Positions 1 through 64,000 of a stretch of DNA of 64,000 nucleotides are shown here, one piece after another. The stretch's first letter is position 1. Each line of letters starts with the position of its first letter. This stretch comes from Flavobacteriales bacterium (lineage in GTDB: Bacteria > Bacteroidota > Bacteroidia > CAIKAF01), in NCBI GenBank assembly GCA_022402535.1, contig JAKRSD010000019.1:90560-154559 (forward strand), written 5' to 3'. Below the pieces are notes generated by a model. It was not told the origin of the DNA. It searched no databases and saw only the letters and a program-made list of their open reading frames with translations. Made by a program: the position numbers and the translations under genes.

Positions 1-430
1 TATATTTTTTTAAAGGAACTCGCGCTTCGCTGCGCTCCGGAAAGCAATTCACAACTATTGTTGTCCATGCCTGTACAAAAAGGTTGTTGTCAAAGACCTT
101 GAAAAATCAAAGATTGCTCGTAAAGTTATATTTTTTTAAAGGAACTCGCGCTTCGCTGCGCTCCGGAAAGCAATTCACAACCATAACGCATCAGTTAATT
201 GATATAGCCGAGTTGTCAAAGACCTTGAAAAATCAAAGATTGCTCGTAAAGTTATAGTTTTTATATAGGAACTCGCACTCCGCTTTGCTCCGGAAAGCAA
301 TACACAACTGAATCAATTAAAGATGCACGTATTTAATGTTGTCAAAGACCTTGAAAAATCAAAGATTGATCGTAAAGTTATATTTTTTTAAAGGAACTCG
401 CGCTTCGCTGCGCTCCGGAAAGCAATTCAT
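1..430 (-). CRISPR. Type II-C CRISPR array with ~96-nt repeats, cut by the window edge
   Basis: Four repeat copies are visible: a partial one at 1-55, full ones at 86-181 (96 nt) and 212-308 (97 nt), and a last one from 338 that loses its end near 430. They are separated by three unrelated spacers at 56-85 (30 nt), 182-211 (30 nt) and 309-337 (29 nt). On the plus strand a repeat begins GTTGTCAAAGACC and ends AATTCACAAC. The crRNA sense is the minus strand, because the first 16 nt there, GTTGTGAATTGCTTTC, are complementary to the tracrRNA anti-repeat at 7594-7608. The 30-nt spacers and terminal GTTGT/ACAAC repeats are normal for type II-C; the repeat length is about twice the usual. The array lies directly downstream of cas2 and continues beyond position 1. 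Copies 1, 2 and 4 are near identical; copy 3 differs mainly in the central hairpin. Confidence 0.9.
141..164 (-). repeat. REP-like hairpin embedded in the CRISPR repeat
   Basis: The middle of each repeat carries a GC-rich imperfect palindrome in otherwise AT-rich sequence. In copy 2 GGA (141-143) can pair with TCC (162-164), and GCGC (148-151) with GCGC (158-161), leaving a TTCGCT loop and a four-base bulge. The same element sits at 15-38 in copy 1. On the crRNA strand it starts with GGAG, and bacterial REP sequences recognised by RAYT transposases are known to carry a GTAG or GGAG tetranucleotide beside the stem. In copy 3 one stem G-C pair is replaced by an A-T pair, so part of the stem is preserved. 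Calling this a REP is inference; other copies in the genome would be needed to confirm it. Confidence 0.6.
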
Positions 431-510
431 AAAGCAATATTTCGTAAATTTGTGTGTTCTGTCGCTTCGGGCGTTTGGAATTTTGGGCCTTGCCATTTTT
501 TCGCAGAGAC

Positions 511-541
511 AACCCCGGAAACTCCGGGGTTTTTTATTTTT
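511..541 (+). terminator. Intrinsic terminator inside the decayed array region
   Basis: The arms AACCCCGGA and TCCGGGGTT (511-531) enclose AAC and are followed by a T-rich run, which makes a rho-independent terminator on the plus strand only. It lies 3' of truncated repeat copy 4, whose plus strand carries the anti-repeat-like string GGAAAGCAATTCA. A plus-strand transcript from there would end here. No credible protein is encoded between 430 and 605; the 70-aa reading frame across it starts inside a CRISPR repeat. Confidence 0.7.
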
Positions 542-605
542 CAGATAAATAGACTTAAGCCAGCTAAATGCTTTCTTTTTGTTCTAATTTCCAAAACATT
601 TTGAA

Positions 606-705
606 GTTGTCAAAGACCTTGAAAAATCAAAGATTGCTCGTAAAGTTATAGTTTGTTTTTTTAAGGAACTCCTGCTCCGCTACGCTTCGGAAAGCAATTT
701 TAAGT
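606..705 (-). repeat. Degenerate CRISPR repeat copy 5
   Basis: The start (GTTGTCAAAGACCTTG and the next ~30 nt) matches the intact repeats, but the hairpin core has diverged and the end reads CAATTTTAAG instead of CAATTCACAAC. It is separated from copy 4 by about 175 bp of unrelated sequence holding the terminator at 511-541. Loss of the terminal ACAAC should prevent pairing with the tracrRNA over its full length. Confidence 0.75.
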
Positions 706-720
706 TTCGGGTATTATATA

Positions 721-814
721 CCCTGCGTGGTCTTATAAAAAGTAAAGATTACTCGTGAAGTTATATTTTTTTATAGCCACTCTTGCTCTGCTTTACCTGA
801 AAACTATTCACTTG
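721..814 (-). repeat. More decayed CRISPR repeat copy 6
   Basis: Recognisable by AAAGATTACTCGTGAAGTTA (the intact form has GCTCGTAAAGTTA), a T-run, a CTC-GCT-rich core and GAAAACTATTCAC near the end. Many substitutions separate it from the intact repeats. The boundaries are approximate, and no normal-sized spacer separates it from copy 5. Confidence 0.6.
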
Positions 815-889
815 GCAGTTACGCAGCACCTGATGCGGCGTATGTAAAGGTTTGTTTACATGAATTCTAAGACAAATTATGGGCTTTTG

Positions 890-935
890 TATTTTCTATA
901 GAATTCGATCTATGCTTCGTTTCAGAAAGTGTTAT
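890..935 (-). repeat. Possible relic of a seventh CRISPR repeat
   Basis: The segment with TCTATAGAATTCG followed by TATGCTTCG and CAGAAAGTG resembles the linker, hairpin and GGAAAGC part of the repeat. Similarity is weak and the first third of the repeat is not recognisable. From here to cas2 (936-1036) I see nothing else. Confidence 0.3.
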
Positions 936-1036
936 AAGGGAAAAGAACTGAAAATAAAAAAAATAAACACGATAGAGTTATATTAATTTCAAAACGGCCA
1001 GTCCCTTATTTTAAGTATTTGGCACATTTTGTCTGG

Positions 1037-1372
1037 CTAAAACAGTTCTAGTTGTTGCGAAACCGGAGGAACCGGTTTTTCGGTTCCCCCATAAAATATT
1101 TCCATGGCGCCAAACTGTTTATCGGTAACCAGCATAATGCCTATATGTCCCTTGGGCGGTAAAATAGAACGGACCCGCTTCATATGCACATCGGCATTTT
1201 CGCGGCTGCTGCAATGCCTTATATACATGCTGAACTGAAACATCTGAAATCCGTCGGCCAGAATGGACTTGCGGAATTTGGCGTAGTTCTTCCGGTCCTT
1301 TTTGGTTTCGGTAGGCATGTCGAAAAATACCATAACCCACATAATCCGATAAGCATTTAGGCGTGAATACAT
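1037..1372 (-). CDS. cas2: CRISPR-associated endonuclease Cas2, type II
   Basis: The 111-aa protein has the small ferredoxin-like fold signature of Cas2, with VMVFFDMPT near residues 13-21 supplying the conserved Asp at the end of the first strand, followed by a lysine-rich helix. Cas2 forms the structural core of the Cas1-Cas2 integrase that inserts new spacers next to a repeat. The length and the VFFDMPT form are typical of type II-C systems of Bacteroidota. It is the last gene of the cas operon, 43 nt after cas1, and the array lies downstream. Its base composition matches cas1 and the RAYT gene, and is clearly less AT-rich than cas9. Confidence 0.95.
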   Translation of the reverse strand: MYSRLNAYRIMWVMVFFDMPTETKKDRKNYAKFRKSILADGFQMFQFSMYIRHCSSRENADVHMKRVRSILPPKGHIGIMLVTDKQFGAMEIFYGGTEKPVPPVSQQLELF

Positions 1373-1415
1373 ATTTTAGATGTCAAGAGCCATGAACCAA
1401 GATTCAAGACTTGAT

Positions 1416-2315
1416 TTAAATAAATTCGGGGTATAGAATTTTTCGTTGTTTGCCTTCAAAACATTTTGCTAATGACGCGGTGGTGCGTTGCATAGCCACC
1501 ATCAGCGGACTTTTTTCACCGTCTATCAGCACATCCATCGCCGGTATGCCCAACAATTCCTGTTTCATTTCTTTGGTCATGGGATCCAGAAAGTTTCCGT
1601 TCATCCGTACAATATGGCAAACCAGTTTATCCACATAAGGGCGGTAAGGTTCCATGATATCATCGGCCAGGCAATACGCATTATACTGATTGCGGTGGAA
1701 AATACCCAATGTGGGCAAAAGCCCCGATGCCGTGAGGCTGCGAGCCGTTACCGCCCGGAGTATGGCATATCCGTAATTCAGAAGATTATTGGGTGGTTCC
1801 CCTTCGCGGTGGCGTTTAAATTTTAAAAAATCCGGAAACAGCATTTTCCAATAAAAGGTAGCCGCTGTGGCTTCTGCATTTCCGCTGTCGCCGCTTTTCA
1901 CGGTTTTTGCCAGTTCAGTCAGAAACCGGAATTCTTTACGTTCCCTTTCCAGCAATGCGGCCTGATTTTGAATTTTAGCGCTTACGGTCTGCTGCCAGAG
2001 TTGCTTTTTCAAAGGTTCCGAAGCATCAATCTGCATTTTGAATTTCATGCTTTGCAGGCTGTGCCCGTCCAGATTAAAAAACATACCTGTGGGGTGGTGT
2101 TTGTCGTCGCAGGTAATTACGGCCACATTATTGTCAAGCAGACGGGCCATCACGGATTGGGTTATGGTAATCTGCTGATGGTCTAATATCAGCAGCCCGA
2201 TATCTTCAATGGGTACGGATTTTTCTTCGCCCGTTTCGGTCAGCTGAATAATCAGCTGTTCGTTGCGGGTTTTCAGGTAGGCGGGGTTTCCGAAAAAGAG
2301 GGTGCGTTTTATCAT
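1416..2315 (-). CDS. cas1: CRISPR-associated endonuclease Cas1, type II
   Basis: The 299-aa protein is a full-length type II Cas1, the catalytic subunit of the spacer integrase. The N-terminal beta domain opens with IKRTLFFGNPAYL. The helical catalytic domain contains NNLLNYGYAILRA, then GIFHRNQYNAYCLADDIMEP, which provides the metal-binding His and Asp; the Glu ligand probably lies in the GNAEATAATFYW segment near residue 147. The ATG start is 7 nt after the RAYT stop codon, so the two genes are very likely co-transcribed. The repeat this enzyme must recognise here is twice the usual length, and its substrate contains a hairpin, so the mode of integration is an open question. No truncation or missing ligand is visible. 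Confidence 0.95.
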   Translation of the reverse strand: MIKRTLFFGNPAYLKTRNEQLIIQLTETGEEKSVPIEDIGLLILDHQQITITQSVMARLLDNNVAVITCDDKHHPTGMFFNLDGHSLQSMKFKMQIDASEPLKKQLWQQTVSAKIQNQAALLERERKEFRFLTELAKTVKSGDSGNAEATAATFYWKMLFPDFLKFKRHREGEPPNNLLNYGYAILRAVTARSLTASGLLPTLGIFHRNQYNAYCLADDIMEPYRPYVDKLVCHIVRMNGNFLDPMTKEMKQELLGIPAMDVLIDGEKSPLMVAMQRTTASLAKCFEGKQRKILYPEFI

Positions 2316-2322
2316 GGGATGT

Positions 2323-2952
2323 TCAGGTTAATTCACTTTCGAGGATTTCATACTCCGCAAACTGCATTTCTTTTGCCCGGTGCATAGAGTGGTAATTGGA
2401 TTCATCACCGAAAAGCACTTCCAGCCATTGCGTTTGCCTTTCCGGAAAAATAGAATAGGATGAATGACGCCAATCGTTTACCGAAGTCGTAAAGCCGTGT
2501 TTAACGGGATTCAGATGTATATAAAGAATCAGATTTCGGAGGTATTCTTCATCGCTTACCTCTTTCCGTTTAAAATTTTTGATAAACAGCGAACCCCGTC
2601 TGTTATATACTTTGTTGAAGGACTGCGTATAACTGCTGAAAAAGTTGGCAAATTGTTTACTGATGAATTTTGACCCGGCGGATTCGGCGGTTTCGTTTAC
2701 AACTTTTCCAAAGTTCGAAACTTTGGAAAAGTTTGAAACCGTCGAATCCGCTGCGATGTCCTCTTCGGATTTAATCTTCACCAGCAGGTGGAAGTGGTTT
2801 GGCATCAGACACCAGGCCAGGGTTTCGGCTACGGGGTCTATATGCTTCCGGTATTTTTCTTTAAAAAAGAAATAGTTCTTTTCCTCGCGAAACAGATTAT
2901 CCTCGCCATTGGCATGGTTGAAAATATGGTAGTATGTATCTAAGTAGAGCAT
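2323..2952 (-). CDS. REP-associated tyrosine transposase (RAYT, Y1/HUH family) within the cas operon
   Basis: The 209-aa protein belongs to the Y1_Tnp (IS200-like) superfamily, RAYT/TnpA-REP branch. It has the metal-binding HUH motif in LMPNHFHLLVKI (His53 and His55), then FFSSYTQSFNKVYNRRGSLF at about residues 104-123, where Tyr108 is the likely nucleophile, then LRNLILYIHLNPVKHG. Known RAYTs are single-copy domesticated enzymes that bind and nick REP hairpins in single-stranded DNA. The gene is not flanked by insertion-sequence ends; it starts one nucleotide after the 51-aa ORF stop and ends 7 nt before cas1, so it is built into the operon. A variable linker at residues 70-90 is encoded by a perfect hairpin (2701-2733). 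A role in CRISPR repeat formation or spacer acquisition is inference. Confidence 0.9.
   Translation of the reverse strand: MLYLDTYYHIFNHANGEDNLFREEKNYFFFKEKYRKHIDPVAETLAWCLMPNHFHLLVKIKSEEDIAADSTVSNFSKVSNFGKVVNETAESAGSKFISKQFANFFSSYTQSFNKVYNRRGSLFIKNFKRKEVSDEEYLRNLILYIHLNPVKHGFTTSVNDWRHSSYSIFPERQTQWLEVLFGDESNYHSMHRAKEMQFAEYEILESELT
2701..2733. repeat. Perfect inverted repeat (15-bp arms) inside the RAYT gene
   Basis: AACTTTTCCAAAGTT (2701-2715), a CGA loop (2716-2718) and AACTTTGGAAAAGTT (2719-2733) form a perfect hairpin within the coding sequence. In protein it gives the low-complexity linker around SNFSKVSNFGKV. It lies between the HUH motif and the catalytic Tyr region, where RAYTs vary in length. 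It could be an inserted palindromic repeat or a regulatory or self-target site; the sequence alone does not decide. Confidence 0.85.
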
Positions 2953-2953
2953 G

Positions 2954-3109
2954 TTACCCTTTTTTATCGTGCGCCTTAACCAGGCTCCTCCAAAGTTTTG
3001 TCGCCTGTTTCCGTTTTCTTAGCGCCTCTTCTTCCGTTAACTCGGCAAAGAGCACATCTTCCAACGCATTCAGCCATTTGTTTATCACTTTCACCTTAAT
3101 TGATTTCAT
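2954..3109 (-). CDS. Small 51-aa basic protein between cas9 and RAYT
   Basis: The frame starts with an ATG at 3107-3109 immediately after the cas9 stop codon (TAA ATG) and ends with a TAA at 2954-2956, one base before the RAYT start. The product begins MKSIKVKVINKWLNALEDV, continues with an acidic-then-basic stretch (LTEEEALRKRKQATKLW), and ends KAHDKKG. It looks helical and charged; I recognise no family. Seamless packing between two real genes, and base composition like RAYT rather than cas9, argue for a real, translationally coupled gene. It may be a nucleic-acid-binding accessory of the RAYT or an adaptation factor, but that is a guess. Confidence 0.65.
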   Translation of the reverse strand: MKSIKVKVINKWLNALEDVLFAELTEEEALRKRKQATKLWRSLVKAHDKKG

Positions 3110-6100
3110 TTAGAATAATACCTTTGAAATGTTGCCTAATCTGCCTACTTTGAGTTTCCAACAAACTTCTTTTATTCTTATTGTATCAGAATCCATTGTC
3201 GTCTCAAGTTTGTTTTGGCTTGAAAGCTCACCAAATTTTGATTTTGCGTCATATTGTTTAATTAAAGAAGCTATATCATTACGAATAAAATAACATTCAC
3301 TACCTGAAGATTTTTCCATTTTGTAAATTCTATTCGTTTGCTCTTTACTTAAATTATTTAAATTAAGCAATCTTGGATTTTCAATTTCTTCTTGTGTAGG
3401 AACATAAACCAAATCATTTGGAGATAGAGTAAATAAATATTCTACCTCAACTTCTTTTCCTCTGTACTCTAAAGTTGATTTTACAGCAACTGGCGTCCAT
3501 AAATTTTCATCAACATTTTCTATTTCTTGTTGCTTTTGGTGTTCAATTATTTCATTTAAAGGAACTGTTTCAAACATACGTTCTTTTGTTTTTTTGTTCA
3601 CGTATACAGCAAAAAATAAATTAGGTGCTCCTTGAACATACTTACTTGTTTTATTACCCTTTTCACCGAGTGTAAACCTCCCACTTCCTTTTTCATAAGT
3701 TCTAAATTTAATGATTGGTTTATGTTTCTTTCCATTATTATATCTTTCAATGTTTTGATTCAATTCTTCAATTCCTTCAGGAGAAAATGCTGTTTCATAA
3801 TTGTAAATTTGTTCACCTTTATGATTAAGTTCTTTAAACTTTTCCTGTATAAGGAAATTTTTCAATATTTTTTGAATTCCTGTATCGGTAATTTTTTCAA
3901 TTTTACTGATATTAAAAGAGGTGTCTAAAGATTTTCTTGTTGATGTTGTAATTTCTCCTTTTTTTAATTCGATCCATGGCAATTTAACAAGACCGGAAAC
4001 AGTTTCTTCGTGTAATGATTTTCTAACCGCCCAATTGTCACCTTTTGTTTGAGGGACAAGTTTTTTCTTTAATTGCCCGTTTTCTTTCACCCACTTCCAG
4101 TATTTGTTTTTGGTTTTGTTAATTACTCTAGTATTTTGTTTGAAGCTAACAACTGTTGTTTCTAATTTAGCTCTTGTATCTTGCGTAAACGAATCCCAAG
4201 GTTTGTGAAATTCTTTAGCTACGTTTTGCTTTACTCTTTTAATAGTTCCATCGGGGTGTCTTTTATCACGTTCAATTTCTTCTGATCTACGCAATTTCTT
4301 AACAAGTGAAAAATTATCCCGTTTAGTGTTTATGGAAGTAATATAATTGATGTGGTCTTTCGTTACACAAGCAATCACCAAAGCATCTAACGCGTGATGT
4401 CTGTGGTCAATACGTTTTTTACTGAAACCTTTGAGCAGGCTGTCGGGTACTTTTGCTAAAAATTTGTTTGTGTTTGGGTTTATTTCACCAAAGTCATTGG
4501 ATTGGGTTAAGTCATTCATTCGCTTAAATCGAGGGGCAATAATTTCATTCCAGACATCATTTAGGCCCCAATCTTGTCTCATTTGAGAAGTGATAGAACC
4601 TGTAACAGGAACAATATTCTTTGAGGTTACCTCTTTTTCATCATCTTCACGAACAATTTTACTTAATAAGTTTTTCACAACTTTACTGATGTAGCGGCTA
4701 TCATTAAGTTGTCGATTTATAAACGATTCGGGAATATCTTCGCTCAAAAGGTTTTCTCGTTTTGTTTTGTTCTTAGCGAAATACATTTTTACGTGTTGCT
4801 CGTAATCAGGGATTGAGAATACTTTAACATTTTTCCCTTGTCCCAAATCTATTGTTGTTCCACCAAATTCTTTTATAAACTCATATGCTGTTCTGTTGTC
4901 TTTAAGTTGATTTACTTCAGCTTCACAGATAATTTTATTGCTCAGCGAATCATCAAAATATCTTGATTGAGGGAATATGTGTTCGATTTGATATTTATAC
5001 GTAAACAAATCAGACAGCATGATTGAATTTCCGGTATATGGAGATATATATCCTTGCTCTAACCAAAGTTTATAGCGTTGAATTTCAGATTTTGAAGGGC
5101 TGCTGTTTTTTCTGATTTTACTTATATCATCTTCACTTAGTTTGTCAAATTTTGCATTCGGATTTTGATAAACACCTTCTTCGTATATCTTCAGAATTTC
5201 CTGTTGACTTGGAGAATATGGTTTTACATCTATACCATCATTCAATAGTTCATGTAATATTGCTCTGATGCGAAGATTCGTGTTTTCGTTTTCGTTTTGT
5301 ATTTTAGAAATTCTCTCCCTTGTTTTATTGTCGTTTTTCATTTCACGCCCAAGTTCAATATGAATTTCATCAAAATAACCTTCTTCACCATTTCCATATT
5401 CATCCCAAATATCTTTTACCACTCTTAGTGTTTCTGTTAATACTTGTTCAACGATTGGATTGCGAAGCGAATGTTGTTTAAATGACCCTTTTAAGTTTGG
5501 ATTTAGAAAATCGGCAATATCCTGAGAAGTAGTCCATTTTTTAGTGTCGCTTGCTTCTGAATGTTTGTCATATACTATATAAGAAGCTAACCATAAAGGA
5601 AGCCCTTTAAAATCTTCATTTTTTTGAAGGCGAATTGATTTTTCTCTTACACGATTTTGGATTTTTTCATCAAACTCTGCTGTCTGTAATTTTTCAATTC
5701 TTGATTTAGTGCTTTTTTCGATATTATCCCAAAACCAATATTTTCCAATACGCATTAATGGAAGAAGCTTTTTAATTGCTTTTTCTGAGAACGAACCATA
5801 GTCGCGTTTAAATGGAGGGTACTTCTCAAATAGTGAATTGAAATCTTCACTCAAATTATGTTTAGAAGCAAATTTTCGAACTGCACTTTTCCTTTCTTCA
5901 GGGTCAGTAACAGAATATAATAAATGCCAAAGATGCTGAGTAGATTCAGAGGTTAAAAAGGAATTATCAATGTTTAATTTTTTTATTCGAATCAAAAAGG
6001 ATGCCCTTGTTTCGTTGCAAGGATATTCTTTGTCTTCCACATAATTCCACCTGAATTTATCTTCCTTTTTCTTGAAATATGCTAAAAGTTGTTTTTGGTT

Positions 6101-7555
6101 GACTTTATCCCTGTCATTGAGCCATTCAAATAATTCCACCCATTTGACTTCCGTGGATAGTAGTAATCCAGTAACATCAACATCAAAATTCCCATCTCTC
6201 TCGCGTTCATATATTTTAAGATTTGCTAAAAATTGCCATAACCTAAATTCTTGAAAAAGAGGATTTGATTTCGCGATACATTTCAAGTGTATTTTCTCTT
6301 TTGTGTCTTTTCTAACCCTATATTCTAAAGTACAATCGCTTATCAGGTGTGTTTTTGTTTTAAGTGGACGTTGATAAAATATAATATCATCCATAAAAAG
6401 ATAAAGAAAATCACGATTCTCAATGTTCTTTCTGTGAGCTTCATTGTTTGGATAAAGTTCAAGTATACAAGCTGTATACAAATCTTTGCTTTGTAAATCA
6501 GTATGTAATTCAATTTGTTTTTTTAAAATTTTGGATAGTTCGGCTTTGTAAAACTTACGCTCAATAGTTCGCACTAATTTTCCTCTTATTTTTTGCGTTG
6601 GATTAGCTAAAAGGGCTTCGTAAATGTAGGTGCCAACTGTTTTGCCGCTTTTACTTATTTCTTGTTCTGTTTTCTTCTTAATCGCAATCCAATCCTGCTC
6701 AGAGTCTACAGCCTTATAAGTTCTTTTTACTTCACCATTTTTTAATTCTGAAGAAGTAACAATAAATTCTCTAGTTTTTTCTATCCAATCTTGAGGTTTT
6801 GTGGTTTGTTTATCATATTTCCAACCGTTGTCAAAATAAATATCATATAATTTTTCGCCTGTTTTTTTTAGACTTTCACCTGAATCTAAAACTTTTTGAA
6901 CTTTTAAAATTAAAAACTCTTTATTTTTCCCATCATCTGTTTCTTGTTCTTCTTCACTCAACTGGTAATATCCCCTTTTTTGGTTGAAATTCAGTATGAG
7001 CCAAGCTAATTCTTCTTTTGATATTCTTTTAGTTAATGCCTTTTTGCGTAAATAATAAATCGTCCAATCATAAGGTATTGTAGTTTCTTTCCCGTTTGCT
7101 TTAGTATATAATAAATCAGGTTGAAATATTTTAAATTCTTCAACCATTTCATTGAAAGAATCTTTAAAGAGAAATTCATATTTACCCTGTTCATTTTTGA
7201 AATAAGGTAGTTTAGGTTCACCGTGATTTATAAATTGCCCTTTGTGAAATTCAAAGTCTATTGCATTTTTATAATGACTAGGCAGAAACTCTAATATATT
7301 GAGAACTCGATGTAATCTTTCACGTCTTAAATTATCCCGCTGATATAGTCGTCTTATACTACGAGCTTTTGTACGAGCTTCTGTTTGTGATTTTGTTACA
7401 CCTTTTCCAAAATCAGATAATACATCTTGACCCATCGGAATAATTCTACTCCCCATTCCAAGAATATTACCTTTTTTGTTTTCAAAGTCCTGTTCTATCA
7501 ATGCCCAACCTATGGAGTTGGTTCCTAAGTCGAGTCCTAAAATTTTCTTGTTCAT
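3110..7555 (-). CDS. cas9: CRISPR-associated endonuclease Cas9, subtype II-C
   Basis: The 1481-aa RNA-guided DNA endonuclease has all nuclease motifs: RuvC-I at residues 3-18 (ILGLDLGTNSIGWA, catalytic Asp9), the Arg-rich bridge helix near residues 60-80 (ARSIRRLYQRDNLRRERLHR), RuvC-II near residue 731 (IHIELGREM), HNH near residue 857 (YQIEHIFPQSRYFDDS, catalytic His) and RuvC-III near residue 1053 (HRHHALDALVIA). The C-terminal ~350 residues are the PAM-interacting region. The length fits the large II-C Cas9 proteins of Bacteroidota, and no csn2 or cas4 is present. It is the first gene of the operon; the tracrRNA is divergent upstream. The gene is much more AT-rich than cas1, cas2 and RAYT, with the change at its stop codon, which suggests a separate origin. 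I saw no clear TAnnTTTG promoter for it. Confidence 0.97.
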   Translation of the reverse strand: MNKKILGLDLGTNSIGWALIEQDFENKKGNILGMGSRIIPMGQDVLSDFGKGVTKSQTEARTKARSIRRLYQRDNLRRERLHRVLNILEFLPSHYKNAIDFEFHKGQFINHGEPKLPYFKNEQGKYEFLFKDSFNEMVEEFKIFQPDLLYTKANGKETTIPYDWTIYYLRKKALTKRISKEELAWLILNFNQKRGYYQLSEEEQETDDGKNKEFLILKVQKVLDSGESLKKTGEKLYDIYFDNGWKYDKQTTKPQDWIEKTREFIVTSSELKNGEVKRTYKAVDSEQDWIAIKKKTEQEISKSGKTVGTYIYEALLANPTQKIRGKLVRTIERKFYKAELSKILKKQIELHTDLQSKDLYTACILELYPNNEAHRKNIENRDFLYLFMDDIIFYQRPLKTKTHLISDCTLEYRVRKDTKEKIHLKCIAKSNPLFQEFRLWQFLANLKIYERERDGNFDVDVTGLLLSTEVKWVELFEWLNDRDKVNQKQLLAYFKKKEDKFRWNYVEDKEYPCNETRASFLIRIKKLNIDNSFLTSESTQHLWHLLYSVTDPEERKSAVRKFASKHNLSEDFNSLFEKYPPFKRDYGSFSEKAIKKLLPLMRIGKYWFWDNIEKSTKSRIEKLQTAEFDEKIQNRVREKSIRLQKNEDFKGLPLWLASYIVYDKHSEASDTKKWTTSQDIADFLNPNLKGSFKQHSLRNPIVEQVLTETLRVVKDIWDEYGNGEEGYFDEIHIELGREMKNDNKTRERISKIQNENENTNLRIRAILHELLNDGIDVKPYSPSQQEILKIYEEGVYQNPNAKFDKLSEDDISKIRKNSSPSKSEIQRYKLWLEQGYISPYTGNSIMLSDLFTYKYQIEHIFPQSRYFDDSLSNKIICEAEVNQLKDNRTAYEFIKEFGGTTIDLGQGKNVKVFSIPDYEQHVKMYFAKNKTKRENLLSEDIPESFINRQLNDSRYISKVVKNLLSKIVREDDEKEVTSKNIVPVTGSITSQMRQDWGLNDVWNEIIAPRFKRMNDLTQSNDFGEINPNTNKFLAKVPDSLLKGFSKKRIDHRHHALDALVIACVTKDHINYITSINTKRDNFSLVKKLRRSEEIERDKRHPDGTIKRVKQNVAKEFHKPWDSFTQDTRAKLETTVVSFKQNTRVINKTKNKYWKWVKENGQLKKKLVPQTKGDNWAVRKSLHEETVSGLVKLPWIELKKGEITTSTRKSLDTSFNISKIEKITDTGIQKILKNFLIQEKFKELNHKGEQIYNYETAFSPEGIEELNQNIERYNNGKKHKPIIKFRTYEKGSGRFTLGEKGNKTSKYVQGAPNLFFAVYVNKKTKERMFETVPLNEIIEHQKQQEIENVDENLWTPVAVKSTLEYRGKEVEVEYLFTLSPNDLVYVPTQEEIENPRLLNLNNLSKEQTNRIYKMEKSSGSECYFIRNDIASLIKQYDAKSKFGELSSQNKLETTMDSDTIRIKEVCWKLKVGRLGNISKVLF

Positions 7556-7578
7556 GTTTTATATTATATGAAGTTTAA

Positions 7579-7586
7579 TATATTTG
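7579..7586 (+). promoter_or_regulatory. -7 box of the tracrRNA promoter
   Basis: TATATTTG is a perfect match to the Bacteroidota -7 consensus TAnnTTTG. It ends five bases before the predicted tracrRNA start. The -33 TTTG element is not clear. The site lies between the divergent cas9 start and the anti-repeat. Confidence 0.75.
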
Positions 7587-7590
7587 TGTA

Positions 7591-7673
7591 CTAGAAAGCA
7601 ATTCACAATAAGGATTATTCCGTTGTGAAAACATTTAAGGTGGCCCCGATTAATGTCGGGGTCGTCTTTTTTT
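7591..7673 (+). ncRNA. tracrRNA of the type II-C system
   Basis: The anti-repeat GAAAGCAATTCACAA (7594-7608) is perfectly complementary to the first part of the repeat in crRNA sense. It is followed by AAGGATTATTCCGTTGTG, the nexus-like stem typical of Bacteroidota II-C tracrRNAs, a single-stranded stretch, and a terminator hairpin (CCCCGA/TCGGGG, 7644-7661) with a seven-T run at 7667-7673. The tracrRNA is expressed divergently from cas9. Complementarity to the repeat is exactly 15 bp and stops within two bases of the inserted hairpin, so the outer ~80 nt of the 96-nt repeat cannot pair with it. The predicted length is about 83 nt; the 5' end is estimated from the promoter. Confidence 0.9.
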
Positions 7674-7834
7674 ATATGCTTTTGTATGTAATCCGTTTTC
7701 GGTAATGGGTACATAATCGGTTAAGGTTTCGAGAAGCCAAAATAAGAAGTTGATGTAAAATATCCAACACCCGGGCATAAAAAAAGGACCGGCATAAACA
7801 GCCGGTCCTTTTTTAAATATATATAAAGCGAAGT
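7674..7834. other. Intergenic spacer with a bidirectional terminator at 7779-7814
   Basis: No gene is seen. GGACCGGC (7786-7793) and GCCGGTCC (7801-7808) form a stem with A-runs on the left and T-runs on the right, so it can stop transcription from both sides. It mainly serves the minus-strand gene ending at 7835. It separates the CRISPR locus from the housekeeping region. Confidence 0.85.
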
Positions 7835-8770
7835 TTATTTGCTCACTACCACTTTTTGAATCTGTGATTTGGTTCCGGCAACAAACTCTACCGAGTACAC
7901 TCCGGCAGCAAAACCCGAAACATCGGCGCTGATGGTGTTGCCGTTATAGGAAGGGTAACTTCCGTTCCATACTTTTTTGCCTTCTACGTTGTACATAGAG
8001 ATGGTTAAATCTTGTCCGTTGGCAAAGTTTCCGGCTTCAAAATTAACAAAATCGCTGGCCGGATTGGGGAATACTCCCACCAAAGCGCTGTTGAATTCTT
8101 CTACATCGGCGGCAGAAACCAGTTCTACCCGCACATTGTCAATACCGATGTAATTACTGTTGGCTCCGGAAGGACCTCCGTCGGTTACATTATAATTAAA
8201 CCCTAAACGGCCAGTTTGCCCCGCAGCAATTCCTGACAAGAAAAAGGTGTATTCAGTCCAATCACCGGGGTAGCCGTTACCCACCAAGGCATCATTAACG
8301 ATTACGCCTTCTTCCGTAAAATCACCCAAAGAAGTTGTGGTAGTGCCCACATCTTCACTAACTCCGGCTTTGCTGTAATACACTCTGAGACGATCGGCAA
8401 AAGTGGAACCGGTTACTGTACGGGTGTAAAAAGAAACACGGACGTTGTTGCCCAATCCGAAAGTAGGACTCAACAGCCAGTTGCTTATGTTGTTTGCTCC
8501 TGTGGTACTGTTAAAATTTACCCCTACATAAGAAGAATCCGGGCCGTTTTGGGAAAGAAAAACAGACGTGTTTCCGGTAAACCAGCTTGCACTACCCGCT
8601 GGGCTGCTGTTGTTGGAGATAACCCAGCCTGCATTCTGAATACCGTTGATTCCGGTGTCAAAGCCTTCGCTGAGAAGTGTGGTTATCACCTGTGCATTGG
8701 CTGTTCCAGCCATAGAGGCCACAAAAATACCTGCGCCCGCAAGCGCATTTTTAAGTAAACTTTTCATCAT
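7835..8770 (-). CDS. Secreted adhesin-like protein with T9SS C-terminal sorting domain
   Basis: The 311-aa protein has a signal peptide (KNALAGAGIFVASMAGTANA, cleavage near residue 26), a 'choice-of-anchor J'/cleaved-adhesin-like beta-sandwich at about residues 33-215 with the family features EGFD near the start and YIGIDNVRVE at the end, and a type A T9SS sorting domain in the last ~80 residues (VGVFPNPASDFVNF, then a GVYSVEFV strand and a lysine-containing end). Such proteins are exported by Sec, cross the outer membrane through the type IX system and are released or attached to the surface. It is a single gene with its own terminator. The ligand is unknown. Two ATG codons stand side by side at the start. 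Confidence 0.85.
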   Translation of the reverse strand: MMKSLLKNALAGAGIFVASMAGTANAQVITTLLSEGFDTGINGIQNAGWVISNNSSPAGSASWFTGNTSVFLSQNGPDSSYVGVNFNSTTGANNISNWLLSPTFGLGNNVRVSFYTRTVTGSTFADRLRVYYSKAGVSEDVGTTTTSLGDFTEEGVIVNDALVGNGYPGDWTEYTFFLSGIAAGQTGRLGFNYNVTDGGPSGANSNYIGIDNVRVELVSAADVEEFNSALVGVFPNPASDFVNFEAGNFANGQDLTISMYNVEGKKVWNGSYPSYNGNTISADVSGFAAGVYSVEFVAGTKSQIQKVVVSK

Positions 8771-8859
8771 AAAATAAAATTTTAGGTTAGTAATGAATAC
8801 GAATTTAGGCTAAATATTTTAAAGTAAACTATTTTAAAGGCCAGTTTATAAACAGGGCT

Positions 8860-9195
8860 TTATTTAAATCTGAAAATGAAAAATACCGCTAAAAAAATGA
8901 AAAGGAACGCTACGATATAATTCCAGCGCAGTTCTTCTTTCAGAAATAGAACCGAGAATACGGCAAACACAATCAGGGTAATGGCCTCCTGAATAATTTT
9001 GAGCTGACCTGCCGTAAACTGTCCGCTAAAGAAACCGATGCGGTTCGCCGGCACCATCAGCAGGTATTCAAAAAAAGCAATGCCCCAACTGAATAAAATG
9101 GCTTTCCACAAAGGAATCGCGGCATTTTTGAGATGTCCGTACCAGGCAAAGGTCATAAACACATTTGACACAATGAGCAACAAAATGGTTTTCAT
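8860..9195 (-). CDS. DMT-type small membrane protein (DUF486 family)
   Basis: The 111-aa protein has four hydrophobic segments and the family features YGHLKN near residue 19, FEYLLMVPANRIG near residues 42-54, and a QFTAGQLKIIQEAITL stretch. DUF486/DMT proteins are small members of the drug/metabolite transporter superfamily; their substrates are unknown. It ends with RFK and lies 9 nt downstream of the guanine deaminase gene, so the two probably share a transcript. A role in export of a purine-related compound is only suggested by this neighbour. Confidence 0.8.
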   Translation of the reverse strand: MKTILLLIVSNVFMTFAWYGHLKNAAIPLWKAILFSWGIAFFEYLLMVPANRIGFFSGQFTAGQLKIIQEAITLIVFAVFSVLFLKEELRWNYIVAFLFIFLAVFFIFRFK

Positions 9196-9204
9196 ATACT
9201 ATGA

Positions 9205-9705
9205 TTAATAAGCTATGGAATCGGGATTATTTTTCCACTCGGTAAAGGGTTGTGCGGCATCGGCAATGGGAATTTGCCGGAAAATAAGAGAACGGTTTTG
9301 GGCCGGTAAATTCAATTCCGTGTAGATAAATGAGTCATCGAAACCGTTTGCCGAGGCAACGTTTTTGGGGTTGGCAAAATACACGGCACGCGGTCTGGCC
9401 CAATAAAGCGCAGCCATACACATGGGGCAGGGTTCGCTGCTGGCATATACTTCGCAATCGTCCAACTGCCAGCTTCCGAGTACACGACATGCTGCCCGGA
9501 TGGCTTCGATTTCCGCATGGGCCGTAGGATCGTTTTGATGGGTTACACGGTTTACGCCTTCCGAAATTTTCACTCCGTTTTTATATATCACACACCCAAA
9601 CGGTCCGCCGCCTGCATTGCGAACATGATGCACGGCCAACTGAATGGCTTCCTGTAATCGCTTTTCGATGGATTGTGTATCGGGCAATGCGGATTGTGAT
9701 TTCAT
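9205..9705 (-). CDS. guaD: Guanine deaminase (cytidine-deaminase-like zinc enzyme)
   Basis: The 166-aa protein has the zinc-binding deaminase motifs HAEIEAIRAA (His and catalytic Glu, about residue 83) and SSEPCPMCMAALYWARP (two Cys ligands, about residues 110-126). It also has the guanine-deaminase C-terminal hallmarks GFDDSFIYTEL and a final WKNNPDSIAY tail resembling Bacillus subtilis GuaD. It converts guanine to xanthine and ammonia in purine salvage. The tRNA adenosine deaminase TadA is the main alternative, but the NDPTAHAE and FDDSFIY features favour GuaD. The gene lies divergent from the plus-strand gene at 9761. Confidence 0.88.
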   Translation of the reverse strand: MKSQSALPDTQSIEKRLQEAIQLAVHHVRNAGGGPFGCVIYKNGVKISEGVNRVTHQNDPTAHAEIEAIRAACRVLGSWQLDDCEVYASSEPCPMCMAALYWARPRAVYFANPKNVASANGFDDSFIYTELNLPAQNRSLIFRQIPIADAAQPFTEWKNNPDSIAY

Positions 9706-9739
9706 GGTAGATGGATAAACAAATTAGGCCGTAGTCTCG

Positions 9740-9747
9740 TACCTTTG
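9740..9747 (+). promoter_or_regulatory. -7 box upstream of the gene at 9761
   Basis: TACCTTTG matches TAnnTTTG exactly and lies 13 bases before the ATG, giving a very short 5' leader. I see no exact -33 element. Confidence 0.55.
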
Positions 9748-9760
9748 CAAAGATAAACGT

Positions 9761-10327
9761 ATGCACGATATAGAACCTTACGCCGGCTGGCGGACTCTTT
9801 ATAAGGCCGAAGAAGACAGGCGGTCCCCGTTTTATGGACGGGAATACAGTGAATATGAATGCCATAATGAAATCTACGGATATTACATTCACCCGCAATG
9901 GGATGAGTTCGGCTCGCCTACTTTGTATCTTAAACTGCTTTATGCAGATTATATCCGCGGATACTGCATCATTGAATTAATAGGGGAGTGGAACGATGCC
10001 GTGAACAACGACATCATGTTTCTGAAAAGGGATTTTGCCGATTTTCTGATCGAAAAAGGCATCCAAAAATTTATTTTAATCGGCGAACAGGTGCTGAATG
10101 CTTTTCCGCAGGACGAGGACTACTATGCCGAATGGGCCGAAGACTGCGAAAATGGCTGGATTGCCCTGGTAAATTTTCAGCCTCACGTGCTGGAAGAAAT
10201 GAGTGCATACGGTATGCGTCATTATCTGAACTGGGGACCGGGCTTAGATACCTTAAACTGGCACGGAAAATCGCCCGATGTGTTATTTGCCGCGGTATCG
10301 CATCTGCTCAGTACACGGCTATCATAG
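9761..10327 (+). CDS. Conserved hypothetical protein, 188 aa
   Basis: I do not recognise a named family. The soluble acidic protein has many Tyr, Trp, Asp and Glu residues, begins MHDIEPYAGWRTLYKAEEDR, and has neither signal peptide nor membrane segment. A central segment (DFADFLIEKGIQKFILIGEQVL) looks like an alternating helix-strand unit, and the C-terminus has a conserved-looking WGPGLDTLNWHGKSPD. It has its own promoter and converges on the biotin carrier protein gene. Codon use is like the neighbouring core genes, so it is probably a real cytoplasmic protein. Confidence 0.7.
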   Translation: MHDIEPYAGWRTLYKAEEDRRSPFYGREYSEYECHNEIYGYYIHPQWDEFGSPTLYLKLLYADYIRGYCIIELIGEWNDAVNNDIMFLKRDFADFLIEKGIQKFILIGEQVLNAFPQDEDYYAEWAEDCENGWIALVNFQPHVLEEMSAYGMRHYLNWGPGLDTLNWHGKSPDVLFAAVSHLLSTRLS

Positions 10328-10331
10328 CGGT

Positions 10332-10835
10332 TTATTCGAACCGAACCAGTACGGCATTTTTTTCCACAGCCTGTCCGGGTTCACAATGCACCGATTTTAT
10401 GACCACATCGGCAGGCGCTTTGAGTACGTTTTCCATTTTCATGGCCTCTAAAACCAGTACAGGGTCTCCTTTAGAAAGCGTGTCGCCCGCTTTTACGGGA
10501 ATCTGAACCACCAGACCGGGCATGGGAGATTTGAGCTCATTTACTTTAGGAACCGGAAACGAATGAATACCAAACTGACGAAGTAATTCATCACTGCGGT
10601 CTTTCACTTCAAAGGTTTTTCGTTCTCCGTTTATACGAAGGGTCACTACCTTCTGTGCTTTATCAAAAGCTTCTAACAGAACATCATATACCTTTCCGTT
10701 TAAAGTAATTTTGCGATAACGGTCGGTGAGCTTTTCGGTATGTAGCGGAAAGCGGTTTCCATTGACAATCACTTCACCGGTCTGGGCGGCAGCAGTAATT
10801 TCAAATTCTTTTTCGTTTGCCTTTACTTTATACAT
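10332..10835 (-). CDS. Biotin/lipoyl carrier protein of an acyl-CoA carboxylase or oxaloacetate decarboxylase type
   Basis: I take the ATG at 10833-10835 (MYKVKANEKEFEI), because the 21 residues upstream in frame have no family character. The product of ~167 aa ends in a biotinyl domain with the attachment motif LEAMKMENVL (biotinylated Lys near residue 131) preceded by KSPMPGLVVQIPVKAGD. The N-terminal half is the small beta domain common in Bacteroidota biotin carrier subunits. In such enzymes it carries CO2 between a biotin carboxylase and a carboxyltransferase; neither partner is in the neighbourhood. Confidence 0.88.
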   Translation of the reverse strand: MYKVKANEKEFEITAAAQTGEVIVNGNRFPLHTEKLTDRYRKITLNGKVYDVLLEAFDKAQKVVTLRINGERKTFEVKDRSDELLRQFGIHSFPVPKVNELKSPMPGLVVQIPVKAGDTLSKGDPVLVLEAMKMENVLKAPADVVIKSVHCEPGQAVEKNAVLVRFE

Positions 10836-10978
10836 AATGTATATGATTTGAGCCGTAAAGGTAATATTCCCGCTGAGTTGAGCACAAAAATCGGCCATAG
10901 GTTTCTGTTAATAACCCCACTAAAAAATTTTAAAAACTTTTAGCAGCCTACGGGTTTCCATAGCCCGGTTTAATAAGG

Positions 10979-10986
10979 TATTTTTG
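10979..10986 (+). promoter_or_regulatory. -7 box directly before dnaB
   Basis: TATTTTTG fits TAnnTTTG and ends only 7 bases before the dnaB ATG, so the transcript would be leaderless or nearly so. The -33 element is not convincing. Confidence 0.45.
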
Positions 10987-10993
10987 GGCTCGT

Positions 10994-12517
10994 ATGGAAG
11001 AGAATTCAGAAAAAGGAAAACAGGAAAGAAAAAAAGGACCCCGCACCCGCAACCTCACCGAAGGATTGGAGCTGGGCAAGATTCCGCCACAGGCCATGGA
11101 TTTAGAAGAGGCCGTATTAGGGGCCGTAATGCTCGAAAAAGAAGCAGTAGCCACGGTATCTGAAATTTTAAAACCTGAGTTTTTTTATAAAGATGCCCAC
11201 GTAAAAATATATGAGTGTATTCAGGATTTATTTGCCCGTTCCGAGCCGATTGATATTCTGTCGGTAACCAACGAACTGCGCAAAAAGGGCAACCTGGATT
11301 TGGTAGGCGGTGCATATTATGTGGCCTCGCTTACCAATCGTGTGGGTTCCGCGGCCAACGTAGAATTTCATGCCCGTGTCATTGCCGAAAAACACATCAA
11401 ACGCGAACTGATCCGTGTATCGGGTGAAATTTTGCAGGACTCGTTTGACGATACCGTGGATACGTTTGACCTGATGGACAATGCCGAGCGGAAAATTTTT
11501 GAAATTGCCGAAAACAATATCCGCCGGGGATTTGACAGTATTAATGTGCTGTTGGAAAGAGCCATCAAAGAAATGGAACGCCTGAAAGACGAAAAAAGTG
11601 AAGGCGTTACCGGGGTAGAAAGCGGATTTTTTGATCTGGACCGCATCACTTCCGGATGGCAGCCCACCGACCTGATTATTCTGGCAGCACGCCCCGCCAT
11701 GGGTAAAACAGCTCTTTCGCTTTGTTTATTAAGAAATGCCGCCGTGCAGTATAAACGCCCCATGGCAATCTTTTCGCTGGAGATGAGCTCCCTACAGTTG
11801 GTAAACCGTCTGATTGCCCTCGAGACCGGCATCAACTCCGAAAAAATTAAAAAAGGACAACTGAGCGAAGAAGAGTGGAAAGTGCTTCACGACAAAATTT
11901 CGCACATGTCCGAAGCCCAAATTTTTATTGATGATACAGCTGCATTATCCATTTTTGAGTTCAGGGCCAAAGCCCGAAAGCTCCGCTTTATGCATGGGGT
12001 GGAAATGATTATTGTGGATTACCTGCAGCTGATGACCGCCGGTTCGGAAGGACGAGGAACCCGCGAGCAGGAGATTTCGGCCATTTCGCGTTCATTAAAA
12101 AGTATTGCCAAAGAATTGGGTATTCCCATTATTGCCCTCTCGCAGCTTAGCCGGGCATCCGAAGGACGCGGCGGATTTGATAAACGTCCGCAGTTGAGCG
12201 ACCTCCGGGAGTCGGGTTCCATTGAACAGGACGCCGATATGGTGATGTTTATTTTCCGTCCCGAATATTATGAATTGTTTGAAGATGAACATGGAAATTC
12301 TACCGAAGGTCTGGCGGAAATCATCATCCGTAAACACCGGAACGGTTCGGTGGGTACGGTAAAACTTCGTTTCCGTCAGGAACTGGCCCGATTTGAAAAT
12401 CCGGGCGAAGGCGACGGAGGTTCCATCAACGTGCGCGGAAGCAGTGATTTTGATGATTTTGCGCCGGGACAAAGTTTTACCATTCCTTCCAGTATGAACG
12501 ACGACACTCCGTTTTAA
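10994..12517 (+). CDS. dnaB: Replicative DNA helicase DnaB
   Basis: This 507-aa protein is full length. The N-terminal primase-interacting domain starts near residue 28 (PPQAMDLEEAVLGAVMLE). The RecA-like motor contains Walker A (ILAARPAMGKTALS, near residue 235), Walker B (MIIVDYLQLM) and the late motif LSQLSRASEGR with DLRESGSIEQDADMV, as in DnaB. It unwinds DNA at the replication fork as a hexamer around the lagging strand. There is no intein. The C-terminus has a Gly/Ser/Asp-rich tail as in other Bacteroidota. It is the first gene of a plus-strand pair with the gene at 12569. Confidence 0.97.
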   Translation: MEENSEKGKQERKKGPRTRNLTEGLELGKIPPQAMDLEEAVLGAVMLEKEAVATVSEILKPEFFYKDAHVKIYECIQDLFARSEPIDILSVTNELRKKGNLDLVGGAYYVASLTNRVGSAANVEFHARVIAEKHIKRELIRVSGEILQDSFDDTVDTFDLMDNAERKIFEIAENNIRRGFDSINVLLERAIKEMERLKDEKSEGVTGVESGFFDLDRITSGWQPTDLIILAARPAMGKTALSLCLLRNAAVQYKRPMAIFSLEMSSLQLVNRLIALETGINSEKIKKGQLSEEEWKVLHDKISHMSEAQIFIDDTAALSIFEFRAKARKLRFMHGVEMIIVDYLQLMTAGSEGRGTREQEISAISRSLKSIAKELGIPIIALSQLSRASEGRGGFDKRPQLSDLRESGSIEQDADMVMFIFRPEYYELFEDEHGNSTEGLAEIIIRKHRNGSVGTVKLRFRQELARFENPGEGDGGSINVRGSSDFDDFAPGQSFTIPSSMNDDTPF

Positions 12518-12568
12518 TAGCATAATTTCTTATTTTTAGCGTTATTGTGCTTCATACAGGCGTTCGTT

Positions 12569-13834
12569 ATGATTAAAAAAAGTGCTTTATTTCTGCTCAT
12601 TCTGACTTTATTCTCGGGTAATTATACTCGGGCAGCCTATACGCTGATTCCCATGGATGAAACCCAGACCAATCATCTGAAATCGTATGGTATTGCCTAC
12701 TGGATTTTGCAAAATGATGTGGAACTCTGGTGGCTGCTCAATTACCGGGGCGGCAGTTTTATGTTTAAAAGCAATGCACAGGCCGACCGGGAAATGAATA
12801 TCCGCGGCGTTCGTTTTGAAACCATTGCCGATGCCCGTTCTTCAGCCATTCTGACTGAAATTGCAGACCCCGAGGTGAATATGGATGCTGTCAAAATGGA
12901 AAAAGCACCCAAAATTGCCGTGTATTCTCCCAAAGAAAAAGCGCCCTGGGATGATGCCGTAACCCTGGTACTTACCTACGCCGAAATCCCCTACGATGTA
13001 ATTTATGATGATGAAATTTTGGAAGGAAAACTTCCCCTATATAACTGGCTGCACCTTCATCACGAAGATTTTACCGGGCAATACGGGAAATTTTGGGCAG
13101 CTTACCGCAATGCCGATTGGTATAAAGAGCAGGTACGGACGTTGGAAGCCTCTGCCGCAAAATGGGGATTCAGCAAAGTAAGCCAACTGAAGCTGGCCGT
13201 TTCTAAAGAAATTCAGAAATATGTGGCCGGGGGCGGGTTTATGTTTGCTATGTGCAGCGCCACCGACAGTTATGATATTGCGCTCTCCGCCGAAGGAGTG
13301 GATATCTGCGAACATATGTTTGACGGAGACCCTATGGATCCGCAGGCCCAGCAAAAAATAGATTTCGGAAAAACGTTTGCCTTTAAAGATTTTACTCTGG
13401 TGAGAAACCCCAATGAGTACGAATATTCAAACATTGATGCTACCACATACAGAAGGGTTCCCAAGCTTCAGGATTTTTTTACCCTGTTTGATTTTTCGGC
13501 AAAATGGGATCCTGTTCCCACCATGCTTACCCAAAGCCACGAGCGGGTAATTCCGGGTTTTATGGGCCAGACCACGGCTTTTCGTAAACCTACCATTAAA
13601 ACCAATGTAATTGTATTGGGGGATAACAAAGCCGCCGATGAAGCCCGTTATATTCATGGAGAATTTGGCAAAGGATTCTGGACATTTTACGGTGGGCACG
13701 ACCCTGAAGATTATCAGCATATGGTAGGCGACCCGCCTACGGATTTGGCGCTTTTTCCAAATTCGGCCGGCTATCGCCTTATTCTGAACAATGTGTTATT
13801 CCCCGCAGCGAAAAAGAAAAAGCAGAAAACCTGA
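12569..13834 (+). CDS. Secreted conserved Bacteroidota protein, often mis-annotated as asparagine synthetase B
   Basis: I start at ATG 12569 (MIKKSALFLLILTLFSG), which gives a clean signal peptide ending near AAYTL; the longer frame has eight extra residues. The ~421-aa exported protein includes KIAVYSPKEKAPWDDAVTLVL (near residue 113), a GGGFMFAMCSATDSYDIAL region and a FWTFYGGHDPEDYQHMVGDP region near the end. These suggest a Rossmann/GATase1-like fold with Cys in AMCSA and His in GGHDP. The family is common in Bacteroidota, and databases often call it asparagine synthetase B, but no ATP-pyrophosphatase or glutaminase domain of AsnB is present. Its function is unknown. Confidence 0.8.
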   Translation: MIKKSALFLLILTLFSGNYTRAAYTLIPMDETQTNHLKSYGIAYWILQNDVELWWLLNYRGGSFMFKSNAQADREMNIRGVRFETIADARSSAILTEIADPEVNMDAVKMEKAPKIAVYSPKEKAPWDDAVTLVLTYAEIPYDVIYDDEILEGKLPLYNWLHLHHEDFTGQYGKFWAAYRNADWYKEQVRTLEASAAKWGFSKVSQLKLAVSKEIQKYVAGGGFMFAMCSATDSYDIALSAEGVDICEHMFDGDPMDPQAQQKIDFGKTFAFKDFTLVRNPNEYEYSNIDATTYRRVPKLQDFFTLFDFSAKWDPVPTMLTQSHERVIPGFMGQTTAFRKPTIKTNVIVLGDNKAADEARYIHGEFGKGFWTFYGGHDPEDYQHMVGDPPTDLALFPNSAGYRLILNNVLFPAAKKKKQKT

Positions 13835-13839
13835 GGCGT

Positions 13840-15546
13840 TTACAAAGAGAATTCCGCTTTAAATTCTGTCGCATTACCCACGGCATCTTTCACCACCACC
13901 CGGATGGTATTTTTGCCGGGTTTTACGTTGGGGTTTCGGGTAAACAGTAGATTTTCTTTGTATTCATATTCCAATAGCTGGAATGAATCGTTGATATACG
14001 CTTCCCAGGATGCAATTCCGCTATGTGTATCAGCTGTTTTAAAACGCAGCGTACCCCGATAATTTTTCAGAGTGCCCTCTGGGGTTATTTCTAACGCATT
14101 TAAATCGGGTTTGAGGGTGTCTGCCAAGAGAGCAAACCGCCCCAGACGGGAATAGCTGAATACATATTCCGTATTTTTCAGTTCGCCTAATATTTCTCTT
14201 TTCCCTTCATGAAGCAGATATAATTTTTTTAAAATCGGCTCGGGAATAGCCGGAAGTTTCAAACGGATTTCAGCCTGTTTTTTCAAAAACATTTTAGCAT
14301 GACCAATCTGCCAAGCCGCCAATTCCCCGGGATTTAATATAGACTTGCTAAGTGCCGGTAAAAACAAATGGTCGTAGAGTCCGTCCTTCGGAAAGACAAC
14401 CGAAAATGCATCTCCCGAAAATTCTTCAGCCGAATCGGACAAAAATGAAAAATCTTTTCCCGCAGGAAGTATAGAGGAGATTTCTTTCTGTTTGGCTTCG
14501 CCGGATAGGGTAAACTCTAGCCGGGAAATATTGCCGTTTATATCCTGTGCTTCAATTCGGATGGAGTAGGTTTTGCCGGGTTCTATTTGTAAGACTCCGC
14601 TGCCCGGTCCGCGGGCATACAAACGGCTGTCGTTACCGGGTAGTACCCACAATTTTTCTATGGCATTATTGCTGGAAATTTTATCTTCATAATCGCAATG
14701 CAACACAATGCGACGCCCTTCTTCGTACGAAAACCTGTCGTGCACATAAGCGTACTCCACTTCGCCGTTTACGGTCATTTTAAGGGCATAAAGCCCCATT
14801 TTGAAGGAGTTTAAATCCAACGGATCATAGGCATTAATGCCTATGCCCACACTGCCCGATACGGGTATGTTTGACAATTTAGCTCGATAATTTCCATCGG
14901 CGGGCAAAATAGGAATATCTACCTGGGATTTTTGACCGTTTACCCGTCCGCTTTCTTCCAGCGAATAGAGCCTCAGTCCCGTGAACACCGGTTTTTTGGT
15001 ATCGGCCAGTTTATAGCCGTGTTTCAGCGGATTCAGATGGTCGCCCGTTTCGGTATCGCGCAATTCAAAATGCAGGTGCGGACCTCCGCTTCCTCCCGTA
15101 TTTCCCGAAAGACCTAACTGTTCTCCCTTCACCACGGGAAGTTCCCAAGGTTTCAGTTCAATGTTTACTTCGTATTTTTTTTGGGTTGCCCAGGCTTCTT
15201 CCACCCGTTTTGCCAATTTAGGAGCAAACTGATCTAAGTGGGCATACACCGTGGTTTTTCCGTTGGGATGGGTTACATAAACCACCTTTCCGTAGCCGTA
15301 AACATTCACTCCGATGCGCGAAACATACCCGTCGCCCACCGCAACTATTTTATGCCCGATAACCTGCCGGGTTCTGATATCAAGTCCTGCATGAAAATGG
15401 GTGGATCGCAGCTGTCCGAAATTTCCGGATAAGTCCATGGGCAAATCCACGGGCATCCGAAATTCCTGTTCGGGCATTTTCATTTCGGCTGCCCGTATGG
15501 CCGAACTAAATACTAAAACCCAAATTCCTCCCGCGATTAATGCCAT
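13840..15546 (-). CDS. M23 family metallopeptidase, exported
   Basis: The 568-aa protein has an N-terminal signal peptide (ALIAGGIWVLVFSSAIRAAE). The M23/LytM domain lies at about residues 45-180: HFHAGLDIR gives the first zinc ligands, VYAHLDQF is a conserved element, and GPHLHFELRD provides the HxH motif, so it looks catalytically intact. M23 enzymes cut peptide cross-links in peptidoglycan. The remaining ~380 residues are beta-rich, possibly Ig-like domains, as in long M23 proteins of Bacteroidota. It converges with the plus-strand gene ending at 13834, five bases away. Confidence 0.88.
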   Translation of the reverse strand: MALIAGGIWVLVFSSAIRAAEMKMPEQEFRMPVDLPMDLSGNFGQLRSTHFHAGLDIRTRQVIGHKIVAVGDGYVSRIGVNVYGYGKVVYVTHPNGKTTVYAHLDQFAPKLAKRVEEAWATQKKYEVNIELKPWELPVVKGEQLGLSGNTGGSGGPHLHFELRDTETGDHLNPLKHGYKLADTKKPVFTGLRLYSLEESGRVNGQKSQVDIPILPADGNYRAKLSNIPVSGSVGIGINAYDPLDLNSFKMGLYALKMTVNGEVEYAYVHDRFSYEEGRRIVLHCDYEDKISSNNAIEKLWVLPGNDSRLYARGPGSGVLQIEPGKTYSIRIEAQDINGNISRLEFTLSGEAKQKEISSILPAGKDFSFLSDSAEEFSGDAFSVVFPKDGLYDHLFLPALSKSILNPGELAAWQIGHAKMFLKKQAEIRLKLPAIPEPILKKLYLLHEGKREILGELKNTEYVFSYSRLGRFALLADTLKPDLNALEITPEGTLKNYRGTLRFKTADTHSGIASWEAYINDSFQLLEYEYKENLLFTRNPNVKPGKNTIRVVVKDAVGNATEFKAEFSL

Positions 15547-15625
15547 AGCGTAAAAATATACCTCTCATGCAGGAATAACGGACAAATCGGGAAGTTCTTA
15601 TTCACGAAAGGATGTGAAAACAAAA

Positions 15626-15653
15626 AGAGGGAATGTGTATTTACATTCCCTCT
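15626..15653 (-). terminator. Terminator after the CBS-domain gene
   Basis: AGAGGGAATGT and ACATTCCCTCT form a perfect 11-bp stem with a GTATTT loop, followed on the minus strand by a short T-run. It lies about 30 bp downstream of the CBS gene stop. Confidence 0.8.
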
Positions 15654-15684
15654 TTCTCCTCTTAACCTATGAATCTATTGTCTT

Positions 15685-16101
15685 TTACATGTTTTCTGAT
15701 ATGAAGCCGAGCACATCGGTTACGGTTACAATACCTACCGGTTTACCGTTTTCGATAACAGGCAGCGCACGAAAATGCTCATTCATGAAGATGTCAATCA
15801 CTTCCTTCACAGTGGCCGTGGTGTCAACAGTTACGGGTTTGAATGTCATTAATTGTTCGATAGTCAGGGTTTCCATCAGGGCATATTCACTGCCCGGCTC
15901 CTGATTAAAAATACTTCCAAAATTTAGACGGTTGAAATCCGAATCACTCAAAATACCTACCAGATTATCGCCGCGCATTACCGGTAAATGACGGATAGAC
16001 TCGTTGTCCATGATGAACTTAGCAGATTTTAGAGAATCGCTCAACTGAACGGTCTTCATATTTTCGGTCATAATCTCTTTAACGGGAGTTCTCTTTTTCA
16101 T
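15685..16101 (-). CDS. Two-CBS-domain protein
   Basis: The 138-aa protein is a tandem CBS pair and nothing else. The first CBS repeat spans about residues 5-60 (TPVKEIMTENMKTVQL... RHLPVMRGDNLVGILSDSDF); the second spans 75-138 (TIEQLMTFKPVTVDTTATVKE... FRALPVIENGKPVGIVTVTDV). Such stand-alone CBS modules bind adenosyl ligands (AMP, ATP, SAM) and regulate partner proteins. The partner is not evident here; the next gene upstream is the divergent desaturase. Confidence 0.9.
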   Translation of the reverse strand: MKKRTPVKEIMTENMKTVQLSDSLKSAKFIMDNESIRHLPVMRGDNLVGILSDSDFNRLNFGSIFNQEPGSEYALMETLTIEQLMTFKPVTVDTTATVKEVIDIFMNEHFRALPVIENGKPVGIVTVTDVLGFISENM

Positions 16102-16276
16102 TTTGTTTATGTGTTAATTATTACAAGACAAAGGTATCCGGCTTATACTCCATAAACGATGCTTTTTGTCATGGCAATACCTGATTTTAATCAGTAAAAT
16201 CAATCTGTACATTCTGTAACTTCGCATCAATTAACCCGCAGAAAGAAAATAGTTAAATATTTATGATTTCTTTAAG

Positions 16277-16305
16277 TTTGTTTAAATCGTAATACGCTAA
16301 TTTTG
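16277..16305 (+). promoter_or_regulatory. Promoter of the desaturase gene
   Basis: TTTG at 16277-16280 and TAATTTTG at 16298-16305, separated by 17 bp, make a textbook Bacteroidota promoter. Transcription should begin near 16312, about 28 nt before the ATG. Confidence 0.8.
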
Positions 16306-16339
16306 TGTCCGAAATAGAGACACATTGTGTCAATCGCCT

Positions 16340-17410
16340 ATGCAAGTCAAATTCAATAACCGGGGAGCGGATTTCTACGCTACGCTCAAAGAAAGAACGG
16401 AAGCCTACTTTCAGTCTAAAAACATCAAACCTACCGGGAACTACAAATTATACATCAAAACTTTTGTGTTCTCAGCCATTCTGATATTCTGCTATGTCAG
16501 TCTGGTATTTCTGAATCCGCCCGTGTGGGCCGCGATTTTACTTTGTGTTTTGTTGGGGCTGGATATGGCCGCTATCGGCTTCAATATGATGCACGACGGA
16601 GCCCACGGCAGTTATTCCAATAATAAAAAAGTAAATGAAGTAATGGCTCTTACGCTCAATCTGCTGGGCGCCAATTCCTTTTTTTGGAAACAAAAACACA
16701 ACGTAAATCACCATTCTTACACCAATATCGAAGGTATGGACGATGATATTGATGTCAATCCGTTCTTACGCCTTCATGTGAGCCAGGAAAAAAGATGGTT
16801 TCACCGTTTTCAGCATGTGTATGCGCTTTTAGCTTACAGCCTGATGTTTTTTTTCTGGGTTTTCTTCAGAGATTTCAAAAAGTACTTTACAGGTAAAATT
16901 GCCAAATACACGCCCATCCGCAATATGACGGTGAAAGAGCATGTCATTTTTTGGGTTTCTAAATTAGTGCATTTCAGTGTTTTTTTGGTTATTCCTATGA
17001 TTTATGCAGGCGTGGTGGAAACCATCGTGGGATATTTACTCATTACGTTTGTGTTGGGTCTTGTGATTTCAGTAGTTTTTCAGTTGGCTCATATTGTGGA
17101 AGGCACAGAATTTGTGACGCCCCAGAACGATGAATCTGTTCAGGTAGAATCAGAATGGGCCATTCACCAGATAAAAACCACTGCTAATTTTGCTACCCGT
17201 AACCCCTTGGTAAACTGGCTGCTTGGCGGATTAAACTTTCAGGTGGAGCACCATTTATTTCCGGGAGTAAGCCATGTGCATTATCCCGAAATCAATCGCA
17301 TTTTAAAACGCACCTGCACGGAATTTAATGTGAAGTATATTGAATTTCCCACAGTTACCGGGGCCTTCTTTTCTCACATGAAACATCTGAAAAAGACAGG
17401 AGTAGCCTAA
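16340..17410 (+). CDS. Membrane fatty acid desaturase (acyl-CoA/lipid desaturase)
   Basis: I use the ATG at 16340 (MQVKFNNRGADFYATLK) rather than the upstream TTG. The 356-aa di-iron enzyme has four or more membrane segments and all three His boxes: HDGAHGSY (near residue 91), HNVNHHSYTN (near residue 124) and QVEHHLFPGVSHVHYP (near residue 303). The Gln at the start of the third box is the mark of front-end (delta-5/6-like) desaturases, although no cytochrome b5 domain is fused. It introduces double bonds into membrane fatty acids, probably as a response to growth conditions. It is monocistronic with a strong promoter. Confidence 0.92.
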   Translation: MQVKFNNRGADFYATLKERTEAYFQSKNIKPTGNYKLYIKTFVFSAILIFCYVSLVFLNPPVWAAILLCVLLGLDMAAIGFNMMHDGAHGSYSNNKKVNEVMALTLNLLGANSFFWKQKHNVNHHSYTNIEGMDDDIDVNPFLRLHVSQEKRWFHRFQHVYALLAYSLMFFFWVFFRDFKKYFTGKIAKYTPIRNMTVKEHVIFWVSKLVHFSVFLVIPMIYAGVVETIVGYLLITFVLGLVISVVFQLAHIVEGTEFVTPQNDESVQVESEWAIHQIKTTANFATRNPLVNWLLGGLNFQVEHHLFPGVSHVHYPEINRILKRTCTEFNVKYIEFPTVTGAFFSHMKHLKKTGVA

Positions 17411-17426
17411 CCAGTTTTTCTATTTT

Positions 17427-18134
17427 CTAAAAATTAAGGTAAAATGCTGAAGTAAGTGTTCTATACTCTTTCGTATAGTTCCGCTCTACATCACGGATAA
17501 GTAATTCAGACTCTTCATGCGTGATGGTCGAACCCGGTATCCATTCGCCCATAATCCGTGTTTTATGGCCGTCCGGAAAAGGAATCACCCTCCGGTATCG
17601 TTTTAGATGCCAGCCCAACCGGACAAAGGTTTCATGAAGCAGATAAAACTCTTTATCGGGTAGAATAACCCCCGCAACAGCCTTTTCATCTGCCCAAAGC
17701 GTAATTTTTTCAACCAATAGTGATAGCCACCCCGGTGGCAGATGTCGCGCTGCACTTTTACGCAAATCGGGCGATAGGAGCGATTCCGCAAAAAAAGGAG
17801 GATTACAGATAAAGTAATCAAAGCGGTACGAAGGATTAAAATCTTCTATAGAATTTGAAAACAATCGTAATCGTTCCGGCCAGGGAGAACGGGTAAAATT
17901 AAGGGTTGCATCTTCATAAGATTGGAAATCCGGTTCCATGGCAGAAATAATGGCATCCGCATTACGCTGCGCCATCATCAGAGCCAACACGCCCGTTCCC
18001 GTGCCGATATCCAATACCTTTTTTACTGACGAAACCTCAACCCAGGCCCCCAACAATACGCTGTCAGTGCCTACCTTGAAGGCAGCATGCTGCTGAAAAA
18101 CGGAGAACTGTTTAAATTGAAAGGAATTACTCAA
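17427..18134 (-). CDS. trmN6: tRNA1(Val) adenine-37 N6-methyltransferase (YfiC/TrmN6 family)
   Basis: The 235-aa Rossmann-fold SAM methyltransferase has motif I VLDIGTGTGVLALMMA (about residues 41-56) and the N6-adenine motif FICNPPFF (about residue 108). The opening FQFKQFSVFQQHAAFKVGTDSVLLGAW matches the YfiC family, which modifies A37 of tRNA-Val. The start is probably TTG at 18132-18134, overlapping the rimM stop by 8 nt; no ATG fits. It forms an rpsP-rimM-trmN6 translation operon. Confidence 0.87.
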   Translation of the reverse strand: MSNSFQFKQFSVFQQHAAFKVGTDSVLLGAWVEVSSVKKVLDIGTGTGVLALMMAQRNADAIISAMEPDFQSYEDATLNFTRSPWPERLRLFSNSIEDFNPSYRFDYFICNPPFFAESLLSPDLRKSAARHLPPGWLSLLVEKITLWADEKAVAGVILPDKEFYLLHETFVRLGWHLKRYRRVIPFPDGHKTRIMGEWIPGSTITHEESELLIRDVERNYTKEYRTLTSAFYLNF

Positions 18135-18648
18135 TCAGGTATAAATCTACAAGTCCTTCCGGACAGCGGGTGTGGAGAATGCGTGCCGTATGATCTGTTT
18201 TTATCACAATCTGTGGAACAAAAGGAATCAGAATATCGGTTTCTGGGTGTTCCACAATCAGGGTTTCCTGCGGACCTGCCTGCATAATTTCTTTTACTTT
18301 TCCTAGATTGCCCTTAATCTCATCCATTACGGTGTAGCCGACAAGTAAAGATGAATCATCCTCCGAAACAGGCGGCATAAGGGAAATAGGTAAATATAAT
18401 TTAGCCGATTTGAGCGCTTCGGATTGCTCGGTAGTATCCACGCCTTCAAATTTAATGTAAGCGGTGCTCTCTTTCAGGGAAATGGATTCTACGGGAAAGG
18501 GAACCAGCTGCCCTCTTACTTCCAGAAAGAATATATCCAGCCCTTGCAGTACCCCTGGGTTTTTCAAGGTTATTTTAGCCGTCACTGCCCCTTTAAGGCC
18601 GTGGGCTTTAATAATGAAACCCGGAGAAAAACAATCACTCGTTTTCAT
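18127..18648 (-). CDS. rimM: Ribosome maturation factor RimM
   Basis: The 173-aa protein carries the RimM N-terminal beta-barrel (GFIIKAHGLKGAVTAKI, about residues 10-26) and the C-terminal PRC-barrel region (LVGYTVMDEIKGNLGKVKEIMQAGPQETLIVE). It assists 30S subunit assembly around ribosomal protein S19 and the 16S head. The position directly after rpsP is conserved in many bacteria. The C-terminal PFVPQIVIKTD is typical. It overlaps the next gene by 8 nt, indicating translational coupling. Confidence 0.95.
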   Translation of the reverse strand: MKTSDCFSPGFIIKAHGLKGAVTAKITLKNPGVLQGLDIFFLEVRGQLVPFPVESISLKESTAYIKFEGVDTTEQSEALKSAKLYLPISLMPPVSEDDSSLLVGYTVMDEIKGNLGKVKEIMQAGPQETLIVEHPETDILIPFVPQIVIKTDHTARILHTRCPEGLVDLYLIE

Positions 18649-18691
18649 CCGGGTTTCTATAAATTGTTATTGAATAAAACAACTTCCTAAC

Positions 18692-19246
18692 TTATTCAGC
18701 TGTAGGTTCTGCAGCTTCTTCGGCAGAGGCTTCTGGAGCTGATTCAGCTTCAGCGGCAGGCGCTTCTTCTTCAGCGGCAGGTTCTTCAACTACTAAAGCG
18801 GCAGCCATGGCAGCAGCACGTTTGTTGAATACTTCTTTTTCTGCAGCCAGACGAGCCGCTTTTTCTGCTTCGGCAGATTTGCGAAGGTTTTCATTGATAA
18901 CTCCTAAGCGGGCTTCTTTTTCAGATACCCAAGCCGCAAATTTTTCATCGGCCTGCTCCTGAGTAATCGCTCCTTTGCGAACACCTGTCTGAAGGTGATT
19001 TTTATACAGGATACCTTCACGAGAAAATAATCCTTTTACTTTTTCAGTAGGAATGGCACCATCCTGTAACCATTTTACTGCTTTCTCTACATCTACTACA
19101 ACTACGGACGGGTCTGCGATCGGGTTATATGAACCAACTCGCTCGATGAAACGTCCATCACGTGGAGATCGAGAGTCTGCTGCTACGATATGATAAAAAG
19201 GTCTTTGCTTTCTACCATGTCTTTGTAATCTTAATTTTACCGACAT
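18692..19246 (-). CDS. rpsP: 30S ribosomal protein S16 with long Ala/Glu-rich extension
   Basis: The first ~80 residues are S16 ([23 protein letters not shown] in two overlapping parts, then [15 protein letters not shown] and [16 protein letters not shown]). The protein is 184 aa against ~80-90 in most bacteria. The extra ~100 residues are a charged helix ([20 protein letters not shown]) and a low-complexity tail of Ala, Glu and Pro. Extended S16 proteins occur throughout Bacteroidota. It is the first gene of the rpsP-rimM-trmN6 operon. Upstream, CATATTTG on the minus strand (19292-19299) is a 7/8 match to the -7 box. Confidence 0.96.
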
Positions 19247-19453
19247 CTTTTAATTTAAATTTAGATATAAAACCCCTATTTTTTGGGGCTGCAAATATGC
19301 GACACTTTCCACAAACTTCCAAATAATTTTCAGTCTGCCTCCACGAAAGATTTCGCTTCAGATATTTATATGAACAAAAGTGCGTTAAAATCTGCGTACG
19401 ATTTCACAAAACACAAGGAACCCGTATTTGTACTTTAGGCGCAAATTATAGAC

Positions 19454-20761
19454 ATGAGTTCATTTATCATAGAGGGCGGACATCAACTCAAAGGAGACTT
19501 ACATCCGCAAGGTGCCAAAAACGAAGCGCTTCAGGTACTGAGTGCTGTGCTGCTTACCCCGGAAACCGTAGTTATGGAAAACGTTCCGGACATTTTGGAT
19601 GTAAACAAACTGATTGAAATTTTGGGCGATTTGGGTGTTAAAATCCGCAAAGTGGATGCTTCCACCTACGAATTTAAAGCCGACAATATCAACCCGGATT
19701 ATATCACCAGCAAAGGATTTATTGAAAAAGCCTCAAAATTGAGAGGTTCCGTCATGCTACTTGGACCTTTGCTTGCCCGATTCGGTAAAGGTTTTATTCC
19801 TAAACCCGGTGGCGATAAAATCGGTCGCAGACGATTGGATACCCACTTTCTGGGCTTCAATGATCTGGGAGCTAAGTTTGAGTATGATAATGATTCCGAA
19901 TCGTTTTCGGTAACCGCAAAACAACTGAAAGGGACCTATATCCACATGGACGAGATTTCAGTTACGGGTACCGCTAACGTGGTGATGGCAGCCGTTTTGG
20001 CTAAAGGTAAAACCACCATTTACAACGCGGCCTGCGAACCCTATGTACAGCAGTTGTGCCGCATGCTGAACAGCATGGGCGCCAAAATTTCGGGAGTGGG
20101 TTCTAATCTGCTCTCGATAGAAGGCGTGGAATCGTTGGGCGGGTGTACCCATCGTATTTTACCCGATATGATTGAAATTGGATCGTTTATCGGTCTTGCT
20201 GCCATGACCCAGAGCGAAATCACCATTAAAAATGTGGGATATGAACATTTGGGTATCATTCCCAAAATGTTTAACCGCATGGGCATTATTACCGTGCGAA
20301 ACGGAGATGATATTGTGATACCGCATCAGAAAAATTATACGATAGATACTTTTATCGACGGGTCTATTTTAACTATTTATGATGCTCCCTGGCCGGGTTT
20401 CACTCCGGATTTAATGAGTATTATGCTTGTTGTAGCCACACAGGCCAAAGGCAGCGTACTCATACACCAAAAAATGTTTGAAAGCCGTTTATTTTTTGTG
20501 GATAAACTTATCGATATGGGCGCCCAGATTATTCTGTGCGATCCGCACCGGGCTACCGTAATCGGGCTGGACAGAAAATATCCGCTCCGTGGCATTACCA
20601 TGAGTTCGCCGGATATCCGTGCGGGCGTTGCCCTGCTGATAGCTGCCATGAGCGCCGAAGGAAAAAGCGTAATCAATAATATAGACCAGATTGACCGAGG
20701 ATATCAGCGCATAGATGAACGTTTAAACGCATTGGGCGCCAAAATTATCCGTACCCCATAA
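19454..20761 (+). CDS. murA: UDP-N-acetylglucosamine 1-carboxyvinyltransferase MurA, Cys-to-Asp variant
   Basis: The 435-aa enzyme transfers enolpyruvate from PEP to UDP-GlcNAc, the first committed step of peptidoglycan synthesis. The substrate-binding pair Lys22-Asn23 lies in GAKNEAL. The catalytic loop reads PKPGGDKIGRRRLD: Asp121 stands where E. coli has Cys115 (PGGCTIG). In Mycobacterium, Chlamydia and Borrelia the same Asp keeps the enzyme active but prevents alkylation by fosfomycin. Length and remaining motifs are normal. It lies 3 nt before the Nudix gene, so they form an operon. Confidence 0.96.
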   Translation: MSSFIIEGGHQLKGDLHPQGAKNEALQVLSAVLLTPETVVMENVPDILDVNKLIEILGDLGVKIRKVDASTYEFKADNINPDYITSKGFIEKASKLRGSVMLLGPLLARFGKGFIPKPGGDKIGRRRLDTHFLGFNDLGAKFEYDNDSESFSVTAKQLKGTYIHMDEISVTGTANVVMAAVLAKGKTTIYNAACEPYVQQLCRMLNSMGAKISGVGSNLLSIEGVESLGGCTHRILPDMIEIGSFIGLAAMTQSEITIKNVGYEHLGIIPKMFNRMGIITVRNGDDIVIPHQKNYTIDTFIDGSILTIYDAPWPGFTPDLMSIMLVVATQAKGSVLIHQKMFESRLFFVDKLIDMGAQIILCDPHRATVIGLDRKYPLRGITMSSPDIRAGVALLIAAMSAEGKSVINNIDQIDRGYQRIDERLNALGAKIIRTP

Positions 20762-20764
20762 GTC

Positions 20765-21400
20765 ATGTCTTCGTTAGCCGAAAAGCTGAAAATTCGCATC
20801 AGCGGCGAACTTCCGGGCTTCAGCGCACAGGCAACTTTAGCTCCCGAAGGCAGGCTCCCTGCCGACAAGGCCCTGCAACTGCACGGTAAAAACCCGAGGC
20901 ATGGGAGTGTGTTGGCGCTGCTGAATCCGAATGTGAAAAACGAATATGCGTTAGTTTTTACGAAACGGCCGGCCTATGAAGGGGTGCATGGAGGCCAGAT
21001 TTCATTTCCCGGGGGCAAGGTGGAACCTGAAGACGTCAATCCTTTGCAGGCTGCTTATCGGGAAACCTGGGAAGAAATAGGCGTGCAGCCCGACCAATAC
21101 ATATTATGTGGAGAATTAACGTCCTTATACATACCGCCGAGCAATTTTATGGTGCATCCTTTTCTGGCAGTGGCCAATTCGCCGCTCACTTTTATTCCCG
21201 ACACACGCGAAGTGGATTATGTACTGGAGGTGCCTCTTCATGAAATTTTGAACGATGGGAATATTCGTAAATCCTCATTCATTACGCCCTACGGAAAACT
21301 GAATAATTATCCCTGTTTTGTATTCGGCAATCAGGTGGTTTGGGGGGCAACGGCCATGATTACGGCTGAGATTAAAGCCCTGCTTAATGAAATTCTTTGA
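20765..21400 (+). CDS. Nudix hydrolase, CoA pyrophosphatase type
   Basis: The 211-aa protein has the Nudix box GGKVEPEDVNPLQAAYRETW followed by EEIGV (about residues 81-106), preceded by GGQISFPGG, the combination found in CoA diphosphatases (NudL/Pcd1-like). The family cleaves CoA to 3',5'-ADP and phosphopantetheine, removing damaged or excess CoA. The ATG lies 3 nt after the murA stop codon, so translation is probably coupled. The N-terminal ~50 residues are poorly conserved, as usual in this group. Confidence 0.88.
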   Translation: MSSLAEKLKIRISGELPGFSAQATLAPEGRLPADKALQLHGKNPRHGSVLALLNPNVKNEYALVFTKRPAYEGVHGGQISFPGGKVEPEDVNPLQAAYRETWEEIGVQPDQYILCGELTSLYIPPSNFMVHPFLAVANSPLTFIPDTREVDYVLEVPLHEILNDGNIRKSSFITPYGKLNNYPCFVFGNQVVWGATAMITAEIKALLNEIL

Positions 21401-21412
21401 GTTTTTGCGGGT

Positions 21413-21604
21413 TTACACACCCAGGAGCATGCGTTTAGCCAAAACAAACAGTACCACAAAAACGATGACCACCAGAAGAATCAGAATGGTTCCATCAAAA
21501 AACTTTTTATGAACCCCCGCATCTTTGCGGTAGGCAAATACCAGCGCCAAAACAAAAACTAGAATAAAAATCAGGGTAAAATAAACTCTTCCTTCGGTGA
21601 ACAT
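21413..21604 (-). CDS. Small two-helix membrane protein, 63 aa
   Basis: The product has two hydrophobic segments (YFTLIFILVFVLALVFAY near residues 8-25 and ILILLVVIVFVVLFVLA near residues 40-56) joined by a basic loop RKDAGVHKKFFDG. No family is recognised by name, but this layout is common in Bacteroidota next to core genes. It converges on the Nudix gene and is divergent from the gene at 21749. Confidence 0.65.
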   Translation of the reverse strand: MFTEGRVYFTLIFILVFVLALVFAYRKDAGVHKKFFDGTILILLVVIVFVVLFVLAKRMLLGV

Positions 21605-21714
21605 AAGCGAAAAATCGAGTGCAAGTTTACGAATCAGAAACGGGTTGGCATAAGGTGTTAAGAAACATAAAGAAATAAAAATGCAGGGAATTCGTTTCGG
21701 ATAAAATATGTTTT

Positions 21715-21722
21715 TAACTTTG
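21715..21722 (+). promoter_or_regulatory. -7 box of the gene at 21749
   Basis: TAACTTTG matches the TAnnTTTG consensus, with TTTC at 21695-21698 (16-bp spacing) as an imperfect -33 element. The leader would be about 20 nt. Confidence 0.65.
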
Positions 21723-21748
21723 GCCGCCGTTCAAAAAAAGACGTTAGC

Positions 21749-22519
21749 ATGAATATCAAATTATTTTTATCAAGGTATCTGTTTCCCATTATATTGTTAG
21801 TGGTGAGTATTATGCTGTTGGTGGTCGGTATTAAGCCCGGTCAAACCCAGTCAGCTGCTTTTTTGATTGCCGCAGTTTTTCTGTTGGTTTCTTCCGTACT
21901 GATGATTTTAGCCAGTGCCGAAATCATCAAAGGGAAAACAGCTTCCATTATTGGTTTGATTATGATTCCCGTTGCGGGTTATCTGGCATTCCAGAATGTG
22001 AATGTGGTACAGTCAGACATTGAATTTAAAAATCAGTCAAACTTCCGTTATGGTGTGGTACGCGAGCGACTTGAAAAAATTCGTGAAGCGCAGGTTGCCT
22101 ACCGGAACGAAAAAGGACAGTTTGCCGAAGATTTTGATGTATTGATTGAATTTGTACGAAACGGACAAATGAAAATCATTAAAAAAGTGGGTAACGAAGA
22201 TGACTCTCTGCAAGTGGCACTGGGTAAAGTTCGCCGGGATACCGTTTTTGTACCCGTGTTGGGCAATGGATTCAATCCTGCCAATTATCCCATCGATTCT
22301 TTGAAGTACATTCCATACGGTCAAGGGCAAATGTTTAACCTGGCCGCCGGTATTTTGGGTGCCGAAGGGGCAGAATATCGTCCGCCCGTGTTTGAGGCTT
22401 CTGCCAATTTCAAAACATTTATGAGCGATTTGGGTACCAAATACGGCAAAGTAGTTCCTGACTCGGTAATTAAAGTAGGTAGCATGATAGAGCCTACCAC
22501 CAACGGAAACTGGAAATAA
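21749..22519 (+). CDS. Conserved membrane protein, 256 aa
   Basis: Three hydrophobic segments occupy residues ~8-30, ~36-55 and ~62-80. The soluble part after them includes RERLEKIREAQVAYRNEKGQ (in a longer helix), a pattern like the N-terminus of pilin or secretin-type helices, then FAEDFDVLIEFVRNGQ. I do not recognise a named family; similar proteins are widespread in Bacteroidota. It has its own promoter and terminator (22541-22567) and is therefore a single-gene unit. The soluble domain probably faces the periplasm. Confidence 0.75.
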   Translation: MNIKLFLSRYLFPIILLVVSIMLLVVGIKPGQTQSAAFLIAAVFLLVSSVLMILASAEIIKGKTASIIGLIMIPVAGYLAFQNVNVVQSDIEFKNQSNFRYGVVRERLEKIREAQVAYRNEKGQFAEDFDVLIEFVRNGQMKIIKKVGNEDDSLQVALGKVRRDTVFVPVLGNGFNPANYPIDSLKYIPYGQGQMFNLAAGILGAEGAEYRPPVFEASANFKTFMSDLGTKYGKVVPDSVIKVGSMIEPTTNGNWK

Positions 22520-22540
22520 GACACATATTTATCATCATTG

Positions 22541-22567
22541 AAAAAGCCGCTTAATGCGGCTTTTTTT
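22541..22567 (+). terminator. Terminator after the 256-aa membrane protein gene
   Basis: AAAAAGCCGC, a TTAAT loop, and GCGGC followed by seven Ts form a strong intrinsic terminator 22 bp after the stop codon. Confidence 0.9.
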
Positions 22568-22660
22568 CTTTAAATGACTTTTCGTAATGATGGAATTTAC
22601 GTTCCCTCGATTCAAAACCAACCCATCAGGATTTTGAATTTGTTCATATTCTAATTCCGA

Positions 22661-23764
22661 TTAAGGTTCCTGTAATTCTTTGCCTTTAGTATCTATATAT
22701 AAAGTTTTGTAGGTTTTGTCTGCTACAAGGCAAAATCCGTTTTTAAAGCCGTATTCTACAAAATACACGGCAGGAATCACTTCCTCTCCTTTCATATTCA
22801 AAAAACCTACTTTTCCGCTTTGGCGGTAGTTGGCCATGCCCGTTGTTTTATTGAATTCAAATATTTCATCAAATTTTGGGGCCAACACCGTTTTGCCGGT
22901 TTTGTCAATCAATCCGTATTTTCCGAATGGCGATTCGCTCACTCCCGCCAACCCATTAACAAACGAACGGCAGATATAATATTTTATCGGTATGACTTCT
23001 TTACCGGTATTGTCAATATATCCGCGTTTCACCTGCGGATCTACCATGTAATTTCCATATCCGACCACGGCCAGTCCTTCTGAAAATTTTTCAGCTACAG
23101 TATATTTAGGTTCCACCACCCAATTCCCGGATTTGTTGATATATCCCCATTTCCCGTCAGATTTTGCCGCCGCCAGGCCTTCGCTGAAATTTCTGATTTC
23201 TTCAAATTGACAAGGAATCATTAATGTGCCCGAACGGTCTATAAAACCCCATTTCCCATCTTGTTTAACGCCTGCCATTCCCTCATTAAAAGGAGCAGCG
23301 CCAAAGTAGTCGGGCTTAATCACCCACAACCCGTTTCTATCCATATAGCCCCAACTTCCTGATTGATTTACGGCAATAAAACCTTCCGAAACAATCAGTT
23401 GATTTTGGAAACCCATGGGTTCAATTGTGTATTTTCCTTCACGGTTTATCAGGCCATTTCCTTTTTGGGCATCGGTAACGTTGGCAAATCCGTTTTCAAA
23501 AGGTAATGCTTTAGAAAATTTTCCTTCAAAAGCCGGCTGCCCTTTTTCATTCAAAAAAGCAAACCCGCTTCCGTCAGTATATTCCACAATGCAGGTTCCT
23601 TCCGAACAGGGTTTTACCGATTTGTATTCGGCCGGAATTACCCATTGACCTTCGGTGTTTTTAAATCCGAACAGATTCCCTTTTTTGAACGGAATCAGAT
23701 TTTGACCCCAAAGTGTTGCATGACAGAATCCGAGTACCGCAATAAGTGTAGATATGATCTTCAT
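22661..23764 (-). CDS. WG-repeat protein, exported
   Basis: The 367-aa protein has a signal peptide (ISTLIAVLGFCHATLWGQ) followed by about eleven tandem WG repeats of ~30 residues with the pattern GLxGFxDxxGxWVIxPxY (for example GKWGFIDRSGTLMIPCQFEE, and GKWGYINKSGNWVVEPKY). WG repeats form small beta-structured units; some members bind partner proteins, but most have no known function. The protein is probably periplasmic or surface exposed. It lies directly upstream of the lipoprotein at 23771 with only 6 nt between it and that gene's stop, so it probably belongs to the same transcript, downstream of ileS-lspA. Confidence 0.88.
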   Translation of the reverse strand: MKIISTLIAVLGFCHATLWGQNLIPFKKGNLFGFKNTEGQWVIPAEYKSVKPCSEGTCIVEYTDGSGFAFLNEKGQPAFEGKFSKALPFENGFANVTDAQKGNGLINREGKYTIEPMGFQNQLIVSEGFIAVNQSGSWGYMDRNGLWVIKPDYFGAAPFNEGMAGVKQDGKWGFIDRSGTLMIPCQFEEIRNFSEGLAAAKSDGKWGYINKSGNWVVEPKYTVAEKFSEGLAVVGYGNYMVDPQVKRGYIDNTGKEVIPIKYYICRSFVNGLAGVSESPFGKYGLIDKTGKTVLAPKFDEIFEFNKTTGMANYRQSGKVGFLNMKGEEVIPAVYFVEYGFKNGFCLVADKTYKTLYIDTKGKELQEP

Positions 23765-23770
23765 GTTTTA

Positions 23771-24211
23771 TTAATTTACGCCAAACTCCAGGTCGTAAAC
23801 ATCATCAGATGTGGCTTGTATATGAAAGCTTTTTTTGCCAAGGCGTTTAATGGAGAAAATGCCGTTGAAGTTTCCTCCCTCGTAAAAGCTGATATACACT
23901 TTACTTTTTTCTTCCAAAAAAAACCAGGTGAAGGTGCCTGGAGAATCAATTCCTGCAGGATTGGTCCATAATAGACTGCCCGCTCCATTATCTAAAAAGG
24001 ATAAAATCTGTTTACACCAAAATCCATTTGAGTCGGCGTTTAACCCGCAACGGTTCAATATTTCCAGATTGTTCCGAAATACTTTGTTAAGTGTCCAGGT
24101 TTGTGTAATATTTTTTTCAGCGCTTTTGTACGTTCCGCCGTCTTCATACTTTTTACATCCCGTAAAAAGTGCTGCCAGAGCTATGCCCAGAATTAAAACA
24201 TGTTGTCTCAT
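23771..24211 (-). CDS. Hypothetical lipoprotein, 146 aa
   Basis: I start at the ATG at 24209-24211 (MRQHVLILGIALAALFTGCKK), because this gives a lipoprotein signal with lipobox LFTGC; the longer frame upstream is a shadow. The mature part contains KNITQTWTLNKVF and reads like a lipocalin-type beta barrel (TWFFLEEKSKVYISFYEG, IKRLGKKSFHIQ), as in many Bacteroidota lipocalin-like lipoproteins. The ligand is unknown. It follows lspA by 71 nt. Confidence 0.75.
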   Translation of the reverse strand: MRQHVLILGIALAALFTGCKKYEDGGTYKSAEKNITQTWTLNKVFRNNLEILNRCGLNADSNGFWCKQILSFLDNGAGSLLWTNPAGIDSPGTFTWFFLEEKSKVYISFYEGGNFNGIFSIKRLGKKSFHIQATSDDVYDLEFGVN

Positions 24212-24282
24212 AACTATACAGGTTTTTATAGCTACAATTTTAGCGGATTTAATCGGGAAAGGCAATAATACAAATGAATAAA

Positions 24283-24909
24283 TCAGGCTTCCTGCTGCTG
24301 ATCTTTTTCGGGGGTTGCTTTGCTTTGGGGACTTAAAAAGATGCGGCGGTAAAAAATGGCGATGATAAAAACGCCTCCGGTAATGGCGGCATCGGCCAGG
24401 TTGAAAATAGGAGGGAAGATAAGTTCTCCGCCCACTTTGGGAACCCATTCGGGCCAATACACATTAAAGTGGAACATATCGACCACCCGTCCGTGGAGCC
24501 AACCGGCATATCCTCCCTCGGCAGGAAACATCACGGCGGGTTGTGAATAAGTACTTATGCTGAATATTTTTCCGTAGAAAACGCTGTCAATAATGTTGCC
24601 GAGCGCTCCTGCCATAATCAAAGTCATGGCGGTAATCAGGTATTGCGAAGCGCCGTCTTTTCCCAGGCGGTATATGTAATAACCGATACCCGTTACGGCC
24701 AGTAACCTGAACAGGCTCAGGAACAGCTTACCGGATTCGCCGCCTAATTCCATGCCGAAAGCCATTCCGTTGTTTTCGATAAAATACAGATGGAAATAGT
24801 CGAAAAACAGCGATACTTTTTCGCCGTAGGTGAACGTTGTTTTCACCCAGATTTTAATCATCTGGTCGAGCATTAAAACAACGCCCGTTAGTATTAACGG
24901 GCGCTTCAT
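24283..24909 (-). CDS. lspA: Lipoprotein signal peptidase
   Basis: The ATG at 24907-24909 (MKRPLILTGVVLMLDQMIK) is preferred to the TTG seven codons upstream. The ~208-aa membrane aspartic protease has the conserved LMLDQMIKIWV, the catalytic Asp pair in GALGNIIDSVFYG and in NLADAAITGGV, and four transmembrane segments. It cleaves prolipoproteins before the lipidated Cys. Bacteroidota versions carry an extra loop like the one here (YSQPAVMFPAEGGYAGWLHG). It belongs to the ileS-dksA-lspA transcript. Confidence 0.95.
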   Translation of the reverse strand: MKRPLILTGVVLMLDQMIKIWVKTTFTYGEKVSLFFDYFHLYFIENNGMAFGMELGGESGKLFLSLFRLLAVTGIGYYIYRLGKDGASQYLITAMTLIMAGALGNIIDSVFYGKIFSISTYSQPAVMFPAEGGYAGWLHGRVVDMFHFNVYWPEWVPKVGGELIFPPIFNLADAAITGGVFIIAIFYRRIFLSPQSKATPEKDQQQEA

Positions 24910-24946
24910 GATTTGAAGAAAATTTTTCAAATCCGGAGGAATTAGA

Positions 24947-25330
24947 TTAACGTTTTTGTTTCAATTTGGCTTCCATGCTCAAAGTGGCATGAGGAACTGC
25001 CATCAGACGCTCTTTTTGAATCAGTTTGCCCGTTTCGCGGCAGATACCATAGGTTTTTGCCTGAATACGCTGAAGGGCCGCTTCCAGATTTTGGATAAAT
25101 TTTTTCTGACGCATAGCCAGCTGTCCGATTTCTTCACGGGTTGCGATTTCCGAACCGTCTTCCATCAATTTAAATGTGGGTGAAGTATCGTCGGTGCTGT
25201 TTCCGTCTTTGTACGAAAATGCACTTTGAAGCATATCCAATTCTTTGCGCGCTTTTTCTAATTTTTTCTCAATAAGTGCTTTGAACTCTTCCAGTTCCGC
25301 GTCGGTGTATCTTACTTTCTCTTCCGCCAT
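24947..25330 (-). CDS. DksA/TraR-like protein with degenerate zinc finger
   Basis: The 127-aa protein has a long N-terminal coiled coil (LEEFKALIEKKLEKARKELD) and a C-terminal domain with TYGICRETGKLIQKERLMA and PHATLSMEAKL. It is the Bacteroidota version of TraR/DksA, whose coiled coil enters the secondary channel of RNA polymerase. Only one of the four zinc-finger cysteines is left (Cys in GICRETG), which is usual in this branch. It lies 24 nt after ileS and 37 nt before lspA, a conserved neighbourhood. Confidence 0.85.
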   Translation of the reverse strand: MAEEKVRYTDAELEEFKALIEKKLEKARKELDMLQSAFSYKDGNSTDDTSPTFKLMEDGSEIATREEIGQLAMRQKKFIQNLEAALQRIQAKTYGICRETGKLIQKERLMAVPHATLSMEAKLKQKR

Positions 25331-25354
25331 AACGTATGCTTTATTATAAGTTCT

Positions 25355-28300
25355 TTAAACCTTGCTAACGAAAACTTCGGCTTTCATGTTGTCTCCCAGT
25401 TCCACTTCGGTAAATATTTCCTGAATTTCCCCCGTGGACGGAACCAAAGTATCCGCCAGAATTTCGGCGCAAATATAACCTAAATTATTTTCGATTGATT
25501 TTTGAATATAATCGTCTGATTTGTAGGTCACCCGAATACGGTCCGTAATTTCCAGCCCCGTTTCTTTGCGAATGTTTTGAATCCGGTTTACCAAATCACG
25601 TGCAATACCTTCTGAAATCAAGGCTTCGTCTAACGTAATATCCAGAGCCACGGTAATTCCGCCTTCGGTGGCTACCAGACTACCGGGAATATCTTCTGTT
25701 AAAATTTCGAGGTCATCTGTGGATAACTCCACGGTTTTGTCAGAAAGTTTCAGGTTCAGGCGATTCTCTTTTTCCAATTCTGAAATTTCTTCCGCCGTCA
25801 GTTTGGCAATGGCATCGGCCACGGCTTTCATGTCTTTCCCGAATTTGGGTCCGAGCTTTTTGAAGTCGGGTTTGAGTTTCTTTTTGATTACCCCGTCGGT
25901 ATCATACAAAAAGGTGAGTTCTTTCACATTAACTTCCGAAAGAATCAATTCCTTCACTTCTTCTACCAATTCTTTCATCCGCGGATTCAATACAGGAATA
26001 CTCACTTTTCTGAGGGGTTGTCGAACCCGTATTTTTTCCTTTTTGCGCAGTGAAAGAATCATGGAGGAAATTTTCTGGGCATAGTCCATTTTTTCTTCCA
26101 GGTCCGTGTTGATATGATTGGAATCTGACAATGGAAAACGGCTCAGGTGAACGGATTCGCTTTCTCCGGTTTGCGAAGCATTCAAATCCATATACAGGCG
26201 GTCGGCAAAAAACGGTGCATACGGACTGATTAAGCGGCTCACGGTTTCCAGACAGGTGTACAGGGTTTCGTAAGCGGCCTGTTTTTCTTTGTTCATTTCG
26301 CCTTTCCAGAACACGCGGCGCGAAAGGCGCACGTACCAATTCGAAAGATCTTCGCACACAAAATCCTCAATGGCGCGTCCGGCCGGAGTGGGGTCAAAAT
26401 CATCTAGTTTTTCTTCGGTGAATTTGATCAGGCTGTTGAGTTTTGATATAATCCAACGATCCAGTTCCGAACGTTCGGCCACGGGCACGGATTGGGTTTT
26501 GTCGAACACAAAACCGTCCACATTGGCATACAGCGCAAAAAAGGAATAGGTGTTATATAGCGTTCCGAAGAATTTGTTGCGCACTTCGGTAATGCCGTTC
26601 AGGTCGAACTTAAGGTTATCCCAGGGTTGGGCATTGGTGAGCATATACCAGCGGGTGGCATCGGCTCCGTAGCTGTCTAAGGTGGTAAACGGGTCAATGG
26701 CATTGCCGAGGCGTTTACTCATTTTTTGTCCGTTTTTATCGAGTACCAGTCCGTTCGACACCACATTTTTGTAGGCCACGGAATCAAAACAAAGCGTAGC
26801 GATGGCATGCAGGGTATAAAACCAGCCGCGGGTCTGGTCTACGCCTTCGGCAATAAAATCGGCCGGGAAAGCCGTGTTGTTATCTACCCGCTCTTTGTTT
26901 TCGAACGGATAATGCAATTGGGCATAGGGCATGGCGCCACTGTCGAACCACACATCAATCAGGTCGCTTTCGCGTTTCATGGGTTTGCCGTTCGATGAAA
27001 CCAAAATCACCTCGTCGGCATAAGGACGGTGCAAATCGAAACGCTGATAGTTTTCAATGCTCATGTCGCCCGGTACAAAACCTGCCATGGGGTTTTTATC
27101 CATCAGGCCGGCCTGCACCGATTTTTCGCATTCGTGGAATAATTCTTCTGCCGAACCGATGCATTTTTCTTCCCCGTCTTCGCTGCGCCAGATAGGAAGC
27201 GGAATACCCCAATAGCGGGAACGGGAAAGATTCCAGTCGTTGGCATTTTCGAGCCAGTTGCCGAAGCGGCCTGTGCCTGTGCTTTCGGGTTTCCAGTTAA
27301 TCGTTTTATTCAGCTCCGCCATACGTTCGCGCAGGGCCGTTACGCGGATAAACCACGAATCGAGCGGATAGTATAACACCGGTTTGTCGGTGCGCCAGCA
27401 GTGCGGGTAACTGTGTTCGTATTTTTCAATTTTAAAGGCTTTGCCTTCAATTTTAAGTTTCAGCGCCAGGCGTTCATCGGCGCTGAGGTATTTTTTCAGT
27501 TCGGGGATGATGGCTTTCAGCCGGGTTTGCTGCAGGCTGAGTTCGGCCGCTTTTTCCTCGTCGTTCAGGTATTCTTCTTTGATGTATTCGCCGGCAAAAC
27601 CGAAGGTGTCATCCTGCATTTCGGGGCGGAATTTTCCGCGCAGATCTACCAGCGGAACGGGTTTTCCGTGTTCATCGGGAACGAGCATGGGCGGTACACC
27701 GGCTTCGCGGGCCACACGCATGTCATCCGCACCAAAGGTGGGGGCAATGTGTACGATGCCGGTTCCGTCTTCGGTGGTTACAAAGTCGCCGGGAATGATA
27801 CGGAACGCCTTTTCGGGCGTTTCCATGGGTTGAGCATAGGGCAGAAGCTGCTCGTATTTAATATCAAGTAATTCTGATCCTTTAAATTCACTGATTGGAA
27901 CGCAATTAAGATTTTTGGCACTTCCAATTATTTCGTTTAAAAGGATTTCATTAGGATTTGCCCTAAATCTTGCAAGGTCAAATTCTGGGATGTTGACATT
28001 TGGACCACTTACAATAAAACTTTCTTCATATTCTCTCGTAAAGAACTTTGGAATCAAGGCAGACGCCATAATTACAAAAACAGGAGTATTGTTATAAGGG
28101 TTTTTTGTTAGTACGAGTTTGTAATCCAAATTAGGGTTTACAGCCAAAGCGGTATTGGATGGCAATGTCCAGGGAGTTGTAGTCCAAGCTAAAAAGCATA
28201 TTTCGAAACTTTTCCAATCAAAACACCATAAAAAGTCCTCAAGGTCTTTTCTCAGAGTAATTTTTTCATAAAAAAAATCTTTTTGTTCTTCAACAGCCTT

Positions 28301-28939
28301 AAACATGGCCACCACGGTATTATCTTTTACGGGGCGGTAGCAGCCGGGCTGGTTCAGTTCATGCGAGGATAAACCCGTACCCGCAGCGGGCGAGTAGGGC
28401 TGAATACTGTAGCCTTTGTACAGTAAATCTTTATCATACAGGCGTTTCAGCAGCCACCAGACCGTTTCGATGTATTTGTTTTCGTAGGTTACATAGGGGT
28501 TTTGCATATCTACCCAGTAGCCCATTTTTTCGGTGAGGTCGTTCCAGATATCGGTGTATTTCATTACCGCCTTGCGGCAGGCTTCGTTATATTCGGCAAT
28601 GCTTATTTTTTTACCGATGTCTTCTTTGGTAATGCCCATTTCTTTTTCCACGCCGAGTTCCACGGGCAGTCCGTGGGTATCCCATCCGGCTTTGCGCTCT
28701 ACCCGGAAGCCCTGCAGCGTTTTATAACGGCAGAATACATCTTTGATGGCGCGGGCCATTACGTGGTGAATACCGGGCAGGCCGTTGGCGCTGGGCGGAC
28801 CTTCATAAAACACGAACGGTTTGGACGCGGGACGGCTTTCCACGCTTTTTTCGAAAATGCGGTTGCGCCCCCAGTGGGCCAATAATTCCTTATTGATTTC
28901 CGGCAGGTTGAGGCCTTTATATTCGGGATATCTTTTCAT
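25355..28939 (-). CDS. ileS: Isoleucyl-tRNA synthetase, type 2, with GIHH signature
   Basis: The 1194-aa class I aminoacyl-tRNA synthetase joins isoleucine to tRNA-Ile. The first signature reads ANGLPGIHHVMAR (Gly56-Ile-His-His59), where most enzymes have HxGH, so the first and third positions are exchanged. The second signature is a normal KMSKRLGN near residue 738. The editing (CP1) domain has AWTTTPWTLPSNTALAV. AGWDTHGLPVE and the lack of a C-terminal zinc finger place it in the eukaryote-like type 2 group. A stretch of ~450 bp (about 27855-28305) inside the gene is markedly AT-rich. It is the first gene of the ileS-dksA-lspA transcript. Confidence 0.96.
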   Translation of the reverse strand: MKRYPEYKGLNLPEINKELLAHWGRNRIFEKSVESRPASKPFVFYEGPPSANGLPGIHHVMARAIKDVFCRYKTLQGFRVERKAGWDTHGLPVELGVEKEMGITKEDIGKKISIAEYNEACRKAVMKYTDIWNDLTEKMGYWVDMQNPYVTYENKYIETVWWLLKRLYDKDLLYKGYSIQPYSPAAGTGLSSHELNQPGCYRPVKDNTVVAMFKAVEEQKDFFYEKITLRKDLEDFLWCFDWKSFEICFLAWTTTPWTLPSNTALAVNPNLDYKLVLTKNPYNNTPVFVIMASALIPKFFTREYEESFIVSGPNVNIPEFDLARFRANPNEILLNEIIGSAKNLNCVPISEFKGSELLDIKYEQLLPYAQPMETPEKAFRIIPGDFVTTEDGTGIVHIAPTFGADDMRVAREAGVPPMLVPDEHGKPVPLVDLRGKFRPEMQDDTFGFAGEYIKEEYLNDEEKAAELSLQQTRLKAIIPELKKYLSADERLALKLKIEGKAFKIEKYEHSYPHCWRTDKPVLYYPLDSWFIRVTALRERMAELNKTINWKPESTGTGRFGNWLENANDWNLSRSRYWGIPLPIWRSEDGEEKCIGSAEELFHECEKSVQAGLMDKNPMAGFVPGDMSIENYQRFDLHRPYADEVILVSSNGKPMKRESDLIDVWFDSGAMPYAQLHYPFENKERVDNNTAFPADFIAEGVDQTRGWFYTLHAIATLCFDSVAYKNVVSNGLVLDKNGQKMSKRLGNAIDPFTTLDSYGADATRWYMLTNAQPWDNLKFDLNGITEVRNKFFGTLYNTYSFFALYANVDGFVFDKTQSVPVAERSELDRWIISKLNSLIKFTEEKLDDFDPTPAGRAIEDFVCEDLSNWYVRLSRRVFWKGEMNKEKQAAYETLYTCLETVSRLISPYAPFFADRLYMDLNASQTGESESVHLSRFPLSDSNHINTDLEEKMDYAQKISSMILSLRKKEKIRVRQPLRKVSIPVLNPRMKELVEEVKELILSEVNVKELTFLYDTDGVIKKKLKPDFKKLGPKFGKDMKAVADAIAKLTAEEISELEKENRLNLKLSDKTVELSTDDLEILTEDIPGSLVATEGGITVALDITLDEALISEGIARDLVNRIQNIRKETGLEITDRIRVTYKSDDYIQKSIENNLGYICAEILADTLVPSTGEIQEIFTEVELGDNMKAEVFVSKV

Positions 28940-29271
28940 TTTATAAGTATCAAGTAGCAGGTATCAAGTATCAAGATGCTGGTAGCAGGTATCAGGATGA
29001 GGTATTTAGTATTGAGTATTAGGTATTGAGACGATTGTAAACCTAACCTTTCGCAACATAAATCCTTTAATGCCCGATAAACCTGTTTTTGCGGGGGCAA
29101 AGGTAATGAATTTGAGAGAAAATGAGGTCAGTTTGCTGTGACCCAATTAGAAAGAGGAAATGTCTTTATTGTATAGTTGTACAAGGCGTTTTTTTACAAA
29201 TTGTCAACACTTGTCTTTAAAAAATGTCCTTCCCGGTTATATTTGTCTGAATCAATGAGTAGAATAACCCT
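28940..29271. other. Intergenic region with degenerate short tandem repeats and a promoter
   Basis: From 28947 to about 29030 the sequence is made of imperfect copies of AGTATCAAG/GGTATCAAG/GAGTATTAGG, in all about eight units of 7-9 bp. The rest up to 29237 shows no gene. A perfect -7 box, TATATTTG (29238-29245), precedes the restriction-modification gene. This spacer is the boundary between core genes and the accessory island. Confidence 0.7.
29238..29245 (+). promoter_or_regulatory. -7 box of the restriction-modification gene
   Basis: TATATTTG matches TAnnTTTG and lies 26 bp upstream of the ATG at 29272. No exact -33 TTTG is seen. Confidence 0.6.
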
Positions 29272-32064
29272 ATGACAATTCAACAATATACCGAATCGGT
29301 AAACCAGCGATTTAAACAGGGAAATGCCACCGAACACACGTTCCGGGGCGATTTGCAGCAACTGCTCGAAACGCTGTTGCCGGGCGTGCGGGCCACCAAC
29401 GAACCCAAACGCCGCGATTGCGGAGCGCCCGATTACATTCTTACCCGCAAAGAAATTCCCATCGGATTTATTGAGGCCAAAGACATTGGCGATGCCGACC
29501 TCGACGGAACCAAAAAAACGGGAAACAAAGAACAGTTTGACCGTTACAAAGCCTCGCTCAATAACCTGATTTTTACCGATTACCTGCGCTTTTATTTTTA
29601 CCGCGACGGCGAAAAAATGGCCGAAATAAAAATTGCCGAAGTGCGCCAAAAAACCCTCAGGGGCGGAAGTGAATTGTTTGAAAACGAAATTGTATCCCTG
29701 CCCGAAAATTTTGCGGCCTTTCAAAACCTGTTGCTTGACTTTGGCTCCCATGTTACCCAAAACATAAAAAACAGCAAAGAACTGGCCCGCATGATGGCCG
29801 GTAAAGCCCGCCTCTTGGCCGATGTGATTGAAAAATCGCTGCTTTCGGACAGTGAGGCCCATGAGGACAGTACCCTGAAAGACCAGATGAGCGCCTTCCG
29901 CGAAATTCTCATACACGACATTACGCCCAAAGGTTTTGCCGACGTGTATGCCCAAACCATAGCCTACGGACTCTTTGCCGCCCGTTTGCATGACCCTGAT
30001 TTAGATACCTTTAGCCGGCAGGAAGCCGCAGAACTTATACCCAAGTCTAACCCGTTTTTGCGCAAACTCTTCGGTTATATTGCCGGGCCCGATATTGACG
30101 ACCGCATCAAATGGATTGTGGACGACCTGATTGAGATTTTTTTGGCCTGCAACGTGGAGCAGATTCTGCAGAACTACGGGCGCAGCACCAAAATGGAAGA
30201 CCCCATCATTCATTTTTACGAAGACTTTCTGAGCCAGTACGACCCTAAACTGCGCAAGGCCCGGGGCGTATGGTACACGCCGCAGCCCGTGGTGAATTTT
30301 ATTGTGCGGGCGGTGGACGATATTTTAAAAACCGAGTTCGGATTACCCGCCGGCCTGGCCGATACCTCCAAAACCCGCATAAAAACCGAGGTACAGGGCA
30401 AAATGGCGGAGCGCGAGGTGCACAAAGTGCAGATACTGGACCCCGCCACGGGCACGGGTACGTTTTTGGCCGAGGTGGTAAAACACATACACCGCAAGTT
30501 TGAAGGGCAGCAGGGCATTTGGAGTAATTATGTGGAAAGCCATTTACTGCCCCGGTTGAACGGGTTTGAGCTGCTGATGGCCAGTTATGCCATGGCGCAT
30601 TTAAAACTGGATTTACTGCTGAAGGAAACCGGCTACCAAGCCACCGGAAACCAGCGCTTTAGGGTGTACCTGACCAACAGTTTGGAAGAAGCCAGCCAGG
30701 AACGGCCCAATTTATTTATGTCGCAGTGGTTAACGGAGGAAGGCATACAGGCCGATGCCGTAAAGCGCGATACGCCCGTAATGTGCGTAATCGGAAACCC
30801 GCCGTATTCTGTGAGTTCGAGTAATAAAAGTCCGTGGATTGAAAAATTGACAGGCGATTATAAAAAAGATCTGAACGAGCGAAACATACAACCGCTATCT
30901 GATGATTATATCAAGTTTATTCGATTTGGTCAATATTTTATTCAGAAAAATGGTTTTGGAATTTTAGCATACATTTCAAACAATAGTTTTATTGATGGTA
31001 TAATTCATCGTCAGATGAGAAAAGATTTAATGGAAACTTTTGATAAGATTTATGTTTTCGATTTACATGGTAGCACAAAGAAAAATGAAACTGCGTTGGA
31101 TGGCACTAAAGATGAAAACGTGTTTGATATAATGCAAGGTGTCTCTATCAATATTTTCATAAAAAAAGGAAAGGGAGAAAAGAATCAATTAGCCAAAGTT
31201 TTCCATACTGAAATTTTTGGAAGAAGAGATTATAAATATGATTACATAAATTCAAATTCATTGAAAACCTTGAAATGGAATGAATTGGAAGATAATTCAC
31301 CTAATTATTTTTTCACATTGAAGGATTTTCGTCAAAGGAAAAATTACGAAATGGGTTTTAAAATTGATTTTTTATTTATTCAAAGTAATGCTGGTTTAGC
31401 AACTGAGTATGATGAATTAGCGATTAAAAATTCAAAAAATGAAGCAGAAGAATTACTCAATGATCTGACAAGTAAAACATCAATTGAAATATTATCAAAG
31501 TTTCACCTAAATCCCAAGAAAATCATTAAGATACAGAATGCGATTGATGACTTAAAGAAAAATAAACCAGTTATTTTGCCAATTGATTACCGTCCATTTG
31601 ATTATAAATATACAATATATACGGGTGCATCAAATGGAATAATGGGAAGACCAAGGGATGGCATTATGAAACATATGCTAAAAGAGAATGTTGCATTATT
31701 GACTTGTAGGCAGCAGACATCATTTAATTTTCAGCATGTTTTTATTTCAAATAAAATTTCAGAACGTTGTAGTGTTTCACTTCAAACAGGTGAAGTAAAT
31801 TACATATTCCCAATTTATCTTTACAATGATATTAATAACCAGCAATCTATTGACTCAATAATTGAGCGCACCCCCAACTTAAACCCCGAAATAGTGAAGC
31901 AGATAGCGGAGCAGTTGGGTTTACCGTTTGTGCCGGAGAAACGCCCTTTGACTGGCTCAGGGATGCCCGCGGATTTCGCGCCCATAGACGTATTGGATTA
32001 TATCTATGCGGTGCTTCATTCGCCTACTTACCGGGAGAAATATAAAGAGTTTTTTAAAAATTGA
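29272..32064 (+). CDS. Type IIG/ISP-like restriction-modification enzyme (nuclease-methyltransferase), disrupted near its 3' end
   Basis: This frame of 930 aa combines an N-terminal PD-(D/E)xK nuclease (GAPDYIL with Asp54 and GFIEAK with Glu68/Lys70), a helical linker, and an N6-adenine methyltransferase with motif I DPATGTGTFLAE (near residue 390) and catalytic motif IV NPPYS (near residue 507). The second half should be the target recognition domain. Single-polypeptide enzymes of this kind cut and modify DNA at one site. No helicase domain is present, unlike LlaGI-type ISP enzymes. The part from about 30850 to 31860 is much more AT-rich than the flanking parts, as expected if the recognition domain was exchanged. 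Translation stops at 32064 because of a frameshift (see next entry). Confidence 0.88.
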   Translation: MTIQQYTESVNQRFKQGNATEHTFRGDLQQLLETLLPGVRATNEPKRRDCGAPDYILTRKEIPIGFIEAKDIGDADLDGTKKTGNKEQFDRYKASLNNLIFTDYLRFYFYRDGEKMAEIKIAEVRQKTLRGGSELFENEIVSLPENFAAFQNLLLDFGSHVTQNIKNSKELARMMAGKARLLADVIEKSLLSDSEAHEDSTLKDQMSAFREILIHDITPKGFADVYAQTIAYGLFAARLHDPDLDTFSRQEAAELIPKSNPFLRKLFGYIAGPDIDDRIKWIVDDLIEIFLACNVEQILQNYGRSTKMEDPIIHFYEDFLSQYDPKLRKARGVWYTPQPVVNFIVRAVDDILKTEFGLPAGLADTSKTRIKTEVQGKMAEREVHKVQILDPATGTGTFLAEVVKHIHRKFEGQQGIWSNYVESHLLPRLNGFELLMASYAMAHLKLDLLLKETGYQATGNQRFRVYLTNSLEEASQERPNLFMSQWLTEEGIQADAVKRDTPVMCVIGNPPYSVSSSNKSPWIEKLTGDYKKDLNERNIQPLSDDYIKFIRFGQYFIQKNGFGILAYISNNSFIDGIIHRQMRKDLMETFDKIYVFDLHGSTKKNETALDGTKDENVFDIMQGVSINIFIKKGKGEKNQLAKVFHTEIFGRRDYKYDYINSNSLKTLKWNELEDNSPNYFFTLKDFRQRKNYEMGFKIDFLFIQSNAGLATEYDELAIKNSKNEAEELLNDLTSKTSIEILSKFHLNPKKIIKIQNAIDDLKKNKPVILPIDYRPFDYKYTIYTGASNGIMGRPRDGIMKHMLKENVALLTCRQQTSFNFQHVFISNKISERCSVSLQTGEVNYIFPIYLYNDINNQQSIDSIIERTPNLNPEIVKQIAEQLGLPFVPEKRPLTGSGMPADFAPIDVLDYIYAVLHSPTYREKYKEFFKN

Positions 32065-32481
32065 TTTTCCGAGGGTGCCTTACCCCAAAGACCAAGAAAC
32101 CTTTTGGAGACTGGTCAAATTGGGCGGAGAAATCAGGCAGATTCACCTGCTCGAAAGCCCCACGGTGGAAAAATATATTACCCAATACCCCGTAAGCGGG
32201 GATAATGTGGTGGGGAAAATTCGTTTTGAACACACCCCTGACCCCTCTCAAGAGGGGAAACGAGGGCGGGTGTATATTAACGATACACAGTATTTTGCCA
32301 ACGTGCCCGAAACCGCCTGGAACTTTTACATAGGCGGCTACAGCCTGCCCAAAAATGGCTCAAAGACCGCAAAGAACGGGTATTGGATTTTGAGGATATT
32401 CTGCATTACCAAAAAATCATCGTAGCCCTGAGCGAAACAGACAGGTTGATGAAGGAGATTGATAGAATTGAAATTGAGTGA
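32050..32481 (+). pseudogene. Frameshifted C-terminal end of the restriction-modification gene
   Basis: The reading frame changes at a run of six Ts (32050-32055; five would keep GAG TTT TTA AAA ATT, giving KEFLKIDFPRVPYPKD). It then continues through KLGGEIRQIHLLESP and NVPETAWNFYIGGY, and returns to the original frame near 32340, where TACAG replaces an expected TACCAG; thereafter QPAQKWLKDRKERVLDFEDI, and DRLMKEIDRIEIE run to a TGA at 32479-32481. The two one-base changes compensate each other. The parts together are the normal end of type IIG/ISP enzymes, so the full enzyme would be about 1069 aa. Real mutation, phase variation in the T-run, or sequencing error are all possible. Confidence 0.8.
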
Positions 32482-32483
32482 GT

Positions 32484-33320
32484 ATGGAAACCATAAAAGA
32501 ATTTATTGACAGTTTAAAAGAGCGATTCTCAAATCCTTTTTTATTTTCATTCCTTGTGTCATTCCTGATATGTAATTGGGAAGTCACGCTCACACTACTT
32601 TTTCGGGATATTGACCAGATTCAGGCATTGGGTTATGAAACCTATTATGCATTGATAAAAAGCAAAGTGAATTTTTTAAGTGGTTTGGTTTTTCCAATTT
32701 TGGGAGCTTTGTTCTATACATTTGGTTTCCCATTTTTACGTAGTGGAATACAACTCTTTAATTCTTGGCTATTTAAAAGAACAGACAAAAAGAACTTGGA
32801 GATACTTGAGGGTAGTTATATTGAAATAAATAAATATCTGACATTAAGGGATGACTATACTTCTAAACTAAAAAAGCTTGAAGAAATTATTAATCAGGAG
32901 GGTGTAACTTTCCAAAAATTAATAGATGAGGAAAAAAAGAATATTGAGCTTAGTAAAAAAGTTGAGGAATATGAAACATTTAGAAAACAGTCGAACGATT
33001 TAAGTATTTTAAATGGTAAATGGAAAAATACATTCTCTAGTGAAAAAGGGATGAATGGAAGTGAAATAGCAATTATTGAAGACGGCAAATACTATATATT
33101 AGAAAGGAACTACAAAAACCATGTTTTTGATATAGAAAATTTCTATTACGATGCTGCTTCGCAAAAAATATTTTTTGTGAAAATGCCTAAAGGGCTAAAA
33201 GCTGAAAACATGGAAACGTCTTATCTTCTTATTGATAACCTTAAAATATATCCTGATGGTTCAATGCAAGGTCATGAGAATTATGTTTTGGATATTAAGT
33301 ACACAAAAATTGATGAATAA
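32484..33320 (+). CDS. Membrane protein with coiled coil, accessory island
   Basis: The ATG at 32484 is preferred to the GTG two codons upstream. It lies 2 nt after the restriction-modification stop at 32479-32481. The ~278-aa protein has two membrane segments (FLFSFLVSFLICNW near residue 20 and FLSGLVFPILGALFYTFGF near residue 63), a coiled coil (DDYTSKLKKLEEIINQEG... NIELSKKVEEYETF) and a C-terminal beta-rich domain resembling a lipocalin-like fold (LNGKWKNTFSS, IAIIEDGKYYILERN). I do not recognise a family. The layout (membrane anchor, coiled coil, sensor-like domain) and its position suggest a defence-related or accessory effector; this is inference. Confidence 0.7.
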   Translation: METIKEFIDSLKERFSNPFLFSFLVSFLICNWEVTLTLLFRDIDQIQALGYETYYALIKSKVNFLSGLVFPILGALFYTFGFPFLRSGIQLFNSWLFKRTDKKNLEILEGSYIEINKYLTLRDDYTSKLKKLEEIINQEGVTFQKLIDEEKKNIELSKKVEEYETFRKQSNDLSILNGKWKNTFSSEKGMNGSEIAIIEDGKYYILERNYKNHVFDIENFYYDAASQKIFFVKMPKGLKAENMETSYLLIDNLKIYPDGSMQGHENYVLDIKYTKIDE

Positions 33321-33344
33321 ATAAAAATTTCTGAATTGAAAAAG

Positions 33345-33929
33345 ATGGGCATATTGTTATTGATTTTGGGGCTGTTGATTTCGGCGGTCGGATTAATTCT
33401 GCTTGTAAACAAGCAGGAAGAGGTTCAGGTAAACACCACTAAAAATACACCGCCCGAAAAGACAAAACCTGCTGTTACTAATAACAAAGAAAAGGGCGAT
33501 GCTTTTGAAGATTTTGTGATACAGAAAGTGGGTTCTGCACCCGGTATTTCATTTACGGGCAAAAACTCCGATTACCACAAAAACGGCATCAGTGCCACTG
33601 AAAATAAGGAACCCGATTTAAAATTTACGCATAAAAATACAGCCATAGCGGTGGAGTGTAAATGGCGCAAAGAGTTTGTGAACGGCAAAATAGACTGGGC
33701 CAAAGACTATCAGGTAGAAAACTACCACCGTTTTGAAGAAAAGCAAAAATGCTTTGTGTTTATTGCCATTGGCATAGGAGGGGAGCCGGGGAGTCCTAAC
33801 GAATTTTACTTGGTTCCGTTATACAGGCTTACCAAAACCTTTGCTTCGCGGGAGTATATTTCGGAGTATATGTTAAACCCTGAAAAGGGTATTCGATATA
33901 ATAGTACCAAGAAGGTATTTGTGCAATAA
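33345..33929 (+). CDS. Membrane-anchored PD-(D/E)xK nuclease-like protein
   Basis: I use ATG 33345 (MGILLLILGLLISAVGLILL), though a TTG three codons upstream is possible. After one N-terminal membrane helix and a Pro/Lys-rich linker, the domain at about residues 48-194 begins KGDAFEDFVIQKV and has NKEPDLKF followed by AIAVECKWR. That is the D...ExK arrangement of restriction-endonuclease-like nucleases, as in NERD or Mrr-type proteins. It would place a nuclease at the inner membrane. It follows the coiled-coil membrane gene by 24 nt, and its last 12 codons are repeated downstream at 34015-34050. Confidence 0.72.
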   Translation: MGILLLILGLLISAVGLILLVNKQEEVQVNTTKNTPPEKTKPAVTNNKEKGDAFEDFVIQKVGSAPGISFTGKNSDYHKNGISATENKEPDLKFTHKNTAIAVECKWRKEFVNGKIDWAKDYQVENYHRFEEKQKCFVFIAIGIGGEPGSPNEFYLVPLYRLTKTFASREYISEYMLNPEKGIRYNSTKKVFVQ

Positions 33930-34062
33930 GTTCCGGCGGGTGGTAACAATCAGCGGAGGCAAAATAACCACCCGAGGAAAAAACCGGTCGGTGAAAACAC
34001 CGACCGGGAGCAACAATAGTACCAAGAAGGTATTTGTGCAATAAATTCCGGCGGGTGATAAC
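33900..34062 (+). repeat. Direct repeat pair and hairpin cluster after the nuclease-like gene
   Basis: A segment of ~48 bp that includes the last codons of the nuclease-like gene (33900-33947) is repeated almost exactly at 34015-34062, 115 bp further. Between them lie CGGGTGGT/ACCACCCG arms (about 33937-33974), a perfect 10-bp stem with an AAAA loop (CCGGTCGGTG/CACCGACCGG, 33984-34007), and after the second copy GGGTG/CACCC. None has a long T-run, so they are not simple terminators. The structure suggests a tandem duplication or the ends of a small mobile or palindromic element. Confidence 0.75.
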
Positions 34063-34141
34063 ACCCACTGGAGACAGATAATTACCATTGGATAAAATAA
34101 GGGAAAACCGAAAGATTTCCCCTTTATTCTATTAAATAAAA

Positions 34142-34666
34142 TTATTGTTTGAAAAAGGTTTGTGTACCTGTAAAAAGTAGTTCATTATTTAGGTTTCTCT
34201 CCAGAAATGATTTTAGTTCAGAAGATGAACTAAAGTTTTTATTTATACAATTTGAAACTTCTGAGAGAATAGCTGTAGAACCTGCTAATTCGATTTTAAA
34301 CAATAAATATCCAGGATCAGTATTAATTTCATCAGCTTGTCTTTTTAAATTAAAAAAATTTGTAGTTCCGATTGTTGAAACATGCCCTTCGTAATAGGTC
34401 GTTACTTTAGTTTTAGTGCCAAATTCATCAAATTCATCATAAGATGTTGATAGTCCATAAACAAAATCAGATTTTTTTGCCATATAATAGATGGGGTTAC
34501 TTCCATCCGGATTTTTTTCTCCGTCAGCACTTTCCCACTTTCCAAGCCAATTGATATCTATTTTGACATTTGGTTTGTCAATAGGAACTTGACTTTCATA
34601 TGGACAGCCAGTAAATAGAATTAAGCCTAAAAAAAGAACGGTTAAGAGTTTAAATCTTGATTTCAT
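34142..34666 (-). CDS. Hypothetical lipoprotein, 174 aa
   Basis: The N-terminus FKLLTVLFLGLILFTGCPY is a lipoprotein signal peptide with lipobox LFTGC. The mature part starts with a conserved-looking NWLGKWESADGEKNPD and looks beta-rich (KVTTYYEGHVSTIGTTNFF), possibly a lipocalin-like fold. No family is recognised. The gene is AT-rich like the other island genes and probably acts in the periplasm or outer membrane. It lies 20 nt after the HEPN-like gene, so it may be part of that transcript. Confidence 0.7.
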   Translation of the reverse strand: MKSRFKLLTVLFLGLILFTGCPYESQVPIDKPNVKIDINWLGKWESADGEKNPDGSNPIYYMAKKSDFVYGLSTSYDEFDEFGTKTKVTTYYEGHVSTIGTTNFFNLKRQADEINTDPGYLLFKIELAGSTAILSEVSNCINKNFSSSSELKSFLERNLNNELLFTGTQTFFKQ

Positions 34667-34686
34667 TTTTGTTTTTAGTTTATGTT

Positions 34687-35097
34687 TTATTTTGATTCAG
34701 AATATGTTTTTATTTTTTCCAGTCTTTTTATTGCCGTGTTTGTTGCTTGAGCAGAAAAACGGTATTTACTGTAACGGGCAGTCCAAGATAAATCGAGCAT
34801 TTGGTTGTAAATTGCGGCTACTTCCGTAGGGCAATGGCATTCAACCAATTTTCTCATTTCGTTGTGCCGTTTTCCTCTTTTTTTTGTCTGAACGCAATAT
34901 TCTTCGAACCCTGTAACTTCAATTTCAGATCCTTCCTGATTTACTTTGATTGGGAAAATAGCATGTCTCAGATAATGCATTGAAGCATAAAATGCGGTTG
35001 TAATTACCCAATCATTAAATTCTCCCATATCAGCTAAATGGGTACATATTTTATAATTATGTTGAGCATGTTTATGCGACGTGTAATTTTCCTCCAT
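34687..35097 (-). CDS. HEPN-like protein of a two-gene cassette
   Basis: The ATG at 35095-35097 (MEENYTSHKHAQHNYK) is taken; the codon seven upstream is TTG. The ~136-aa helical protein has features of the HEPN fold: DWVITTAFYASMHYLRHAI in the first helices, then KRHNEMRKLVECHCP containing an RKLVECH string that fits the Rx4-6H motif of HEPN ribonucleases, and a final ARYSKYRFSAQATNTAIKRL. The frame overlaps the upstream gene's end by 26 nt. That arrangement is common in toxin-antitoxin and related modules, but the assignment rests on motif reading only. Confidence 0.6.
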   Translation of the reverse strand: MEENYTSHKHAQHNYKICTHLADMGEFNDWVITTAFYASMHYLRHAIFPIKVNQEGSEIEVTGFEEYCVQTKKRGKRHNEMRKLVECHCPTEVAAIYNQMLDLSWTARYSKYRFSAQATNTAIKRLEKIKTYSESK

Positions 35098-35563
35098 AGG
35101 ACAGATTGTATCCGTCAATCAACACTGCGTTAGGGTCAAAGTGGGGGTTGGCGGGGGTTATTATACTGGTAAAGTCGAAAGTGCTTTCGGTATTATTTGC
35201 CTTTTTTATTTCTACGCTTTTTTTATAAACCGACAAAAACTCATCTTTGCAGAAGTCGTCTTCGTTTACTAAAAACAACGCGGTGAATTGGTAAATATTT
35301 TTTACTTTCATGTAAACCATTTCACAGCTGAAGCCCGAGCTTCTAATAAACGCTAAAATTTCAAGGCTAAGTTTGGCTGCTCTTTCCAGGTTTTTATTCA
35401 AGGTTTCGAGCCTTAACTTATTATCGTTATCTACTTGATCTTTTCTACCGTTGAAATATGCATCAATAAGGTCATCAGCTGAAAATTGGCTGCCATTATT
35501 CCCTTTGCTGATTGGATTTAATGTCCAATCGTTTTGGGTAATGTGTAATGTTTTGGCTTCCAT
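35072..35563 (-). CDS. Partner gene of the HEPN-like protein, function unknown
   Basis: The 163-aa protein begins MEAKTLHITQNDWTLNPISK and ends with LIDGYNLSYGGKLHVA. It is mixed alpha/beta with no signal peptide or membrane segment; a central helix contains ETLNKNLERAAKLSLEILAFI. I do not recognise the family. The end overlaps the start of the HEPN-like gene by 26 nt, so the two are translated from one mRNA. It could be the antitoxin or regulator of that pair. Confidence 0.6.
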   Translation of the reverse strand: MEAKTLHITQNDWTLNPISKGNNGSQFSADDLIDAYFNGRKDQVDNDNKLRLETLNKNLERAAKLSLEILAFIRSSGFSCEMVYMKVKNIYQFTALFLVNEDDFCKDEFLSVYKKSVEIKKANNTESTFDFTSIITPANPHFDPNAVLIDGYNLSYGGKLHVA

Positions 35564-35840
35564 TTCGCTAATTTAGGTCTTAATTGGCTTGCAAACTTAG
35601 GTTATTTTTTAAAAATGCAAACAATAAACTGTTAAAATTTCTTCTTCTTCTAAAATCACGACCTGTGCTTAAATCATAATTTCCAAGCGTGAGCGGTTGT
35701 AGCGATTACCCCGCAGTACCGACGCTTCGGCGAGTACGAGGAGTAATAGAGGAAAACTCGACCCACCGGGGCACGCCCAAAAAATAAAAAAGCACTTCCC
35801 TGCAGAGAAATGCTTTTTATATGCGATGTATACCAAAGTA
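35564..35840. other. Intergenic region with palindromic GC-rich island and a terminator
   Basis: No gene is seen. About 35690-35770 is a GC-rich patch with the small palindrome CGCTTCGGCG and arms rich in CCG/CGG, unlike the AT-rich sequence on both sides. At 35788-35818 AAAAAGCACTTCCCTGCA with GAAATGCTTTTT forms a stem-loop that terminates the porin gene (minus strand). The GC-rich patch may be a repeated extragenic element. Confidence 0.6.
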
Positions 35841-37265
35841 TTAAAAGTGAAAATTGAACACGAGGTTATATAACATCATATTCACTTTGTTGAATTCGTA
35901 ACGGGGATTATTGTAGGTTTCGCCGGCTTTAATTTTACCCACTACCAGCAGCTGAATGTCGAAACCGCGCAGGAAACCATTGAAGGCATAGCGCACATCG
36001 GCATTGATTTGTCCGTAGGAAGGCATACCGTATTTGTTGAGCGAGGCGTTTTTTGCATCCGGCATGTGTATGTACCCTCCGCCCAGTGAGGCTTTAATGC
36101 CGATTTTGGGTGCGAAATAATTTACTTTTCCCACCAGTGCGTGTACATTGCCGAACCCTTCGCTACGCTCACGGGGCAAAAATGTATAAAACGGATCGCG
36201 GCCCCATTCGCGCGGAAACAGGTAACGCCCGTGTGCGGTGATGTGGTTATAGTTGAGCGAAGTTTCCCAGTTTTTGTCTTTCCATCCGAAAGTTCCGCCT
36301 ATGGTCATCGATTTGTTTCCCCGGCGCACATACGTTTTGGAAGGGTCGGCATTTCCGCCGTTGTTTATCGCATCCTGGCGAATGAACTGCATGCCGGTGA
36401 ACAGTTTGGATTTGTTTTTTAATTGAAATGTAAAATCGGTTTGTAACATGGCGGTGTTGAGTACATTTTCAATATAATAATCCCAGACCTGAATTTTAAG
36501 GATGGGATTGGGGTTATAATGAATTCCCAAAACGGCTGTTCCTGCACTTTTAATGTTATTCAGATAGTTGGAAGGTGTACCGTCGGGGTTCAAACCCTGC
36601 GGAAATACCCCGATGGATTTGCCTCCCTGATACCATTTTACGGTTCCGCGTGGCGAAAATCCGTAAAGAAATCCCCCTTCGAAACGGGTGTTTTTCAGCT
36701 CGTTGATATCAAACCATAGACCTTCCACGCCGGAGGGACGCATACGTCCGTCCTGCAGGTTAATGAGCGGTGTGTTGATGAGTATTTTACCAAATTCAAT
36801 ATGTGATTTGCGAAAGTTATATTTGATGAAAAGTTCCTCCAGCCGGTCAAGGTCGTATTTATTGTGGCCGTCTTCCACGTCAAACAATCCTAATTCATAG
36901 CGGCTGGGTTGGTTGGTGAGGCTGTCATTTTTGGTAAAATCCGAAGAACCGATATTAAAGATGAAAAACCCGCTGATACCGGCTTGAAAACCTTTGAATC
37001 TGCCGGTTTCATATCGGAGTCCACCACCGGCGGCATTGGCAAAATAGTCGGTAAGTCCGGCACGGTTATCTGTTGCCATAAAGTAATAACGGATATGGCC
37101 GTGGGCTGTACCTGATCGGAATGCATATAGTAAAGAAGTGGAGTCTGTGGATTTGATATTTTTCCCTTTCCAGATTCCCGGACGTTCGGGGATATCCTGA
37201 TGTTGTGCCAATACAGGGTGAAGCAGAGAGAAAAATAGCCCTCCTGCCAGTAGTATTTTTTTCAT
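35841..37265 (-). CDS. OprD-like outer membrane porin
   Basis: The 474-aa protein has a signal peptide (ILLAGGLFFSLLHPVLA), then many amphipathic beta strands ending in a terminal Phe (NLVFNFHF), the mark of outer-membrane beta barrels. Features such as GHIRYYFMATDN near residue 56 and GKILINTPLINLQDGRM near residue 160 match the OprD/OprB-type outer membrane porin family of Bacteroidota. It probably lets sulfur compounds or small organic acids cross the outer membrane. It lies 15 nt after dsrE at the end of the sulfur cluster and is followed by a terminator. Confidence 0.82.
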   Translation of the reverse strand: MKKILLAGGLFFSLLHPVLAQHQDIPERPGIWKGKNIKSTDSTSLLYAFRSGTAHGHIRYYFMATDNRAGLTDYFANAAGGGLRYETGRFKGFQAGISGFFIFNIGSSDFTKNDSLTNQPSRYELGLFDVEDGHNKYDLDRLEELFIKYNFRKSHIEFGKILINTPLINLQDGRMRPSGVEGLWFDINELKNTRFEGGFLYGFSPRGTVKWYQGGKSIGVFPQGLNPDGTPSNYLNNIKSAGTAVLGIHYNPNPILKIQVWDYYIENVLNTAMLQTDFTFQLKNKSKLFTGMQFIRQDAINNGGNADPSKTYVRRGNKSMTIGGTFGWKDKNWETSLNYNHITAHGRYLFPREWGRDPFYTFLPRERSEGFGNVHALVGKVNYFAPKIGIKASLGGGYIHMPDAKNASLNKYGMPSYGQINADVRYAFNGFLRGFDIQLLVVGKIKAGETYNNPRYEFNKVNMMLYNLVFNFHF

Positions 37266-37280
37266 AATGAACTTTCTTTT

Positions 37281-37730
37281 TTAGAATCCAGCTTTGATGT
37301 AAAACCAGCCTTCGGCCTGTCGCGAAACGATATGCAGTATGCCGGCTTTTACATATCCGGCGGCCGGAGTGATTTCTTCTTTTTTGACATTTCGTTCGCT
37401 CATCGAAAACTCACAGGCGCTGAACAGAATTCCTTTTTTTGCATAACCTTCCAGTTTGGCGGTAACCACCGATTTGTCGGGTTGCAGCATGGTGAGCCCG
37501 GGCCCGTGGCAAACCACCTCTATTTTGGTTTCGGGAGCCACGGATGTTATATTTCCGATTTGTTTCATCAGGGCTTTGTGTGCCATGGTATCGGCTGTGG
37601 TCAGCTGAAATACGATGTTATATGCTTTGGTTTCTTCATTGCTGGTTTCGTTAAAAAAATCTGAAGCCATCTGACTGTTTGCTGCGATGAATGAACCCAA
37701 AAAGGCGATGATAAAAAGTGTCTTTTTCAT
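37281..37730 (-). CDS. Exported DsrE/DsrF-like sulfur-carrier protein
   Basis: The 149-aa protein has a signal peptide (KKTLFIIAFLGSFIAANS). The rest is a DsrE fold: IVFQLTTADTMAHKALMKQ near residue 40, IEVVCHGPGLTMLQ near residue 72, and GILFSACEFSMSERN with a Cys where DsrE proteins carry sulfane sulfur. It is probably periplasmic and may accept or pass on persulfide sulfur. It lies 11 nt after soxB and 15 nt before the porin gene. Confidence 0.82.
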   Translation of the reverse strand: MKKTLFIIAFLGSFIAANSQMASDFFNETSNEETKAYNIVFQLTTADTMAHKALMKQIGNITSVAPETKIEVVCHGPGLTMLQPDKSVVTAKLEGYAKKGILFSACEFSMSERNVKKEEITPAAGYVKAGILHIVSRQAEGWFYIKAGF

Positions 37731-37741
37731 GTTATATTTTG

Positions 37742-39433
37742 TTATTTAAATTCATAATCCACTCCCCAAACCTGAGTAAGCAGGGTTTCGGGAGCGTCCA
37801 GCGCTACGGCATTTTTGTGCGGGTTAGGCGCCACGGGCGAGTTGGCCTTTAAATAGGCTTTTAGGGTGCTGTGCAGCGTGAATTCCGTGTTTTTGGTTTC
37901 TTTCACGTTTTTGAACCGGCAGAGCATATCTTCAGGGTCGCCCTCGCGTTCGCATGCGCAGATGCTGTAGGTTTTGTTCAAATCGAGCGGAGCGTCGCCC
38001 ACGGTTACGGTTTGAACACGTTTTCCCTTTTCGGCAAAGGCATTGAAGGTGACTTTCATGCCGTTGAATTTAATGACCCATCCGCCGAAACGCTCAGATG
38101 CATTTTTAGCAAACACGTTGTTTAATTCTTTTTCGAGCCATTCCTGAATTTGTTTTCCGGTAACTTTTCCGGTTCGTACCGTGCTGTTTACGGGGAGCAT
38201 ATCAAACAGATATCCGTTGGTAATGGGGATATTGCCTGTTTCATCTTTGGTTACCCGGGGCGGACAGAATCGGAACCCGTTAGATAACACGATATCCACT
38301 CCCGGAACCTGCCATTTCAGCGCATCCAGGATCATGGTGTCGATGGTGTTTTCTATCACAAAATACCGATAGAGCGGCACTGAACTATACCCGATTACAT
38401 CGTAAATGTCCGATTTGAACGGTTTTTCATTTTCGTCAATCAGTGCTTTTACTTCTTTGTCGGCTTTGTATTTGTCGGCATCAATTTCAACCAGTTCGTA
38501 TTCGTCTTTGATGATTTTTCCGTTTTCGACCGTGAGTTGTAATTGGCCCACAAACGAACCGAAGGCTCCGGGTTCTACCACTTTGGCGTATTTGCCGATG
38601 ATGGGTTTGCGCACACGTTCATGCGTATCGCCGCCCAAAATGTAATCTACGCCCTTGCAGTATTCTTGATTGGAAAGGTGAATCTGTTGTGATAAACCCA
38701 AATGCGAAAGCAATATAACAAACTGGCATTGTTCCTGATTGCGCAGCACATCTATGTAATGGGCCAGATTTTCTTCGGGATGGGTATAGATGATTCCCTT
38801 GCTGTAATTGGGCGATTGACGAATGGGAACGAGCGGATCGGTATACGATAAAAAACCGATTTTTATGCCGGCCACATGCCAGGTATGATAAGGCTGAAAA
38901 ATGAGCTCTCCTTTTTTTCCGTCGCCCAAATCGTGATACATATTGGTGCAGATTTTAGGCGCATGAAGCGAACCCAATAACTTCTGCATGGCTTTTTTGT
39001 AATAAATCACCTCCCAGTTTCCAGGAATGTACAAATCGTAGTTTAAGGCATTTAAAATGGGTACAATGGCTTCTCCCGTGGTTTTTACGGAGAGTTCGCT
39101 GCCCTGAAACATATCACCCGTGTCGATTAAAAAAGTGTTAGGAAATTTTTTCCGTTCCTGTTTCAGATAGGTGGCTAATTGGGCATATCCGCCTGTTTTA
39201 CGGAATACCGATTTGCCGTTTTCCCAAAAAAGTTCATCGTGCGGATGCACCTGACAATGCACATCGGTGGTCTGTAATATATTGATTACAGTTGGTTTGC
39301 CTTCTTCTGTTATATTCAGCGGATTTTCTTCAGCATGGCTGTTGCCTGCAAGAACAGAAAGGGGCTGCAATAACCCCGCAGAAACACCTGCCAGGCTCAT
39401 CTTCTTAATAAAATCTCTTCTTTGCTTTGTCAT
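37742..39433 (-). CDS. soxB: Thiosulfohydrolase SoxB
   Basis: The 563-aa periplasmic enzyme has a twin-arginine signal (QRRDFIKKMSLAG). It is a 5'-nucleotidase-like metallophosphoesterase with dimanganese-site motifs TTDVHCQVHPHD (near residue 56), IDTGDMFQGSE, GNWE (SoxB has Trp where nucleotidases have His), LLSHLGLS and GGDTHERV, and a C-terminal domain with NGFRFCPPR. In the Sox pathway SoxB hydrolyses the sulfonate from a SoxYZ-bound intermediate. No soxXA, soxYZ or soxCD is in the window. The gene is within the sulfur cluster, 3 nt after the cytochrome gene. Confidence 0.88.
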   Translation of the reverse strand: MTKQRRDFIKKMSLAGVSAGLLQPLSVLAGNSHAEENPLNITEEGKPTVINILQTTDVHCQVHPHDELFWENGKSVFRKTGGYAQLATYLKQERKKFPNTFLIDTGDMFQGSELSVKTTGEAIVPILNALNYDLYIPGNWEVIYYKKAMQKLLGSLHAPKICTNMYHDLGDGKKGELIFQPYHTWHVAGIKIGFLSYTDPLVPIRQSPNYSKGIIYTHPEENLAHYIDVLRNQEQCQFVILLSHLGLSQQIHLSNQEYCKGVDYILGGDTHERVRKPIIGKYAKVVEPGAFGSFVGQLQLTVENGKIIKDEYELVEIDADKYKADKEVKALIDENEKPFKSDIYDVIGYSSVPLYRYFVIENTIDTMILDALKWQVPGVDIVLSNGFRFCPPRVTKDETGNIPITNGYLFDMLPVNSTVRTGKVTGKQIQEWLEKELNNVFAKNASERFGGWVIKFNGMKVTFNAFAEKGKRVQTVTVGDAPLDLNKTYSICACEREGDPEDMLCRFKNVKETKNTEFTLHSTLKAYLKANSPVAPNPHKNAVALDAPETLLTQVWGVDYEFK

Positions 39434-39436
39434 AAT

Positions 39437-40498
39437 TTACTTTTTTGAGTAAAACTCTTTAATCGGATTAAAAGGACCGTATTTGTGCTGTTCTTCCGAA
39501 AAACTGTCGGCATAAGGGCCGAAAGGATGATCAATCGGTTTTTTAGCAATATCGGGCCAGTCTTTGGGTACATTTTTATGCGGCCTTTCCTGCGAATTTA
39601 CGTAAGCGGCCACATCCCATGCTTCTTCATCGGTGAGTTGCGGACTGTTATGTGTGGCTCCCAAAGGCATGTTATATTTTACATATTTTGCAAAATTACT
39701 CATGCGGTACAAACCGGCTGCATCATTATAACTGTGTTTTCCCCAAAGCGGCGGAAAGGTATATTCGCTTCCGTCGGGCAGTAACTGTCCCTGACCATCG
39801 GCCTGGTGACAACTTTGGCATTTGGCTTCGTATACCGATTTTCCTTTTACGGGGTCAGCGGCCCGATCCAAAAAGGCTAACTCTTTTAGTCCTGAACCTT
39901 CTGCTTTTTCTCCTTTTTTTACGTTCGTTCCCAAAAATTCGATATACGATTTGATGGCTTGCATTTCTTCGCTTTCTACCTTGAGCGGTTTACCGTTCAG
40001 GCTTCGTTCAAAACAATCGTTCACCCGTTTATAAATATCTTCTTCCTGTCCGCTGCGTGCCCTGAATTTGGGATACGTGGAGGCCACGGAACCGTAATTG
40101 TTCCCGAATATACGGGTGCCTGCATCCAAATGACAGTTTTGGCAATTTAGTCCGTTGCTGATTTTAGCCACAGAACCGTTCGGGCCTAAATATTTGGAAG
40201 TATGGGCAATCAACTCTTTCCCGTATTCTACCTGTTTTTTCAGCCCTGCATCGGTGATGGTATTTATATCGGGCGCTTTCCAAAATCGGGATTCATCATC
40301 GGCTTGTTTTGTGTTGTCTGTTATATCGGCAAGAACCGGCGTTGATTTTTTCTGAAACACTTTTTCAATCCGATCCCTATTTACATACAGGATTGGTAAT
40401 GCCAATAACACCATAGTAAGAAGAATCAGCGTTCTGATTACTTTTCTGAAGAGTGAAAGTACTTCTTCGAATCCGTCTTTGGGGCTATTTGTTTCCAC
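39437..40498 (-). CDS. tsdA: Dihaem cytochrome c, thiosulfate dehydrogenase (TsdA)-like
   Basis: The 353-aa protein has an N-terminal membrane anchor (LILLTMVLLALPILYV) and two haem-binding motifs, CQNCHLDAG (near residue 116) and CQSCHQADG (near residue 229). The segment RINDCFERSLNGKPL in the family appears here as RVNDCFERSLNGKPL. These features match TsdA, which couples two thiosulfate molecules to tetrathionate or does the reverse; its first haem has a Cys ligand. The start is GTG at 40496-40498. It is followed by soxB with 3 nt spacing. A SoxA-like cytochrome is the alternative, but the NDCFERS signature is against it. Confidence 0.82.
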   Translation of the reverse strand: METNSPKDGFEEVLSLFRKVIRTLILLTMVLLALPILYVNRDRIEKVFQKKSTPVLADITDNTKQADDESRFWKAPDINTITDAGLKKQVEYGKELIAHTSKYLGPNGSVAKISNGLNCQNCHLDAGTRIFGNNYGSVASTYPKFRARSGQEEDIYKRVNDCFERSLNGKPLKVESEEMQAIKSYIEFLGTNVKKGEKAEGSGLKELAFLDRAADPVKGKSVYEAKCQSCHQADGQGQLLPDGSEYTFPPLWGKHSYNDAAGLYRMSNFAKYVKYNMPLGATHNSPQLTDEEAWDVAAYVNSQERPHKNVPKDWPDIAKKPIDHPFGPYADSFSEEQHKYGPFNPIKEFYSKK

Positions 40499-40523
40499 GA
40501 TAGAAAAGGATTATTGATTGCTA

Positions 40524-40937
40524 TTAATGCGGCAGTTTATCTTTAATCACACCATATAAAAAGGTACCCAATGTGGCAAATAAAAAGACGACAGCCATCG
40601 TGAGGTATCCATAACCGATATTTACCACCATCGGTCCGGGACAAGCTCCGCTTAATGCCCAACCCAGGCCAAAAATGCTTCCTCCGATAAGGTATCGGGC
40701 AACGGATTTTTCTTTTGGATGAAACTGAATGGGGTTACCTTCGAAATCGCGAAGTTTAAATTTTTTAATCAACGCCACACCAATTACACCCAAGGTTACT
40801 GCGGTTCCGATAATTCCGTACATATGAAATGACTGAAACCGGAACATTTCCTGAATACGGTACCAGGACAACGCTTCTGATTTGGCCATTACAATACCAA
40901 ATACAATTCCTACAACTAAAAATTTAATGAATTTCAT
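40524..40937 (-). CDS. YeeE/YedE-type half transporter, C-terminal half
   Basis: The 137-aa protein has four membrane segments and the motif GLGWALSGACPGPMVVNIGYG near residue 96, with the conserved Cys of YeeE/YedE (TsuA-like) thiosulfate transporters. In full-length members, two such repeats are joined; here they are two genes. It lies 23 nt after the other half gene, on the same transcript. It probably transports thiosulfate or another sulfur species into the cell. Confidence 0.85.
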   Translation of the reverse strand: MKFIKFLVVGIVFGIVMAKSEALSWYRIQEMFRFQSFHMYGIIGTAVTLGVIGVALIKKFKLRDFEGNPIQFHPKEKSVARYLIGGSIFGLGWALSGACPGPMVVNIGYGYLTMAVVFLFATLGTFLYGVIKDKLPH

Positions 40938-40960
40938 GTTCTATTTTCTCAACAGTTGAT

Positions 40961-41527
40961 TTAAAATATTAGCGGTAAAATGCCAAAAGTCATAATGAGA
41001 CCCCCGATAAAAAAGCCAACTACGGCTATTATGGATGGAATCTGTAAATCTGAGATTCCGCTGATGGCATGCCCGGAGGTGCATCCGCCGGCATAACGTG
41101 CACCAAAACCCACCATTAATCCGCCTAGGGCGAGAATGAGAAACCCTTTTACTGAAAATGCGGCTTCCCAACTGAACAGCTCTTCGGGTTGAACCGATGT
41201 GGGAGCTGCAAATCCTAAGGCCGATAAATCGCTGATGGTGGATTGTGAAATCTGCACGGCTTCGCCGTTTGATAAAAATTGATTGGCTATAAATCCGCCA
41301 ATGATGGCCCCCACCAGAAATACCAGATTCCAGATTTGGGTTTTCCAGTTGAAATTAAAAAACGGTACTTTTTTTCCGGCTCCGGCTACGGTACATATCG
41401 TTCTTAAATTGGCAGAAAATCCGAACGATTTTCCGAAGAATAATAAGATAAACATAATGGATGAAATAATGGCTCCGGAGAACCACCAGCTCCAAGGTTG
41501 TTGAATAAATTCTATAACAGATTGCAT
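40961..41527 (-). CDS. YeeE/YedE-type half transporter, N-terminal half
   Basis: The 188-aa protein has four or five membrane segments and carries FGARYAGGCTSGHAISGISD near residue 140, which has the conserved Cys and GGCTSGH motif of the YeeE/YedE family. With the neighbouring 137-aa protein it would make one complete TsuA-like thiosulfate channel, as in many split pairs. It overlaps no gene but lies 2 nt after the universal stress protein gene and 23 nt before the other half. Confidence 0.87.
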   Translation of the reverse strand: MQSVIEFIQQPWSWWFSGAIISSIMFILLFFGKSFGFSANLRTICTVAGAGKKVPFFNFNWKTQIWNLVFLVGAIIGGFIANQFLSNGEAVQISQSTISDLSALGFAAPTSVQPEELFSWEAAFSVKGFLILALGGLMVGFGARYAGGCTSGHAISGISDLQIPSIIAVVGFFIGGLIMTFGILPLIF

Positions 41528-41529
41528 AA

Positions 41530-42363
41530 TTAATTAATGTGATATGAAATAATAGGTTTGAACATATGATTAATCAGTTTTTCGGTGGCGCTGGAGTGAA
41601 AAATGCCTCCCTTACCATGCGTACCGATACATACAATGTCCATTTCATTCATCTGGTTAAAGTGTATCACTCCGTTTTCCACGTCTTTGTCCATGAGAAT
41701 ATGGCTATCGTATGAGTGGATATTATTTATCTCTGCAAATTTTTTCATACCTTCCGAAATCTTGTTTTTTTCTTCTTCCGAATGGTTTTTGCAGATATGC
41801 AGAAAATGGACACGCGTATTGAATGCACGAATTAATTTATGCAGCAGCGTTAAGTCCTGATTTTGAATATCCTTAAAATCATGTACAAACAAGATGTTTT
41901 CTATAACAAGATCAGAACGGTCGCACATGAGTGATAATACGGGAACCGTAGATTTTCGGGCAACCATCTGGGTCTCACTTCCTGAGAGTTTTTCTTTCCA
42001 TCCCCAGGCTCCTTTAGTTCCCATGACAATCAAATCGAAACGGTTGTTTTGTGCATGTTCAATCACGGCCTGTGTGGTTTTACCGGCTACTAATTTTACT
42101 GAAATATGATCTCCATATAAGGTTCTCAGATTCTGTAATTTTCGTTCGGCAATTTCTTTTTGTGTTTTTACATAATTCACATCAATCTCACCACAGGTCT
42201 GTATCAGACCGTTCGGGTCGATGGTTACGGTGTCTGGCACATTGAGTACATGTAGAAATTCAATCTGTATATCTGTTTTTTCAGCCAGTTTTTTTACCAT
42301 CAGATAGGCAAATTCTGCCTGTACCGAAAAATCGGTGGGAATTAAAACGTTTAATTTTTCCAT
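41530..42363 (-). CDS. Universal stress protein, two UspA domains
   Basis: The 277-aa protein has two tandem Usp domains. The first begins NVLIPTDFSVQAEFAYLMVK and ends with DLIVMGTKGAWGWKEKLSGSETQMV, with the ATP-binding Gx2Gx9G(S/T) pattern. The second (ENILFVHDFKD to DIVCIGTHGKGGIFHS) has GTHGKGGIFHSSATEKLI. Usp proteins bind ATP and act in stress adaptation; their place in sulfur clusters is common in Bacteroidota. It lies 2 nt before the transporter half gene. Confidence 0.9.
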   Translation of the reverse strand: MEKLNVLIPTDFSVQAEFAYLMVKKLAEKTDIQIEFLHVLNVPDTVTIDPNGLIQTCGEIDVNYVKTQKEIAERKLQNLRTLYGDHISVKLVAGKTTQAVIEHAQNNRFDLIVMGTKGAWGWKEKLSGSETQMVARKSTVPVLSLMCDRSDLVIENILFVHDFKDIQNQDLTLLHKLIRAFNTRVHFLHICKNHSEEEKNKISEGMKKFAEINNIHSYDSHILMDKDVENGVIHFNQMNEMDIVCIGTHGKGGIFHSSATEKLINHMFKPIISYHIN

Positions 42364-42390
42364 GTTGAATTAGAAATATGAATGCGCTTA

Positions 42391-42624
42391 TTATTTTACT
42401 TCTTCGTATTCGGGTTCTTTGGATGTGTTGACTTTGCGCGGCGTTACCTCGCATCCCGCAGGTCCGCAACATCCTATATTAAATACAGCGGTTCCCACAA
42501 GAAGAATACCCAAACCGGCAAACCACACTTCAGCGGCCATAACTGCCTGAATAGTCAGCAGAATGCCCATGGAAAGCCTGAATACTCTCAGAAAATTCCA
42601 ATGTTTGAAAATTCGGTTTTTCAT
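42391..42624 (-). CDS. DUF2892/YgaP-like small membrane protein
   Basis: The 77-aa protein has two membrane segments: LRVFRLSMGILLTIQAVMA and WFAGLGILLVGTAVFNIG. They are followed by CCGPAGCEVTP, a Cys-rich tail. DUF2892 is the membrane domain of YgaP rhodaneses, in which it anchors a sulfurtransferase. Here the rhodanese is encoded by the next gene upstream, 6 nt away, so the two may form a split YgaP. The Cys-rich end may bind sulfur or metal. Confidence 0.85.
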   Translation of the reverse strand: MKNRIFKHWNFLRVFRLSMGILLTIQAVMAAEVWFAGLGILLVGTAVFNIGCCGPAGCEVTPRKVNTSKEPEYEEVK

Positions 42625-42630
42625 TTGCCG

Positions 42631-42996
42631 TTATTTTTTGCTGTTTTTCAATACAGCACTTACATCCTGCCAGGTGCCTCCGTTTACCACATTGGTAATT
42701 CCGTTTTCCTGTAAGATGGATTTTGCCTGTCCGCTCCGGCTGCCGCTCCGGCAAAATACCACTACCTGCTCTTTGCCTTTAAATTCGCCCAAACGGCTTT
42801 TAACTTCATTCAAAGGAATATTAATGGCTCCGGGAGCACTTCCTTCTGCAAATTCCTGGGGTGTTCTTACATCCACAAGAAATGATTTTTCATACGGAAT
42901 TTTAGTTTGCGCCTGTGAACTGCAAGAGGTAAACAGGGCTGCCTGAATCACTAAAACAAAAAATGCGGCTACTGACAATACTTTTGTACTTTTCAT
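42631..42996 (-). CDS. Rhodanese-domain lipoprotein
   Basis: The 121-aa protein has a lipoprotein signal (VLVIQAALFTSC lipobox, Cys near residue 26) and one rhodanese domain: LVDVRTPQEFAEGSAPGAIN (near residue 41) and the active-site loop VVVFCRSGSRSGQAK with the catalytic Cys. It should transfer sulfane sulfur in the periplasm at the membrane. It lies 6 nt after the cytoplasmic rhodanese gene and 6 nt before the DUF2892 gene. Confidence 0.9.
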   Translation of the reverse strand: MKSTKVLSVAAFFVLVIQAALFTSCSSQAQTKIPYEKSFLVDVRTPQEFAEGSAPGAINIPLNEVKSRLGEFKGKEQVVVFCRSGSRSGQAKSILQENGITNVVNGGTWQDVSAVLKNSKK

Positions 42997-43002
42997 AATG
43001 TG

Positions 43003-43320
43003 TTATTTTTTTAATGCGGATATTACAGAGGTTACCGGACCACCGTTGGTTACATTGTTGAATCCGTTTTGATTTAAAATAGATTTTGCCTGACCCGAAC
43101 GCATACCACTGCGGCAAAAAACGATGATATGGTTTTTTCCTTCAAAGCGTTTGAGGCTGTTGCCGATTTTATCCAACGGAATATTTACGGCTCCTTTTGC
43201 CGTGCCGGATGAAAATTCGCCGGGACTGCGCACATCTACCAGAAAGGCTCCATTTTTTACCAATTCGGCAATGTCTTGTTTGGGCTCTCCGCCTCCAAAT
43301 AAATTACTGAAAAATCCCAT
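43003..43320 (-). CDS. Single-domain rhodanese, cytoplasmic
   Basis: The 105-aa protein has a GlpE-like rhodanese domain: FLVDVRSPGEFSSGTAKGAV (near residue 26) and IIVFCRSGMRSGQAKSIL with catalytic Cys. It has no signal peptide. It is about half identical by eye to the neighbouring lipoprotein version, so the pair looks like a duplication with a change of location. It is the first gene of the transcript that runs through to the porin, downstream of a -7 box at 43351-43358. Confidence 0.9.
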   Translation of the reverse strand: MGFFSNLFGGGEPKQDIAELVKNGAFLVDVRSPGEFSSGTAKGAVNIPLDKIGNSLKRFEGKNHIIVFCRSGMRSGQAKSILNQNGFNNVTNGGPVTSVISALKK

Positions 43321-43350
43321 GTTGATTGTATTATGTTATATTTTGTTTTA

Positions 43351-43358
43351 CAAATTTA
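43351..43358 (-). promoter_or_regulatory. -7 box of the sulfur operon
   Basis: On the minus strand this reads TAAATTTG, a perfect TAnnTTTG match, 30 bp upstream of the first rhodanese start. GTTG lies 23 bp further upstream as a weak -33 element. Confidence 0.65.
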
Positions 43359-43415
43359 TCCTACCCCGATTGCTTATTCGGCAACATTTGTTACACAAGT
43401 AAAATCGTTAACTAA

Positions 43416-43443
43416 AAAGGGAGGCAAATGCCCCCCTTTTTAG
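43416..43443 (-). terminator. Terminator after the persulfide dioxygenase fusion gene
   Basis: AAAAAGGGAGGC and GCCCCCCTTTTT form a stem with AAAT loop. The A-run on one side and T-run on the other allow termination in either direction. It lies 21 bp downstream of the stop at 43464 and separates two transcripts of the sulfur cluster. Confidence 0.8.
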
Positions 43444-43463
43444 CTTTGAATTGACTTAAAAAA

Positions 43464-44885
43464 TTACCCGTTTGTTTTTGTAAGCTTACTTTGACACACA
43501 AAATCAGTTTTTGGAATTGTTGTTTCTGAAATGGCTTTGAATCCGCCTTCTACTTCCGTGAAATTACGGTATCCGCGGGCCTGCAGAATACTGGCGGCAA
43601 TCATACTGCGGTAACCGCCTGCACAATGCATAAAGAAATGCTCCGACGGATTGATGTCGCGCATCCACTCATTGATGTACGCCAGCGGTTTGCTGTAGGC
43701 ATCCTCTACGTGTTCGGCTTCATATTCAGATTCCTTACGAACGTCCACCACCACAGATTCTCCGGCTTTAAAACGTTTTGAAAATTCTGCCGCCGTGATG
43801 CGGTCAACCGAATCGGTTTCGCGGTTTTCTGCTTTCCAGCTTGCAAATCCGCCATTCAGATAACCCAGTATATTGTCAAATCCGACACGGCTGAGGCGGG
43901 TTACCACTTCTTCTTCTTTACCGGGTTCCGTAACCAATAGAATCGCCTGTTTTACATCGCCGATCATTGCACCCACCCACGGAGCAAAGTCACCGTTGAT
44001 GCCGATATTTACGGATTGGGGAATAAATTCTTTGGCAAATTCTCCGTTGTTTCGGGTATCTAAAATCAATGCACCCGATGCTTCGGCTAAGGCTTCAAAT
44101 TCAGCGGGAGTAAGCGCCGTAAGTCCTTTGTTTAAAACAGTTTCAAAACTTTCGTACCCTTTTTTATTCATAGCCACATTGGCCCCGAAATATGCGGGAG
44201 GGGGAAGAAGTCCGTCGGTTACGGCTTTAATGAACGATTCCTTATCCGGTTGGTTAAGGGCATAATTCATTTTTTTCTGGTTGCCCAGGGTGTCAACCGT
44301 TTCTTTCATCATGTTTTTACCGCAGGCAGATCCTGCTCCGTGCGCAGGATACACAATCACATCGTCGGCCAAAGGCATGATTTTGGTGTTCAGGCTTTCG
44401 TATAAAAGTCCGGCTAACTGCTCTTGGGTCATATCTGCCGCTTTTTGCGCCAGGTCGGGTCTTCCTACATCGCCCAAGAACAGCGTATCGCCCGAGAAAA
44501 TGGCATGGTCTTTTCCGTTTTCATCAATAAGAAGATAGGTGGTGGATTCCATGGTATGACCGGGCGTGTGAAGTACTTTGATTTTCACGTTTCCGATTTC
44601 AAAAATCTGTCCGTCTTCAGCCACAATGGCTTCAAATTCACATTTCGCGTTGGGTCCGTAAACAATAGGTGCGCCGGTGTTTTTACTTAAATCCAAATGG
44701 CCTGAAACGAAATCGGCGTGAAAATGTGTCTCAAAAATGTATTTGAGTTTTACGTTATCCTTTTCCAGTCTTTCCAGGTAAGGCTGAATTTCTCGGAGCG
44801 GGTCAATAATGGCCGCTTCGCCGTTTGATGTGATGTAGTAGGCTCCTTGTGCCAGGCAGCCTGTATAGATTTGCTCTATGTTCAT
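43464..44885 (-). CDS. Persulfide dioxygenase-rhodanese fusion (CstB-like)
   Basis: The 473-aa protein starts with an ETHE1-like metallo-beta-lactamase domain: THFHADFVSGH (His54, His56, Asp58, His63) and LHTPGHTMESTTY, with SGDTLFLGDVGRPDL. Two rhodanese domains follow: the first (ALILDTRNNGEFAKE) has lost its active-site Cys (LLVTEPGK in that place), the second keeps it in HFFMHCAGGYRSM. This is the arrangement of CstB, which oxidises glutathione or low-molecular-weight persulfides to sulfite and transfers sulfur. Its promoter is not evident. It follows the TauE gene by 51 nt. Confidence 0.9.
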   Translation of the reverse strand: MNIEQIYTGCLAQGAYYITSNGEAAIIDPLREIQPYLERLEKDNVKLKYIFETHFHADFVSGHLDLSKNTGAPIVYGPNAKCEFEAIVAEDGQIFEIGNVKIKVLHTPGHTMESTTYLLIDENGKDHAIFSGDTLFLGDVGRPDLAQKAADMTQEQLAGLLYESLNTKIMPLADDVIVYPAHGAGSACGKNMMKETVDTLGNQKKMNYALNQPDKESFIKAVTDGLLPPPAYFGANVAMNKKGYESFETVLNKGLTALTPAEFEALAEASGALILDTRNNGEFAKEFIPQSVNIGINGDFAPWVGAMIGDVKQAILLVTEPGKEEEVVTRLSRVGFDNILGYLNGGFASWKAENRETDSVDRITAAEFSKRFKAGESVVVDVRKESEYEAEHVEDAYSKPLAYINEWMRDINPSEHFFMHCAGGYRSMIAASILQARGYRNFTEVEGGFKAISETTIPKTDFVCQSKLTKTNG

Positions 44886-44936
44886 TATATATTTGTTTTT
44901 ATGTTTATAACCGATTCGTGTGGCCGTTTAACGGCA

Positions 44937-45734
44937 TTATTTCAATATTGTTTCTTTTATAAGAATGTAAATTCCCATCACGAGAACAAACCATCCGAAA
45001 GCAGGTTTGAGTTTGGCTCCGTCAATTTTTTTGGATAGAAATGATCCGATAAAAATTCCACCTACGGCAAAAGCGGTTACGGTAAGCATTAATGTCCAGT
45101 CAATCACGGTTTCGCCACCTTCTCCAAAAAATCCGATGAGCGATTTCAGGGCTATGATTACCAACGAGGTGCCTACGGCTTCTTTCATGGGAAGTTTGCT
45201 GAGTACCACCAGCGCCGGAATAATCAAAAAGCCGCCTCCTGCGCCAACCAGTCCGGTTAACACACCCACTACGGCACCTTCAATAAGAATAAGCGGATAA
45301 TTGAATTTTTGAACTTCGGGTTTTTCTTCGGTTTTGGGTTTATCCTTTTTTATCATGCTGTACGAAGCGGCAATCATCAGAATGGCGAACAACAGCATAA
45401 GCAATATACTTTTGGTAACCATAAATCCGCCTACGGAAAATACTTCATCGGGAATGGCGGGCACAATGTAGGCCCGGGTAAGAAATACGGCAATAATGGA
45501 GGGAATGCCGAAAATGATGGCCGTTCGGATGTTTACCAATCCTTTCTTAAAATAATTGGCAGAACCTACGGCACTCGTGGCGCCCACTATAAAAAGGGAG
45601 TATGCTGTGGCTGCCACAGCATCAACTCCCAAAAGATAAACCAATACGGGAACGGTGAGAATACTTCCTCCTCCGCCAATTAAACCCAATGCAACGCCTA
45701 TCAGAATCGAGGCTAAGTAACCTATTATTTCCAT
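44937..45734 (-). CDS. TauE/SafE family sulfite exporter
   Basis: The 265-aa protein has about eight membrane segments and the repeated motif [19 protein letters not shown] (near residues 19-37) and [18 protein letters not shown] (near residues 160-177), the inverted repeats of TauE/SafE permeases. Near enzymes that make sulfite (persulfide dioxygenase, SoxB), export of sulfite or related sulfur anions is likely. It is the first gene of the first transcript in the cluster. Confidence 0.9.
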
Positions 45735-45770
45735 GCTTTAAATGTATGTGTTTTTGACGAGGCAAATTTC

Positions 45771-45778
45771 CAAACCTA
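45771..45778 (-). promoter_or_regulatory. -7 box upstream of the TauE gene
   Basis: The minus strand reads TAGGTTTG, matching TAnnTTTG, 36 bp before the ATG. TTG further upstream is a partial -33 element. Confidence 0.6.
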
Positions 45779-45906
45779 TGTACCGTTCTACGGCAACTTT
45801 TGTTACCGAAGACAAAAAAGTTCATTTTTATCCCGAAAGGTTATCCGAATAATTTTTGGGAAAGACCCCGGGAAAATGTACTTTCGCCCACGAATTTAAA
45901 CAGATT

Positions 45907-46791
45907 ATGAGCGTACTTGTAAATAAAGATTCCCGCATTGTAGTTCAAGGTTTTACGGGAAAAGAGGGCAGTTTTCATGCCGAACAGATGATTGCATACG
46001 GCACTCAGGTGATTGGCGGAGTTACTCCCGGAAAAGGCGGAACCCGCCATTTAGACCGTCCTGTGTTTAACACAGTAGCCGATGCCGTTAAAGAAGGCGG
46101 AGCTAATGTTTCCATCATATTTGTACCTCCCGCATTTGCGCCCGATGCCATTATTGAGGCGGTGGAAGCCGGAATCAAAGTGGTGGTGTGCATTACCGAA
46201 GGTATTCCGGTGAACGATATGATTGCCGTAAAAGAATTTGTAAAGAAAAACGGTGCCACGTTAATCGGTCCGAACTGTCCCGGGGTTATTACGCCTGAAG
46301 AAGCGAAAGTGGGTATCATGCCCGGTTTTGTATTCAAAAAAGGACGTATCGGAATCGTTTCAAAATCAGGAACACTGACCTATGAAGCCGCTGATCAGGT
46401 AGCTAAGGCAGGGCTGGGTGTTTCTACGGCTATCGGAATCGGTGGAGATCCAATTATCGGAACGACTACCAAAGAAGCCGTGGAATTATTCATGAACGAT
46501 CCCGAAACGGATGCCATCGTAATGATTGGAGAAATCGGCGGTACGTATGAGGCCGATGCTGCCCGTTGGATTAAAGAAAACGGCAACAAAAAACCGGTGG
46601 TGGGTTTCATTGCCGGACAAACCGCTCCTAAAGGCCGTAAAATGGGTCATGCCGGAGCCATTGTAGGCGGAGCCGATGATACGGCAGAAGCCAAAATGAA
46701 AATCATGGCTGCCTGCGGAATTCACGTGGTAAATTCACCTGCAGAAATCGGTAAAACCATGGCAGAAGTACTCAAAGGAGTAATTGCTTAA
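45907..46791 (+). CDS. sucD: Succinyl-CoA synthetase, alpha subunit
   Basis: The ATG at 45907 ([18 protein letters not shown]) is chosen; upstream codons in frame have no family similarity. The 294-aa protein has the CoA-binding Rossmann domain ([17 protein letters not shown]) and the ligase domain with the phosphorylated His in [11 protein letters not shown] (about residue 246). Together with SucC it converts succinyl-CoA, phosphate and NDP to succinate and NTP in the citric acid cycle. sucC is not in the window, so the genes are unlinked here. It is followed by a strong terminator. Confidence 0.97.
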
Positions 46792-46814
46792 TTCACATTA
46801 TTATACAATACGAG

Positions 46815-46843
46815 AAAAGCCCTTTACTGTAAGGGCTTTTTTT
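46815..46843 (+). terminator. Terminator after sucD
   Basis: AAAGCCCTT and AAGGGCTTT with a TACTGT loop, followed by a T-run, make a terminator. It overlaps the last base of the convergent gene at 46842 and can also serve as that gene's terminator. Confidence 0.88.
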
Positions 46844-47531
46844 ATGTCAGTTCTTTACGGGAATTTTGGATAAGATACACACCCAGGTAATAGCCGCCCA
46901 CGGCGGTAGAAATATGCCATAGCCAATGTGTTCCCCAGGGCATAAAATCCAATTCTATTTTTTCATCGGCAAAACGGAAGAGTAAGGCCAGAATAAAAAA
47001 TCCTACGGCCGAGAAAAAGTGGGTAGCATGTGAAAATTCGGTTTTTCGCAGAAAAAGAAAACAAGGCAAAAAAAGCATCACTCCCCGCACAAAATACCCT
47101 GCCGATATTTTATCCTGACCCGAAAGAAAAGCCCCCGATAGATAGGTGAGAGCTATGAATATTCCCACTACAAGTATTATCCATATTTTTTTAGGAAGCA
47201 CTTTGAGCCACATCCAGATGCTGATTCCCAGCGTGAGCAATACAATAGGTAAAACATCCATAGCCAATAACCAGGGCGACTGCCTGAAAGCGTGAAATAA
47301 AGTGCTTCCCAATCCGCCAATAACGAGCATGGGCGAACAGAAATACACCAAAAAGGCATGTTCGAAATAGCGGCCTCTTAACTGATACAAAAAGATAAAT
47401 GCCGGAATCAGAAAACTCAAGGAAGAATAAGCATTCCAGGGTTCTACAATCAGCACAGAAAGGTCTGTAGTTTCTTTATACAAAGGACCTCCGTCAGGGA
47501 CACTTAAAATGGGATGTTGAGAAAAAAACAT
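46842..47531 (-). CDS. Membrane hydrolase-like protein of the CREST/ceramidase superfamily
   Basis: I choose the ATG at 47529-47531 (MFFSQHPILSVPDGG), 39 codons into the longer open frame, because the conserved region begins soon after it. The ~229-aa protein has seven hydrophobic segments and the motifs EPWNAYSSLSFLI, GSTLFHAFRQS, LAMDVLPIVLLT and GTHWLWHIST. That pattern of conserved Ser, Asp and three His is the active site of the CREST superfamily (alkaline ceramidases, PAQR and Per1-like proteins), which are membrane metal hydrolases. Its substrate is unknown; Bacteroidota make sphingolipids, so a ceramide-like lipid is plausible. Confidence 0.72.
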   Translation of the reverse strand: MFFSQHPILSVPDGGPLYKETTDLSVLIVEPWNAYSSLSFLIPAFIFLYQLRGRYFEHAFLVYFCSPMLVIGGLGSTLFHAFRQSPWLLAMDVLPIVLLTLGISIWMWLKVLPKKIWIILVVGIFIALTYLSGAFLSGQDKISAGYFVRGVMLFLPCFLFLRKTEFSHATHFFSAVGFFILALLFRFADEKIELDFMPWGTHWLWHISTAVGGYYLGVYLIQNSRKELT

Positions 47532-47710
47532 GGTTGTGTAACTATCCGAAATGCGTTTGGTTTTCAAAGATGAAAAAAAGTTGCAGAATTTTAACCCCAT
47601 TAAAAACCCAGTAGTGAGCCATCTGGACAATAAGCTACGCTCTGTCAACTAATAAAAGGAGTGCAACCTATTATTATTTTTCTGTTACTTTGTACAGTTC
47701 CCGTAACATC

Positions 47711-48955
47711 ATGGAAAAAATACTGATTAAAAATGCCCGGGCGGTTTTCCCGGGTCAGTCCGAACACGGAAAATCCCTTGATATTTTCATTGAAAACGGT
47801 GTAATAACCCAGACAGGAAGTGGAATTTCTTATGATTCTGCCCGGGTGATATCGGGTGAAAATCTGCATGTGGCTCCCGGATTTTTTGATTTTTCAGTAA
47901 CTGTGCCCGATCCCGGTTTTGAGTATAAAGAAACCATTGAGAGTGCCTGCCGTGCGGCCAAAAAAGGCGGCGTAACGGGTATGGTAATCATGCCGGACGG
48001 ACAACCCTGCAACGATGCCAAAGGAACGGCTGAACTCAGGCTTCGCAAAGCCCAATCGAGCGGCGTTCAGGTGATAACGGCCGGTGCACTTTCCAAAAAC
48101 ATGGAAGGCAAGGAACTGAGTGAAATGTATGACTTGTACACAGCAGGATGTACCGTGTTTACCGACAACAAACATCGGGTGAAAAACTCCAAACTGCTTC
48201 AACTGGCTTTATTATACACCAAACCCTTTGGCGGACTGATAATGCATACGCCGGGCGATACTTATGTAGCTCAAAATGGGGTTGTGAATGAAGGCGAAGT
48301 ATCAACCCGGTTGGGTTTACGCGGAATTCCCTCACTTTCAGAAGAATTGGGTTTACAGCGGGATATTTATCTGGCCGAATACTGCGATTCCCGTTTGGTG
48401 GTGGGTCCTGTCACCTGTACCCGATCGGTAGAAATTATCCGCAAAGCCAAAGCCGATGGCATTCAAATAATCGCTTACACGGCTCCTCACTATCTGCTGC
48501 TCACCGACGATGAATTGAATTCGTATGATACCTACGCCAAACTGGATCCGCCGCTAAGAACAAGTGCTGATGTAGAAGTGTTGAAAAAAGCTGTAGAAGA
48601 GGGGATTATTGATTTTTTGGTAAGCGATCATACGCCCCAGGATGCCGAGCATAAAATGGTGGAATTTGAACATGCCGCTTTTGGCATGAGTGCGTTGGAA
48701 ACATTTTTCAGTGTGGCACGCACAGCCATGAAAAACCTTCCGCTCGAAACGCTTATCCATCGCATGAGCATAGCGCCCCGTAATATTTTAGGAATTCCGG
48801 TTCCCACACTGCAAGTAGGCGAAAAAGCCTCACTGGTGATTTTTGAACCCGACAAGGAAGTGGTTTATGATACCCAAAATTGGGAAAGCCTCTCTAAAAA
48901 TTCGCTGTTCATAGGTAGAACACTCACCGGAAAAATTATTGATTGCATATCGTAG
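47711..48955 (+). CDS. Dihydroorotase-like protein lacking metal ligands
   Basis: The ATG at 47711 is used (MEKILIKNARAVFPG). The 414-aa protein is a full-length amidohydrolase of the DHOase family, with the PDPGFEYKE segment close to the usual substrate motif. However, the HxH pair that binds zinc is missing: the site reads APGFFDFSVTVPD (residues 55-67). Other metal-ligand positions are also changed (VGPVTCTRSVEII, SDHTPQDAEHK). Bacteroidota often carry such a pseudo-dihydroorotase beside an active PyrC; in other groups inactive PyrC' forms a complex with aspartate carbamoyltransferase. It may therefore be structural rather than catalytic. Confidence 0.85.
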   Translation: MEKILIKNARAVFPGQSEHGKSLDIFIENGVITQTGSGISYDSARVISGENLHVAPGFFDFSVTVPDPGFEYKETIESACRAAKKGGVTGMVIMPDGQPCNDAKGTAELRLRKAQSSGVQVITAGALSKNMEGKELSEMYDLYTAGCTVFTDNKHRVKNSKLLQLALLYTKPFGGLIMHTPGDTYVAQNGVVNEGEVSTRLGLRGIPSLSEELGLQRDIYLAEYCDSRLVVGPVTCTRSVEIIRKAKADGIQIIAYTAPHYLLLTDDELNSYDTYAKLDPPLRTSADVEVLKKAVEEGIIDFLVSDHTPQDAEHKMVEFEHAAFGMSALETFFSVARTAMKNLPLETLIHRMSIAPRNILGIPVPTLQVGEKASLVIFEPDKEVVYDTQNWESLSKNSLFIGRTLTGKIIDCIS

Positions 48956-48998
48956 GTTTAATTATTGGTTAAAATATGCGGACGTTTGATTTCCGTAT

Positions 48999-49006
48999 TA
49001 AATTTG
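48999..49006 (+). promoter_or_regulatory. -7 box of the cyclophilin gene
   Basis: TAAATTTG matches TAnnTTTG, 24 bp before the ATG at 49031. A TTTG at 48985-48988 is too close to be the usual -33 element. Confidence 0.55.
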
Positions 49007-49030
49007 TTTCACATCTATAAAATTGAAAAA

Positions 49031-49639
49031 ATGAGAATATTCGTTTTGTTATTTGCCATGCTTTCCGCAGGCATTGCCTTTTCACAAGCTCCTGTTACCC
49101 AAACTCCCAAAGAAGACGGACTGTATGCCCGTATTACGGTTACTCAGGGCGAGATTATGATTAAACTGGAACACGAAAAAGTGCCCATGACTGTGGCTAA
49201 TTTCGTAGGACTGGCCGAAGGAAAAATTAAAAATGACGCCAAACCCTTAGGAACTCCTTATTATGACGGTCTTAAGTGGCACCGCGTGATTTATCCGTTT
49301 ATGATTCAGGGGGGTGACCCTCAAGGAAACGGAATGGGCGGACCCGGTTATAAATTTAAAGATGAGTTTCATCCTGATCTGAAACATAACCGTGCCGGTG
49401 TGCTTTCTATGGCTAATTCGGGTGCGGCAACCAACGGTAGCCAATTTTTTATTACTCATAAAGATACTCCCTGGTTAGATAATAAACACAGCGTGTTCGG
49501 TTACGTAATCAGCGGACAGGATGTGGTGGATAAAACCAAACAGGGTGATGAAATCAAAAAAGTGGAAATTCTTCGTATCGGTAAATCGGCAAAAGCGTTT
49601 GATGCCGCCAAAACATTTGAAACCTTACGGGTAAAATAA
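49031..49639 (+). CDS. Exported cyclophilin-type peptidyl-prolyl isomerase
   Basis: The ATG at 49031 gives a signal peptide ([18 protein letters not shown]). The ~202-aa protein has a cyclophilin domain: [31 protein letters not shown] in overlapping pieces (catalytic Arg and the FMIQGGDP motif), [19 protein letters not shown] and [15 protein letters not shown]. It catalyses cis-trans isomerisation of X-Pro bonds during folding, probably in the periplasm. It has its own promoter and terminator. Confidence 0.93.
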
Positions 49640-49648
49640 ATTATTGAA

Positions 49649-50485
49649 TCATTTATTCAGAGCCATCCTTAGGGGTGGCTTTTTTTTGGTTCTCTTCTTG
49701 GGTTTATTTTCTTTTTCCGGTAAGCCGTCTTTATATTTATCATAATTCAGTTTACCACCCCAAAGACGCATCTGATTCAGAATAAATTGCTGCCGTCCGC
49801 GGGTGTATGAACTGGGGTTTTTGGCAGAAAATCGCCTGGGATTGGGAAGAATGGCAGCAATCAAAGCCGCTTCTTCTTTGGTAAGATTAGCTGCACTTTT
49901 ATTAAAATAGGCTTTGGAAGCAGCTTCGGCTCCGTAAATTCCATCGCCCATTTCAATAGAATTTAAGTATACTTCCATGATGCGTTCTTTACTCCAGAAT
50001 AACTCAATCAGAAATGTAAACCACACTTCCAGCCCTTTACGGATATAATTCCGTCCATGCCACAGAAATACATTTTTGGCCGTTTGCTGCGATATGGTAC
50101 TGGCTCCTCGTAATCTCTTTCCTTCTTCATTTTCCTTTTGTGCTTTTTCAATAGCTCCCCAATCAAATCCGGAGTGTTTCAAATAATTTTGATCTTCAGA
50201 ACAAACAACCGCGAGCTGCAGATGGGGCGAGATTTTTTCAAACGAAACCCAGGTGTGCTGCACGGGAGGAGCCGAGCCTTTTTCTCGTTTTTCAAACTTT
50301 CTGAAAATCATAAGCGGAGTGCCCGGCACAGGAGCCCATTTATAGACCAATACGCCCAAAATGCTGAAGATGAAAAATCCAAGTACGGCATAAAGTAAGA
50401 AACGGGTAATTTTTTTAAACCACGATTTTTTACCCGTACTTTTTTTAGGAGATTTCGCTGCCTTTTTATTTGGTTTTGTTGCCAA
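49649..50485 (-). CDS. mtgA: Monofunctional peptidoglycan glycosyltransferase MtgA
   Basis: The 278-aa protein has a lysine-rich N-terminus, one membrane helix (FLLYAVLGFFIFSILGVLVY) and a GT51 domain: CSEDQNYLKHSGFDW with the catalytic Glu (near residue 98), RGASTISQQTAKNVFLW, and ERIMEVYLNSIEMGDGIYG. It polymerises lipid II into glycan strands. There is no transpeptidase domain. The start is TTG (50483-50485). The final ~20 residues are basic, and the cyclophilin terminator lies inside them. Confidence 0.93.
   Translation of the reverse strand: MATKPNKKAAKSPKKSTGKKSWFKKITRFLLYAVLGFFIFSILGVLVYKWAPVPGTPLMIFRKFEKREKGSAPPVQHTWVSFEKISPHLQLAVVCSEDQNYLKHSGFDWGAIEKAQKENEEGKRLRGASTISQQTAKNVFLWHGRNYIRKGLEVWFTFLIELFWSKERIMEVYLNSIEMGDGIYGAEAASKAYFNKSAANLTKEEAALIAAILPNPRRFSAKNPSSYTRGRQQFILNQMRLWGGKLNYDKYKDGLPEKENKPKKRTKKKPPLRMALNK
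49661..49687 (+). terminator. Terminator of cyclophilin, inside the 3' end of mtgA
   Basis: AGCCATCC and GGGTGGCT with a TTAG loop and eight Ts after it form an intrinsic terminator. It is also coding sequence for the C-terminal residues of MtgA on the other strand. Confidence 0.85.
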
Positions 50486-50504
50486 AATAAGATGATTTAG
50501 TTTG

Positions 50505-51323
50505 TTATATGTTGAATAGCGATTCGTTAAGCTGCAGGCTGTTTATACTTGTTTTGGGGTATTCTGGAATAGTCAGCAGACTTATTCCTCTCAGGGCATT
50601 GATCATCAGAATTTCGTCGGCCTGTTGTAAATCTTGAAAGGTAATGACTTTTTGGTTGAAGGAATATCCCCATTCAGGTAATTTTTTGGAGAGATGTTGC
50701 AGCATTATCCCTTCAATGCCTCCTGCATTAGAAGGGGGAGCCGTGTATTGGTTTCCTGTACGTAATAGCAAATTCCCTGTGGCGGTTTCTGCGATTTCGC
50801 CGGATGTATTTAGCAGAATGGCTTCTTCAGCTCCCGCTTTTTTAGCTTTTCGAAGGGCATCTGCATACACGGCACTTCCCGGTTTTTTAAAAGGGGATAA
50901 GATACCAGGAGCCAACGGCTGGTCGGTATACAGGATGGCCTTTAGATTTCGGTTTATGTTTTCAAAATCAAAAGCCTGTAATTCAATCAGAATTTGAGCG
51001 TTTTTTTCATTTGAAACATACAATCCTCCGCCCGTTCGGAACCAGGTAAGCCTCATTCTTCCGTACCGGCCAAGTTCATTTTCTTCAGCCAGTGTTTTAG
51101 TTATATTTTTTAATTCGGAATAATCGGGTAATTGTAGTTCTACTTCCAGCAAAGAGGCGTGTTTATGAGCTCTTTCGGCATGTAAGGAATATAAGGGTAT
51201 TTCAGATTGTGTATATAACAACGTTTCAAATCCGCCGTCGCCGTATTTCCATAATCTTTCCAATGCAGAGGCCGGAATATCCTGTAGCCGGGTAAATGAG
51301 CCGTTAAACCAGACGCGGTTCAT
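50505..51323 (-). CDS. Class IV aminotransferase (aminodeoxychorismate lyase/branched-chain type)
   Basis: The ATG at 51321-51323 (MNRVWFNGSFTRLQDIP) is used. The ~272-aa PLP enzyme has fold-type IV features: ERLWKYGDGGFETLLY near residue 22, MRLTWFRTGGGLYV near residue 97, and ILLNTSGEIAETATGNLLLR with the catalytic region before it (KKAGAEEAILLN). The PLP Lys and substrate choice cannot be fixed by reading. It probably makes p-aminobenzoate (PabC) or is a D/L-amino acid transaminase. It overlaps the rhomboid stop codon by one base (TGATG), so translation is coupled. Confidence 0.8.
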   Translation of the reverse strand: MNRVWFNGSFTRLQDIPASALERLWKYGDGGFETLLYTQSEIPLYSLHAERAHKHASLLEVELQLPDYSELKNITKTLAEENELGRYGRMRLTWFRTGGGLYVSNEKNAQILIELQAFDFENINRNLKAILYTDQPLAPGILSPFKKPGSAVYADALRKAKKAGAEEAILLNTSGEIAETATGNLLLRTGNQYTAPPSNAGGIEGIMLQHLSKKLPEWGYSFNQKVITFQDLQQADEILMINALRGISLLTIPEYPKTSINSLQLNESLFNI

Positions 51324-51952
51324 CACGAAATAATCTGATTGAAAAGTTGGATAGCCAGTTCGGGTTTGCTGAGTAATGTAATCATCACGCCAAAAATAGC
51401 CCCGAAAAGATGCGCATCGTGACCGATATTATCGCCCCCTCTTTTGCCCATATACCATGAATAAACCAGATAGACCACGCCAAAAATTATGGCGGGTACC
51501 GGAAACGGAATAGGAAATATGAGCATGCGCGAAAAAGGCTGCTGCAAAATAAAGCAGAACAGCACGGCAGATACGGCACCCGAGGCGCCTACGGCATTAT
51601 ACCATTCATCGTGTTTATGTTTTTCCAATGAATATAAGCTACTCATGGGTAAGGCTCCCAGATAAAACAAGGCATAAGCCAAACTTCCGGTGAGTCGGTT
51701 TCCCGTAAGGTCCTGAAAAAAATATTCAGCATAACGACCAAACATGAACAACACAAACATGTTGAAGAATAAATGAATGAAATCGGCATGTACAAACCCC
51801 GAAGTTAATAACCGATGATACTGGCGATACTGTGTTATATAATAGGCATTGAACTTGAGCTTATGAAAAAGCTCTCCGTTGTTGAACGCAGACAGCGAAA
51901 CCAATACATTGGCTACAATAAGAAAAAGATTGGCCGATAGTTCTATGTCCAT
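51323..51952 (-). CDS. Rhomboid family intramembrane serine protease
   Basis: The 209-aa protein has six membrane segments and the catalytic dyad: Ser in YNAVGASGAVSAVLF (near residue 123) and His in NIGHDAHLFGAIFG (near residue 181), plus HLFFNMFVLFMFGRY near residue 60. Rhomboids cut single-pass membrane proteins within the lipid bilayer. It sits in one transcript with the class IV aminotransferase, which overlaps its stop codon. Substrates are unknown. Confidence 0.92.
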   Translation of the reverse strand: MDIELSANLFLIVANVLVSLSAFNNGELFHKLKFNAYYITQYRQYHRLLTSGFVHADFIHLFFNMFVLFMFGRYAEYFFQDLTGNRLTGSLAYALFYLGALPMSSLYSLEKHKHDEWYNAVGASGAVSAVLFCFILQQPFSRMLIFPIPFPVPAIIFGVVYLVYSWYMGKRGGDNIGHDAHLFGAIFGVMITLLSKPELAIQLFNQIIS

Positions 51953-51979
51953 GGGATTGATTTTGCTGTACTTCGAAGT

Positions 51980-52897
51980 CTATTTTTCGTCGGGGGTGTT
52001 ATAATCTTTTTTGCCATGAAGCACCTGTTCTTCGCAGAATTCAATGATTTTCCCGGCAATATCCAGTCCGGTGGCCCCTTCAATTCCTTTTAATCCGGGC
52101 GAAGAGTTTACTTCGAGAATAAGCGGTCCGCGCGAAGATTGGAGCATATCCACGCCCGCAACGGAAAGGCTCAGTGCTTTGGCGGCATTCACGGCGGCAC
52201 GCTCTTCTTCTTCGCTGAGTTCAATTATAATTCCTTTGCCGCCACGATGCAGATTGCTCCGGAATTCCCCTTCTTTTCCCTGTCGTTTCATGGCGCCTAC
52301 CACTTTGCCGTCCACCACAAATGCCCTGATATCGGCTCCTCCGGCTTCTTTGATAAATTCCTGCACTAGAATATTTTCTTTTAAGCCGGAAAACGCTTCA
52401 ATTACCGATTTGGCGGCTTTATCTGTTTCGGCGAGCACTACACCCAAACCTTGTGTTCCTTCTAATAATTTAATGATAAGCGGAGCGCCCCCTACTTTTT
52501 TAATCAGCGAATCCACATCATCGTCTTTGGGAAATTTGGCAAACACGGTTTTGGGAAGACCCACTCCCTCACGCGAAAGAATCTGCATGGAGCGCAATTT
52601 ATCACGGGAGCGCACTATACTCTGCGAGGTATTGGCCAAAAACACACCCTGCACTTCAAACTGACGAACCACCGCCGTTCCGAAAAAGGTAACCGAGGCT
52701 CCGATTCGTGGGATTACGGCATCTAAATCTTCAATACGCTGACCGTTGTAATAAACCGCCGGGTTATTCTGTTCTATCAGAACCGAACATTTGGTATGGT
52801 CAATAACCATAACTTCGTGCCCCCGTTGTTTGGCGGCTTCGTATAACCTGTGAGTAGAATAAATATTCATACTCCGTGACAGAATTCCAATTTTCAT
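51980..52897 (-). CDS. rimK: Ribosomal S6-type glutamate ligase RimK
   Basis: The 305-aa ATP-grasp enzyme begins [20 protein letters not shown], as in RimK. It has [20 protein letters not shown], then [19 protein letters not shown] and [19 protein letters not shown], and the metal-binding [18 protein letters not shown] near the C-terminus. RimK adds glutamate residues to the C-terminus of ribosomal protein S6. Downstream of rimB (20 nt), it forms a RimB-RimK pair, which is a known combination in proteobacteria and Bacteroidota. Confidence 0.93.
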
Positions 52898-52917
52898 GTC
52901 GTTGGTGTTATTTAATA

Positions 52918-53418
52918 TTATTTTGTTTCAACGGTCTTTTTTTTCGCTTTTTGTTTTTCAGAACGATCCTTGACTGATACATCTACCACAAACCGTTTCT
53001 GCAAGAATTTTCGTCCCAGCAAAATCGGAAATTTCATTTTAGATCGGTCGGTAATGGAAAATACGGTTTCAATATCGCGCCCGAAAATGCGTACGGTGGT
53101 TTTAATCAGATAACGTTCTTCAATTTTGCCGGAGGAATTTTTCACCTTTTTCTTATTCGTGTACGGAAAAAAGAACGGTGTGGCATCGTAGGCTTTGTCA
53201 GTCCAGTGCAGTGGGATGATTTTCAGCATTTTTATACCGTCTTCGTCCGTTACCACATCAATAAGGCTGCAGTGCATGGAACAGCCGTATGCCCCGGTGT
53301 CAATTTTAGCATCTACTTTTTCCAGACCCAGTTTTGGCAGGTCAATTTTTTCGCTGCGTCCTACCACCGGCTTTACTTTGGCTGCTTCTACCTTATATTT
53401 CTCAGGATTTAATGACAT
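52918..53418 (-). CDS. rimB: RimB-like ATP-dependent zinc/aspartyl protease domain protein
   Basis: I start at the ATG 53416-53418 ([21 protein letters not shown]), which directly follows the stop of the upstream gene; the longer frame is a shadow of it. The ~166-aa protein has [18 protein letters not shown], where DTGA is the retropepsin-like catalytic motif of the RimB family (DUF615-like, 'ATP-dependent zinc protease'), and [18 protein letters not shown] at the end. RimB trims poly-glutamate on S6 and modulates RimK. The C-terminal tail is Lys-rich. Confidence 0.85.
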
Positions 53419-53419
53419 G

Positions 53420-54091
53420 TTACTCTTCGGCGTTATCGATAGCTCGGTTAATAAAATCAACAAACGGTTTTTGTGCTTTAAATGCTTCGGCCAGTTTTTT
53501 TCCAAAATCGGGCGAAGTAACTTCGGCTTCGGTGTAGGATCGAGAAACCACAAAATGTTTGTTTACCAGATAGGGTATGGAAGCATGATCGGGTTCAAAT
53601 CCTTTGGGCGCATTTTTAAGTTTTTCTATATCATCCAGTCCTTTAAAATGAGCCAGAAACGATTTGCTTTTCATAATTTTTTCAAACTCCGGAAGGCAGA
53701 AATAAATCTCGTTTCGTACGGCTTTCAGCACTTCGGGCAGAGGAGCATATACACCGCCTCCGGCAAACAACGTGCCCGGCTCCAAATGAAAGTAATAACC
53801 GGCATGCGTTTTCTTTTTTCCGCCGGGGGTTATGCTGAATGCAAAATTAGTTTTGTAAGGATCTTTATTGGCAGAAAAACGCACATCCCGATTGATTCTG
53901 AACACACATTTAGCCGGATCAAGCCCGGCTACCGAAGCATCGAATTTTACAATTTCATTCAGCACAAATCGCGTAAAATCAATAAATTGTTTTCGTTCTG
54001 TTTCATAGGTTTTGCGGTTTGCATCAAACCATTCTTTGGTATTATTCTTTTTCAGTGAATTCAGAAACGTAAATGTGCTTTTGGAAATCAT
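53420..54091 (-). CDS. DUF2461 family protein (TIGR02453)
   Basis: The 223-aa protein contains the family features LKKNNTKEWFDANRKTYE (near residue 13), CVFRINRDVRFSANKDPYK (near residue 62), and FAGGGVYAPLPEVLKAVR. It has no signal peptide. DUF2461 proteins are widely spread in bacteria and fungi with no assigned activity. The stop codon is one base before the rimB start, so the two genes are translated together. Confidence 0.9.
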   Translation of the reverse strand: MISKSTFTFLNSLKKNNTKEWFDANRKTYETERKQFIDFTRFVLNEIVKFDASVAGLDPAKCVFRINRDVRFSANKDPYKTNFAFSITPGGKKKTHAGYYFHLEPGTLFAGGGVYAPLPEVLKAVRNEIYFCLPEFEKIMKSKSFLAHFKGLDDIEKLKNAPKGFEPDHASIPYLVNKHFVVSRSYTEAEVTSPDFGKKLAEAFKAQKPFVDFINRAIDNAEE

Positions 54092-54198
54092 ATCTTTCTG
54101 TTAAGGGAGTTAAATGTATAAAGGTTTTTAGTATTTACACTTCGGTTAACAGATAATTTTGATTCTTGTTTCTTCAGCAAGTTTCTTGAAATTCGGAC

Positions 54199-54972
54199 TT
54201 ATATCTCTATCTGCAGATTGTCATACGCAGCATAAATTCCCTCCGGAAGTTCTTTTTCAATATCGGCATGTAATCCCAACTTGTGCGAAATATGGGTCAG
54301 ATAGGCTTTTCCGGGTTTTACTTTTTCAATGATCTGCAACGCTTCGGCAAGCGAAAAATGTGAATAATGTTTTTCTTTTCGGAGTGCATTAATCACAAAT
54401 ACCTTGCTCCCTAGAATTTTTTCAAGCTCTGAATCGGATAAGTAATTCGCATCGGTAAGGTAGGTGAAATCGCCGATTCGAAAACCCAGCACGGGCATTT
54501 CGGCATGCATGGCCTGAATGGGAATGATAGGAATTCCCGCAGCGGTGAAGGGTTCGACATCTATACGGTTTACGGTAAGTTCGGGCGCTCCGGGATAACG
54601 ATTTTCGCCAAACGCGTAATAAAATTCGCGGCGCAGAGCATGTTCTACCCGTTCGGTGGCGTATACCTGTATGTGTTGTCCGGCGATGAAATTAAACGGA
54701 CGGATATCGTCCATGCCCGCAATATGGTCTTTGTGTTCGTGCGTAAAAAGAAGCGCATCCAATCTTTCCGTGCGGCTACGGAGCATCTGGGTTCTGAAAT
54801 CCGGTCCCGAATCGATGACGATTACCTTGCCTCCGATTTCAATTTTTACCGAACTGCGCAATCGTTTGTCCCGTTCATCGGATGATGTACAGATGGCACA
54901 CGAACAGGCAATTACGGGCACGCCCTGCGAAGTGCCGGTACCCAGAAATGTAATTTTGGTATTTTCCGCCAT
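54199..54972 (-). CDS. MBL-fold phosphodiesterase, PhnP-like
   Basis: The 257-aa metallo-beta-lactamase protein opens with ITFLGTGTSQGVPVIACSC, as in PhnP and related cyclic phosphodiesterases, and has the metal motifs LLFTHEHKDHIAGMDDIRPF (near residue 75), MHAEMPVLGFRI and FTYLTDANYL. PhnP opens 5-phosphoribosyl-1,2-cyclic phosphate; in genomes without other phn genes the group is thought to act on other cyclic phosphates. Here no phn genes are near. It lies 6 nt after the 3-hydroxyacyl-CoA dehydrogenase gene. Confidence 0.85.
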   Translation of the reverse strand: MAENTKITFLGTGTSQGVPVIACSCAICTSSDERDKRLRSSVKIEIGGKVIVIDSGPDFRTQMLRSRTERLDALLFTHEHKDHIAGMDDIRPFNFIAGQHIQVYATERVEHALRREFYYAFGENRYPGAPELTVNRIDVEPFTAAGIPIIPIQAMHAEMPVLGFRIGDFTYLTDANYLSDSELEKILGSKVFVINALRKEKHYSHFSLAEALQIIEKVKPGKAYLTHISHKLGLHADIEKELPEGIYAAYDNLQIEI

Positions 54973-54978
54973 TAAGGC

Positions 54979-55869
54979 TTATTTGCTGAAGAATGGAGCC
55001 ACTTTCAGTTCCTTGGAGCCGGGAGTGTAGGTGTAAAAACCTTCGCCCGTTTTTGCGCCCAGTTTTCCGGCTGTAACCATATTTACCAACAGCGGACAGG
55101 GGGCATATTTAGGATTTCCGAATCCTTCCTGTAGCACTTTCAAAATGGCGAGACACACATCGAGTCCGATAAAATCAGCCAGTTGCAGCGGACCCATGGG
55201 ATGAGCCATTCCGAGTTTCATCACGGTGTCAATTTCTTCCACGCCGGCCACGCCTTCGTGCAGCGTAATGATGGCCTCGTTAATCATGGGCATCAAAATT
55301 TTATTGGCCACAAATCCGGGATAATCATTCACTTCTACCGGAATTTTACCCAGTTCTTTGGATTTTTCCATAATACGGCTGCATACGTCATCCGTTGTGG
55401 CATATCCGCGGATTACCTCTACCAGTTTCATCACCGGCACCGGATTCATAAAGTGCATACCGATTACCTGTGAAGGGCGCTTGGTCTGCGCCGCAATTTT
55501 GGTAATGGAAATGGAAGAAGTATTGGAGGCCAGAATGGCTTCGGGTTTACAGATTTCGTCCAGTTTACGGAAAATAGAAAATTTAATTTCCGGATTTTCA
55601 GTGGCGGCTTCCACCACTAAATCGCAGTTTGCCAGTTCGGCCCCGTATTCGGTGGTGGTTTTTATGTTTTGCAGTGCGATGTTTTTTTGCTCTTCGGTAA
55701 TGGCACCTTTTTCTAATTGCCTTCCCAGATTTTTTTCAATGGTAGCCAATGCCTTTTGAAGGGCAGTTTCGCTTACGTCAATCAATAATACGGAGTGGCC
55801 TGTCTGGGCGAAAACGTGGGCAATTCCGTTTCCCATGGAACCGGAACCTATAACGGCAATATGTTTCAT
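54979..55869 (-). CDS. hbd: 3-hydroxybutyryl-CoA dehydrogenase
   Basis: The 296-aa protein has the NAD-binding motif IAVIGSGSMGNGIAHVFAQ (residues 4-22) and the active-site regions SNTSSISITKIA and GMHFMNPVPVMKLVEVIRG with catalytic His and Asn. The C-terminal domain includes YPGFVANKILMPMINEA and MGPLQLADFIGLD. It oxidises 3-hydroxyacyl-CoA in fatty acid or butyrate metabolism. It is upstream of the MBL gene. The length agrees with the single-domain short type. Confidence 0.93.
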   Translation of the reverse strand: MKHIAVIGSGSMGNGIAHVFAQTGHSVLLIDVSETALQKALATIEKNLGRQLEKGAITEEQKNIALQNIKTTTEYGAELANCDLVVEAATENPEIKFSIFRKLDEICKPEAILASNTSSISITKIAAQTKRPSQVIGMHFMNPVPVMKLVEVIRGYATTDDVCSRIMEKSKELGKIPVEVNDYPGFVANKILMPMINEAIITLHEGVAGVEEIDTVMKLGMAHPMGPLQLADFIGLDVCLAILKVLQEGFGNPKYAPCPLLVNMVTAGKLGAKTGEGFYTYTPGSKELKVAPFFSK

Positions 55870-55949
55870 TTAAAATTTTTGGTAAAAAAACACATTTTAA
55901 TTCAAATAGGAGGAACTCACAGCCAATGTTTCCTCTTAATTCTTGTGGA

Positions 55950-57050
55950 TTAGCTGTTCAGATCCTGAACGGCTTTTTTTGCAGATTGGGCAGCCGTATG
56001 AACAGAAACCCAGTTTTCTCCATCTGTAAATTCACCACCTGCAAAATATAGTTTTTGGGCTACCGGTTTCCCTAAATCTCTCACGGTTTGCCAGTCTGCA
56101 TAGTCTGACAGGTAACCTGCCTTAATATGGGGCTCATTGTTCCAGTTTTGGGTAATATGATTTACATAGTTTGGCGTAGCCTGATTAGAATAAATACTAT
56201 CCAATTCACTTAAAATATAATTTTTTAAATCATTTTCGGAAAGTGAAATATACGGTTGTGCGGGAGTCCCCACCACAAATAAACCCATAATGTGTTTAGC
56301 TGTATTTTGTCCTAAAGCCGCATTGTAATATAATTTTTGACCATTGCTGGCCGGAGAAATTTCAAAAACATATTCCTCGTCGTTATAGAATTTAGTCGAA
56401 AACTCAATAAATGCTTTAAAACCATCCCATATCTCAGAATTGCTTATGGCATTTATTTTATAAGCGGGTAGAGTAGGATTAAATTGAATTAAGCCTTCTT
56501 TAAGTATTTTAAGAGGCACACAAACAATGACTTTGTCGGCCAAATATTGATTATTTTGAGTGGTTAAAATTACTTTTTCACCAGCATAATCAATAGACTG
56601 AACGGTGTTGTTATATTTAATTTTACCTGCAATAGACGGGAGGATATACTCTTCAAAAAAGTTATACCAGGAATAGTTCACAAATTTTCTGTCGGGAGCA
56701 TCTTCAATGGTTTCTATATCTACCTGAACAGAGGAATTATTTACAATTTGCTGAAAAATAGAAGGGCTCGTTTCCAGCCATTCGGCACCTAACGGAATCG
56801 GAAAATCGGCAAACGTTGTGTTTATTTTCATTCGGCCACCCACACTTTGAGATGCTTCAAGTATTTCAAAATCAACGCCCTGCTGTTGTAATAAATAACC
56901 GGCTGATAATCCGCCAGCTCCCGCACCGATGATAATCACCTTTCCTCCAAAGGGTTTGTCGTTTTCTTTTTTACAAGATGTAATAACCGATTGAAACGGA
57001 AGACTGATGCCAAGTATTCCGCAAATTTTGATAAACTCGTTTCTTGTCAT
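55950..57050 (-). CDS. FAD-dependent amine oxidase/protoporphyrinogen oxidase-like protein
   Basis: The 366-aa protein has a signal region with a lipobox-like site (LPFQSVITSCKKEND), so it may be a periplasmic lipoprotein. The FAD domain follows: KVIIIGAGAGGLSAGYLLQQ (residues 38-57) and FEILEASQSVGGRMKI. The C-terminus has KLYFAGGEFTDGENWVSVH, the second FAD signature. These are marks of the flavin-containing amine oxidase superfamily. Substrate unknown. Base composition is more AT-rich than its neighbours. Confidence 0.85.
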   Translation of the reverse strand: MTRNEFIKICGILGISLPFQSVITSCKKENDKPFGGKVIIIGAGAGGLSAGYLLQQQGVDFEILEASQSVGGRMKINTTFADFPIPLGAEWLETSPSIFQQIVNNSSVQVDIETIEDAPDRKFVNYSWYNFFEEYILPSIAGKIKYNNTVQSIDYAGEKVILTTQNNQYLADKVIVCVPLKILKEGLIQFNPTLPAYKINAISNSEIWDGFKAFIEFSTKFYNDEEYVFEISPASNGQKLYYNAALGQNTAKHIMGLFVVGTPAQPYISLSENDLKNYILSELDSIYSNQATPNYVNHITQNWNNEPHIKAGYLSDYADWQTVRDLGKPVAQKLYFAGGEFTDGENWVSVHTAAQSAKKAVQDLNS

Positions 57051-57090
57051 AATTTTTCTGGGTTTTAATTAAGGTTAGAAAATAAAATAT

Positions 57091-58506
57091 TTATAACCCT
57101 CTTCCCCGGATTACCGTGAGTACCGTATAAATGAGAATTCGAAGGTCAAGTATCAGTGACATATTTTCCAGATAAAGAATATCGTAGCGCATTCGTTTAA
57201 TCATCTGATCTACATTTTCGGCATACCCGTATTTCACCATTCCCCATGAGGTAATGCCTGGGCGTACTTTGTGCAACAGTTTATAATGAGGCGCTTTTAC
57301 CACAATCTGGTCAATAAAAAAGCGACGTTCCGGGCGTGGACCCACCAGCGACATTTCGCCTTTCAGTACATTGATAAACTGCGGAAATTCATCGAAACGG
57401 TATTTGCGGATAAAGCGTCCGATAGGAGTAATGCGCGGATCGTTTTTGGAGCTGAGTGCCGGACCCATCGACTCGGCATTCATATACATGGAACGGAATT
57501 TTATGATAAAAAAAGGCTTCCCTCTTAATCCGATACGTTCCTGCCTATAAAATACGGGTCCTTTATCCTGGCTTTTTATAAGAATGGCCAAAACCAAAAA
57601 CAGGGGTGCAAGAAGAAAAAGGGCAATCACTGAAATGCCTACATCAAAAAGCCGTTTGAGGGTTTGTTGCCATTCGGGCATCACCACGGGCGAAATTTCT
57701 ACGAGCGGAGTTCCAAAAATCGAGGTCATTTTTACGGAACCGGCAAGTATATCGCTCAAATCAGGAATGGCTTTTACGATAACCTCATGTTCCGCCAGAC
57801 TATCCACCACTTTTTGAACGGAAATATCATCCTCTTTTTCGGTGGCAATTATCACTTCTTCAATCTTATTTTCAGAAATAATCCGGCTTATTTCGCCTGA
57901 TTTTCCTAATAAGGCGAGTTTTTGAGCCAAAGCAGTTTCGGTATGTCCGTTTACCGTACAGAACCCGACCAGGCGGTTTCCGTTTTTTACCAGTTCATGT
58001 TCCAGTTCTTCGGTCAGTTCGAGCGCTTTAGGACCGCTGCCCACAATGAGCGTGTTAAAGCCGATAATCCCTTGCTGAATGGCTTTGTATGTACGCGTGG
58101 TAAGCCATAAACGGGGAACATACGTGGCGCAAAACTGCAGAATAAAATAGAAGCTGAACGACTGATAGTAATAGGTGTAGTTGGCCACCTGATCGTCGAG
58201 CATTACGGCAAAAAACAGAATTAACGAACCCAGCAGAGTGAACAGAAAACTTTGCGAAAGTTCAAAAAGTCTTGAACGTCGGATATTGGTGGAATAGAAT
58301 CCCGCCAGTGCGTACAGAAACAGCCACAACAGCGGAATAAATAACACGCCGGCCCAAAAGTTAAAGTCAATCACCACCGGAATGTCAATCCCAAATTTCT
58401 CGGGTTCCAGTACCTTTTTACGAAACACAAAAAAGGCAATCCACACCGCTTCGGAGGCAATAACATCAAAGATGAGATAATAGAAACGGCGGGTTTGTTT
58501 GTTCAT
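57091..58506 (-). CDS. Polyprenyl-phosphate sugar phosphotransferase (WcaJ-like)
   Basis: The 471-aa protein has four or five N-terminal membrane segments, a central Rossmann-like CoA-binding domain (TLIVGSGPKALELTEELE), one more membrane helix (VGISVIALFLLAPLFLVLAI) and a C-terminal bacterial sugar transferase domain: GPVFYRQERIGLRGKPFFI, then IKFRSMYMNAE and VLKGEMSLVGPRPERRFF. It transfers a hexose-1-phosphate to undecaprenyl phosphate, starting exopolysaccharide or capsule synthesis. It lies 13 nt after the lipoprotein gene at 58520. Confidence 0.93.
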   Translation of the reverse strand: MNKQTRRFYYLIFDVIASEAVWIAFFVFRKKVLEPEKFGIDIPVVIDFNFWAGVLFIPLLWLFLYALAGFYSTNIRRSRLFELSQSFLFTLLGSLILFFAVMLDDQVANYTYYYQSFSFYFILQFCATYVPRLWLTTRTYKAIQQGIIGFNTLIVGSGPKALELTEELEHELVKNGNRLVGFCTVNGHTETALAQKLALLGKSGEISRIISENKIEEVIIATEKEDDISVQKVVDSLAEHEVIVKAIPDLSDILAGSVKMTSIFGTPLVEISPVVMPEWQQTLKRLFDVGISVIALFLLAPLFLVLAILIKSQDKGPVFYRQERIGLRGKPFFIIKFRSMYMNAESMGPALSSKNDPRITPIGRFIRKYRFDEFPQFINVLKGEMSLVGPRPERRFFIDQIVVKAPHYKLLHKVRPGITSWGMVKYGYAENVDQMIKRMRYDILYLENMSLILDLRILIYTVLTVIRGRGL

Positions 58507-58519
58507 GTTTCCGGGTTTC

Positions 58520-59392
58520 TCAGTAGAGGATCTTCAGGTTGTCGATATAGACTTCCTGCGTACCTATGGAAGGCTGTCGGGCAAATCCGATTAAGGGCTT
58601 GAATTGGTTTCCCAAAGCAAAGTCATTTACCTGGGGCGAAATGGTGATGTATATTTTTTTCCATTCCGGACTGGGATTAATACCGATAACCCCGATTTTT
58701 TTATTGGGGCCGTCAATTGGTTTGGCCAGCAGGGAAATAATGAACGACGTGTTGCTTTTGTAATTCATTTCGAAGAAGATACCCACACCGCCTTTGGGCA
58801 GGGTTATCCAGTTCAGGGTTTCAATTTCCGTGATAGTATTGTCAGCTCCATTGTGTCGGATAAGTCCGCAGTTATTTCCTTCAAATGCTACGGCTGCTGA
58901 ATTTACGCCCAAAAATTCGCCGGCACTGTTGTTCGACTGGGTGATACTCACCCCGCCGGATCCTTCAAAGTCTTCCAGATACTTAAACAGCACGGTAGTA
59001 TCGTATTCATGAATGGTATTTAGCTTCAGCACGCCTCCCGGAGTCAGGTTATGATTCTGTTGATAGGGAACCACTTTCAGATAGGGGGAGCGCAGCCCTG
59101 CAATTCCGTTTACCTGAATTCCGGGCCAAATCAGCACATTGGTATTTCCTTCAGCCAATACGGGAACCCGGGCCGGAAGTTCAAATCCGCCCACCAGATT
59201 ACTGTTTACATATAACCAGGCATCGGTAAATCGGCTGTTTGCCGAACCCTGATCGGCATAAATTGTGCTCAGCGTCATGCTGTCAATTTCAATCCAGGCA
59301 GGAATGGGGGCTTTTTCTTTCGCGCAGCCACTCCAAATCAGGAGTGGAACAGCTAAAATGAGAAAGTATGATTTAGTGATAATTAGCTTCAT
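58520..59392 (-). CDS. Hypothetical lipoprotein, ~290 aa
   Basis: I start at ATG 59390-59392 (MKLIITKSYFLILAVPLLI), giving a lipoprotein signal with lipobox IWSGC. The mature protein is beta-rich: an N-terminal Ig-like region (PAWIEIDSMTLSTIY, and the GGFELPARVPVLAEG), and a C-terminal jelly-roll region ending VYIDNLKILY, like carbohydrate-binding or adhesin modules. The family is common in Bacteroidota and unassigned. It lies between the Gfo/Idh gene and the sugar transferase in one transcript. Confidence 0.78.
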   Translation of the reverse strand: MKLIITKSYFLILAVPLLIWSGCAKEKAPIPAWIEIDSMTLSTIYADQGSANSRFTDAWLYVNSNLVGGFELPARVPVLAEGNTNVLIWPGIQVNGIAGLRSPYLKVVPYQQNHNLTPGGVLKLNTIHEYDTTVLFKYLEDFEGSGGVSITQSNNSAGEFLGVNSAAVAFEGNNCGLIRHNGADNTITEIETLNWITLPKGGVGIFFEMNYKSNTSFIISLLAKPIDGPNKKIGVIGINPSPEWKKIYITISPQVNDFALGNQFKPLIGFARQPSIGTQEVYIDNLKILY

Positions 59393-59427
59393 GAATACGT
59401 TTTTCCTTACACGCAAAAATACCCTAA

Positions 59428-60426
59428 TTATTGTAAGGAGGCTACAGCAAAGTTCAATTTATCAGAAATGGTTCGCGCCACTTCGAGTGCGTATAATCCG
59501 TCGTATCCCGAAACAGTTACCGGAGCTTCGCCCCGGATAGCTTTTACAAATGCCGTATGTTCATCAAAAATGGCATTGTTGGGCTGCACATCGGGCATTT
59601 TCAGGGTAAGCTGTTTTTTGGGTTTATCTGGTCCTGGGTCTATAATCAGGGCAAACGGATCTCCGTCTCCTTCCACCGTTTTCAGGCTGAAAATTTCACT
59701 TTTCTTCTCCAGAAAATCGATTCCGATATAACAGTCGCGCTGAAAAAAGCGGGTTTTCCGCATGTTTTTCATACTCATTCGGCTGGCCGTAAGATTGGCC
59801 GTGCATCCGTTCTCAAATTCAATCCGGGCATTACAGATATCGGGAGTGTCGCTCACAATAGCCACTCCGGAGGCATGTACTTTTTTTACCCTTGATCTCA
59901 CCGTACATAAAATAATGTCAATGTCATGAATCATCAGGTCGTAAATCACACTCACGTCGGTTCCTCTGGGATTAAACTGGGCCAACCGGTGACACTCAAT
60001 AAACGCCGGTTGATTGATGTATTCGCGGGCAGCCGTAAAGGCCGGATTGAAACGTTCCACATGCCCCACCTGCAACACCACTTTGGCTTCATCGGCCAGT
60101 TTGCAGAGCGTTTTGGCGTCGTCCAGCTCAGCTGTAATAGGCTTTTCCACAAATACATGTTTCACCATTTTGAGGGCTTTGGAGGCATATTCAAAATGGT
60201 TTACCGTAGGCGTCACAATGATAACCCCCTCCGATGAATCCAATAATTCTTCAGGGGTTTCAAATGCGTTAACGCCCAGCTCTTCTGCTACGGTTTTTCG
60301 CACGCCGGAATCCGAATCATAAAAGCCCGTAAGGGTTACTTCCGGGTTCTCTTTTGCTAATTTGATATGGATTTTGCCTAAATGCCCGGCTCCAATTATG
60401 CCAAGCTTTACCGGTTTTGTATTCAT
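59428..60426 (-). CDS. Gfo/Idh/MocA family oxidoreductase
   Basis: The 332-aa protein has an N-terminal NAD(P) domain with KLGIIGAGHLGKIHIKLAK (residues 7-25) and VFVEKPITAELDDAK, where the EKP Lys is the usual catalytic or structural residue. The C-terminal domain has DVSVIYDLMIHDIDIILC. Such enzymes act on sugars or inositols, often in nucleotide-sugar biosynthesis. It heads the transcript with the lipoprotein and the sugar transferase. Confidence 0.9.
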   Translation of the reverse strand: MNTKPVKLGIIGAGHLGKIHIKLAKENPEVTLTGFYDSDSGVRKTVAEELGVNAFETPEELLDSSEGVIIVTPTVNHFEYASKALKMVKHVFVEKPITAELDDAKTLCKLADEAKVVLQVGHVERFNPAFTAAREYINQPAFIECHRLAQFNPRGTDVSVIYDLMIHDIDIILCTVRSRVKKVHASGVAIVSDTPDICNARIEFENGCTANLTASRMSMKNMRKTRFFQRDCYIGIDFLEKKSEIFSLKTVEGDGDPFALIIDPGPDKPKKQLTLKMPDVQPNNAIFDEHTAFVKAIRGEAPVTVSGYDGLYALEVARTISDKLNFAVASLQ

Positions 60427-60563
60427 GGGATAAAGGTATGAACGGGTTCAACTGCTTGTAATCAGCCGGTAAATCTCCTTTAAACATTCGTTTGTTAATT
60501 TGAAAAGCAAAACCGAACACTGAAATCAGAGGATAGAAGTAGTTTTGTGGAGCTCGAAAAATT

Positions 60564-61223
60564 ATGGAAGATTCATATAGAGATAAAGGACTACGTAAAC
60601 AATTGCTGGCTGAGCTAAGGCAAAAAGGCATTACCGACGAACGGGTGCTGGCAGCTATGGATCGCATTCCACGCCATTTGTTTGTGGATTCGGCGTTTAA
60701 GGAACTCTCATACCGCGATATGGCGCTGCGCATCGGTGCGGGACAAACCATTTCGCAACCCTATACGGTAGCGTTTCAAACCCAGTTGCTCCAAATCGAA
60801 AAAACCGATAAAGTGCTGGAAGTGGGCACCGGCTCGGGTTATCAGGCAGCCGTACTGGCCGAAATGGGCGTAAGGGTATTCACCATTGAACGCCAAAAGG
60901 AACTCTACGAATCGTCTAAAACATTTTTGCCTAAATTAAATCCACAATATAAAATCCGCTTTTTCTACGGCGACGGGTATAAAGGAATTCCTGCCTATGC
61001 GCCGTATGATAAAATCATTGTCACCTGCGGAGCGCCCTATATTCCCGAAGAACTGATAAAACAACTTAAACCCGGAGGGAAGGCGGTAATACCCGTTGGG
61101 GAAGGCGAAGTGCAGAAGATGACGCTGCTGACCAAAAACGAAAACGGAGAAATTCACACCGAAGAAAAAGGTGATTTTCGTTTTGTGCCGATGCTGGAAA
61201 ATAAAGCGGGAAACGGATTTTAA
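60564..61223 (+). CDS. pcm: Protein-L-isoaspartate O-methyltransferase
   Basis: The 219-aa enzyme begins with a helical segment (RKQLLAELRQKGITDERVLA), then AMDRIPRHLFVDSAFKELSY, GAGQTISQPYTVAFQTQLL (the PCMT active-site loop), VLEVGTGSGYQAAVLAEMG (SAM-binding) and GGKAVIPVG. It methylates L-isoaspartyl residues to start their repair. It overlaps the last 4 bp of the convergent gene at 61220. Confidence 0.95.
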   Translation: MEDSYRDKGLRKQLLAELRQKGITDERVLAAMDRIPRHLFVDSAFKELSYRDMALRIGAGQTISQPYTVAFQTQLLQIEKTDKVLEVGTGSGYQAAVLAEMGVRVFTIERQKELYESSKTFLPKLNPQYKIRFFYGDGYKGIPAYAPYDKIIVTCGAPYIPEELIKQLKPGGKAVIPVGEGEVQKMTLLTKNENGEIHTEEKGDFRFVPMLENKAGNGF

Positions 61224-62557
61224 AGAATCTGCCTTTCTTCGGTTTTGATATCGAATTCTTCCAGCTCATTTAACACGGGAAGATAGATTTCAGGCATTAC
61301 GGGAATTATTACCCCAAATATGCCGGGATGGTTTTCTAAAAGCAGTTTTGCCCCGATTCCTGTAGGAAGCCCCACGGTTTTTGACATGGCACTGTGTATG
61401 CGGTTATCGCCTAAAGTAACCAGATATGAATGTTTTTCGCGTTTTTCGCCATTCAACATATAAACAAATCGGTGCCACATCACAATCATGTCTTTATCCT
61501 CAGGCCCCGGCGTCCAGCGTTTCTCTAAAATATTCAGCAGCATTTGAGCCGGAGTGGCGTTTTTCAATCCCGGTTTTTCATCTTCTCTGAAGAGTCCCAG
61601 CCATTCCAATCGCATCATTTCATCACTGTCTAAATCTAAATGAAACTGTTGGGCCACTTTGGTTTCCACCGAATCGGTGGGATGATAGTATAAAAAGGAA
61701 TTGATGAAATCGCGATTGCTCATGTTCTCGCTCCCTTCCATGGTGAAGGAATCGTCGGTAGCGCCCAATTGCACCAGAATATTCCAGGAGCGGGAATACC
61801 CGGGACGGCGGAAAGTGCCCCTGTAAATGGTTTTGGCATGCTGCAATCCATAGGCTTCGCGATATTTGAGCGAATCGCGGTTGGCATATCCTTCAAATTC
61901 GCCAAAGCCGGGTACGTTCACCCGTTCCGTACGCCTAAATACCCGTTGGTAAGGAATGTATTTAAAACGTCCTTCGTGTAAAAATTTACTGGCAGAACCC
62001 TGTCCGGCCAAAACCACATTTTTGGGATTCCAAAAGAATTTGTAGTGCCACGGATTATCGTCCGATTCGGGAGCCGGTAAACCGCCGGTAAAGGTTTCAA
62101 AATGGAAAATATCGGCGCCTTCGGCTCTCAGTTCATCCAACACTTTCATGGCACTCATGTGGTCGATTCCCGGATCCACGCCCATTTCATTTAAGAGGGT
62201 GATACCGGCTTGTTTGGCGGCTTCGTCCAACAGTTTCATTTCGTCAGATACGTAAGAGGCCGTAACCATGTGTTTTTTAAAGCGGATGCAATCTTTAGCC
62301 ACAGGCACGTGCATGGTAGCGGGAAGCATGGAAATAATCAGATCATGATTTTCAACGGCCGATGAACGCACCTGTTCGTCCGTGGCATCAAAAAGAAGGG
62401 CAGAAGCGTATGGGGAGTTTCCTATTTTTTCGCGGGCTGTTTCGGGATTAAGTTCGCCGATGGTGATATGCCAATTCAGTTCGGCCGCTTTTTGCAAAAG
62501 ATATTCAATCAGCGTGGAAGCCGATCTGCCGGCACCTATCAACAGGATTTTTTTCAT
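61220..62557 (-). CDS. Saccharopine dehydrogenase-like oxidoreductase
   Basis: I use ATG 62555-62557 (MKKILLIGAGRSASTLIEYL); the longer frame lacks similarity. The ~445-aa protein has an N-terminal Rossmann domain with GAGRSAS and a C-terminal saccharopine dehydrogenase domain (NEMGVDPGIDHMSAMKVLDE near residue 120, and FHFETFTGGLPAPES). The family covers lysine-degradation saccharopine dehydrogenase and carboxynorspermidine synthase; the substrate is not clear. The gene ends by overlapping pcm. Confidence 0.88.
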   Translation of the reverse strand: MKKILLIGAGRSASTLIEYLLQKAAELNWHITIGELNPETAREKIGNSPYASALLFDATDEQVRSSAVENHDLIISMLPATMHVPVAKDCIRFKKHMVTASYVSDEMKLLDEAAKQAGITLLNEMGVDPGIDHMSAMKVLDELRAEGADIFHFETFTGGLPAPESDDNPWHYKFFWNPKNVVLAGQGSASKFLHEGRFKYIPYQRVFRRTERVNVPGFGEFEGYANRDSLKYREAYGLQHAKTIYRGTFRRPGYSRSWNILVQLGATDDSFTMEGSENMSNRDFINSFLYYHPTDSVETKVAQQFHLDLDSDEMMRLEWLGLFREDEKPGLKNATPAQMLLNILEKRWTPGPEDKDMIVMWHRFVYMLNGEKREKHSYLVTLGDNRIHSAMSKTVGLPTGIGAKLLLENHPGIFGVIIPVMPEIYLPVLNELEEFDIKTEERQIL

Positions 62558-62650
62558 ATTCTGCCCTCTATTTCGGCACAAAGGAAAAGAAATTACCCCG
62601 AAAAGATATTGCTTGTGCATAATTCCCCACTTTTGTAAAAATTTAATATC

Positions 62651-63037
62651 ATGGGAAAAAAATGGATGGGTACAGGCGCTTTTTTGATGGCGGTTGCCAT
62701 CGTTTTGGGAGCTTTGGGCGCTCATGCGCTGGAAAAACAAATTTCCGCAAATCTGCTTGAATCCTATAAAACAGGCGTGTTATACCATCTCTTTCATGCG
62801 CTGGCGTTGATTGTTATTGGTATATTAAATCGAATCGAAAACAATACAAAATATTCCCTTTCGGGATGGTTGTTTGCGGTGGGAATCTTTTGTTTTTCAG
62901 GAAGTATCTATGCGCTTTCCACCCGCGAAATATCAGGTTTGGACGTTTCTTTCCTTGGGCCCGTAACCCCGTTGGGCGGATTATTATTTATCGCCGGCTG
63001 GATTGTTTTGGGAATAAAAGCTTTGCGTAATCAATAG
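62651..63037 (+). CDS. DUF423 small membrane protein
   Basis: The 128-aa protein has four membrane segments and the family features GALGAHALEKQ (near residue 25), YHLFHALALIVIGIL and GPVTPLGGLLFIAGWIVL. DUF423 (YwdK/YgdD) proteins are short inner-membrane proteins of unknown function found in most bacterial groups. Its last 7 bases overlap the convergent gene at 63031. Confidence 0.9.
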   Translation: MGKKWMGTGAFLMAVAIVLGALGAHALEKQISANLLESYKTGVLYHLFHALALIVIGILNRIENNTKYSLSGWLFAVGIFCFSGSIYALSTREISGLDVSFLGPVTPLGGLLFIAGWIVLGIKALRNQ

Positions 63038-63495
63038 TTTTCAAAAGCTACCACCACCGTTTCGCTTTCAATGCGATAGGTGAGGGTAACCACCGGTTTC
63101 TGTTTTCCCCACCGATACATCAGGATATGGCCTTCCTGATATTGAGGAATCTGCGGTGTGCCGAATCTTGTACTCATTTCTTTCAGAATGCCATTAAAAT
63201 AACGCATAGCAGAACCTTCGGGTTTATTGTGAAAATTCTGTGAGTGAATTACGGCACTCAGTCCCAACATAAACTCGAGACTTACTTTTCCTTCTCCATC
63301 CAGATAGGTTATGGTCCGGTCGTCTTCCACCCGGACTTTTCTTTTTTCCTTTTTAACGTCTTTGTGGCATACATAAAACGGCGTTCCCCAAGCATATTTA
63401 ATTTCGCAGGTGCCAATGTTCAGCTGCGAAAATGCGGGAAATAAGAGGCATATCGCACCCCATGTCACCAATATCCGTTTCAGCCCCTCTCTCAT
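63031..63495 (-). CDS. Hypothetical exported protein, 154 aa
   Basis: The N-terminus (KRILVTWGAICLLFPAFSQ) is a signal peptide. The mature protein starts LNIGTCEIKYAWGTPFYVCH, has basic EKRKVRVEDDRTITYLDGEG and ends with VTLTYRIESETVVVAFENY. It looks beta-rich; no family is recognised. It is divergent from the LptF/LptG permease gene. Confidence 0.65.
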   Translation of the reverse strand: MREGLKRILVTWGAICLLFPAFSQLNIGTCEIKYAWGTPFYVCHKDVKKEKRKVRVEDDRTITYLDGEGKVSLEFMLGLSAVIHSQNFHNKPEGSAMRYFNGILKEMSTRFGTPQIPQYQEGHILMYRWGKQKPVVTLTYRIESETVVVAFENY

Positions 63496-63578
63496 TTTAA
63501 TGCAACAAGGTAAGCAATTTACAAAAAGAAATTCACCCTTTTTACGTTTACCGGTCTCAGAGTCCTATTTTTGCTCCG

Positions 63579-64000
63579 ATGATGCTCAAACGACTGCATA
63601 TTTTAGTATTAAAAAATTACCTGGGTCCTTTCATACTCACGTTTTTCATTGCCGAGTTTGTGCTCATCATGCAGTTTATCTGGAAGTACATAGACGACCT
63701 AGCCGGCAAAGGATTAGAACCCATCATTATTGCAGAATTTATTCTGTACCTCTCGGCCAGTATTGTTCCCATGGCGCTCCCTCTGGCTATTCTTCTCTCA
63801 GGGATTATGACGTTTGGTGCCCTGGCCGAAAATTTGGAATTGGTGGCCTGCAAAGCGGCCGGTATTTCACTCTACCGGGTTATGAGTCCGTTGATTGTGG
63901 TTTCTGTTCTGCTGGGTTTTATGGCCTTTTATTTCAGCAATAACGTGCTTCCGGTAGCGAATCTTAAGCTACGTTCTTTATTGGTGGATATCCAAAAGCA
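63579..64000 (+). CDS. LptF/LptG family permease, truncated by the window end
   Basis: The open frame starts ATGATG at 63579 and has no stop before 64000. The visible 140 residues begin MMLKRLHILVLKNYLGPFIL, have TFFIAEFVLIMQFIWKYIDD, then ALPLAILLSGIMTFGALAEN and ELVACKAAGISLYRVMSPL, which are the start of YjgP/YjgQ permeases. LptF and LptG form the inner-membrane part of the ABC machine that extracts lipopolysaccharide for transport to the outer membrane. Bacteroidota genes are hard to assign to F or G from this part. Confidence 0.9.
   Translation, partial: MMLKRLHILVLKNYLGPFILTFFIAEFVLIMQFIWKYIDDLAGKGLEPIIIAEFILYLSASIVPMALPLAILLSGIMTFGALAENLELVACKAAGISLYRVMSPLIVVSVLLGFMAFYFSNNVLPVANLKLRSLLVDIQK

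What the first reader, a model, noticed from the sequence alone, without database searches (positions are those of the whole stretch)
1..430. Type II-C CRISPR array with repeats of ~96 nt
Two complete repeats (86-181 and 212-308) and parts of two others are conserved over 96-97 nt, while the spacers between them are unrelated and 29-30 nt long, normal for II-C. Established knowledge: CRISPR repeats are mostly 23-50 nt; Bacteroidota II-C repeats are often 36 or 46-48 nt. The terminal GTTGT/ACAAC is kept, so the extra length is internal. The repeat has three parts in crRNA sense: 16 nt that pair with the tracrRNA, a hairpin with an AT-rich linker of ~50 nt, and ~30 nt that resemble the promoter-bearing end of Bacteroidota repeats. 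I know of no described array like this.
Basis: partly seen in the sequence, partly recalled or inferred. Interest (0 to 1): 0.95.

Follow-up and report, generated by a model that had tools for sequence, protein, structure and literature searches.

The report
CRISPR repeats doubled by inserted hairpin
A bacterial CRISPR array has a set of oldest repeats that are twice the normal length because a short hairpin-like element sits inside each one, and the same thing has happened at the same spot in the arrays of at least eight related species.

Summary
The long repeats occupy only the leader-distal (oldest) end; the last is the degenerate terminal repeat, with two decayed copies beyond. The extra ~50 nt is one insert at a fixed site, between the repeat's promoter half and its 16-nt tracrRNA-pairing half. 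Of 36 related II-C arrays chosen by Cas9, six more have 25-57-nt inserts at this site, again leader-distal; two more were found by searching for the insert. Most belong to one dispersed hairpin family (120 of 395 related genomes; GAAAYCGAC...GGAGRTTCACGAA...ATGAGCTAAA). The window insert resembles an inverted, diverged member (0/1000 shuffles score as high). A REP-associated transposase-like gene lies between cas9 and cas1 in the window, and beside cas1 in 9 of 53 loci. Best reading: a REP/MITE-like element inserted in an early repeat, was copied with it, then was lost from younger repeats. New variant of a known kind; if copied during adaptation, it bears on the repeat-length ruler.

The parts
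1..55 (-). right part of a long repeat cut by the scaffold gap (perhaps the same repeat as hybrid repeat 21 left of the gap, or a later one)
56..85 (-). spacer, 30 nt
86..181 (-). long repeat, 96 nt (crRNA sense is the minus strand: GTTGTGAATTGCTTTC + ~50-nt insert + ATCTTTGATTTTTCAAGGTCTTTGACAAC)
116..165 (-). the ~50-nt insert inside that repeat (end points approximate); resembles an inverted, diverged member of a dispersed flavobacterial hairpin family
182..211 (-). spacer, 30 nt
212..308 (-). long repeat, 97 nt, insert diverged from its neighbours and sharing variants with the decayed copy at 605-700
309..337 (-). spacer, 29 nt; its first 22 nt match the DNA polymerase gene of a T4-like phage contig
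338..432 (-). terminal (leader-distal) long repeat, degenerate at its CACAAC end (CATAAAGC)
605..700 (-). decayed long repeat beyond the array end
720..815 (-). more strongly decayed long repeat
1037..1372 (-). cas2
1416..2315 (-). cas1 (type II family TIGR03639)
2323..2952 (-). REP-associated tyrosine transposase-like (RAYT) gene between cas9 and cas1
3110..7555 (-). cas9, 1481 aa
7594..7673 (+). putative tracrRNA: anti-repeat GAAAGCAATTCACAAT, GGATTATTCC hairpin and terminator

Best explanation
The 96-97-nt units are ordinary II-C repeats carrying one ~50-nt REP/MITE-like hairpin element at a fixed site. The site lies between the repeat's leader-proximal half and its terminal 15-16 nt, which pair with tracrRNA. 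The element entered one repeat early in the array's history. It was then copied as part of the repeat when new spacers were added (inferred), giving several 96-nt repeats with different spacers. The insert was later lost from the leader-side repeat, so the 20 youngest repeats are 46 nt. Because both repeat ends, including the tracr-pairing end, are intact, long repeats could still yield usable crRNAs; the spacing of the repeat-internal promoter is disrupted, so their expression is uncertain. Shown: insert, site, position bias, recurrence in other species, element family of the relatives' inserts. Inferred: copying by Cas1-Cas2, direction of loss, family membership of the window insert, and any role of the transposase-like gene.
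For: Full array order: 20 short repeats, hybrid repeat 21 (short-type SNP plus insert), then long repeats with the other SNP, a one-change-at-a-time series. The leader is at the short end: repeat polarity matches relatives, the terminal repeat is degenerate at the other end, and in F. columnare II-C the GTTGT end is leader-distal (PMC8092290). Same-site inserts in six of 36 Cas9-selected relative arrays (L054, L056, L070, L123, L127, L133) and in L164 and L171; long repeats sit leader-distally in all nine (mean fractional position 0.95, permutation p about 1e-5). Insert family found in 120/395 genomes, mostly outside the loci with detected cas9, and once inside a tracrRNA anti-repeat with AA on both sides. 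Stem with one pair covarying C-G/T-A, paired in 24/24 sequences. Window insert on the minus strand beats 1000 of 1000 shuffles and its variant 998 of 1000; the forward orientation shows nothing. tracr pairing kept: 16 contiguous pairs in the long repeat at 86-181, 18 in the short one.
Against: The window insert's similarity to the family is weak in bits (5.3-7.9) and covers about 34 of ~55 positions, in inverted orientation relative to the repeat; it could be a different hairpin element at the same site. No full copy exists elsewhere in this genome, only a ~17-20-nt GC-rich part. In L056, L164 and L171 long and short repeats alternate, which simple copying plus one loss does not give; gene conversion or repeated loss is needed. 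The unit at 212-308 is more like the decayed copy at 605 than like its neighbours. No empty-site strain was available.
Confidence: 0.66

Rival explanations
1. The insert spread between existing repeats by gene conversion or unequal recombination, not by spacer acquisition; Cas1-Cas2 never duplicated a 96-nt repeat.
For: Long and short repeats alternate in L056, L164 and L171, and two neighbouring long repeats in L164 are followed by the same spacer, a sign of recombination. The terminal window unit is 98% like the unit at 85-180 although a diverged unit lies between them.
Against: The window series changes one feature at a time along the array, as expected for serial copying; conversion tracts limited to a 46-nt repeat between unique spacers have very little homology to use (inference).
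Confidence: 0.22
2. The insert is a functional part of the leader-distal repeats, for example a promoter or start element that drives crRNA transcription into the array from its old end, and is kept for that reason.
For: II-C arrays are transcribed from within towards the leader (PMC8092290); the terminal repeat itself is long in most cases; the insert family is conserved across genera.
Against: The family is dispersed, mostly in genomes without a detected cas9; the window insert appears to have the opposite orientation; most arrays lack it; an unrelated hairpin occupies the same site in L133.
Confidence: 0.08
3. Each long repeat is a fusion of a repeat with a tracrRNA gene's promoter and anti-repeat.
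For: The terminal unit is followed by a stretch ending in a strong terminator-like hairpin (433-540), a little like the tracrRNA.
Against: A much better tracrRNA candidate is at 7594-7673; 400-545 folds no better than shuffles; the same resemblance in L056 seems to be the end of a neighbouring coding gene.
Confidence: 0.02
4. The long units are an assembly artefact of a repeat-rich region.
For: A scaffold gap of 100 N lies in this very region.
Against: Three spacers between the long units are unique, units differ from each other, and other species' assemblies, including a one-contig genome (G672, L164), show the same architecture.
Confidence: 0.02

Closest known systems
Type II-C CRISPR arrays of Bacteroidota (46-48-nt repeats)
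   Same: cas9-cas1-cas2, tracrRNA upstream of cas9, ~30-nt spacers, 16-nt tracr-pairing repeat end, degenerate terminal repeat
   Different: a subset of repeats is 96-97 nt; II-C repeats are reported only up to 48 bp (PMC5704556), although a 57-nt standard repeat was seen here in L056; the array is inverted relative to the cas genes compared with the relatives in which both are visible
REP/BIME elements and RAYT (TnpA-REP) transposases; MITEs
   Same: short, dispersed, hairpin-forming elements without genes; a RAYT-like gene is in the locus
   Different: sits inside CRISPR repeats and is multiplied there; nothing here links this transposase to this element by test
Molecular-ruler control of repeat length (II-A S. 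thermophilus, Kim et al. 2019, PMC6895254)
   Same: changes upstream of the distal-end ruler are tolerated and shift the second integration site; the insert here lies upstream of the last 15-16 nt
   Different: tested changes were 1-3 nt in II-A; here about 50 nt in a II-C-like system, seen only in natural arrays

Membership tests
Type II-C CRISPR-Cas | Cas9 effector with HNH and RuvC domains | tested here: met
   TIGR01865 E 8e-126; HNH_4, RuvC_III, bridge helix
Type II-C CRISPR-Cas | adaptation module of cas1 and cas2 only, no csn2 or cas4 | tested here: met
   only cas9, the RAYT-like gene, cas1 and cas2 between the tracrRNA and the array
Type II-C CRISPR-Cas | tracrRNA with anti-repeat matching the repeat | tested here: met
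   7594-7673; 18 contiguous pairs with the short repeat, 16 with the long repeat at 86-181; fold z -4.8
Type II-C CRISPR-Cas | Cas9 falls in the II-C clade of a Cas9 tree | not tested
   no tree built; assignment rests on gene content and on Bacteroidota relatives
CRISPR array (as opposed to an ordinary tandem repeat) | unique spacers of constant length between near-identical repeats | tested here: met
   23 unique spacers of 29-30 nt; one spacer of the long region has a 22-nt match to a phage gene
Dispersed flavobacterial hairpin (REP/MITE-like) family | sequence match to the family profile | tested here: inconclusive
   window insert minus strand 5.3 bits, 0/1000 shuffles as high, but only about 34 positions; most relatives' inserts are clear members
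Dispersed flavobacterial hairpin (REP/MITE-like) family | several full copies elsewhere in the same genome | tested here: not met
   only the locus itself and a ~17-20-nt GC-rich part elsewhere
RAYT (REP-associated tyrosine transposase) | RAYT profile, HUH motif and catalytic Tyr region | tested here: inconclusive
   PNHFHLL and SSYTQSFNK present; NF047646 E 8e-18, 64.8 bits, below the curated cut-off of 80

The most novel reading that the evidence does not exclude
The RAYT-like gene in the cas operon targets hairpin elements to CRISPR repeats, and the resulting long repeats are functionally used, for example as insulated single-spacer transcription units or as an end-cap of the array; Cas1-Cas2 of these systems duplicates repeats of almost any length because it recognises the two ends separately.
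Probability: 0.1. Interest if true: 0.85.

Novelty: new variant of a known kind. Interest (0 to 1): 0.6.

Why it matters
If the long repeats were copied during spacer acquisition, these natural arrays show that a type II-C integrase can duplicate a repeat twice the usual length, with the two cut sites ~96 bp apart. That bears directly on how repeat length is measured. They also show that small dispersed elements can hitchhike in CRISPR repeats without destroying the tracrRNA-pairing end. Array finders that cap repeat length near 55 nt (as set in PMC5704556) would split or miss such repeats, so the phenomenon may be under-recorded.

Tried and rejected
Rfam: no family matches the insert or the window region. 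tracrRNA fusion: rejected after finding the better tracrRNA candidate upstream of cas9 and seeing that the L056 resemblance was coding sequence. Whole-unit RNA structure: no better than shuffles; RNAalifold found no consensus on the first alignment. Dispersed full-length copies of the window unit in its own genome: none. Closest Cas9 relative (L022, 79% over the part present): its contig ends in cas9 and no similar repeat was found in that genome. Relatives of the 57-nt-repeat genome: only that genome among 240 of its family matched the pattern used. Cas9 in the window's own family and order: only the window's genome among 16. Protospacers: none in phage records for 11 of the spacers; two of three seeds gave nothing in viral contigs. 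Co-inheritance of RAYT-like and Cas1 proteins: correlation not significant (0.24, p 0.13). Papers: no description of such repeats found in the open-access library; subscription papers were not searchable.

Full report
Check of the observation. The window is G000:C11:90560-154559. Reading further left shows 20 identical 46-nt repeats GTTGTCAAAGACCTTTAAAAATCAAAGATAGAAAGCAATTCACAAC (+ strand) with 29-30-nt spacers, then repeat 21, which has the short-type SNP (CTTTAAAA) and the insert, then a 100-N scaffold gap, then the window. The long block does not occur in full elsewhere in the genome.

What the extra length is. In crRNA sense (minus strand) the short repeat is GTTGTGAATTGCTTTC-TATCTTTGATTTTTAAAGGTCTTTGACAAC. 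The long one is GTTGTGAATTGCTTTC-[CGGAGCGCAGCGAAGCGCGAGTTCCTTTAAAAAAATATAACTTTACGAGCA]-ATCTTTGATTTTTCAAGGTCTTTGACAAC. Both ends, including the 16 nt that pair with the putative tracrRNA at 7594-7673, are intact (the unit at 212-308 has one extra mismatch).

Which end is old. In the relatives where cas2 and array are both in view, the GxTGT end of the repeat (cas9 sense) faces a leader next to cas2, and where the other end of the array is visible it usually finishes in a repeat degenerate at CACAAC. In F. columnare the GTTGT end (crRNA sense) is leader-distal and transcription runs towards the leader (PMC8092290). By polarity, degenerate terminal repeat and decayed units at 605-700 and about 720-815, the long repeats are the oldest part of this array. 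Here the array lies inverted relative to the cas genes.

Recurrence. Among 36 other arrays selected only by Cas9 similarity, six have over-long repeats at the same internal site: L054 (99 nt, two), L056 (105 nt, repeats 21 and 25 of 25), L070 (terminal, degenerate), L123 (array end), L127 (104 nt, the last two, plus decayed copies), L133 (87 and 72 nt, with an unrelated palindrome CCTGCCCGCC...GGCAGGCGGG). L119 has three 252-bp tandem units of this kind beside its array. L164 (103 nt; repeats 30, 31, 35-38 of 38) and L171 (99 nt; repeats 14, 17 and 18 of 18) were found through the insert itself and so are not an unbiased sample. Long repeats lie leader-distally in all nine arrays including the window (permutation p about 1e-5).

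What the insert is related to. Inserts of L054, L119, L123, L127 and others align with each other. A profile of them (R1) matched 120 of 395 genomes of one related family, of which only a minority had a Cas9 hit in the same sample (27 genomes; that search missed some, since L164 and L171 do carry cas genes). Copies are sometimes identical and scattered in one genome, and one lies inside a tracrRNA anti-repeat with AA on both sides of the insertion point (L164). The consensus is about GAAAYCGACnnnnGGAGRTTCA(G)CGAAYWCC, an A/T-rich stretch, and ATGAGCTAAA, with a stem GAA(A)YC/GRTTC in which one pair covaries C-G/T-A and is kept in 24 of 24 sequences. I read it as a REP- or MITE-like element. 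The window insert scores against this family only on the strand opposite to its repeat: its units are the six best matches in the first kilobase (up to 7.9 bits), 0 of 1000 dinucleotide shuffles score as high, 2 of 1000 for the variant unit, and pairwise shuffle p is 0.002-0.02 against five of six such inserts. This is suggestive rather than conclusive, since only about 34 positions align. L056's insert is likewise a weak match (11 of 1000 shuffles as high).

Mechanism. The window series from old to young is: insert plus G-type SNP (several repeats), insert plus T-type SNP (repeat 21), no insert plus T-type SNP (20 repeats). That is what serial copying of the leader-side repeat with single changes would give, and it implies that 96-nt repeats were duplicated whole; this step is inferred. 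[quoted passage not shown] the insert here is likewise upstream of the last 15-16 nt. Alternation of long and short repeats in L056, L164 and L171 shows that recombination or repeated loss also plays a part. Whether long repeats are expressed is open: the spacing of the promoter motifs inside the repeat is changed by the insert.

A transposase in the operon. The gene between cas9 and cas1 (2323-2952) is a REP-associated tyrosine transposase-like protein (NF047646 E 8e-18 but below its curated cut-off; HUH and Tyr motifs kept). Nine of 53 loci with cas1 in view have such a gene within 200 bp of cas1 on the same strand. RAYT proteins are known to act on REP hairpins (general knowledge), so a link is attractive, but of the arrays with long repeats only the window and L133 carry the gene beside cas1, and it was not shown that this protein moves this element.

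Verdict. A real and recurrent variant of II-C arrays, with doubled leader-distal repeats carrying small hairpin elements. It is not a new kind of CRISPR system and the array does not have 96-nt repeats throughout. I found no description in the papers that could be searched.

Noticed in passing
window 2323-2952; also L025, L057, L061, L064, L067, L072, L117, L133: REP-associated tyrosine transposase-like gene next to cas1 in 9 of 53 II-C loci, often overlapping cas1 or a few bases from it, as if part of the operon.
   Followed up: partly
window about 2700-2745: A palindrome (TTTTCCAAAGTTCGAAACTTTGGAAAA) lies in frame inside the transposase-like gene, at a spot where its relatives vary in length.
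   Followed up: no
window 1-1036 versus cas genes: The array, its terminal repeat and decayed units are inverted relative to cas9-cas1-cas2 compared with the relatives in which both are visible; the leader end lies away from cas2, beyond the left edge of the window (L009 about 2371).
   Followed up: partly
L164 about 3050-3110 (G672): The tracrRNA anti-repeat of another species is interrupted by the same dispersed element, next to a 1461-aa cas9-sized ORF and a 38-repeat array.
   Followed up: partly
L056 (oriented) 8574-10709, G173: The standard repeat is 57 nt, longer than the 48 nt reported as maximum for type II-C.
   Followed up: partly
window 309-337 and L184 2093-2114: 22 contiguous nt of the spacer between two long repeats match the DNA polymerase gene of a T4-like phage contig (23 of 29 overall).
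   Followed up: partly
L119 (oriented) 8748-9500: Three tandem 252-bp units, each with a leader-like end and a long repeat with a second small hairpin, lie between cas2 and the array.
   Followed up: no
G000 contigs C11, C12, C29, C31: A short GC-rich motif (GCTCCGCTGCGCTCCGGAAAA) with AT-rich flanks recurs in the genome; it shares 16 nt with the window insert.
   Followed up: partly
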